This document shows, piece after piece, positions 1 through 33,917 of a DNA stretch of 33,917 nt. How positions within the stretch are numbered: position 1 is the first letter of the stretch; every line of letters begins with the position of its first letter. Location of the stretch: NCBI GenBank assembly GCA_031285765.1, contig JAITVO010000210.1:1-33917 (forward strand), written 5' to 3'. The DNA is from Cytophagaceae bacterium. GTDB lineage: Bacteria > Bacteroidota > Bacteroidia > Bacteroidales > Marinilabiliaceae. The notes under the pieces are model-generated. The model was not told the DNA's origin. It did no database searches and saw only the letters and a program-made list of their open reading frames with translations. Both the position numbers and the translations under genes were made by a program.

Positions 1-360
1 CTTCGGATGATAAAATGCTCATTTACGTTCATGTAAACTGCGCTTTTATCGCCTCGCAAGCCTCAAACTTTGAGTTTTTAGAGGTTCCCTTTATAAACAG
101 TCATATCTTCGATAAAACATTTCGATAAATTAATTTTGAAAGTTTCAGAATTAATACTTGTTGTTATACTGCATAAAGCCTTAATTATAACCGTTTCGTC
201 TTTGATATTTTGATTAATTTTCCCATTTATCTACACTCAAACGAAGTTTCACTCCCCAAGCCTCTTTACCTCACGTTATCTTGAATATTTATAATCAACA
301 TATTATTATTAAAAAAAAATAATACACCTTCTCTCAAAGGAGCATAAAGATAGTACTTAT

Positions 361-795
361 TTACAATTTGATTATACAAAGCAATGCCTCAACTGCTAAT
401 CGGTACGAATCCATTCCAAAGCCTGCAATTACTCCGGCGACAACGGGCGTTATGAAAGAATGATGGCGAAATGTTTCGCGCCGGTAAATATTTGAAATGT
501 GAACTTCAATCACCGGAGAGATAATTGCCGCAACAGCATCGGCAATAGCCAAAGATGTGTGCGTGTAAGCGCCTGCATTCAATATAATTCCGTTCATTCG
601 GAAACCGTCGGCATGGAGGCGGTCAATAATTTCACCTTCAGAGTTCGACTGAAAATAATGAAATGCTATGTCCTTATATTTATTTTTGAGGATTGTCAGA
701 AAATCGTCGAAACTCGTATTCCCGTAGATGTGCGGCTCTCTTACGCCCAGCAAATTGAGGTTGGGACCGTTTATAATTAGAATATCCATTTGCAT
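361..795 (-). CDS. aroQ: 3-dehydroquinate dehydratase, type II
   Basis: Translation carries type II dehydroquinase motifs (INGPNLNLLGVREPHIYG, NSEGEIID, LNAGAYTHTSLAIADA, VIEVHISN); about 144 aa is typical. Confidence 0.96.
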   Translation of the reverse strand: MQMDILIINGPNLNLLGVREPHIYGNTSFDDFLTILKNKYKDIAFHYFQSNSEGEIIDRLHADGFRMNGIILNAGAYTHTSLAIADAVAAIISPVIEVHISNIYRRETFRHHSFITPVVAGVIAGFGMDSYRLAVEALLCIIKL

Positions 796-809
796 AATAT
801 TTGCGGCGA

Positions 810-817
810 CAAAAGTA
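810..817 (-). promoter_or_regulatory. Putative Bacteroidetes -7 box for aroQ (TACTTTTG on minus strand)
   Basis: Matches TAnnTTTG just upstream of the aroQ start; no -33 box confirmed. Confidence 0.45.
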
Positions 818-845
818 CGACAACATTTTTGAAATAAAAAACTGC

Positions 846-853
846 TATCTTTG
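846..853 (+). promoter_or_regulatory. Putative Bacteroidetes -7 box for the alkaline phosphatase gene (TATCTTTG)
   Basis: TATCTTTG lies 32 nt before ATG 885 with a T-rich TTTTTG about 20 nt upstream. Confidence 0.55.
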
Positions 854-884
854 CCGACCTTTATTTACAAGTAATAATACAATT

Positions 885-2558
885 ATGAATACCCGATTTA
901 TTAACAAATCAATAGTTACAATTCTTCTGCTGTTGTCAGCGTGGGGCATCAGCGTGGCGCAAATCTATCAGTATCAGCCTTACCGAAAGAAGGTGCGTGC
1001 TACGAAAAATCTGATTGTGATGATTCCCGATGGCACGTCTATCGGAGTAGTTACGGCAGCTCGCTGGTATAAAGCGTTGAATAATATGGGCGATTTTCTG
1101 CACATCGACCCTTACTTGTGCGGAACGGTGAAAACTTACTGCTCCGATGCACCCATTGGCGATTCGGCGCCCACCACATCGTGCTACATGACGGGGATGC
1201 CGCAGCAGGCGGGCAATGTATCCATTTATCCGCAGGCGCATGGCGAAAGCGATTTGGTTGAAGTTGACTCTACTATGATTTATCAGCCGCTGGCTACCTT
1301 GCTCGAAGCGGCACGGATTGAACAGGGTAAAGCGACAGGATTGGTTGTAACCTGCGAATTTTCCCATGCAACGCCAGCCGACTGCTCGGCGCACCATTAC
1401 AATCGCAATGATTACAATGCAATAGGTTCGCAAATGGTGTATCAGAATCTGGATGTGATGTTTGGCGGCGGCAACAATTGGATTTCGGACGATATGATTG
1501 CCCATTTGAAAAGTAAAAACATCAAATATATTAAGGATGACGCCGCTGCTTTCAGAATTTTGTCCAACGAAAAGGCGTGGGCGCTGTTTGGCGAAATGGA
1601 ATTGCCTTTTGATTTAGACCGCGACATCGTGCAAGTGCCGTCGCTTGAGGATATGACGCGGAAAGCGCTTGATATTCTTTCGCAAAACGAACGTGGTTTT
1701 TTTATGATGGTCGAAGGCAGTAAGGTGGACTGGGCGGCTCATGCCAACGACGCCGTTGCATGCATCACCGAGTTTATTGCTTTTGACAATGCTGTGGGCG
1801 CAGCCATCGAATTTGCACAAAAAGACGGTAATACAACAGTTGTAATTCTTCCCGACCATGGAAACAGCGGTTTTACTACAGGTAATTACAATCTGCAAGG
1901 TTATGCCAAAGCAAGTTTGGAGCAACTTTTCGAAAACGTATCGAAATTTAGAAAGACTTCGGAAGGAATGGAGCAGTTGCTCATCAACGAAAAGCCCGAA
2001 AATTTGCGACATATTATTAAGGAATACACCAGCATCGAAATCACCGATGAGGAATACGACAAGCTGTTGAACTCGAAAAATTATCATGTTGAAGATTATA
2101 CCAAAGTGGGCGACAATCCCAACATGCAGGCTACACTTGCGCAAATTATGAACGCGCGAACATACTTTGGTTTTACGACGGGTGGACACACAGGCGAGGA
2201 AGTTTTTCTGGCGGCTTATCATCCGCAGAGCGACATTCCGCTTGGAATGAATACAAATATCGAAATCAATCGTTACTTTTCGGATGTAATGGGTTTGGAA
2301 ACCAAATTGCCCGAACTGACTAATCGGATTTTTGCCAAACATCAGAATGTTTTTAATGGTTATTCGATGATTATTGATAAATCGGACAACAAGACCGTGC
2401 TTATCGTTAAAAATAAAAAGAAAACTTTAGAGATACCCGCCTTTAAATCGATTGCCACACTCAACGGAAAGCCGTTTGATATTGGCTCGGTGGTTATTTA
2501 TATTGACAAGAATGATACTTTTTATTTGCCCAAAGCGCTGAGGGAGGTGATAAAATAG
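885..2558 (+). CDS. Alkaline phosphatase (secreted)
   Basis: GDSAPTTSCYMTG nucleophile motif, VILPDHGNSG, GGHTGEEVFLAAY; signal peptide MNTRFINKSIVTILLLLSAWGISVAQ. Start moved from 801 to 885 because of the signal peptide and the -7 box at 846. Confidence 0.93.
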   Translation: MNTRFINKSIVTILLLLSAWGISVAQIYQYQPYRKKVRATKNLIVMIPDGTSIGVVTAARWYKALNNMGDFLHIDPYLCGTVKTYCSDAPIGDSAPTTSCYMTGMPQQAGNVSIYPQAHGESDLVEVDSTMIYQPLATLLEAARIEQGKATGLVVTCEFSHATPADCSAHHYNRNDYNAIGSQMVYQNLDVMFGGGNNWISDDMIAHLKSKNIKYIKDDAAAFRILSNEKAWALFGEMELPFDLDRDIVQVPSLEDMTRKALDILSQNERGFFMMVEGSKVDWAAHANDAVACITEFIAFDNAVGAAIEFAQKDGNTTVVILPDHGNSGFTTGNYNLQGYAKASLEQLFENVSKFRKTSEGMEQLLINEKPENLRHIIKEYTSIEITDEEYDKLLNSKNYHVEDYTKVGDNPNMQATLAQIMNARTYFGFTTGGHTGEEVFLAAYHPQSDIPLGMNTNIEINRYFSDVMGLETKLPELTNRIFAKHQNVFNGYSMIIDKSDNKTVLIVKNKKKTLEIPAFKSIATLNGKPFDIGSVVIYIDKNDTFYLPKALREVIK

Positions 2559-2606
2559 AATTGATACTGTATATTTTTTTTTTTGAAAACAGATAACACG
2601 ATGACT

Positions 2607-2624
2607 ATCGCAATTTTTTGCGAT
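2607..2624. terminator. Small hairpin ATCGCAA-TTTT-TTGCGAT downstream of alkaline phosphatase
   Basis: Perfect 7-bp stem with 4-nt loop 49 nt after the stop codon; no clear U-tract. Confidence 0.35.
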
Positions 2625-3023
2625 TATTATAAAAACAATAATGATGCATATATAAATGATTGTCTGTAAGAATCCGCGTTCTTATAATCTCATTTGTTCT
2701 GCAATACACTTTCCCCGTTTCCAAAAATTGTATTTATAACGGTGAAATCAGTAGATCTATTTATGCGAATCAGCAGTTGAATTTTGGCTACCACGTCTGT
2801 GTTATCCATTTTTCATTATCGTCAGCTAAAGCTAACGGTAATGAAATCCACATTTATATAGCTTTAGCCCAAAATATAAAAAACAGGCTTATACTCTTGA
2901 TTCACATTATTTATGAATGATAACTTCGTTTAAAGTTTCCTTTCGGATTGAACCTTTCATCGATTTTGATGTTTGTTTCGTACATTGAGAGAAAATTATT
3001 GAGCAATCATTCTCTATTTTTTC

Positions 3024-3031
3024 TATTTTTG
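3024..3031 (+). promoter_or_regulatory. Putative -7 box (TATTTTTG) for the DUF3078 gene
   Basis: Matches TAnnTTTG about 55 nt before ATG 3085. Confidence 0.45.
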
Positions 3032-3084
3032 CACCTTGTTTACAGGCAAAAAAACAGTTTATTCACATTAAAACTAAAATAGCA

Positions 3085-3981
3085 ATGAAACGTATTTTTT
3101 TTAGAAACGTACTGTTGGCAGCGCTACTAAGTACCGCTGCCCCCAACATCGCCCTTGCACAGCAGCCGGACAGCATTAAACAATGGAAACTTGGTGGCGA
3201 TGTGTCGTTCAGCATGTCGCAGATTAAACTGGATAATTGGGCGGCGGGAGGTAAAAACTCCATTACCGGAACTTTTATGGCAAACGGTTTTGCCAATTAC
3301 GAGAAAAACAAAAGCAGCTGGGCTAACTCTCTGTTTATTGGCTATGGATGGAACAAGCAGCAGGACGATAACTTGACCAAAACTGACGACCGTCTTCTCC
3401 TGTCTTCCAAATACGGTTATGCAGCAGGGAAAAACTGGCATTATTCGGCTTTAGCCGATTTTAAAACCCAGATGGCAATTGGGTACAAAGACCCGCCTAC
3501 AAATACAATTAAGGTGTCGGAGTGGCTGGCGCCTGCCTATTTGCTTGCATCTTTGGGGATGGACTACAAACCAAACGACAATTTCTCGCTCTACATTTCG
3601 CCGCTTACCTCCAAAATGACGTTTGTAATGAACGACAGCCTTTCGAATGCCGGCGCATACGGAGTTGAACCCAACGAATCATTCAGAGCTGAATATGGAG
3701 CTTACATAAAATCGGTTTACAAAAAGGATAATATCCTGAAAAATCTGGACTTCTTTACGCGCCTTGATTTGTTCTCAAATTTGCTGAATACGCCGCAGAA
3801 TATTGACGTTGACTGGGAAATAAGGCTTAATTACCGTTTTACCAAATATCTAACAGCCGTAGCTGCTCTTAACTTTCTTTACGACGACGATACCAAAACA
3901 GTGGATGAAAATGGTAAAGAAGGCGGAGCACAACTGCAAACCAAACAGCTGCTCGGCTTTGGAATTAATGTTAAATTTTAA
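3085..3981 (+). CDS. DUF3078-family protein (predicted outer-membrane/secreted)
   Basis: Signal peptide and WKLGGDVSFSMSQIKLDNWAAGGKNSITG...F start typical of DUF3078 proteins; beta-rich with terminal Phe. Confidence 0.8.
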   Translation: MKRIFFRNVLLAALLSTAAPNIALAQQPDSIKQWKLGGDVSFSMSQIKLDNWAAGGKNSITGTFMANGFANYEKNKSSWANSLFIGYGWNKQQDDNLTKTDDRLLLSSKYGYAAGKNWHYSALADFKTQMAIGYKDPPTNTIKVSEWLAPAYLLASLGMDYKPNDNFSLYISPLTSKMTFVMNDSLSNAGAYGVEPNESFRAEYGAYIKSVYKKDNILKNLDFFTRLDLFSNLLNTPQNIDVDWEIRLNYRFTKYLTAVAALNFLYDDDTKTVDENGKEGGAQLQTKQLLGFGINVKF

Positions 3982-4043
3982 TTGATAGTTGAAAATTATT
4001 TTTTTTCTTTGCAACATTTAATTTTAACCTTGTAAGAAACGCT

Positions 4044-4838
4044 ATGAAAAAGATTTTTTTTAATGTATCAATGATTTTATGCATAGCAGTCGTTGTTGCA
4101 TTCGCAAGTTGTGAAAAAAACATCGGAAACAGAAATCTCGACGATGGCATGTTTTTCCCTATTAAAGCCACCGTTGAAAACGGAAACGGTTACAACGAAA
4201 AAATCAATGCTGTAAAGGCGCTGCTGCCGCAGTACGAAACGGACACTGTAATAACAAAAAGCGGGAGTGGCACGATAATAACAACAAGCGTAATCGGTAT
4301 TCATGCTTTGGCAAGCACTCCTTACGGCAATGGCAAGTTTACTATAAATTTACCCAATGTTGTTGATAGCAAATACTTTCTCAATCCATTTGAGATATTT
4401 GAATTTCGTGAAGATGGGGCAACCATAAGCGCCCCATCTGTTAAAATGGCAACCTTACCCGAATTTACGGCATACAGAGATGCTGTTCCAAGTGGATATA
4501 TTCTTCATTCCTCTTATGTGCAAAACAAAGAAAAAGAGCCTGTAACAGGCTATGACGCCATATTTTTGTATGCCGACAGAGATGTAGATATTACAGGAGA
4601 GGACAGGGTAGAATTAAACGAAAACGATCCCGTTGTTTGGGCGTACAGATACAGTCTTTCCATAAAAAAAGGATGGAACATTGTATATTATTTTGCAGGA
4701 AATATAAAGGACGCCAATCCTGAAAAAGAAATAATCACTACGGTTGCTCCCGAAGGTATGAAGTGGTATTATTATGAATACAGTGTGCAGCCCAAATCAC
4801 TCATCAAATCAAAATCAATATTCGACAGGCTGAACTGA
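4044..4838 (+). CDS. Hypothetical lipoprotein
   Basis: Type II signal peptide with lipobox VAFASC; no domain recognised by eye. Confidence 0.8.
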   Translation: MKKIFFNVSMILCIAVVVAFASCEKNIGNRNLDDGMFFPIKATVENGNGYNEKINAVKALLPQYETDTVITKSGSGTIITTSVIGIHALASTPYGNGKFTINLPNVVDSKYFLNPFEIFEFREDGATISAPSVKMATLPEFTAYRDAVPSGYILHSSYVQNKEKEPVTGYDAIFLYADRDVDITGEDRVELNENDPVVWAYRYSLSIKKGWNIVYYFAGNIKDANPEKEIITTVAPEGMKWYYYEYSVQPKSLIKSKSIFDRLN

Positions 4839-6244
4839 TGACCGACCACGATACTATTTGTGCCATTGCCACCGCACCGGGGTCTGGCGCTATTGCTGTT
4901 ATCCGCGTTTCTGGAAAGAATGCTTTTACGATTTTTGATAAAATATTCGTCCCTGCCGCAAAGGGAAAAACGGTATCGGAGCAGGCTGCCAATACTGTTC
5001 GATTTGGCGCTGTTACCGACGATGCAAAGATTATCGACGAAGCGCTTGTTACCGTTTTCTGCGCACCACATTCGTTTACGGGCGAAGATACTGTAGAAAT
5101 AGCCTGCCACGGTTCGGCGTACATTCAGCAACAGATTATTCAGCTACTGATTGCAAAAGGTTGTCGATTGGCACAGCCCGGCGAGTTTACGCAGCGTGCG
5201 TTTATGAATGGCAAAATGGATTTAAGTCAGGCCGAAGCCGTTGCCGACCTTATTGCATCGCAAACCGAAGCATCGCGGCGTGTTGCCCTGCAACAAATGC
5301 GTGGCGGATTTTCGTCGGAACTCGTACGCTTGCGCGAACAGTTGCTTTGGTTTATTTCGCTTATCGAACTCGAACTTGATTTCGGCGAAGAAGACGTAGA
5401 ATTTGCCGACCGCAGTCAGCTCAACCATCTGGTTAATGAAATCACTGCGCACATCGCAAAATTAATTAACTCTTTTGCGCTGGGCAATGCCATCAAGAAC
5501 GGAATCCCCGTTGCCATTGTGGGACACACCAACGTGGGAAAAAGTACACTGCTCAACCGGCTGCTGAACGAAGAACGCGCCATTGTGTCCAACATTCACG
5601 GCACCACGCGCGATGCCATTGAAGACGCCGTAAACATCAAAGGCATTATGTTTCGCTTTATTGATACGGCAGGAATCCGCTCCACCGATGACGAAATCGA
5701 GAATTTGGGCATCCAAATTACTTACAGCAAAATAAAACAGGCATCCGTAGTGCTGCTCATGGTTGATATTACCGACAGCGACCATAAAATTCGTGAAGCA
5801 ATAGCTAATATTCTCGAAAACATCAATGCCGAGCGTCAGCGCTTGCTTGTTATAGCAAATAAAACCGACTTAGACAACGAAGAAAGCCTTGCACATCGTT
5901 TGGCGCAATTGCAACTGCCTGTTCCCCAAAAGGATATTATCACCATCTCTGCCAAACATAACAGAAACATTGAGCAACTTGTCAACGTCCTGCTCAACCA
6001 CGTAAATATGCAGGCGCTCGACAATAACGAAACAATCGTAACCAACGCCCGCCATTACGAAGCGCTCCGCAATGCGCTCGAAAGCCTTGAACGAGTAAAA
6101 ACAGGACTTGCTGATGGCATATCGGGCGATTTTCTGGCGCAGGATATCAGAGAAGCGCTCCATTTCATCGGCGAAATCACAGGTGAAATTTCTACTGATG
6201 AAATTCTTGGAAACATATTCAGCAAGTTTTGCATCGGGAAATAA
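4838..6244 (+). CDS. mnmE: tRNA modification GTPase MnmE (TrmE/ThdF)
   Basis: GxxxxGKS P-loop (VGHTNVGKSTLLN), DTAGIR, NKTDL and the conserved C-terminal FCIGK motif. Confidence 0.98.
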   Translation: MTDHDTICAIATAPGSGAIAVIRVSGKNAFTIFDKIFVPAAKGKTVSEQAANTVRFGAVTDDAKIIDEALVTVFCAPHSFTGEDTVEIACHGSAYIQQQIIQLLIAKGCRLAQPGEFTQRAFMNGKMDLSQAEAVADLIASQTEASRRVALQQMRGGFSSELVRLREQLLWFISLIELELDFGEEDVEFADRSQLNHLVNEITAHIAKLINSFALGNAIKNGIPVAIVGHTNVGKSTLLNRLLNEERAIVSNIHGTTRDAIEDAVNIKGIMFRFIDTAGIRSTDDEIENLGIQITYSKIKQASVVLLMVDITDSDHKIREAIANILENINAERQRLLVIANKTDLDNEESLAHRLAQLQLPVPQKDIITISAKHNRNIEQLVNVLLNHVNMQALDNNETIVTNARHYEALRNALESLERVKTGLADGISGDFLAQDIREALHFIGEITGEISTDEILGNIFSKFCIGK

Positions 6245-6371
6245 TCCTAAAAATAGACCATAATTCAAGAGCAAACAATATGCTTAAATACAGCTATTTA
6301 ACCGTATTTTATCAATAAAATTCTTATCATTATATATTGTTTTTTATAGATATTTTGCGTATTTTTGTACC

Positions 6372-6398
6372 GCATTTGTACCACGATGGTACAAGTGC
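6372..6398. repeat. Inverted repeat GCATTTGTACC-ACGAT-GGTACAAGTGC
   Basis: 11-nt arms with one mismatch around a 5-nt loop, in the mnmE downstream region. Confidence 0.7.
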
Positions 6399-6491
6399 AA
6401 AAAGCCAATAAGAAGTTATGCAATGTTTTTACGCTAATTTACATTAACTTATAGTAATTAGCAATAAAATTAGTGCAAATATAAACAAAGT

Positions 6492-7083
6492 GGTGGTGAT
6501 GTAAAAAGTATGCTGCTATAAATATTTGACAATTAGACAAAAATGGACTATTTTTGTATATGCAAATAAAAATTACCCTTCATTGTCCTAATTGCCAAAG
6601 TTCAAAAGTAAAGAAAAACGGTAATAAAATCAATAGTAAGCAAAATATATGTGTAAATCCTGTCATCGTCAATTCATTGGCGACCATGCGTTATTCTATA
6701 AGGGATGTCATTCAAGCATTATACGTCGAATATTGTTGATGCCGGTCAGGGGTATTGGTATCAGGGATGTTTCTATTATAGAAGGAATCAGCATCAGGAA
6801 AGTTTTGTCGGTGCTGGTCAAATCAACATACGTCATAAAACCGCAACAGACTCATTATGAATCATTGGAAGTTGATGAGTTTTAGACTTATGTAGAAAAG
6901 AAATACAATAAAGTATGGCTCACCTATGCATATGATCGTGAAAGTGGAGAAATAGTGGCATATGTTGGGGTAAGAGCAATTTGAAAACAGCAAGAGCCTT
7001 GCGGAAGAAACTTACAGAATTAGGTGTCACTTATAGAAAGATTTGTACGGATGATTGGCAAAGTTTTGTGACCACTTTCAAAG
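6492..7083 (+). pseudogene. IS1-family element remnant (disrupted transposase)
   Basis: Zinc-finger N-terminus MQIKITLHCPNCQSSKVKKNGNK, then KSCHRQFIGDHALFYKGC in another frame, SLEVDEF-stop-TYVEKKYNKVWLTYAYDRESGEIVAYV and KTARALRKKLTELGVTYRKICTDDWQSFVTTF in further frames; ends at the junction with IS630-type sequence. Left end resembles GGTGGTGATGTAAAAAGTATG. Confidence 0.85.
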
Positions 7084-7499
7084 AAGACAATCACGTTCTT
7101 CACACTCTGCCGGTCGGCTTCGATGGTCTTGCGTATCGTTTCCTCGTCGGCTTCCCTGCTTATAACAGGCTTGGCTCCCTGCCCCGGACGGTTCTCCAAT
7201 CCATTGATGCCGTCGGTTAGGAACCGGTTCACCCATTTGTGGATGGACTGTTGGCATAAATCCACTTTCAACGCTATTTGTGGTGAACTCAAGCCTTGTG
7301 ACTTCAAGAGAACGGCATGGCAGCGCTGGCGAAGGAAATGCGCCCGACCATACTTGTACCCATTCTCCAGAAGCCGTATCTGCTCCGCAGACAAATCTAT
7401 TGATTTGATCTTTCCCATACTTATATTTGATTTCAGTACGGGAATAACGCTTATGGAGACTGAAAATTATCATTTAAACTAATTTTGTTGAACTACTTA
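7084..7499 (-). pseudogene. IS630-family transposase remnant (N-terminal HTH part only)
   Basis: MGKIKSIDLSAEQIRLLENGYKYGRAHFLRQRCHAVLLKSQGLSSPQIALKVDLCQQSIHKWVNRFLTDGINGLENRPGQGAKPV is IS630-type HTH; no DDE part, truncated against IS1 sequence near 7084. Confidence 0.8.
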
Positions 7500-7756
7500 A
7501 TTATTGAATAATCTCTATAGCTGACAGAATAAATAGCAAAACTATGTAGCTTTAGCCAAATATTGTTGTTTATATTTTTAATCGAATCACATATTTGATT
7601 GCAGTAGCGTATCATACTTCGTCAATGCGATGCACTCTATAAAGCATGTTGCCTTAAGATCTCATCCAAATGAAAAGATGGGGGTGTTGCTATTTTATAT
7701 TTTCCATCCAACAAAGATATGGATTGGAGCAAAATAGTATAGAATTTAAGGTTTAA

Positions 7757-8578
7757 TCATTTTTTTGCTACTACCAGCAGTCCTGTCCCTTTCTTGTGTT
7801 TTGTTGTTACATCAATACAATTCAAAATAAAAGCAAAGGGGTAGGTAAGGATATAATAAAACGGGAGCAGAATAAACAGGTATTTGGTTTTGTTAAGCAT
7901 TAGAATTGGATATTTCATTGAGAGTTTCCATGCGATGTTTCCGGGTATGCCATACGTGTAGCGCGATTCAACGTGGCTAAAACCGGCGCGTTTCAGTTTT
8001 ACCTCAATATCCTGCATGTTGTATCCGTTACGTACATGTTCGTCGACGAAGCCTGCAACTCCATGGTTGTGGCTGTGATGATGCGTATCGGAACCACCAC
8101 AGTCGGAAGGTGTTGAAATTATCAGTACGCCATTCTCCCTGAGCGCTTGATAAAAATTACGCATCACCTGTTCATCATCTTCAATATGCTCCATTACATC
8201 AATTGCAAGTATCACATCAAATTCATAAACATTATTGATGCGGGTAAGGTCGGCCTCTTTGAAATTAACTCTTAAATTAAGGTTCATATCGAAGAAAAAT
8301 TTATTGCAGTCAGCTACCTGTTCCGGCTTTATGTCGAAACCTGAGATTACCCAATCTTCGCCTATATTAGAGAGCCACCAAACGTACTGCCCAAATCCGG
8401 AGCCTGCATCGAGCGCAGAGGCATTGGGGCGACCGGTTTTTGCCCATCGTTTTACCTCGCGGTGTACATACCACGAGCGCAGCAGCAGCAAGTCGAGCAG
8501 CCAATAAAAGAATATACGTAGCTGGGGTGTTTTATTAAAAATCTTTCCAAGTGATTTTTTAACAGGATCGTATTGCAT
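7757..8578 (-). CDS. Class I SAM-dependent methyltransferase
   Basis: ALDAGSGFGQYVWWL motif I, FDVILAIDVMEHIEDDEQVMRN motif, C-terminal hydrophobic segment. Confidence 0.88.
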   Translation of the reverse strand: MQYDPVKKSLGKIFNKTPQLRIFFYWLLDLLLLRSWYVHREVKRWAKTGRPNASALDAGSGFGQYVWWLSNIGEDWVISGFDIKPEQVADCNKFFFDMNLNLRVNFKEADLTRINNVYEFDVILAIDVMEHIEDDEQVMRNFYQALRENGVLIISTPSDCGGSDTHHHSHNHGVAGFVDEHVRNGYNMQDIEVKLKRAGFSHVESRYTYGIPGNIAWKLSMKYPILMLNKTKYLFILLPFYYILTYPFAFILNCIDVTTKHKKGTGLLVVAKK

Positions 8579-8793
8579 AGTTTATAAGTTTTATTCAAAT
8601 AGTTTTTTACAAAAGTCAAAAAGAGTTTATTACGCACTCTTTCAGCAAACAACCGCCAAAAGTAGTTTATATACAAAAAAAGCAAGCGATACCAAAAAAA
8701 ATATGCCAAATGTGCACAATATCGGAACTTGCTAACCTTTATACTATGTAGTTAAATGTTGTCTGTGCGCTTGTTACTCTCCATTCTTCACTT

Positions 8794-9399
8794 TCACAGG
8801 CACATTGTTCCCGCCACCACAACTGTACCCCACAAGTAGCCGGTGTAAACTTGCGTGGGATTGTGAGCGCCTAAATAAAGACGCGCTGAAGCTGTGATGG
8901 CTGCTACCATCAGCAACAGCAGAAGCCAAAGATTAATGTGTCCCGAATCGTAATGCGACGCCAGCGCTAACATGCCACCTGTAACACCTCCAATGCCAAT
9001 CATGTGGATACTTATTTTCCAGAAAAATGAAATAATGGACGCCGACATCACTGCTATCAGCGATGCGATGACAAACTTTTGTATCATCATCGGAACGCCC
9101 ATTTTCTTTAGTACCACAAAACCGATGTAATAAAAGATGCTTGTGAGAAGAATGGGGAGGAAGCGCTCGCGGGCGGTTTTCATCTCAAAACTTTTGATAA
9201 CCTTAAACTGATAAAGCAGTGGCAATATGGCTACCGGAAATCCGCACGTGGTGGTGAAGATTACCGTGTAGAGAATTGTGCGGGCTTCGGGTGGCATAAA
9301 TGAAATGTGCGTTCCCGAATTAAAAACCAGAAACATCCAGATGGTGGGCATCAGCATGGGATGAAACAGCACGGATACAACGAGCGCTACTATTCGCAT
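8794..9399 (-). CDS. PAP2-like integral membrane protein
   Basis: Multiple TM segments and SARLYLGAHNPTQVYTGYLWG resembling the third PAP2 motif. Confidence 0.65.
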   Translation of the reverse strand: MRIVALVVSVLFHPMLMPTIWMFLVFNSGTHISFMPPEARTILYTVIFTTTCGFPVAILPLLYQFKVIKSFEMKTARERFLPILLTSIFYYIGFVVLKKMGVPMMIQKFVIASLIAVMSASIISFFWKISIHMIGIGGVTGGMLALASHYDSGHINLWLLLLLMVAAITASARLYLGAHNPTQVYTGYLWGTVVVAGTMCL

Positions 9400-9400
9400 A

Positions 9401-10855
9401 TTACAGTTCTTTGCGCAGGCGGGTTACGGGAATGTTCATCTGTTCGCGATACTTTGCCACAGTGCGGCGGGCAATGTTGTACGACTTCTCTTTGAGTATC
9501 TGTGCCAGCTTGTCGTCGGTTAGCGGTTTATGCTTGTCTTCGTTGTTGATGCAGTCCAGAAGTATCTTTTTGATTTCGCGTGTCGAAACCTCTTCGCCCG
9601 AATCGGTTTGCAATCCTTCGGAGAAAAAATATTTCAGGGGAAATATGCCGAAGTGTGTTTGAATGTATTTACTGTTCGATACGCGCGAAATGGTAGAGAT
9701 GTCGAGCCCTGTCCGTTCGGCAATATCTTTCAGAATCATCGGCTTCATTTTTGTTTCGTCGCCTTCGATAAAATAGTCGTGCTGATATTCAAGAATGGCG
9801 TTCATTGTGGTCATTAGCGTATCCTGTCGCTGTTTAATGGCGTCAATAAACCATTTTGCCGAGTCAAGTTTTTGTTTTATAAAGAGTACGGCTTCTTTTT
9901 GCTCGCGTGTGCTGTTCTTTTTATTTGTCTGATAATCGCTTAACATGTCGGAATAGTCGCGACTGATGCGCAGTTCGGGCACATTACGGTTGTTGAGCAT
10001 CAGGTTGAAGTGTTCGCCTTCCTCAACATCCAGAATAAAGTCGGGAATAATGTACTGAACGGTTTTGCTCAAAGGATTGCTGTACGAACTTCCGGGCTTG
10101 GGATTCAGGCGCAAAATTTCGTCTATCGCGTCCCTTAGTTCTTCGCTGACAATGTGGATGCGTTTCATTATTTTGTCGTAGTGCTTGCGTGTAAACTCGT
10201 CGAAATGATTTTTGAGAATACGGTAAGCGTTTTCGATGGCGGGAACGGAACTGTCTTTCCGCTTTATTTGCAACAGAAGGCACTCTTGCAAATCTCGTGC
10301 GCCCACGCCAACAGGGTCAAAGTCGTGAATAATTTCGAGAACTTCGAGAACTTCGCGTTCGTCGGTTTCCAAATTTTGAGTGAAAGCCAAATCGTCGGCA
10401 ATCTCTTCGGCTCTGCGGCGTAGATAACCATCTTCGTCAATATTTCCGATAATGTATTCGGCAATTACTTTTTGCGTGTCGTCAAGGATTCTCAAGCCTA
10501 ACTGCGCAATCAAATGTTCATGAAAAGTAGTGCCTGTGCTGAAGGGAATATCTTCGGTCTTATCGTCTTTCGAGTAGTTGTTGGTCTGCAGTCGGTAGGC
10601 GGGAATTGTTTCGTCGCGGATGTATTCGTCAATCGACAGTTCGTCTTTCTCTTGTTCGTCGTCCTTTGTATCGGGTTCATCGTCGTATTCGTCGCGACTT
10701 TGTTCTTCTTCGTATTCCAAAACAGGATTCACCTCCATTTCATCCTTGATGCGCTGTTCCATTTGAGCAGTGGGGACTTCCAGCAATTTAATCACTTGAA
10801 TCTGTAGGGGCGATAACTTTTGAAGCATTTTTTGCTGCAAACCTTGTTTCAACAT
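9401..10855 (-). CDS. rpoN: RNA polymerase sigma-54 factor
   Basis: N-terminal LQQKMLQKLSPLQIQVIKLLEVPTAQMEQRI, core-binding region, C-terminal RpoN box ARRTVAKYREQMNIP. Confidence 0.97.
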   Translation of the reverse strand: MLKQGLQQKMLQKLSPLQIQVIKLLEVPTAQMEQRIKDEMEVNPVLEYEEEQSRDEYDDEPDTKDDEQEKDELSIDEYIRDETIPAYRLQTNNYSKDDKTEDIPFSTGTTFHEHLIAQLGLRILDDTQKVIAEYIIGNIDEDGYLRRRAEEIADDLAFTQNLETDEREVLEVLEIIHDFDPVGVGARDLQECLLLQIKRKDSSVPAIENAYRILKNHFDEFTRKHYDKIMKRIHIVSEELRDAIDEILRLNPKPGSSYSNPLSKTVQYIIPDFILDVEEGEHFNLMLNNRNVPELRISRDYSDMLSDYQTNKKNSTREQKEAVLFIKQKLDSAKWFIDAIKQRQDTLMTTMNAILEYQHDYFIEGDETKMKPMILKDIAERTGLDISTISRVSNSKYIQTHFGIFPLKYFFSEGLQTDSGEEVSTREIKKILLDCINNEDKHKPLTDDKLAQILKEKSYNIARRTVAKYREQMNIPVTRLRKEL

Positions 10856-10868
10856 ATTGTAAGGTCTT

Positions 10869-10944
10869 TATTTTTAACGTCAAAGTTTCGAGTTCAAAGT
10901 TTAATTTTTTTGCAAACCTTGAATCCGAAACTTTGAACTCTGTT
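10869..10944. repeat. Imperfect inverted repeat built on AAAGTTTCGAGTTCAAAGTTT
   Basis: GTTTCGAGTTCAAAGTTT opposes GAAACTTTGAACTC; a related string GTTTCGAGTTCCAAGTTT occurs at about 17933. Confidence 0.55.
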
Positions 10945-11436
10945 TTACTTGTTGTGTTTCGACACTTTTAAATAGGTTTCTATTATCTCTTCCAGTTTTT
11001 CTTTTGGAAGAAGTCCTTTTGCTCCGGCAGGCTTATCCTCCATAGGAATGAAAAAAATGGTAGGATAGGCATTAACGCCAAATGCGGCAGCAAGTTCACG
11101 ATTTTTTTCGGCGTCAATTTTGTAAATCTGTATTTTCTCCTTGTATTCATTTTGGAGTTCAACCAAAATAGGAGCCAGCATTTTGCAAGGACCGCACCAT
11201 TCGGCATAAAAGTCGATTATAGCAGGCTTCTTCCCCTTGTATTTCCAGTCTTTACTGTTCTTAAAATCGAATATTTTTTCGATAAAATCATCCTGCGTCA
11301 GTTGTATGACTTTATTTTCCTGCTCTGACGCCGATTTTGAACTGCCCGCACTTGTGCTGTTCAAAGGATTCCCTGCAAAACCCGAAAACGACTGTAATAA
11401 AAACAGTGTTGCTGTAATTAAATGATAGTTTTTCAT
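10945..11436 (-). CDS. Secreted/periplasmic thioredoxin-like protein
   Basis: IDFYAEWCGPCKMLAPIL active site, YPTIFF cis-Pro motif, N-terminal signal peptide. Confidence 0.93.
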   Translation of the reverse strand: MKNYHLITATLFLLQSFSGFAGNPLNSTSAGSSKSASEQENKVIQLTQDDFIEKIFDFKNSKDWKYKGKKPAIIDFYAEWCGPCKMLAPILVELQNEYKEKIQIYKIDAEKNRELAAAFGVNAYPTIFFIPMEDKPAGAKGLLPKEKLEEIIETYLKVSKHNK

Positions 11437-11604
11437 TTCACCCTCCTTATTATAAAGTGTTATTGTAAATATTTATAAGGCAACGACTGCGCAAAGATAA
11501 GGAATATCAAATTAAAAAAGGATATATCGACAGTTTTATTAAATAGAATTTCTAAAAATTAGTTTTTCGAGGCTTGTAACTGAAACAAAAGCGCAGCTTA
11601 CTGT

Positions 11605-11825
11605 ACCTCTTCAAAAAATGGATTGCTGGTTATCCGCAAGTTAATTTTGGCTAAAGCCAGATTTATTTTATATCCTTAACCGTTGGCTTCAGCTAACGGC
11701 AATAACATCCTCTCTCCTGTGGAGAGGGTGGGGGAGTGATTTCATTGCCGTTGGCTTTAGTTGATGGATTGAAGATGTGGCGGGATTGACTTTACCCAAA
11801 TTTTCCACATTTTTAAAAGAGGTCT
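11605..11825. repeat. MITE-like intergenic element, copy B of the GGCTAAAGCC family
   Basis: TGGTTATCCG(C/G)nAAGTTA(A/T)TTTTGGCTAAAGCC shared with 33280-33310; ends ACCTCTT... and ...AAGAGGTCT form a terminal inverted repeat. Confidence 0.7.
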
Positions 11826-11845
11826 ATTAAAATTACAGAACATCC

Positions 11846-13768
11846 CTATACCACAATTTCAGACGACAGCACCAATTTCCGATACCGTTCATTCTGCGGA
11901 ATAAACTCTGGAACCATTTTGTGCATACGGGTAACGATTGATGCGTCGGACTCGGTTTGCAGGGCGGCAAGCATATCTTTTACCTGAGCATTGACATAAG
12001 CAAAGTCGTAGAGTCGGACGTTGCCAATCATAATTTTGTCGTTGTAGGTTGGCTTGGTGTTTTCTTTGGAGGCGAGCAGTTCTTCGTACAGTTTTTCGCC
12101 GGGGCGCAAACCGGTAAATTTAATGTCGATGTCGATGCCTTCCATTAAACCTGAGAGTTGAATCATCTTTTTTGCCAAGTCGTATATTTTTACGGGTTCG
12201 CCCATGTCGAATACAAATATTTCGCCACATTCGCCCATAAACGCAGCTTCGAGAAGCAGCTGACAGGCTTCGGGAATGGTCATGAAGTAGCGTGTAATGT
12301 CGGGATGTGTAACTGTTACGGGACCGCCTTCAGAAATCTGCCGTTTAAAGAGCGGAACAACCGAACCGTTCGACCCCAGCACGTTCCCAAAGCGAGTGGT
12401 AACGAATCCCGTCTTAATATTGGGCGTTTGCGAAAGCGACTGAACATAAATTTCGCAAATTCGTTTGGAAGTTCCCATCACGTTGGTCGGATTCACGGCT
12501 TTGTCGGTACTCACCATGATAAATTTTTCGACACCAAACTCAACCGACAAGTCGGCAAGGTTTTTGGTGCCGCCGATATTGACGCGAACAGCCTCGTAAG
12601 GATTGTCTTCCATCATTGGTACATGCTTGTAGGCGGCGGCGTTGAAAACAATTTCGGGATGATAGGTTTCAAACAGGTTGCGTGTTCTTGCAGGATTGGT
12701 TACATCTGCCAAAACAAGTTCGAAAGGAGCGTCGTAGTATTTCAACAGTATCTCCTGCTGCAAATCGTAGAGCGCCGATTCGGCTTGGTCTAACAGTATC
12801 AGTTTTTTTACGGGGAAACGAAGCAGCTGCCGCACAATTTCGGAGCCAATTGAACCCGCCGCTCCCGATACAAGAATAATTTTGTTTTCCAGTCCGTTGA
12901 GTATCCGTTTCTGATTCAATTTAATTTCGTCGCGTCCTAAAAGGTCTTCGATGCGAACATCGCGAATCTGTCCCATGTTCGAAATCCCGTTCATCCAGTT
13001 TACAACCGAAGGCATCACTTTCAGCTTCCAGTTACGACGCAAACACTCTTCGGCAATCTCCTGCTTGCGTTTTACCGATACGCTTGGCATTGCCAGAATC
13101 ACTTCCTGCAAGTCGTTGGTCTTTGAACTGCCTGTCAGTAATTTGCTCCATTTAAAAACAGGCAGCGAGTGCAGGTTTTTGTTCCATTTCGACGAATCGT
13201 CGTCAACAAAACCTACTACATTATACTGATTGTCCTTATCATTTTCGATTGCCTCAAAGGTAATCATTCCCAAATCGCCTGCGCCGTAAATCACCGCATT
13301 AATAGTGCCTTTGTTTCGGGTGAGATAGGTATAAACTTCGCGTACAAATAAACGGAAACCGAAGCAAAGCAGCACCACTTGCATAAAATGAAGTATCAGC
13401 ACCAAGCGTGGAACCATTGTTATGCTATTGCTGACGGTGCGTATCGCAATATCGATTATCAATAGAATAATGAAAGCCGCAATGCAGGCGCTCAGCAGTC
13501 GGCGCAACTCGGTAAAACTTGTATGCCTGATAACGCCTCGATGTACGCCAAACAGAAAGAATATGATGCCGTAAACGAGCGTAACCTCCACAATTCCTAC
13601 AAAGAAGTCGGCAACAGGGTAGGATGTCAGGGTAAAATTCAGCCGTAAAATGTAGGCTAAACCAAAAGAAATCATCAATAGAAACAGGTCGATAGTAAGA
13701 ATCAGCCAAGGTGAAATAATTCGTTTGCCGAATATTCGGAGCAAAAAATCTTTTATGTAATTTACCAT
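11846..13768 (-). CDS. Nucleoside-diphosphate sugar epimerase/dehydratase (CapD/FlaA1/WbpM-like)
   Basis: N-terminal TM segments, GAAGSIGSEIVRQLL Rossmann motif, MVSTDKAVNPTNVMGTSKRICE, TRFGNVLGSNGSVVPLF. Confidence 0.93.
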   Translation of the reverse strand: MVNYIKDFLLRIFGKRIISPWLILTIDLFLLMISFGLAYILRLNFTLTSYPVADFFVGIVEVTLVYGIIFFLFGVHRGVIRHTSFTELRRLLSACIAAFIILLIIDIAIRTVSNSITMVPRLVLILHFMQVVLLCFGFRLFVREVYTYLTRNKGTINAVIYGAGDLGMITFEAIENDKDNQYNVVGFVDDDSSKWNKNLHSLPVFKWSKLLTGSSKTNDLQEVILAMPSVSVKRKQEIAEECLRRNWKLKVMPSVVNWMNGISNMGQIRDVRIEDLLGRDEIKLNQKRILNGLENKIILVSGAAGSIGSEIVRQLLRFPVKKLILLDQAESALYDLQQEILLKYYDAPFELVLADVTNPARTRNLFETYHPEIVFNAAAYKHVPMMEDNPYEAVRVNIGGTKNLADLSVEFGVEKFIMVSTDKAVNPTNVMGTSKRICEIYVQSLSQTPNIKTGFVTTRFGNVLGSNGSVVPLFKRQISEGGPVTVTHPDITRYFMTIPEACQLLLEAAFMGECGEIFVFDMGEPVKIYDLAKKMIQLSGLMEGIDIDIKFTGLRPGEKLYEELLASKENTKPTYNDKIMIGNVRLYDFAYVNAQVKDMLAALQTESDASIVTRMHKMVPEFIPQNERYRKLVLSSEIVV

Positions 13769-13951
13769 CAGTTAAGCCATTAATGTTTTCCCATTGAGGA
13801 AAGATGAATAAAAAAATGAGCGTGCAAATATAAATAATTGCACACAAGAAACAATTTTTTTATGATTATTTGACAAGAGTTGAGAACTGGGAGGGGAAAG
13901 TGGAGAACCCATTGCAATGCTCTTCATTTTCCACTTTCCCCCCTCTACTCC

Positions 13952-15184
13952 TTAATAATAATATACATCTTCGCCATTCCACCATTCGGGATAGTAATAT
14001 CCGCTGTATTCTTTCATGAGAATACGGCGGGTGTTTTGCAGCGAAAAGCAGCCATAGCCGTTCTCTACATTAGATACTACCGATACCGGTTCGCTGAACA
14101 TACCCATATCACCGTCCTGTAAAACCAAGCTGCGATAATGGCGAAATGTTTCGGTACTGATGTGCTTCACAAGTAAATTTACGGTGCGCTCAACAGATAA
14201 CTCAACGCCGTTTATTTCGGCGTTGTATTCGGGGCGATGTTCGTTGTACAGCGTGCCGTAAGCGCTAAGCGACGTCAGCAGTTTGAGTTTAGCGCTGCCG
14301 CCTCCGAAGCTGATGTCGGACATTAGCATGGAGTAGTAAAACATATAGGCATCGTACTGTTCGCTACCATCGAAATTCAACACGTCGCCAAAATTCTGTT
14401 CGTACAGCGGATTATCCTGTACCAGTAATGGATTGCTTACTCCCATACTGGTCGGTTGAATATAGTTGCCAGCAGTAGTGGGGTATTCCAAGTTGTGCGT
14501 TTCTTCCCACACTTCTATTCCCATCTCGTAATAATTGGGACTTGATGGATTGTTGTCGGTCATAGTAAGGTTTATCGGATAAAACTCTCCTCCAGAGCCA
14601 GAGCTGTATCCGTTGGAATCTAAATAAACTGCCGAATTCACTGCAGTCGGATGCTCCATGTCGATAGCAACGTTGCTTACATCAGGGTCGGATGGCATTA
14701 TTGCGGTAGCAACAACCTTGTCGTAGCCGGCAATGGCAACTTCGAGGCGATATTCGCTTCCGGCTTCGGCGGGAATGCCCGTTACGTTAATGCGACGATA
14801 TGTGCCATCGGGGGCTATGTCGCTGTAATCGTTTGGGGCGGAGTTGGCTTCGAGGTTTGGCACAGAGGCTCCGCCTTTGTTTATTGTTAGGTCGAAAGCT
14901 CCGGTTAGCGTCCATACCTGTTCGTTGTTGCGATAAAGGGTGATAGTTCCATTACCGATAATTTCATTGCGTTCGCGGGCAGGATTGTATCGCGCCAGCG
15001 ACTGCGCTTCGTACAACGCCATTGTGAGGCGTCCGCTGTCGGTATCCAATATTGCCGACAGGGCAATGCAGGCTGGAAAGTTTGCATCTTTTATCTCTAC
15101 ATGCGTTACAAAAGTGTCCTCATCGCAACTTGCGAACAGGATAATTGTAAAGAGTAATGATATTGCTGAGAGTGTTTTCATCAT
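13952..15184 (-). CDS. DUF4249-family lipoprotein
   Basis: Signal peptide with lipobox FASC, CIALSAILDTDSGRLTMALYEAQSL pattern, directly downstream of a TonB-dependent receptor as usual for DUF4249. Start trimmed from 15370 to the methionine before the signal peptide. Confidence 0.82.
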   Translation of the reverse strand: MMKTLSAISLLFTIILFASCDEDTFVTHVEIKDANFPACIALSAILDTDSGRLTMALYEAQSLARYNPARERNEIIGNGTITLYRNNEQVWTLTGAFDLTINKGGASVPNLEANSAPNDYSDIAPDGTYRRINVTGIPAEAGSEYRLEVAIAGYDKVVATAIMPSDPDVSNVAIDMEHPTAVNSAVYLDSNGYSSGSGGEFYPINLTMTDNNPSSPNYYEMGIEVWEETHNLEYPTTAGNYIQPTSMGVSNPLLVQDNPLYEQNFGDVLNFDGSEQYDAYMFYYSMLMSDISFGGGSAKLKLLTSLSAYGTLYNEHRPEYNAEINGVELSVERTVNLLVKHISTETFRHYRSLVLQDGDMGMFSEPVSVVSNVENGYGCFSLQNTRRILMKEYSGYYYPEWWNGEDVYYY

Positions 15185-15504
15185 CTTTTTTATTAATAGA
15201 TACATTATATTAATTGTTTTGATACTGTTTTGGTCTGAATCATTCGTTAGCTTATTGCCGAAGCATGATTGCAATGCCGCATTGTTAGCTTGGGAGCTCC
15301 CGAAACAAGATTGCAAGGCTGTTTTATATAAGTTTCCACCGCAGGGGCATAGTTTGCCTGCCACATCCAACGGTTTGTGTGTTCAATGGCTGTGTTTTTC
15401 TGCCTTTGCTTACAATGCGAATACAACTGTTGTATGAAGCGAATAAGCCGGCTTCCTGTGGTGATAAATATATTACTGACAGCGTTCATCATCCTGTTTG
15501 CATC

Positions 15505-17907
15505 TTAAAACTTAAACTGATAACTGATGGACGGAATAATCGGAAAAATACTCACTTGTACATATTCGTAGCGTCCATTCGATTTTTGGCTTACGTCTAT
15601 GAAAAACGGGTTCTTGCGGCTGTATGCATTGTAAACACCCACAATCCAGCGACGTTCGCCCCAGCGTTTCGGTTTTATAAAGCTGATACTTGCATCCAAA
15701 CGGTGGTATGGATCCATGCGATAGCTGTTTCGTTCGCCGTATATCCAGTAAGTGCTTGTGCTGCCCATAGGATTATTGCCTACCGGTTTGTTTAGCGGGC
15801 TTAAACCGATGGGTACGGTAACAGCATTCCCTGTGCCGAACACCCATGTACCGCTAAGCTCTATGCGGTCGCCAAATCGTTTCATAAGCGCGATGCTGAA
15901 ATCGTGCCGACGGTCGTATTTATAGGCAAAACGGCGCCCCTCATTCAGCTCTTCAAACTGTCGGTCGGTCCAGCTCAGCGTATAGCCCAGCCATCCCGTA
16001 AACGAACCGGTTTTTTTCTGTGCAAACAGTTCCACACCGTAGCTGCGTCCGTCGCCCTGCACAACCTTTTGCTCCCAGCTGCCGCTGGTGTCGAAAAACG
16101 AAGCGCCCTCTTCGTATTCAATCACGTTGCCCATCGTTTTATAATAACCTTCGAGGCTTATTTCGTACTCGTTGTGCCACGTCTGTGCCAAACCGGCAGC
16201 TACCTGATCCGACATTTGCGGCATCAACCGGTTGGTTACAGGCACCCAAAGGTCGGTTGGCAACCCGATGTTCGAGTTGGTGAGCAGGTGAATGTACTGT
16301 GCCATTCGCGAATAAGCGGCTTTCGCCGAAAGGGTTTCAGTAATCAGGTATCGCGCCGAAAGGCGAGGCTGCAACACATTGTAAAATTTTTTGCGCACGC
16401 TGAATGCCGACCAGTGCAATCCGGCATTTACTTTTAATTGGGGCGTGATGCGAATGTCGTCTTCGGCATAGAGCGAGTATTCGTAGCCGTAGATGTTGGG
16501 GTCGCCAATAATGTTTTCGGTTTTATTTTCGCGAAAAGCCATAGCTCCCGGACTGAAGGTGTGATAAATGGCATTTCCTCCAAAGCGTATGTAATGACTG
16601 GGGGCAGGGATGTAGTCAAAGGCTATTTTTCCGCTCCAGTCGTTGATACCCGACAGGTAGATAGTGCCACTGTACTGATTTACGCGTTTGTACTTGTTGC
16701 TGGTATCGTTCCACTCGTCGTATTCGTACCATAGTTCGGAGCCAACATCGAACTTGTAGCGACTGTAGGTAACTGTTGTATTGGCAAACAGTTTTGGCGT
16801 AAACACGTGATTCCAGCGAAAGGCAGAGGTGATGTTGCCCCATTGTAAGCCTCCTTCGGCTTTGGTTTTGATGTTGTCGATATAAGCATCGTATCCGTCT
16901 TCTTCCTGTTCAAACCGTACAAAAAATCTGTCGTTGCCCATGTAGGCGCTCAGATAGATACGGTCTTTTTCCGAAAAACGGTGATTTACCTTCGCGTTGA
17001 GGTCGTAAAAATAGTAGCCCGCGCTGGCTTTGTATCCATCATCCACACTGCTGGCGAGCGCCATCATGGGGCGGGTAAGAGCGTCAATCCATGTTCGACG
17101 CCCCGATACAATAAACGACGTGCGGTCTTTCCAAATAGGACCTTCGAGCGTCAGCCGCCCCGCTACAATGCCCAGCGAACCCTCGCCATGAAACTCGCGC
17201 ATGTTCCCCTCTTTCATACTTACGTCAATAACCGATGACACCCGTCCGCCATACCGTGCAGGGAATCCGCCCTTGATGGCTTCCACATTGTTAAGTGCGT
17301 CGGCATTAAAAACCGAGAAGAACCCAAAAAGATGCGATACATTGTAAACCGGCACACCATCGAGCAGAATCAAATTCTGGTCGGGTCCGCCGCCACGCAC
17401 GTAAAGTCCGCTGCTTCCTTCGCCACCCGACTGAATGCCCGGCATCAGCTGCAATGCTTTCATCAAATCCACCTCGCCAAGAAAGGCGGGCAACGATTTT
17501 ATTTGCGCCACCGGCAGCGTAATGTTGCTCATCTGCGTGCGTTCTTGAATTGGGGCAACACGGCTGGCGGTTACTTCCACCTCGCGCAGATGCACCGCGC
17601 CGCTCAGGTTGATATTGATAACCGTATCGTGCACAAGATGAAGCTGCACGGTATGTGTATCGTACCCCACAAACGAATAGGAGAGCTCCACGCTGCCTTC
17701 GGGAAGCGTAAGACTGTAAAATCCGTATTGGTTGGTGGATGTTCCTGCAAAGTCGGCGCGATTGTAAATGGTAGCGCCAATCAGGTTTTCGGTAGTAAGG
17801 CTGTCTTTCAGGTAGCCCGACACGGTATGCTTTTGCTGAATATTCTGCGCAAGCGTGCTTGTTGCAGAAATTACGACTATCAGCAGAGCCCCAAAGATGT
17901 GTTTCAT
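15505..17907 (-). CDS. TonB-dependent outer membrane receptor with carboxypeptidase-regulatory-like N-terminal domain
   Basis: VSGYLKDSLTTENLIGATIYN domain, plug motifs (MPGIQSGGEGSSGLYVRGGGPDQNLILLDGVPVYN), beta-barrel ending QFKF. Confidence 0.95.
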   Translation of the reverse strand: MKHIFGALLIVVISATSTLAQNIQQKHTVSGYLKDSLTTENLIGATIYNRADFAGTSTNQYGFYSLTLPEGSVELSYSFVGYDTHTVQLHLVHDTVININLSGAVHLREVEVTASRVAPIQERTQMSNITLPVAQIKSLPAFLGEVDLMKALQLMPGIQSGGEGSSGLYVRGGGPDQNLILLDGVPVYNVSHLFGFFSVFNADALNNVEAIKGGFPARYGGRVSSVIDVSMKEGNMREFHGEGSLGIVAGRLTLEGPIWKDRTSFIVSGRRTWIDALTRPMMALASSVDDGYKASAGYYFYDLNAKVNHRFSEKDRIYLSAYMGNDRFFVRFEQEEDGYDAYIDNIKTKAEGGLQWGNITSAFRWNHVFTPKLFANTTVTYSRYKFDVGSELWYEYDEWNDTSNKYKRVNQYSGTIYLSGINDWSGKIAFDYIPAPSHYIRFGGNAIYHTFSPGAMAFRENKTENIIGDPNIYGYEYSLYAEDDIRITPQLKVNAGLHWSAFSVRKKFYNVLQPRLSARYLITETLSAKAAYSRMAQYIHLLTNSNIGLPTDLWVPVTNRLMPQMSDQVAAGLAQTWHNEYEISLEGYYKTMGNVIEYEEGASFFDTSGSWEQKVVQGDGRSYGVELFAQKKTGSFTGWLGYTLSWTDRQFEELNEGRRFAYKYDRRHDFSIALMKRFGDRIELSGTWVFGTGNAVTVPIGLSPLNKPVGNNPMGSTSTYWIYGERNSYRMDPYHRLDASISFIKPKRWGERRWIVGVYNAYSRKNPFFIDVSQKSNGRYEYVQVSIFPIIPSISYQFKF

Positions 17908-18182
17908 ATAAATTGATTAATCAATGTCCAATGTTTCGAGTTCCAAGTTTAAGGTTGTGAAACTTCAAAGTTTAATCATTGAGTTCGGAACTTTAAACGC
18001 AAAATTTTGAACTTTATTTTAAGGGCGCAAAAATAGTGTCAATTGCCTGTATCATGCAATCCACATTAATAGGGGTATATTACTTATTTTATTCCTAATA
18101 GTTAAAGTCGTTCATAATACTTCAAGATTTGAAAGGGATAAGTATGAATCAAAAATTAATTTACACTAAAAGTAAACCACAA

Positions 18183-18256
18183 GGAGCACTAAATTGTTCA
18201 CAAAGGACACTATAGTTTTTGTGAGCCTTGTGTGTTCTTTGTGAACTTTGTGGTGA
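18183..18256. repeat. Imperfect inverted repeat (CCACAAGG...TTCACAAAGGACAC / GTGTTCTTTGTGAACTTTGTGGTG)
   Basis: Opposed arms visible in intergenic DNA. Confidence 0.55.
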
Positions 18257-18270
18257 AAAATTGGATCAAT

Positions 18271-18396
18271 TATACTCAAACAGAATTGATTTGAGTATAA
18301 AAGCAACAAGGGGATTAATCCCCTTGTCAATAAATAAAACTGAACAGTTAAAACTCAAATTCTCTGTTATTTGCAAACCATTTTTGTTTGAGTATA
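18271..18396 (-). repeat. Intergenic palindromic element, family TATACTCAAACA, copy 1
   Basis: 126 bp bounded by TATACTCAAACAGAATTGATTTG and CATTTTTGTTTGAGTATA; central perfect 22-bp palindrome ACAAGGGGATTAATCCCCTTGT at 18306-18327; inverted relative to copies 2 and 3. Confidence 0.82.
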
Positions 18397-18477
18397 AGTA
18401 TATAATTGCTTCAACCATCAAAAAACGAAGCGCCAAAACAAAGTGTTTTAGCGCTTCGTTGCAATATCTGTTGTCTT

Positions 18478-20421
18478 CTATTTCCGCTTTTTCTTCAGCA
18501 GTTTGCTGTTGAAGACGGGATTGTATTTGTTCCTCAGACTTTTAATCCACTCGGTTTCGAGCAAGGTTTGATAGCTGTTCATTACGTCGCCTTTGCAGTT
18601 TTCGTAAGGGATAACTGCGCCTTTTTCGATATTACCCTGCCAGAACACTACGCCCGTTGCGTTTTTCAGTTCGTTGTCGTCGGGCAGTAATTCGGCTTTT
18701 ACTGGATTGTCAGCAACGCTTTTCGCGAAAGCGTGAGTTCCTGTTATGCACTTGCTGTCGGCTGGCTTTTTGGCATACTTCATAACGATGTCGCTGATGT
18801 TTGCGCTCGGATTTTTGGCAACAGCCTTACTTATTTTGGCAATCAGTTTTTCGTTGTTCACGTAGCACTGCGTACCTGTCAGTTGCGAGTATTCAACAAA
18901 CTCGGGCGAATAGTTCAAATAATGTTCGTACAGCGCTACGGAGTCGGTTCCTACTTTTGCCCAAATTTCCTGATTGCTTAATTCAAAAATCAGCAGCCCG
19001 TCGTGGTACTCATTGGCAAGATAGCGATAGGCAGGATTGCGTTCGGGCAACTTTTTCCGTTCAACTTCCATTACGGTTTCCGAAACTTTTTTGTCCAGCG
19101 CTTTTTGCAGGGCAACTGTTCCTTCCTGAACCAGAAACGAGGCGTCGTTTTTCAGATATTCGACGAAATCACTGACCGTAACTTTGGCGTCGTCGTATTC
19201 AAACAGGATTTGAGTGGTGGCGGTAATCTTCCCAAAATAGTCGTCCTTATTTTTTATTTCGGAATTGAGTGGCGCCGAAAGGGTGCTGAATACTTCGCCG
19301 TTTAAGCGGTAAAGCGGACTCTTTTTGCGGGCTTCAACAAAAGCCACATTGCCTGCCTGTCCGCGTTCGTCGCGTGCCAGCATGGAGCTGATGGAGGGGT
19401 GGGCGGTTTGATAATCTTCGACAGGCGTGAGTTCAAGGCGCTTGATGATGTGCCATCCGAATGGCGACTTTACAGGCTCGGAAACATCGCCGTCGTTTAC
19501 AAGTTCAAAAGCGGCATCTGAAAACACGGGAATCTGTCCGTAGTTAAACGGTTGCATTTCGCCGCTGCGCGCTGCGCTGCCACGGTCGTCGGAATGTTTC
19601 TGTGCAAGCTCGGCAAAATCGGCTCCAGATTTAAACGCTGCGTAAATTGAGTCAATGCTCACTTTCATCGCTTCTTCAATTTGGGGTGTAACATCGCGCG
19701 GAAATATCTTCATAATGTGGGCTACGCGAATTTTGCCTGTATTGGGGCGCACATCGTGCACTTTAAGTATATGATAGCCAAACTGCGAGCGTACAATTTC
19801 GGACACTTCGCCTACAGGCGTACTGAATGCAGCTTTCTCGAAAGGATAAACCATCTGGAATGCGGTGAAGTAGCCGAGCCGTCCCTGATTCTGGCGAGCC
19901 GACGGGTCTTCGGACTGCGTGGCGGCAATTTCGTTAAAGTCTTCGCCTGCCAAAACACGGTTACGAATTTCTGTGATTTTTTGCCATGCTGCGAGCGTGT
20001 CGGCAGGCGTGGGCGTGGCGCTGCGCGACAATGCTACAAGAATATGGCTTGCATTTACAAGTTTGGTCATATTCGTGTAAGCGCTGCGGGCTGCGGATTC
20101 AACGGCTGCGGAATCAATCAGATAACCCGCTGCCAGCTCGTCGGCATACTTGCCGTATTCCGACACAAAAGCAGGGAGTGTATCCATTTTTTGGTCGATA
20201 GCTGCTACTACTTTCAGTTTGTAATTAATAAAACGTTCGGCAAACTGTTCCGGTGTTTCCTTATAAGAGGACAAGTCCTTATTCTTACTGTAGATATGCC
20301 AAAATTCGCCTTCGGTAAACTTAAACTGCCCGATGGTCAAAATGGTTTCGTCGGGCTTCGATTGCGAAAAAGCCGAAACCATCATCAAGAACAATGCTGA
20401 TAGTGAAATAATTTTCCTCAT
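18478..20421 (-). CDS. PpiC/SurA-type peptidyl-prolyl cis-trans isomerase
   Basis: Two parvulin-like modules (ASHILVAL...SEDPSARQNQGRLGYFTAFQMVYPFEKAAF...FGYHILKV and VAHIMKIFP...SDDRGSAARSGEMQPFNYGQIPVFSDAAF...FGWHIIKRL). Start trimmed to MRKIISLSALFLMMVSAFS. Confidence 0.92.
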   Translation of the reverse strand: MRKIISLSALFLMMVSAFSQSKPDETILTIGQFKFTEGEFWHIYSKNKDLSSYKETPEQFAERFINYKLKVVAAIDQKMDTLPAFVSEYGKYADELAAGYLIDSAAVESAARSAYTNMTKLVNASHILVALSRSATPTPADTLAAWQKITEIRNRVLAGEDFNEIAATQSEDPSARQNQGRLGYFTAFQMVYPFEKAAFSTPVGEVSEIVRSQFGYHILKVHDVRPNTGKIRVAHIMKIFPRDVTPQIEEAMKVSIDSIYAAFKSGADFAELAQKHSDDRGSAARSGEMQPFNYGQIPVFSDAAFELVNDGDVSEPVKSPFGWHIIKRLELTPVEDYQTAHPSISSMLARDERGQAGNVAFVEARKKSPLYRLNGEVFSTLSAPLNSEIKNKDDYFGKITATTQILFEYDDAKVTVSDFVEYLKNDASFLVQEGTVALQKALDKKVSETVMEVERKKLPERNPAYRYLANEYHDGLLIFELSNQEIWAKVGTDSVALYEHYLNYSPEFVEYSQLTGTQCYVNNEKLIAKISKAVAKNPSANISDIVMKYAKKPADSKCITGTHAFAKSVADNPVKAELLPDDNELKNATGVVFWQGNIEKGAVIPYENCKGDVMNSYQTLLETEWIKSLRNKYNPVFNSKLLKKKRK

Positions 20422-20606
20422 AAACATTAAAACTAAATCTGTTATTAAATTAATACTTTGTTTCCGCAACATATAACTCAAAATTGTGGGGTTTTATTGT
20501 AGTGGAGGGTGAAAAATGTAAAACTGCAAGTGTGTTTTAAATTATATACTGATGTTACGCAGGGCATACACACAGTTGCCTTTTCAAGCCAGTGCGTAAC
20601 GTGAGT

Positions 20607-20896
20607 TAACTCAACAGGAAATGAATTGCAAATAACAGGGGTTTTGTATCGTGTTTCAATTGCTGCCATGTACCGGCAATGGGGCATGCCCCATTGTTGC
20701 CTCTGTTCAGTTTTATTTATTGACGAGGCTGTCCAAAAAGAACGCAAATGACACAAAAAACGCAAATTTCTGCAAAAACAACAATAAGCATTTGCTTTTA
20801 ATGTGTTCATTTGTGATATTTGTGTCATTTGCGTTCAAAAAGACTTTTGGGACAGCCTCGTTGCTTTTATTCGCAAATCAATTCTGTTTGAGTATA
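20607..20896 (+). repeat. Intergenic palindromic element, family TATACTCAAACA, copy 2 (interrupted by a nested element)
   Basis: Shares ACTCAACAG(G/A)AAATGAA(T/A)TGCAAATAACAG(G/A)GG, CAATGGGGCATGCCCCATTGTTGC and TTATTCGCAAATCAATT(C/T)TGTTTGAGTATA with copy 3. Confidence 0.82.
20723..20861. mobile_element. Nested MITE-like hairpin element with ends ACGAGGCTGTCC
   Basis: Left arm ACGAGGCTGTCC-AAAAAG-AACGCAAATGACACAAA and reverse-complemented right arm ACGAGGCTGTCCCAAAAGTCTTTTTGAACGCAAATGACACAAA; no ORF. Confidence 0.75.
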
Positions 20897-20932
20897 ATAA
20901 AATAGTGGTTCAAGACCTGTACAGTACCTTTT

Positions 20933-21679
20933 TTATTCCTCATTCTTTTTCTTAGCATCAGCGTGTCCGCGACGCTGCGCAATGCTGTTGTTCAGCAGGT
21001 CAATGCGCTGGTTGAGGCGGCTGATAAAGTTGTCGTACATAGCTATGTCGGCGGCGTTTTCAGTGGCATGGGCTACAATGCACAGCGAGTCTATCAGTTC
21101 AACAAGGGTGCGGTATGCTTCGTCCACTTCCAGACGGACTTCTTTCAACACCAGCTTGGTACGTGTGTTTCCTTCGTCGGCGCGTTCTTCAAGAAGGGTT
21201 TCTACAATACTGTTACGACGTCCCAGTTCGATAATCCATTCACCCAGTTCAAGAGTTGCTACACAGGCGGCATGTTTTAAAGAGAGTTCCTGCAGAAGGT
21301 TGCGCACGGCTGCTATCTCGTCGATGTTCGATTTTTGCGTTACATCTCCGTAGGCATCCAGCACAATCTTCAGGCGTGTGGCTGCTTCACGTTTAAGCGG
21401 ATTGAAATGCGTCAGTCCCGAACGTATGGCATTTGCCAAGCTGCGGAATACATCGTCGCGGTCGCTGTCGGCTTTGTCGATATGAGCTGTGAGCGCACTT
21501 TTGATGATTTTCCGGTATGCTTCATCCTCCTGCGCGTGCAGGGCTGCAAGTACGTTAAACTGTTTTTCGATTCTCAACAGGGCAGCTCCCACGCCCCGTA
21601 TAAGCGTAATTACAAACTCGATGAACTGAAAATGTCCGTCGTTGCGTAGATTGTGTAAGGTAATCTTTTTAGCTTTCAT
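20933..21679 (-). CDS. DUF6261-like protein, function unknown
   Basis: Helical 248-aa protein opening with ITLHNLRNDGHFQFIEFV, resembling Bacteroidetes DUF6261 proteins; family call from memory. Confidence 0.65.
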   Translation of the reverse strand: MKAKKITLHNLRNDGHFQFIEFVITLIRGVGAALLRIEKQFNVLAALHAQEDEAYRKIIKSALTAHIDKADSDRDDVFRSLANAIRSGLTHFNPLKREAATRLKIVLDAYGDVTQKSNIDEIAAVRNLLQELSLKHAACVATLELGEWIIELGRRNSIVETLLEERADEGNTRTKLVLKEVRLEVDEAYRTLVELIDSLCIVAHATENAADIAMYDNFISRLNQRIDLLNNSIAQRRGHADAKKKNEE

Positions 21680-21723
21680 TGTTTTTGTTTTTAATGATCG
21701 GTTTTTATTATATGAAATCGGTT

Positions 21724-21731
21724 CAAAACTA
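21724..21731 (-). promoter_or_regulatory. Putative -7 box (TAGTTTTG on minus strand) of the DUF6261-like gene
   Basis: TAnnTTTG match 45 nt upstream of the start codon. Confidence 0.45.
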
Positions 21732-21737
21732 ATTTTT

Positions 21738-21806
21738 TACTTTCCAAGTATGTGGAAAGTATTTTTCAAACAGTTTTGGTACTTTCCACATACTTGAAAA
21801 CTGTTT
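21738..21806. promoter_or_regulatory. Overlapping inverted repeats upstream of the DUF6261-like gene
   Basis: Perfect 17-bp arms CAAGTATGTGGAAAGTA (21745-21761) / TACTTTCCACATACTTG (21780-21796), plus AAACAGTTTT (21768-21777) in its loop complementary to AAAACTGTTT (21797-21806), plus TACTTTCC (21738-21745) / GGAAAGTA (21754-21761). Confidence 0.7.
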
Positions 21807-21822
21807 TCGGTATATGCTTTGT

Positions 21823-21949
21823 TATACTCAACAGAAAATGAAATGCAAATAACAGAGGTATTCTGTTGTGGCTCAACCGCCGTGCTGCACCAACAATGGG
21901 GCATGCCCCATTGTTGCTTTTATTCGCAAATCAATTTTGTTTGAGTATA
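21823..21949 (+). repeat. Intergenic palindromic element, family TATACTCAAACA, copy 3
   Basis: 127 bp bounded by TATACTCAACAGAAAATGAAATGCAAATAA and TTATTCGCAAATCAATTTTGTTTGAGTATA; perfect 26-bp palindrome CAACAATGGGGCATGCCCCATTGTTG at 21891-21916. Confidence 0.85.
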
Positions 21950-22074
21950 AGCATATCATCAAATTCAAGCGACAAATGTACAATATTTTTTATACAGTTC
22001 TTCTTGACTTGCGAAAAAAAATTTCAACAACTTTCCTGTCAACGTATAGCATGGGAGGAAAAAATCATTAACCA

Positions 22075-24240
22075 TTATTCCACAATCGTCATTTCATCAA
22101 GTAAATAGCCTGCGTTGGCATATTTATCAATAATAAACAGAGCATAACGGATGTCGATGGAGATGTTACGACTTTGGTCGGGATTAAACATTAAGTCGCT
22201 CATTACGCCTTCCCACGCACGGTCGAAGTTTACGCCAATCAGTTCGCCACGGGCGTTCAGTATGGGACTGCCCGAATTGCCGCCGGTTGTATGATTGGTT
22301 GCAGTAAAGGCTACAGGAATGGTTCCATTAAGCTCGTAACGTCCGTAATCTTTTGCAGCATGCAGTTGTTTCAGCCGTTCGGGAACATGGTAGTCGTAAA
22401 TATCGGGATTCTCTTTTTGCATAATTCCTTCAAGCGTTGTAAAATGCAGGAAGCGCACCGCATCGCCGGCTTCGTATCCGCGCACATCGCCGTAGGCAAC
22501 ACGCAGAGTAAAGTTGGCGTCGGGATAAAATGTCCGCTCGTTATCGAATTGCATCAACGCAGCCATATAAATACGGTTCAGACTGTCTAACCGGTTTTGC
22601 AGTTCGTTGTAGCGGGGAAGCACCTTTTGTTGATAAACATCGGTCAGCGACTTGTAAAGTTGGTAGGCAGGGTCGCTATTCAGTTTTTTAACGCTTCCGC
22701 TGTTAAATCCGTTCAAAAAAGCCAGCGTTGCCTGTTGCGATATAAAAAATGTTTTGGCATACACCTCGTCAATATATTTCGATATGTTTCCTTTGTATTT
22801 ATTGTTGATATTTTCGGTAATATCGGGAAAAAAAGCGGACGGAATGTTTTGATATAGCATTTCGAGCACAACTGTTGCGGTTTCTTTGTCCAATGGAAGA
22901 TGGAGATTTTTAAAGTGCATCTGTAACTGTGCTTCTGTCATTGCTTTTATTGTTGAAATGGTTTCGCTGTCGTGGTTGCTGTCGCCATAAAGCGCCAAAA
23001 GTCGCTCAAAGCGTCGCGAAATACAAATGGTTTCGAGTCCGAGTCCTCCAATGTATTCGTTCAGATAATCGCGCACCAGCCTGTATTGCGAATAATCGGC
23101 ATAAATATTTTCGTAATCCGATATGATGTTCCCGAACTTTGCTTTGCGGTCGTCGCTGCTGTTTACCCATTCGTCGAAACGCTTTTCGTAAGCCTGTTTT
23201 GTGCTCACAACATCCATTTTTGCCAAACCGCGGATTTCGCCTTTCCAACGTTTCCACGCATTTGCTATCGAAGCATTTTTTGAGGCGTACTGAATCCTTA
23301 CACCTCGGTCGGCAGCCATATAACGATTCATCACATTCAGCTTGGCAGTGCGTATATCAACCAATTTGGGATAAATAAAATTGGCGAGCATCTCGATATG
23401 GAACGATGGCGCATACTCCGAAGTGTTTCCCGGATAGCCGAACACCATTGTAAAGTCGCCCTCTTCAATGCCTTTCAACGAGATGGGAAAATGTGCCGCC
23501 GGACGATAGGGTACATTCTCTGCTGAATATTCGGCTGGCTCATTGTTCTTGTTGGCATAGATGCGAAACAGTGAGAAATCGCCGGTATGACGGGGCCACG
23601 TCCAGTTGTCCGAGTCGCCGCCAAACTTGCCGATAGACGAGGGCGGCGCGCCCACTAACCGCACGTCGCTAAAAACTTCGTTAACAAACAAAAAATATTG
23701 ATTGCCGTAATAAAACGACTCTACAAGCCCCGAATAGTGCGTTCCTTCAACGGCTTCTTCCATTATTTTTGCGATGTTTTTACTGATGGCGGCTTTACGT
23801 TCGTTCATATTCATATCATCGGTAACGCCGTTGAGTACGCGAATGGTAACATCTTCCATCCTTTTCAGGAAAGTAACCTTTAATCCCTGATTGGGAAGTT
23901 CTTCGTCGGCTGACATTGCCCAAAAACCGTCGGTCAGATAATCGTGTTCAACACTGCTGTGGCTTTGTATTTGTGGATAGCCGCAGTGATGATTGGTAAT
24001 AAGCAGTCCTTTGTCCGAAATCAGCTCGCCTGTACAGCCTCCGCCAAAAATCATTACAGCATCCTTCATGCTTGCCTTGTTAATACTGTAAATATCTTCC
24101 GCCGAAAGTTTAAATCCCTTCGCGTGCATTTCGTCAATATTATACTTCTCAATAAGGAGCGGCAACCACATTCCTTCGCCGGCATAAGCGCCCAGCCACA
24201 TAATAACTGCAACAGCAGTAAGTAAAATTTTACGATACAT
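22075..24240 (-). CDS. S46-family dipeptidyl-peptidase, DPP11-type
   Basis: S46 motifs LLITNHHCGYPQIQSHSSVEHDYLTDGFWA (His), TWPRHTGDFSLFRIY (Asp), HTTGGNSGSPILN (Ser); FDRAWEG puts Arg 18 residues after the Ser as in DPP11. Confidence 0.93.
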   Translation of the reverse strand: MYRKILLTAVAVIMWLGAYAGEGMWLPLLIEKYNIDEMHAKGFKLSAEDIYSINKASMKDAVMIFGGGCTGELISDKGLLITNHHCGYPQIQSHSSVEHDYLTDGFWAMSADEELPNQGLKVTFLKRMEDVTIRVLNGVTDDMNMNERKAAISKNIAKIMEEAVEGTHYSGLVESFYYGNQYFLFVNEVFSDVRLVGAPPSSIGKFGGDSDNWTWPRHTGDFSLFRIYANKNNEPAEYSAENVPYRPAAHFPISLKGIEEGDFTMVFGYPGNTSEYAPSFHIEMLANFIYPKLVDIRTAKLNVMNRYMAADRGVRIQYASKNASIANAWKRWKGEIRGLAKMDVVSTKQAYEKRFDEWVNSSDDRKAKFGNIISDYENIYADYSQYRLVRDYLNEYIGGLGLETICISRRFERLLALYGDSNHDSETISTIKAMTEAQLQMHFKNLHLPLDKETATVVLEMLYQNIPSAFFPDITENINNKYKGNISKYIDEVYAKTFFISQQATLAFLNGFNSGSVKKLNSDPAYQLYKSLTDVYQQKVLPRYNELQNRLDSLNRIYMAALMQFDNERTFYPDANFTLRVAYGDVRGYEAGDAVRFLHFTTLEGIMQKENPDIYDYHVPERLKQLHAAKDYGRYELNGTIPVAFTATNHTTGGNSGSPILNARGELIGVNFDRAWEGVMSDLMFNPDQSRNISIDIRYALFIIDKYANAGYLLDEMTIVE

Positions 24241-24535
24241 AATTGTTTTTTTTAATGTGCGCGAAAATAGATAAAATACGACAAACTACAATGAGATGGA
24301 AAAAATTAGACGTTTATAACTGTTCGCATCATAACTTTATGCGGCTATAAACTACAGTTTTGGATAAAATAAGCAACCATAGTGCGAAGTGATTTTGCTT
24401 AAATCATATTACGTAAGTATAATTTGGGCAAAAATAATTAACGTGAAATTGTTCCTGCAGAACTTTACTGTCTTATTCCGCTTTCAAACCGTTTTGCGGG
24501 CAGTACACAAAGCATCCGAGTCTGTAGCAAATGTG

Positions 24536-25105
24536 CTATACATATTCCTGCAATTTATTTTTAAAATCCTGTAAATCGTTCAAAGTAATTTTTTCTTTAA
24601 TAATGCGGTGAATTTGATATTTAATTTCGGTATCGGTTCGTTTAACTTCTTTTAAAAAGCCAAGTTCTTCCGCTCTTTTTATGCAGCTGTCCAAATCTTT
24701 TATCGACCTTACGATGTTGTTCCTTTCGGGAAAAAACAGTTCAACCTCTTCTTTGATTTCCGTGTGGGTAATGAATCGTTCAAGCGATTGAATTTCAGTC
24801 GGATTGCTGTCAAATTCCTCCAGTATTTGTCGCAGAACAACCAGTACGATAGATGTTTCAAAACCCACAGGGCGACGCGAAACCAAATTCAGCGTTAAAC
24901 CGTCTTCCAGTTCAAATTGCTTTACAAAGGCAAAACCTTCGTTTTTTTTCAGAATTAATTCCAGCCCAATTACGCTGATATAATCCTGTATCTCTTTTTG
25001 ATACGAAATAATATCGTTCCATACCGAATTATTGCGGTCAACTGTACCTTTCAGCAAACGAACAATCGCTTTGGAGTAAGGTTTTATGTTATTTTCTTCG
25101 CTCAT
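24536..25105 (-). CDS. jetB: Wadjet JetB-like (DUF4194 / MksE-like) protein
   Basis: AIVRLLKGTVDRNNSVWNDIISYQKEIQDYISVIGLELILKKNEGFAFVKQFE...LVSRRPVGFETSIVLVVLRQILEEFD is DUF4194-like; starts 4 nt inside the jetA stop (ATGA). Confidence 0.85.
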   Translation of the reverse strand: MSEENNIKPYSKAIVRLLKGTVDRNNSVWNDIISYQKEIQDYISVIGLELILKKNEGFAFVKQFELEDGLTLNLVSRRPVGFETSIVLVVLRQILEEFDSNPTEIQSLERFITHTEIKEEVELFFPERNNIVRSIKDLDSCIKRAEELGFLKEVKRTDTEIKYQIHRIIKEKITLNDLQDFKNKLQEYV

Positions 25106-26571
25106 TTTGTTAAAATTATTTCGGGTATTCGTATATATTTTTTATTTACGCTGTCGAACAGAATATATTGCGTTTTGTCGCTGTTCACAGTGTGTTTAAA
25201 TTCCTTCATCAAGCCGATGTAGCCAAACAGTTCGGGCAATCCTTTTGTTAAACCGCCTGTATTATCTACAATTTCGAAGATTGTTGCCTGCGATTTATCG
25301 CTCAAAATCTTTTTGATATGCGTTCGCAATTCTCTTTTATCAACAATATACGGATTAAACAGTTTTGTAAACTCTGTAAAATCAGCTATATCGGCATCCG
25401 ACATTTGAGGTTTATCGCGATAAATTACATCTTCCCACTGATCGTAAGTAGTCAGTTTTCGTTCAAAAGGCAAATTGATTCCAATCTCGTCGATTTCGAA
25501 CGAAATATTGGGTTTCGGCTTCAATTTTGTTTTGGTTCTGTTTGCTTCGAGCAACAATTTTTTTATTTCCTGAATAACGCCTTTAGTAACTTCGGTTCGC
25601 GAAAGTTCGGTTTCACGAATAATTCGGCTCAGTTTTTCCGCCATTTTATCGTTGGTTCTATACACTTTTTGTCCCGAATCAAACAAAAGACGTTTCATAT
25701 CTCTTAAAAAAGCATCGTTGGTATCAATGTCTTTTTCCTCGGTTGTTTGGTAGAGCGCTTGCGTCAAATGTTCCCACTCTTGTTGCAGTTCCGACGAAAG
25801 CAAAAACTCCCAGAAAGCGTAAAAACTTTTACCTTGCGGGCTCTCTTTCAACTGCTCTAACGCATCGAAAGTATATTGCAGAATGGAGCCTTTGTTCAGC
25901 GACACATCGGTTCGGCGCTGATAAATTTCCTTGATGATATTTTTAAAATTGTCGTCAACTTCTTTGAAATCCGACAGCAGTTCTTTGCCCAATTTGTTCA
26001 GATTGTTAAATCGCGGCACAATTTCATATTCTTCAAACACTTTTATGCCCTCGCCCATTTTCAGGCGCTGTATTTGCTGTTCAATTTCTAATTTTTTGTC
26101 TTCGAGCAGTTGCAGACGTTTTTCTTTGTCGTCGTTAGTAAATTCGACCAATTCTTCCAGCTGATTAAAAAGCGATTTGAATTTCGATTCTGCGCCAATA
26201 TAATCTTCTTTTTTAAGATTCGTTAGCCAGTCAATCGTTTTGCTCGAATGGATAGAAAGTTCATAGAAAATATCGCCCGTTTCGTTCTGAAAGTTAGTCA
26301 GAAAACCGCTGTCCGTCCACTTTTGAATGTAAATTCTCGCTTTTTTCTCAAAAGTATCGCCAAAGCGGATTTCACTGTTTTCATCGTCAATTTCAAAGCC
26401 CTTTTCTTCCAGATAATTCTCTAATTTATAGTGAATCGCGTCAGATGACACAGTTGCTTCCTGTGCAAAAACATCAACCAGAAACAGAATAATTAGTTCT
26501 CTGTTCTTGGTTTTCAGCAGTTCAACGCTTGGCGAACTGTTCAGTATGTCGGTTAATTTTGAGGTATTCAT
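25102..26571 (-). CDS. jetA: Wadjet JetA-like (DUF3375 / MksF-like) protein
   Basis: KKARIYIQKWTDSGFLTNF, AESKFKSLFNQLEELVEFTNDDKEKRLQLLEDKKLEIEQQIQRLKMGEG, GKELLSDFKEVDDNFKNIIKEIYQRR, ESPQGKSFYAFWEFLLSS are DUF3375-like; followed by jetB. Confidence 0.88.
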   Translation of the reverse strand: MNTSKLTDILNSSPSVELLKTKNRELIILFLVDVFAQEATVSSDAIHYKLENYLEEKGFEIDDENSEIRFGDTFEKKARIYIQKWTDSGFLTNFQNETGDIFYELSIHSSKTIDWLTNLKKEDYIGAESKFKSLFNQLEELVEFTNDDKEKRLQLLEDKKLEIEQQIQRLKMGEGIKVFEEYEIVPRFNNLNKLGKELLSDFKEVDDNFKNIIKEIYQRRTDVSLNKGSILQYTFDALEQLKESPQGKSFYAFWEFLLSSELQQEWEHLTQALYQTTEEKDIDTNDAFLRDMKRLLFDSGQKVYRTNDKMAEKLSRIIRETELSRTEVTKGVIQEIKKLLLEANRTKTKLKPKPNISFEIDEIGINLPFERKLTTYDQWEDVIYRDKPQMSDADIADFTEFTKLFNPYIVDKRELRTHIKKILSDKSQATIFEIVDNTGGLTKGLPELFGYIGLMKEFKHTVNSDKTQYILFDSVNKKYIRIPEIILTK

Positions 26572-26920
26572 AAACTGTTCAAATAATTAGAATAAATCAC
26601 ATACGAATTTCACGAATACAAAGTAAGAACATTATATGATTGGAAAGCGAAAATAGAGTACAAAAATATAAAAATAATTTTGTTTGGCAGTTTCAATATC
26701 TGAATGCGACTTCATTTTTTTGTTCTTTATAAACATCTTTTACTTATTGAAATGGGAATAATTTTCTGAATAAAAGCTATTTACCATTTCAACAAGTCAT
26801 TATCATAATTTTTGATATTCACACAAATAAAAAAGCTACATTTGCTAATTGAATGTACGAACCCGCCTTTATTGCGTTGCAAACGTAATTGTTTTTACCA
26901 ATGTTATGATGTTTTATAAC

Positions 26921-26965
26921 AAGCCGCTGCTAATAATGTTATTTTAATATTACTGATAGCGGTTT
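26921..26965. repeat. Imperfect inverted repeat AAGCCGCT...AGCGGTTT
   Basis: Outer arms AAGCCGCT/AGCGGTTT pair apart from transition-type mismatches; AT-rich interior. Confidence 0.5.
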
Positions 26966-26993
26966 AGTATTAATACCAGATGTTACGCATTCA

Positions 26994-27121
26994 GTTAGGA
27001 TACTGAGTTCAGCATAAGCAAATGTATCGCTTGGTAGAGTAATCGCACCACAAATCGTGCATACTTGGCAGAATGCACGATTTGTATGCATTGCATTTTC
27101 TACCGAACGACAATTCCTAAC
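26994..27121. repeat. Long imperfect hairpin with perfect 13-bp core ACAAATCGTGCAT / ATGCACGATTTGT
   Basis: Core arms 27050-27062 and 27073-27085 with 10-nt loop; further pairing TTGGTAGA/TCTACCGA and outer GTTAGGA/TCCTAAC. Confidence 0.75.
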
Positions 27122-27161
27122 GGGATTTAGCCAATCAAAAATAGCATGAATTAATTTTATT

Positions 27162-27211
27162 TAAGTAATTCAATGAAATTATCATTTAAACTAATTTTGT
27201 TGAACTACTTA
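27162..27211. mobile_element. 50-bp near-palindromic IS630-type terminal remnant flanked by TA
   Basis: TAAGTAATTCAATGAAATTA...TAATTTTGTTGAACTACTTA; its right 34 bp match 7466-7499, the IS630 remnant end. Confidence 0.72.
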
Positions 27212-27357
27212 CTATCGATTTTTTTACCGTTTTTCTTTACTTTTGCACTTTAGCAATTAGGACAATGAAGGGTAATCTTTATTTGCATATACAAAAATAG
27301 TCCATTCTTATCTAATTGCCAATTATTTATAGCGACATACTTTTTAAAACACTATCG
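27212..27357 (-). pseudogene. IS1-family 5' end remnant
   Basis: Reverse complement reads AAAAAGTATGTCGCTATAAATAATTGGCAATTAGATAAGAATGGACTATTTTTGTATATGCAAATAAAGATTACCCTTCATTGTCCTAATTGC, nearly identical to about 6505-6600. Confidence 0.85.
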
Positions 27358-27491
27358 AAAATTGAACTATTAATGTTACGCTCTAGTTTGAATTGAGAAT
27401 CGGCGGAGCCAAAATTAAGTCTTTTCAAGGCTACTCAAAATAATTACTGCGCGGCATAAGTTAAATTCTTGTCAATCGAAATTGAATGTAT

Positions 27492-27499
27492 TATATTTG
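27492..27499 (+). promoter_or_regulatory. Putative -7 box (TATATTTG) of the CvfB-like gene
   Basis: TAnnTTTG match about 60 nt upstream of ATG 27562. Confidence 0.45.
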
Positions 27500-27561
27500 C
27501 CAAAAATTTGTACACAGCAAAAACAGAACTCTTAGTTGTTTTAACTCGTAATTGAATAGTT

Positions 27562-28392
27562 ATGGCACAGATAGGAAAACTCAATCGGTTAAAAGTTCTT
27601 CGGAAAGTTTCCATCGGTTATTTTTTGGATGGGGATACATTGGGCGATTTGCTTTTACCCATGAAATACGCCCCTGCCGAATTGAAAGTGGGAGACGAGT
27701 TGAACGTTTTTGTTTATCTCGACTCCGAAGAACGTTTGATCGCTACCACTCAGCAGCCGTATGCCGCAGTGGGCGATTTTGCCATGATGAAGGTTGCCGC
27801 TGTTGAAAATGTAGGCGCGTTTCTCGACTGGGGACTTGTAAAACAGTTGTTTGTTCCGTTTAAAGAACAGCAAATCCGCATGAAAACAGGCGAAACTTAT
27901 TTGGTTTATGTTTACATCGACGACAACACTCAACGCATTGTTGCATCGTCGAAAATCGACAAGTTTCTCGACAATACGCCACCCGAATACAAAACCGGAC
28001 AGGAAGTAGAACTGATTATCGCCTACAAAACCGATTTGGGATACAAAGCTATTATAAACAGAATGCACTTGGGTGTAATTTATCACAATCAGATTTTCAC
28101 ACAACCTAAAATTGGCGAAAAAATGAAAGGATACATCGGCAAAGTTCGCGAAGACGACAAAATAGACTTGCTTTTGCAAAAACCTGGGTACGAAAAAATG
28201 GATGAAGTATCAGCATTTGTGTTTTCAAAACTGGAAGAAAACAATGGCTATTTGCCTGTTAACGACAATACATCGCCCGAAGTCATCTCCCGACTGTTTA
28301 AAATAAGTAAAAAAAATTTCAAGCAAGCCATCGGAGCGCTGTATCGTAAAAAACTGATTACAATTGAAGAAAAAGGAATCAGAATAGTATAA
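27562..28392 (+). CDS. S1-like RNA-binding protein, CvfB/YitL family
   Basis: S1-like modules (AAVENVGAFLDWGLVKQLFVPFKEQ, YKTDLGYKAIINRMHLGVIYHNQIF, GYIGKVREDDKIDLLLQ) and C-terminal winged-helix-like segment. Confidence 0.88.
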   Translation: MAQIGKLNRLKVLRKVSIGYFLDGDTLGDLLLPMKYAPAELKVGDELNVFVYLDSEERLIATTQQPYAAVGDFAMMKVAAVENVGAFLDWGLVKQLFVPFKEQQIRMKTGETYLVYVYIDDNTQRIVASSKIDKFLDNTPPEYKTGQEVELIIAYKTDLGYKAIINRMHLGVIYHNQIFTQPKIGEKMKGYIGKVREDDKIDLLLQKPGYEKMDEVSAFVFSKLEENNGYLPVNDNTSPEVISRLFKISKKNFKQAIGALYRKKLITIEEKGIRIV

Positions 28393-28393
28393 T

Positions 28394-28480
28394 AAAAGGA
28401 ACACAGATGAGGCGAATAACACTGATTTCCGCAGATAACAATAATCATACAAATAACAATCCGCATTATCCGTGTTCAAA
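28394..28480. repeat. Imperfect inverted intergenic repeat (GGAACACAGATGAGGCG... / ...CATTATCCGTGTTC)
   Basis: AACACAGATGAGGCGAATAACAC opposed by GCATTATCCGTGTTC between two co-oriented genes. Confidence 0.45.
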
Positions 28481-28512
28481 ATACATTTATTAATCATGTT
28501 ATTTTCACAGTT

Positions 28513-30735
28513 ATGAGTTCTGCAATCAATCTTACCGAAGATCAGGAGGCGAAACGCCAAATAGATGAAATTGTCAAGGGATGTGGGTCGCGTTTGTCGC
28601 CCGACGACAAAAAAATGGTCTATAAAGCTTTTGAACTTGCAATGGAAGCGCATAAAGGAGTGCGCCGAAAATCGGGCGAACTCTATATTATGCACCCGCT
28701 GGCAGTTGCGCGTATCGTTGCCGATGAAATAATGCTGCGGGGAGTCGGAATAACGGCAGCATTACTGCACGATGTGGTTGAAGATACAAATTATACGCTC
28801 GAAGATATTCAATCAATGTTCGGAAACAAAGTCGCCTCAATTGTTGACGGCTTAACCAAACTGGAAGGCGTTTTTGAGCAAACCCAATCGAAGCAGATAG
28901 AAAATTTCAGAAAGCTTTTGCTTACAATGGTTGATGATATTCGCATTATTTTGATAAAACTGGCAGACAGGCTTCATAATATGCGAACATTAGACAGTAT
29001 GCCTGACCATAAAAAACTTAAAATAGCAAGTGAAACGTTATTGATTTATGCACCACTGGCGCAACGACTGGGCTTATACAAAATTAAATCGGAACTCGAA
29101 GATCTGAGTTTTAAATATCAGCATCCGGCAACTTATAAGGAAATATCAGACAAATTACACGAGTACAGATGCAAGAACGACTGGCTGATTACAAGATGTT
29201 CGTTGCCAATAAGTAATAATCTTATTAACAAGGGATATGATTTTATTCCTGTCAGCCGTTCAAAGTCGGTATATTCTATCTGGAGGAAAATGCAAAAGCA
29301 GCGGATTCCTTTTGAAGAGGTTTACGATTTACTTGCATTACGGATTATATTCAAGCCGAAGCCTGATATTCCTGAAAAAAGTCAGTGTCTGGATATTTAC
29401 TCTGTAATTACTGACTTGTTCAAGCCAAAACCTGAAAGGCTTCGCGACTGGGTGAGCGTTCCGAAAGCGAATGGCTATGAAGCTCTTCACCTGACAGTAA
29501 TGGGTCCTGACGGACAGTGGATAGAAATACAGATTAGGAGCGAGAGGATGAACGAAGCTGCCGAGCGGGGGGTTACGGCGCATTGGAAATACAAGGGTGA
29601 TGATGACCCGCATTTGCCGGAGCTTGAGGACTGGCTGAAAAGGATACGGGAATCTTTGGAAAATCCTGAACTGAATTCACTGGAGTTTCTGGATGATTTT
29701 AAAATGAATACTTACAGTTCAGGGATGATGATTTTTACTCCGAAGGGCGATATGAAACTTATGCCAAAAGAGGCAACGGTACTTGATTTGGCTTTCGAAA
29801 TACATACAAATTTAGGTTACAAATGTATTGGAGCCAAAGTCAATAATAAACTGGAATCGTTAAGCCATCAACTGAAGAGCGGCGACCAAGTGGAGATTCT
29901 TACTTCCGAAAAACAGTCGCCCAAATACGAATGGCTAAACTATGTTACTACATCCAAAGCCAAAACACGAATAAAAGAAACCTTTAAAGAGGAGCGAAAA
30001 GGTTTTATTCAGAATGGAGAGAAAGCATTAGAAGAAACATTAAACATGAAAAAACTAACCATTAATGCGAAAATTCTGAAAAAACTGCAAGATTATTACA
30101 ATATTGAAAATCGCGACGAACTTTATTACCGAATAGGACAAAAAACCATCCACCTCGACAATCTGCAAGAAATATTGAGCGATAAAACAACAAATAAATG
30201 GGTGCGCTACTGGCATTTATCTTTCGGACAGGATTCGATAATAAAACTTCCGATAGGCAAGAAAAAGAAAGAACCAGCATCAATGAACCTGTCCGATGAC
30301 AAACAGGAGGAGTACAACATTGGCACATGCTGCAATCCTATCCCCGGCGACGATGTAGTAGGATACCGGAACGAACGTGGCAAATTGATACTGCACAGCC
30401 GCAATTGCCCCAAAGCAATACTTTTGATGTCGAGCCATGGCGACAGAATTGTGTCGGCAAACTGGACGTCGCACAAGGTTTTCTCTTATCTTGCAAAGAT
30501 TACGCTTTCGGGAATTGACCAGGTTGGAGTCGTCAGCAAAATAACCCGAACAATTTCTGAAGATCAGAACGTAAATATGCGCTCTATCCGCTTCGACAGT
30601 CATGATGGAATTTTTGAAGGCTCCATCTACCTTTATATTCCCGATACGGAAGACCTGAACACGGTAATAAAAAAAATATCTGACATCAAAGGCATTCAAA
30701 CTGTTGCACGACAGGAGCGGATTAATGAAAAATAA
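28513..30735 (+). CDS. Bifunctional-type (p)ppGpp synthetase/hydrolase, RelA/SpoT homologue
   Basis: HD motif TAALLHDVVEDTNY, synthetase motifs YDLLALRIIF and PKANGYEALHLTVMGPDGQWIEIQIR, TGS domain and C-terminal ACT domain. Confidence 0.95.
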   Translation: MSSAINLTEDQEAKRQIDEIVKGCGSRLSPDDKKMVYKAFELAMEAHKGVRRKSGELYIMHPLAVARIVADEIMLRGVGITAALLHDVVEDTNYTLEDIQSMFGNKVASIVDGLTKLEGVFEQTQSKQIENFRKLLLTMVDDIRIILIKLADRLHNMRTLDSMPDHKKLKIASETLLIYAPLAQRLGLYKIKSELEDLSFKYQHPATYKEISDKLHEYRCKNDWLITRCSLPISNNLINKGYDFIPVSRSKSVYSIWRKMQKQRIPFEEVYDLLALRIIFKPKPDIPEKSQCLDIYSVITDLFKPKPERLRDWVSVPKANGYEALHLTVMGPDGQWIEIQIRSERMNEAAERGVTAHWKYKGDDDPHLPELEDWLKRIRESLENPELNSLEFLDDFKMNTYSSGMMIFTPKGDMKLMPKEATVLDLAFEIHTNLGYKCIGAKVNNKLESLSHQLKSGDQVEILTSEKQSPKYEWLNYVTTSKAKTRIKETFKEERKGFIQNGEKALEETLNMKKLTINAKILKKLQDYYNIENRDELYYRIGQKTIHLDNLQEILSDKTTNKWVRYWHLSFGQDSIIKLPIGKKKKEPASMNLSDDKQEEYNIGTCCNPIPGDDVVGYRNERGKLILHSRNCPKAILLMSSHGDRIVSANWTSHKVFSYLAKITLSGIDQVGVVSKITRTISEDQNVNMRSIRFDSHDGIFEGSIYLYIPDTEDLNTVIKKISDIKGIQTVARQERINEK

Positions 30736-30823
30736 AATTATATTTTGCCATAATGCCAGAAAACAGGATGTAAATAACCTGTAATGTAAATACCCATAGA
30801 GTAGAAAATCATTCCTGATGCCT

Positions 30824-30852
30824 TACATAAAAAGTTCAAAAGAACTTATGTA
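30824..30852. terminator. Hairpin TACATA(AAA)AGTTC-AAAA-GAACTTATGTA downstream of the RelA/SpoT gene
   Basis: 11-bp pairing with a 3-nt bulge, about 90 nt after the stop codon. Confidence 0.4.
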
Positions 30853-31091
30853 GATAAAATTTAACAACAATTGCTAATTCAATCTGTTTGTCTGTTCAAA
30901 CCTATTTGAAAACTTGCCCGCCTGCGCAAAATCATGGTGAAAACGTTTTGAAAATGTGCAAAATACCAACGGCACACAAACCATCCGGCAAACCTGTTCC
31001 GTACACCACCTCTACTGGTACTCGCTTCGCCCGAGGCAGGCAAATATCATCACAGCAATAGCAATACTTCCTTAATTGTCTTTGTAACCCC

Positions 31092-33059
31092 TCACTCTTT
31101 TCGTATCGAAAACTCAACGCGATTATTCAATCCTCGTGCAAGGGGCTGGTTGCGGCGAATCTGGCGCTGAATAAAAGGCTCTACCAGTTCGTCGCCCACT
31201 TTCAGGAAGTTGTGCTTTTCGGCAATGTCGCGGTTTACTTTTAATGGCTGTGCTCCACCGTGACCAATTGCCGAAAGACGTTCGCCATTAATTCCTTTTT
31301 CGGTAAGAAACTGTTTAACTGCATCGGCGCGCTTTTGCGACAGTTCAATGTTTTGTGCTTCGTCGCCGGCGGCGTCGGTATGCGCGGCAATATTGATTTT
31401 AATCGTTGGATTTTCATTGAGCAGCGCAACCACCCTGCTTAATGCTTCGCGGGATGAATTGGTCAGTTCCCACTTCCCCGACTCGAATTCTATATTGTCA
31501 AAAATCAACGGCTTTTCAACACTTTGCAGTTCAATGCTGACGTTATACTGACGGCTTTCGCGAAGTCCGTACGTATTCAGTTTGGTTTTTTTGTTGAAAT
31601 ACTCCGGAGCAGTAGTCAGAATCAGGTATTCAACATTGGGTTGAAGCATGTAATTGAACGTTCCTGTCGATTCAATATTGATGCGCGAATTGGCGCCATC
31701 GGTTCCCACAATTCGCACAACAGTATTGGGCGGAACGGGCGTTTTGCTTCCAGCATCGACGCTGCCCGAAAGCGTTACCTGCAAGGTGGGACGCTCGAAA
31801 TAATAAATACTTTCGTATCCTTTTGCATTGTTGCGCGAACTTGAAAAGAATCCGGCGTCGCGATTGGGATAGTACGATATTCCAAAATCGTCGGCAGACG
31901 AATTGATGGGTAACCCAGCGTTACGAACATCCCAGCGGGTTTCGTCCAACTGCTTGGCGCGATATATATCCAACCCTCCAAACCCGACCTGCCCGTCGGA
32001 ACTGAAATAAAGAACGCTGTCTTCCTTTATATAAGGAAACATTTCGTCGCCGGGCGTATTAATATCAATACCAAGATTAACAGGCGGGCTCCAGCCATCG
32101 CCTGCCTTAACGGCTTTCCATATATCTTTTCCGCCAAATCCGCCGGGTATGTCCGAAGCAAAATAAAGTGTATTTCCATCGGGCGAAATCGAAGGATGTG
32201 CAAAGGTAAGACTGTCGGCGCCTATCACAACTTTTGCAGCCTCGCCCCACTTGCCGCCAGAGCGTTTAATGTTCCATATTTCGGCGCCTGTTGGAGCTGT
32301 TTTTTCGTAGCGGGCACGGGTAAAATAGGCTTCTTTGCCGTCGGGCGTAAAAGTGATGACGCCATCTTCCCAATCCACTTCTTCAGCCTGTTCAAACAGA
32401 GGTTCAATATCTTTCCATTCGCCTTTTGCTTCTTCGTGAGCAACATAAATTACCGAAGCGCCCTGCCCTGTAATTCGGTTGATATTTTTATTTTTTTTGT
32501 TTGCCCGTCGCATCGACGAAAAATAGAGCATATAAGGATCGTCGGGCGCAAGTATTGGCGAATAATCGGAGTATCGCGAATTGAGCCTTTTGATTTGCGT
32601 TATCGAATAATTTTCGGGGGGCGGCGGATTCAGTGCCAACTTTGCCGACGTCAAGCCATTGTATGCAACCCTGTCGCCCACAACTTCCCGAAGATATTCG
32701 TCGAACAGCTTTTCGGCTTCGGCGTATTCGCCTGTTTTGAGTAGCGACTGTGCAAGGTAAAGTTTTGCCCTGCGGTCGGTATAACCGTAACGCATGGCAC
32801 GTACATACGCGGCTGCCGCCTTCTTGGGCTGATTAACTGCTCGGTAACTTTCGCCCATGTAAAACGAGGCTTCGCCTTTGTAATAACGGTTTTTTTCTCG
32901 TCGATATGCTTTCTGAAATGGCTTAACAGCGCGGTTGTATTCACCTATATCGTAAACCTTTTTGGCGTTTCCCAAACGGTTTTTTGTTCCACAGCTTTGG
33001 AGAGAAAGGAGAACCGCTGTTGCAGTTAAACAAATAATATATACTAAAAAACGTTTCAT
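31092..33059 (-). CDS. PorE-like OmpA-family protein (TPR + PD40 beta-propeller + CRD-like + OmpA C-terminal)
   Basis: Lipoprotein signal LLSLQSC, TPR-like N-terminus, PD40 repeats (HPSISPDGNTLYFASDIPGGFGGKDIWKA, LYFSSDGQVGFGGLDIYRA), OmpA motif INIAAHTDAAGDEAQNIELSQKRADAVKQFLTEKGI. Confidence 0.88.
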   Translation of the reverse strand: MKRFLVYIICLTATAVLLSLQSCGTKNRLGNAKKVYDIGEYNRAVKPFQKAYRREKNRYYKGEASFYMGESYRAVNQPKKAAAAYVRAMRYGYTDRRAKLYLAQSLLKTGEYAEAEKLFDEYLREVVGDRVAYNGLTSAKLALNPPPPENYSITQIKRLNSRYSDYSPILAPDDPYMLYFSSMRRANKKNKNINRITGQGASVIYVAHEEAKGEWKDIEPLFEQAEEVDWEDGVITFTPDGKEAYFTRARYEKTAPTGAEIWNIKRSGGKWGEAAKVVIGADSLTFAHPSISPDGNTLYFASDIPGGFGGKDIWKAVKAGDGWSPPVNLGIDINTPGDEMFPYIKEDSVLYFSSDGQVGFGGLDIYRAKQLDETRWDVRNAGLPINSSADDFGISYYPNRDAGFFSSSRNNAKGYESIYYFERPTLQVTLSGSVDAGSKTPVPPNTVVRIVGTDGANSRINIESTGTFNYMLQPNVEYLILTTAPEYFNKKTKLNTYGLRESRQYNVSIELQSVEKPLIFDNIEFESGKWELTNSSREALSRVVALLNENPTIKINIAAHTDAAGDEAQNIELSQKRADAVKQFLTEKGINGERLSAIGHGGAQPLKVNRDIAEKHNFLKVGDELVEPFIQRQIRRNQPLARGLNNRVEFSIRKE

Positions 33060-33251
33060 TATTCAAGGATAATAACTGTCTTTTGGAGTCTATAATGTTT
33101 TGTGTAGGTAAATATCTTTTTCGTATATTATCCTGTTAGGGATAATTATAAAATGAATTTTCCCACATTAAACATTATAGAATTGTCTTTTAAATCTAAA
33201 TCATCAAACGCTTTTATTCTAATTTTATTATTAGAAGCTGTTTGAATTATT

Positions 33252-33405
33252 AGACCTCTTTGTAAAATGTAAAAAAATGGTTATCCGGTAAGTTATTTTT
33301 GGCTAAAGCCGATTTGTTTTGCATCCTATCCGTTGGCTGAAAAGCCAACGGATAGGAAAAGAGAGCTTCATTGCTGTCGGCTAAAGCCCAATATTCATTT
33401 TTAAA
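33252..33405. repeat. MITE-like intergenic element, copy C of the GGCTAAAGCC family
   Basis: AGACCTCTTTGTAAAATGTAAAAAAATGGTTATCCGG...TTTTTGGCTAAAGCC matches copy B; contains a perfect 15-bp stem TCCTATCCGTTGGCT-GAAA-AGCCAACGGATAGGA (33324-33357). Confidence 0.72.
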
Positions 33406-33548
33406 TTCGCGAATCTAAGGTGTTGTCAATTTAAGCTACAACAAGAAAAAGCCATTGTTTGAATCAAAAAAAACTATTGCAAAATATAATGTGATTTGAC
33501 TTTTCAGACTCCCGACCTTTGCAAAAATTTTAATCAAAAATTATTTGT

Positions 33549-33632
33549 ATGGAAGCTATCACTATCGAATGGCGGGCATTCAAGGGGTTGATATTAAAAA
33601 ACAACACTATCGCCAAATTTGTTGCTGCATGA
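33549..33632 (+). pseudogene. Short ORF remnant MEAITIEWRAFKGLILKNNTIAKFVAA
   Basis: Resembles the N-terminus of small Bacteroidetes excisionase/HTH proteins; stops after 27 codons. Confidence 0.3.
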
Positions 33633-33881
33633 CAGGCATTGGCAGCAATAAGACCCCGAAGACGGCTGCATCATAAAGTAGTGATGTATTACTACTGTTT
33701 TTTTACGCATTTACCGATAATTTTATAGTGTGCAGCATTTATTGATATAATTTATATTCGACTAAAAATCAATTGCTTGTGAAACAGATTGGTTTGTTCT
33801 ATTTTGCTGATTATTAAACGCATATATACATTGTAAGTACTGATTATAATTTAGTTTATATTATTATCTTTGTATCCCATT

Positions 33882-33917
33882 ATGGGAAGAGTAAATACTC
33901 CTGTTCTAACCACCACG
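33882..33917 (+). CDS. 5' end of a probable IS630-family transposase, cut by the window edge
   Basis: Opens MGRVNTPVLTTT..., like IS630-type N-termini in Bacteroidetes, with TATCTTTG (-7-like) just upstream; only 12 codons visible. Confidence 0.5.
   Translation, partial: MGRVNTPVLTTT

Follow-up and report, generated by a model that had tools for sequence, protein, structure and literature searches.

Palindromic repeats and their transposases

RAYTs are thought to move REPs, and the manner in which these palindromic units spread is still debated. Palindromic DNA also lies in frame in genes of Rickettsia, where the palindromic elements measure about 100-150 bp. RAYTs and REPs coevolve, with the palindromicity of REPs kept through changes of sequence (Nunvar 2010, PMC2817692). 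In TnpA_REP subclass 2.4 (RAYT group 4), the REPs occur in frame within the tnpA_REP gene itself, mostly between the HuH motif and the tyrosine (Quentin 2018, PMC6006769); the subclass is present in Bacteroidetes, and the same survey left out proteins of unusual length, taking them for gene fusions or errors of annotation. REPs bearing GTAG or CGTC have been described within ORFs, along with REP dimers inside longer palindromic repeats, as in Anabaena variabilis (PMC3733652). Among the MITEs of Bacteroidales, BrickBuilt of Porphyromonas gingivalis is presented as one that contains a minisatellite (PMC4596501).

Three copies of a miniature transposon

The window, i.e., the whole stretch of DNA that was analysed (33,917 nucleotides), corresponds to contig C290 in a genome of 3.36 Mb (372 contigs, 89.6% complete), and its gene content is Bacteroidales-like. 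A preliminary description had proposed a three-copy intergenic element around the PPIase and DUF6261 genes, and terminal inverted repeats (TIRs) and internal blocks are indeed common to the three places, 18270-18397 (inverted), approximately 20609-20898, and 21822-21950. All three lie between genes, the neighbours being a TonB receptor, a two-domain PPIase, DUF6261, and an S46 peptidase. They are non-autonomous MITEs of one family, MITE-1, whose members are scattered between genes.

Copy 1 (18270..18397, minus strand) is a full element of subfamily B with the TIR TATACTCAAAC / GTTTGAGTATA, and carries the perfect 22-bp B palindrome ACAAGGGGATTAATCCCCTTGT (18306..18327, unstranded). Copy 3 (21822..21950, plus strand) is a full element of subfamily A, in which the A palindrome extends to a perfect palindrome of 26 bp, CAACAATGGGGCATGCCCCATTGTTG (21891..21916, unstranded), with its core CAATGGGGCATGCCCCATTG at 21894. 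Copy 2 (20609..20898, plus strand) is a mosaic that consists, in order, of an A-type left half without the outer TIR, a B-type block CTGTTCAGTTTTATTTATTGAC, an inserted third MITE, and the shared right end; its A palindrome CAATGGGGCATGCCCCATTG is located at 20677..20696 (unstranded). The inserted MITE, GAGGCTGTCC...GGACAGCCTC (GAGGCTGTCCAAAAAG...CTTTTGGGACAGCCTC), is unrelated, spans approximately 138 bp (20723..20861, plus strand), and fills the slot of the B palindrome; it shares 98% identity with a free copy at C89:7247-7383. Each copy contains a perfect palindrome of 20-22 bp; the palindromes are of two types, not three, since copies 2 and 3 both hold CAATGGGGCATGCCCCATTG (20677 and 21894). 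The 22-mers of copies 1 and 3 differ at positions 5, 9-14, and 18, i.e., at the pairs 5/18, 9/14, 10/13, and 11/12, all of which are Watson-Crick in both, exactly as first described.

MITE-1 is a short, multicopy element of approximately 127 bp, without coding capacity, that targets TA and is present in well over 100 genomic copies; the end motif TTTGAGTATAA was counted 191 times across the genome, far above the 9 of the reversed control. The 93 full-length copies read from fetched genomic loci fall into subfamilies B (63, the type of copy 1) and A (30, the type of copy 3), which share some 40 bp at the left end and 36 bp at the right end and differ in the middle, including the palindrome. Genes are avoided, with 2 of 65 MITE-1 midpoints lying in ORFs versus 61% of random positions. 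Recurrent nested MITE-1 insertions in the B element, at CCAGTTTT-TA-ACTG, convert the empty site CCAGTTTTTAACTG into CCAGTTTTTATACTC...GAGTATAACTG and reveal a TA duplication, the evidence coming from multiple insertions at a single position within one repeat rather than from an orthologous empty site in another genome. Among 60 relatives searched at E<=0.001, MITE-1 was not detected, apart from the palindrome in G006, a genome of the same family and another genus.

Palindromes as exchangeable modules

The B palindrome occurs, with at most 2 mismatches, at 155 genomic places versus 0 for the control. Besides A and B there is a third type, ACAAGGGGGCATGCCCCCTTGT, and all three are found in MITE-1, in a second element, MITE-2 (TIR GACTTCTTCGGAAAATAG), and alone. 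The TIRs of MITE-2 are unrelated to those of MITE-1, and B and A lie approximately 23 bp apart within it; additionally, chimaeras exist in which MITEs are joined at the palindrome. In G006, A- and C-type palindromes occur without any MITE, some of them in frame in genes. Palindrome modules are shared across unrelated MITEs, and the exchange of palindromes as modules, one of two readings offered previously, is upheld by their presence in two MITEs of unrelated TIRs, in palindrome-joined chimaeras, and alone.

The other reading, selection on pairing through compensatory change, finds no support within this genome, where the 93 copies display 38 uncompensated changes in the palindrome (28 pair-breaking single changes and 10 of the G-T type) and 0 compensated doubles. 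The preliminary description had itself named non-compensatory changes as evidence against its reading, and for the copies within the genome these are what was found; compensatory evolution is rejected here. The palindromes diverge less than their flanks (A, 0.013 versus 0.08-0.13; B, 0.021 versus 0.03-0.05), which is weak evidence because the copies were found by similarity to palindrome-containing elements. What separates copies 1 and 3 is the contrast between two founder modules, and their symmetric differences can be explained without stepwise compensatory mutation in the genome of the window.

Each single strand of the palindrome unit can form a hairpin of 9 bp with a 4-nt loop, with folding z-scores of -4.4 (B) and -2.5 (A); this is the type of structure bound by Y1 transposases. 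A known RNA family was rejected, as no Rfam match was above threshold and only microRNA models appeared, at chance level.

A RAYT domain inside a restriction-modification enzyme

A RAYT-like partner, which it had been advised to look for, was found, but inside a restriction-modification (R-M) gene. G006 encodes a 1333-aa ORF, studded with in-frame palindromes, in which a Y1_Tnp domain of the IS200-like/RAYT (HuH-Tyr) type lies inside an Eco57I-type R-M enzyme. Eco57I, N6_Mtase, TaqI_C, and Y1_Tnp all score above the Pfam cut-offs in the fusion, and the combination of an N6-MTase, Eco57I, and a TaqI_C-type specificity domain is that of a type IIG (Eco57I-like) enzyme; PF01797 (Y1_Tnp) is above its cut-off in G123, G006, and G382. 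The Y1_Tnp domain is positioned between EFPxxF and EYxGGFDVVIGNPPY, directly before MTase motif IV. The fused domains display the motifs DH[MLIVA]H, W[TA], and YI..NR, and DHxH and the YI..NR tyrosine are kept in 23 of 23 aligned domains. Sequence matches to the ISDra2 transposase in the PDB are weak. The top 29 matches of a low-confidence structure model of one fused domain (mean pLDDT 43.6) are all Y1 transposases and include the E. coli-type RAYT-REP complex 4er8, so that the predicted fold may lend weak backing to a Y1 identity. Ordinary RAYTs of relatives (G006 C5 and C17, G011, G039, and G010) were rejected as the partner, being flanked by other palindromes, as was the IS200 transposase on contig C299 of the window's genome, which is accompanied by hairpins of its own and lacks a palindrome of this sort.

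The genome of the window has a fusion gene of its own, which is partial: contig C63 starts inside the RAYT domain, so that the visible part of the gene begins shortly before the tyrosine, with the HuH half off the contig, and a search of the genome for this N-terminal half did not find it. The visible part carries the B palindrome in frame (C63:60-81; SDKGINPLVV), as a 22-mer identical to that of copy 1, three residues after YIRNNRIKHGL and just past the tyrosine helix. The part of the gene on C63 shows no A palindrome.

Palindromes in fusion genes across species

A set of 31 fusion ORFs was assembled from G006, the window's own genome, and others collected by protein similarity. When arms of 9 bp or longer are required, these genes contain 68 in-frame palindromes, at least one in 29 of the 31, while codon-order shuffles gave a mean of 3.95 and a maximum of 9; the RAYT-less type IIG genes in the sample are a handful, mostly fetched for having a palindrome. 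The palindromes recur at a few linkers, which lie between the HuH motif and the tyrosine, directly behind the tyrosine helix, ahead of KRKKDGVFYTP, and close to the N- and C-termini. In-frame palindromes of the same kind and of another kind are also present in SpoIIE-like genes. There is no clean insertion step of 22 or 24 bp, as forms with and without a palindrome can be equal in length at the site after the tyrosine. The exact insertion boundary of the palindrome was sought and not obtained, as the linkers vary too much.

The centres vary by species (ATTAAT, GCATGC, ACATGT, TTGCAA, and GTTAAC), as do the arms, with pairing kept, and one gene of G401 combines the same core with different, fully palindromic outer arms, AGCGATGGAGCATGCTCCATCGCT and CAAGCTGTGGAGCATGCTCCACAGCTTG. 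Among 31 distinct Bacteroidales 22-mers, Watson-Crick pairs are found at 5/18 in 21, at 9/14 in 26, at 10/13 in 25, and at 11/12 in 19 (25% expected). Between species, palindromicity thus persists through differing sequences. A purine precedes ACAA in 163 of 166 ends, which defines a 24-bp unit RACAA...TTGTY; the units begin with ACAA and show no GTAG consensus, so that the 5' GT[AG]G (or CGTC) hairpin foot of REPs is lacking.

For a survey of 395 genomes of the order, the 22-mer was searched with the pairs 5/18 and 9/14-11/12 left free, and fusions were called at E<=1e-10. The pattern was found in 35 genomes (2 for the reversed control) and the fusion in 31. Both occur in 23 genomes, the fusion only in 8, the palindrome only in 12, and neither in 352, i.e., the palindrome is present in 23 of 31 fusion genomes versus 12 of 364 others (Fisher odds ratio 84; p=5e-22, which overstates the independent evidence because many matches lie inside the fusion gene itself and the genomes are related). 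No fusion was detected in some of the palindrome-bearing genomes, e.g., G075, G328, and G311, and G321 and G111 contain some units beyond the fusion gene whose centre differs from that of the units within it. Judged from these sequences, the palindrome appears to be tied to the RAYT-R-M fusion in a strong association.

Proposed explanation and its alternatives

The best reading, to which we assign a probability of roughly 0.58, is that the palindromes are GTAG-less REP-like hairpins of the RAYT-R-M fusion enzyme that were captured and amplified by MITEs. The central palindromes would not be part of the transposon proper and are best explained as units belonging to the RAYT domain of the fusion; the REP-type reading is extended to the palindromes of the MITEs because the B type also lies in frame in the genome's own fusion gene. 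We infer that the fusion enzyme recognises the hairpin and mobilises the palindromes, and also in which direction these spread and in what order the events took place, which would run as follows. The RAYT domain of the fusion would recognise the hairpin and copy or move it, at first mainly in or near its own gene, where the units would be tolerated in frame in the linkers. Units may subsequently reach other repeats, including MITE-1 and MITE-2, where amplification by the MITEs' own transposase would multiply them. The shared palindromes could finally serve as recombination joints, giving rise to A/B mosaics and MITE-1/MITE-2 chimaeras.

Alternatively, the palindromes could be a mere internal part of an ordinary MITE, the fusion genes being tolerant targets with long flexible linkers and the mover being another enzyme. 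Palindromes in MmeI-like, SpoIIE-like, and glycosyltransferase-like genes, the genomes that bear them without a detected fusion, and a MITE-1 transposase not found in the stretches read are consistent with such an origin; it is nevertheless unlikely, since the palindrome recurs at homologous RAYT-domain sites in fusion genes of many families, while the MITE itself went undetected in the 60 relatives save for the palindrome in G006. Template switching (quasipalindrome correction) would make and perfect palindromes without a transposase, symmetric pairs changing in one event, and both the differing arms around one core in the G401 gene and the equal-length forms at one site are consistent with it. 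However, many single changes persist uncorrected in the MITE copies (38 versus 0), and because identical palindromes occur in unrelated contexts, dispersal would be needed besides correction, which leaves this process improbable as the explanation. The hairpins might instead be selected as RNA, in the form of bidirectional transcription terminators downstream of genes. The MITE copies do lie between genes, and a T-rich stretch follows the palindromes of copies 1 and 3, both of which score terminator-like, but those of the fusion genes sit within ORFs, where a terminator would be harmful, and changes within the family are uncompensated; this role is very improbable.

A broader form of the preferred reading, in which an R-M enzyme with a built-in RAYT drives its own GTAG-less REPs, seeds perfect palindromes, in frame, in its own and other genes as well as in MITEs, and changes together with its palindrome between species while pairing is kept, is tentative, and we hold it at somewhat below even odds. 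The candidate transposase is a domain of a restriction enzyme; its presumed substrate is found in frame within the gene for that enzyme across many species, and MITEs have carried this substrate to high copy number in the genome of the window. Natural enzyme-palindrome pairs are available for testing recognition, and hairpin mobility may be connected with DNA modification systems.

Comparison with known systems

In the open-access literature, neither a RAYT within a type IIG enzyme nor GTAG-less palindromes of this kind were found to be described, and searches for the palindrome and peptide sequence strings also returned nothing relevant; the RAYT-R-M fusion appears on this basis to be previously unlisted. 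In-frame REPs in group-4 RAYTs are known. The fusion genes resemble subclass 2.4 in having in-frame units between HuH and Y. However, their motifs are DHxH, W[TA]xK, and YI..NR rather than the NH[IFV]H, WQ, and YIxNNP of the subclass, whose REPs are GTAG-footed or double-footed, whereas neither foot occurs here and the domain is fused to R-M. The palindromes carry neither the GTAG nor the CGTC tag of the REPs found within ORFs (PMC3733652), and their host repeats are MITEs with unrelated TIRs. BrickBuilt, as described, is likewise a miniature inverted-repeat element with an internal repeat module, but the MITEs here contain either a single perfect palindrome or two, which also occur in other repeats. 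The units differ from Rickettsia palindromic elements in being 22-24 bp in length and tied to a RAYT domain.

There is a close likeness to REP/RAYT systems (REPtrons, BIMEs; PMC2817692, PMC8266576), which are matched by multicopy palindromes of 20-50 nt with pairing kept between relatives while the sequence changes (22 bp and 155 places for B), the presence of a Y1 HuH-tyrosine domain alongside them in the genome, the occurrence of palindromes in pairs inside a single repeat (MITE-2), and an association with the cognate RAYT, here within the gene. The differences are that no GT[AG]G foot is present, that the RAYT forms one domain of a type IIG enzyme and is not a small flanked gene, and that the units lie in frame in the fusion gene and inside MITEs rather than flanking it. 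In our judgement, the finding belongs to the REP/RAYT kind, with the MITEs as secondary carriers.

Additional structures and palindromes

Within the window, a strong terminator-like hairpin lies 3' of the PPIase gene (18424-18460), and an inverted repeat is located upstream (5') of the DUF6261 gene (21738-21800). The B-palindrome slot of the mosaic MITE-1 copy 2 is taken by a third, unrelated MITE with the ends GAGGCTGTCC...GGACAGCCTC (20723-20861); a further locus is found at C89:7247-7383 of the same genome, and at C110:2893-3080 the interior of this element is joined to the half palindrome ACAAGGGGAT.

In one RAYT–restriction-modification fusion gene, that of Bacteroidales TD114a (L185:1537-2238), the in-frame peptides DKGINPL, TRGHAPL, NKGACPL, and NKGLQPL match four or more types of palindrome. 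In-frame palindromes also occur outside such fusions: two are present in an R-M enzyme of the MmeI type that lacks a RAYT domain (genome G006, L132:3122-6022; peptides DKGACPLVD and TRGHAPLSE), and SpoIIE-like phosphatase paralogs of genome G321 (L449, L450) contain the 33-bp palindrome AGAGATGCCACCTTTT-N-AAAAGGTGGCATCTCT, which encodes KEMPPFxKV at sites that correspond between the paralogs, alongside ACAATGGGTCATGACCCATTGT.

Small ordinary RAYTs (L159, L160, L165, L167, L171) have flanking palindromes of their own that are unrelated, such as GAGCGGGATTTGTAATCCCGCTC. In Betaproteobacteria and Nitrospira, ACAAGGGGGnnnnCCCCCTTGT palindromes are numerous and often adjoined by ATATCCCCC blocks (L179-L258, e.g., L249).

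Follow-up and report, generated by a model that had tools for sequence, protein, structure and literature searches.

An apparent split of a type I Wadjet operon at the jetB/jetC junction in a draft Cytophagaceae genome, with JetA, JetB and JetC likely assembling in trans

The stretch of DNA analysed here (the window, 33,917 nt) is the entire contig C290 of a draft genome of 3.36 Mb in 372 contigs, which is 89.6% complete. It carries two full-length minus-strand genes that overlap by 4 nt, exactly where the first-pass annotation had placed them (Table 1). The product of jetA matches Pfam DUF3375 (E = 2e-88, residues 11-485) and, over its full length, PADLOC JetA1 (E = 5e-196), while that of jetB matches Pfam DUF4194 (E = 3e-33) and MksE (E = 2.5e-9) as well as PADLOC JetB1 (E = 1e-60), so that the original naming of the two ORFs as DUF3375 JetA and DUF4194 JetB is borne out by Pfam and by the type I models of PADLOC. 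The two proteins are 74% and 78% identical, respectively, to JetA and JetB of Paludibacter sp. 221 (L011). A homology search of the whole window found no jetC or jetD beyond a short jetC 5' stub, in agreement with the earlier statement that the window has no ORF for either gene. The same annotation had described 295 non-coding bp between jetB and the S46 peptidase gene; the gap is there, but ∼32 nt of it is a jetC 5' remnant.

Table 1. Positions of the jet genes, their remnants, neighbouring genes and repeats in the window and on other contigs (L024 is on contig C95, L085 on contig C166).
Feature	Position	Strand	Remarks
jetA (kleisin subunit, DUF3375)	window 25102-26571	minus	489 aa, intact; full-length Pfam and PADLOC matches
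jetB (KITE subunit, DUF4194/MksE)	window 24536-25105	minus	189 aa, intact; Pfam and PADLOC matches
78-nt junction segment (jetB end and jetC start), breakpoint	window 24512-24589	minus	92% identical copy at C95 6871-6948
jetC 5' remnant	window 24484-24543	minus	start codon and ∼10 jetC-like codons, then unrelated codons and a stop
Peptidase S46 gene	window 22075-24240	minus	Pfam E = 1e-230; now next after jetB, outside the Wadjet system
jetC (SMC ATPase)	C95 6917-10312		1131-aa ORF, intact
MITE-like repeat, ∼128 bp	window 18270-18397, 20864-20906, 21822-21959; L024 10322-10407
DUF6261 gene	window 20933-21679		between copies of the MITE-like repeat
Second dispersed repeat	window 6491-7100, 27208-27354; L085 13530-14161
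sufB	L024 4501-6021
sufC-sufD	L085 8418-10539

The first-pass annotation had suggested a search of the complete genome for JetC, and such a search, with JetC of Paludibacter sp. 221 as the query, turned up one full-length protein, matched at 6917-10303 of contig C95 and encoded there by an intact gene; the motor reported as missing is absent at the locus but not from the genome. This JetC is 69% identical to the query, matches PADLOC JetC1 (E = 0) and the Pfam models AAA_29 and SbcC_Walker_B, and retains the ATPase-motif residues that are invariant in 12 relatives. JetA, JetB and JetC each order the relatives by distance identically (L011 < L012 < L118). Upstream of jetC on C95 are sufB and other unrelated genes, and an exact match to the Bacteroidetes promoter consensus, TTTG-N19-TANNTTTG, ends 126 nt before jetC (0.35 matches expected by chance over the whole contig); the matches before jetA are all weaker than the consensus.

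The two contigs share a 78-nt segment at the breakpoint, made up of the end of jetB and the start of jetC, and the genome search gave no further comparable copy (a third match resembling the junction, on C354, covers 27 bp where a guanylate-kinase-like gene ends and was put down to chance). In the window copy jetB ends intact and the jetC frame soon enters unrelated sequence, its jetC-derived part being the ∼32 nt from 24543 down to 24512 on the minus strand (MYSTFATDSD vs MYSTFDTGSD on C95 and MYSLFTTSSD in L011). On C95 a decayed remnant of the jetB end, interrupted in frame by a TAA, precedes the intact jetC, and the overlap of the two genes is still discernible in the stubs. Six of the 78 sites differ between the copies, three in the jetB part and three in the jetC part. 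By comparison with L011, all three jetB-part differences are most simply placed on C95, where this piece has lost its coding role, and two of the three jetC-part differences on the window copy, whose jetC piece has likewise lost it.

The closest homologues (L011, L012 and L118) have contiguous jetABCD, and jetA, jetB, jetC and jetD lie together throughout the closest loci with full context (L011-L017, L019-L021 and L118), barring those cut by contig ends; the split is therefore derived. Because the overlap between the two junction copies is very short, one rearrangement event with duplication at the breakpoint would be a simpler origin than two full operon copies with complementary deletions. 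An inversion joining once-adjacent S46 and sufB regions is not supported, as these genes are not neighbours among the matches listed for 40 relatives, and no empty site for jetAB is definable, the ∼1.5-kb regions flanking S46 in the relatives having yielded neither cvfB nor spoT. We consider it likely, from the sequence of the two loci, that a type I Wadjet/Mks operon of jetA, jetB and jetC, which ancestrally also included jetD, broke at the jetB/jetC junction, leaving jetA-jetB with a jetC stub in the window and jetC with a jetB stub on C95, and that the separately encoded proteins assemble in trans. JetA (kleisin), JetB (KITE) and JetC (SMC ATPase) would then be made from separate transcripts and would join in the same DNA loop-extruding complex. 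Given JetD, this complex would cut small circular DNA; lacking it, it would be a condensin of the MksBEF type or a defence that no longer works.

Short repeats are abundant in this genome, and besides Wadjet at least the suf operon is split too. The MITE-like repeat of ∼128 bp, with terminal inverted repeats TTATACTCAAACA...TGTTTGAGTATAA in a consensus from 13 copies, has at least 40 scored copies, many of them at contig ends. Another dispersed repeat, shared by the window and C166 over 637 bp at 82% identity, has a further 145-nt copy in inverted orientation ahead of jetA, and the left end of C95 holds the start of an IS630-type transposase. The suf genes are divided between C95 (sufB) and C166 (sufC-sufD). 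Of 40 genomes with sufB, 35 have a SufD-like match no more than ∼3 kb from it on the same contig, and in a congener, G001, sufB likewise has no adjoining sufC or sufD; operon breakage may be general in the genus.

JetD gave no match in the 89.6% complete assembly with the JetD_C profile, the Paludibacter JetD protein or DUF3322; both Pfam models do detect JetD of L011, L012 and L122. A tblastn search for jetD in the sampled loci of this genome, including the flanks of 30 repeat copies, returned one match, judged to be due to chance (E = 0.34). The gene could nevertheless be present and unassembled or unbinned, in which case a complete four-part Wadjet, encoded in pieces, would still restrict plasmids. 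The nearest relatives of JetA-C all have jetD, the ∼128-bp repeat starts ∼10 nt after the jetC stop and C95 ends inside this high-copy element, and the shortest of 20 contigs sampled is 2750 bp, so that jetD, if it sat on a short contig bounded by two repeats, would probably be missing from the bin. Set against these points are the three negative searches and the loss from C95 of the overlapping jetD start codon that is present in L011 and L012. On balance we regard this form of the split operon as a serious contender, a little short of an even chance.

In the other form, jetD would be genuinely gone and JetABC would survive as a nuclease-free condensin resembling MksBEF. This form fits the same three negative searches, and a passage of a review (PMC10586767) proposes just such an origin of MksBEF condensins, from JetABCD minus its nuclease. 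DUF3322 also has no match in five other genomes of the order in which JetA and JetC co-occur (G010, G126, G147, G252 and G341), so JetABC lacking this type of JetD recurs there. An assembly gap, however, explains the absence of jetD equally well, and the JetABC described here comes from a JetD-bearing lineage, which leaves true loss possible but rather unlikely. With ∼90% completeness, a repeat at the end of C95 and no sampled contig shorter than 2.7 kb, a lost and an unassembled jetD look alike, and the loss proposed in the first-pass annotation may hold for jetD but is unproven. It is with considerable doubt that we put forward the fuller scenario of a JetD-lineage Wadjet that lost its nuclease, had its operon broken and kept JetABC under selection in trans, a defence machine turning into a housekeeping condensin.

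Whether or not jetD persists, the three intact genes appear to be maintained. Pairwise estimates of dN/dS, which include time before the split, are ∼0.06-0.10 for JetA and JetB against L011 and L012; for JetC the value is 0.09 against L012, synonymous sites being saturated in the L011 comparison. Since the break, roughly 6% of the stub sites have changed, a figure based on the six differences in 78 nt. Neutral change of 4% would be expected to introduce ∼10 stop codons into the 5.4 kb of jetA, jetB and jetC, which contain none (Poisson P ∼ 5e-5; P = 0.007 at 2%; base substitutions only). Divergence of the stubs, set beside 5.4 kb of coding sequence that has remained open, speaks for continuing selection on JetA, JetB and JetC, acting in trans. 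The earlier remark that intact frames speak against long decay was sound, and the stop-codon expectation makes it semi-quantitative. A dead system, with its operon broken, JetD lost and three intact genes that have simply not decayed so far, would account for the split and for the JetD missing from the assembly, and the dN branches are indeed slightly longer in this genome than in L011; the decay of the stubs, one of them with an in-frame stop, beside stop-free coding sequence makes it improbable. The split JetABC is probably still functional, and its nuclease status could go either way.

As C95 is a separate contig of the draft, we infer its membership of the same cell. If it were contamination, or if the assembly were chimeric at a junction, the split would not be real, and a draft in 372 contigs with an estimated contamination of 1.8%, together with the mobile or repeated DNA at both ends of C95, gives this concern some footing. 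The GC content, however, is 0.42 on both C95 and the window contig, two dispersed repeats are common to them at 90-94% identity, and the genome's only sufB sits on C95. Moreover, the six differences in 78 sites mean that neither junction copy is the assembler's copy of the other, and we find an artefact of this kind very unlikely. Lastly, the first-pass annotation had weighed loss, relocation and repurposing for the missing genes: relocation fits jetC, a duplicated junction piece being present in both places, and a repurposed JetA-JetB pair acting without any SMC motor, for which jetAB standing alone at the window locus might speak, deserves almost no credence, as the genome does encode an intact, matching JetC from the same lineage, and no other JetAB is without an adjacent jetC among the full-context loci.

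Descriptions of Wadjet place its four genes in one contiguous operon, and a defence finder that requires adjacency would call the system described here broken or absent. A split JetABC, if selectively maintained, would show that encoding the complex in trans is feasible; should JetD really be missing, the genome would offer a recent test case for the origin of MksBEF from JetABCD via nuclease loss. JetA scored above the Pfam cut-off in 15 of 395 genomes of the order, and we surveyed the spacing of jetA and jetC in these and in two genomes found earlier (G010 and G025). In 11 genomes of this set the two genes are near each other on a single contig; in the remainder, this genome aside, the loci run into contig ends or are fragmented or incomplete, making this genome the only one surveyed with both halves flanked by unrelated genes. 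The genomes with JetA and JetC and no DUF3322 (G147 and G126, loci L120 and L121, and also G252 and G341 among them) include several of one genus, and G126 has a small ORF of 159 aa in the jetA-jetB gap.

Among known systems, the closest is the type I Wadjet (JetABCD/MksBEFG) of Paludibacter sp. 221, to which all three proteins are 69-78% identical. Its jetA, jetB, jetC and jetD are contiguous and overlapping, whereas the contiguous operon of type I Wadjet is not found here, jetAB (C290) and jetC (C95) each lying among unrelated neighbours. The combination of a kleisin, a KITE and an SMC protein without a detectable MksG/JetD nuclease in the draft genome would be that of the MksBEF condensins, but here the genes are split and their sequences place them in the JetD-bearing Wadjet lineage. 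The JetA-JetC loci without DUF3322, such as those of G147 and G126, likewise have no detectable JetD N-terminal domain; they differ in that jetA and jetC are close on one contig and in a JetC only ∼30-38% identical to that of C95. The split JetABC is a familiar system in a new arrangement.
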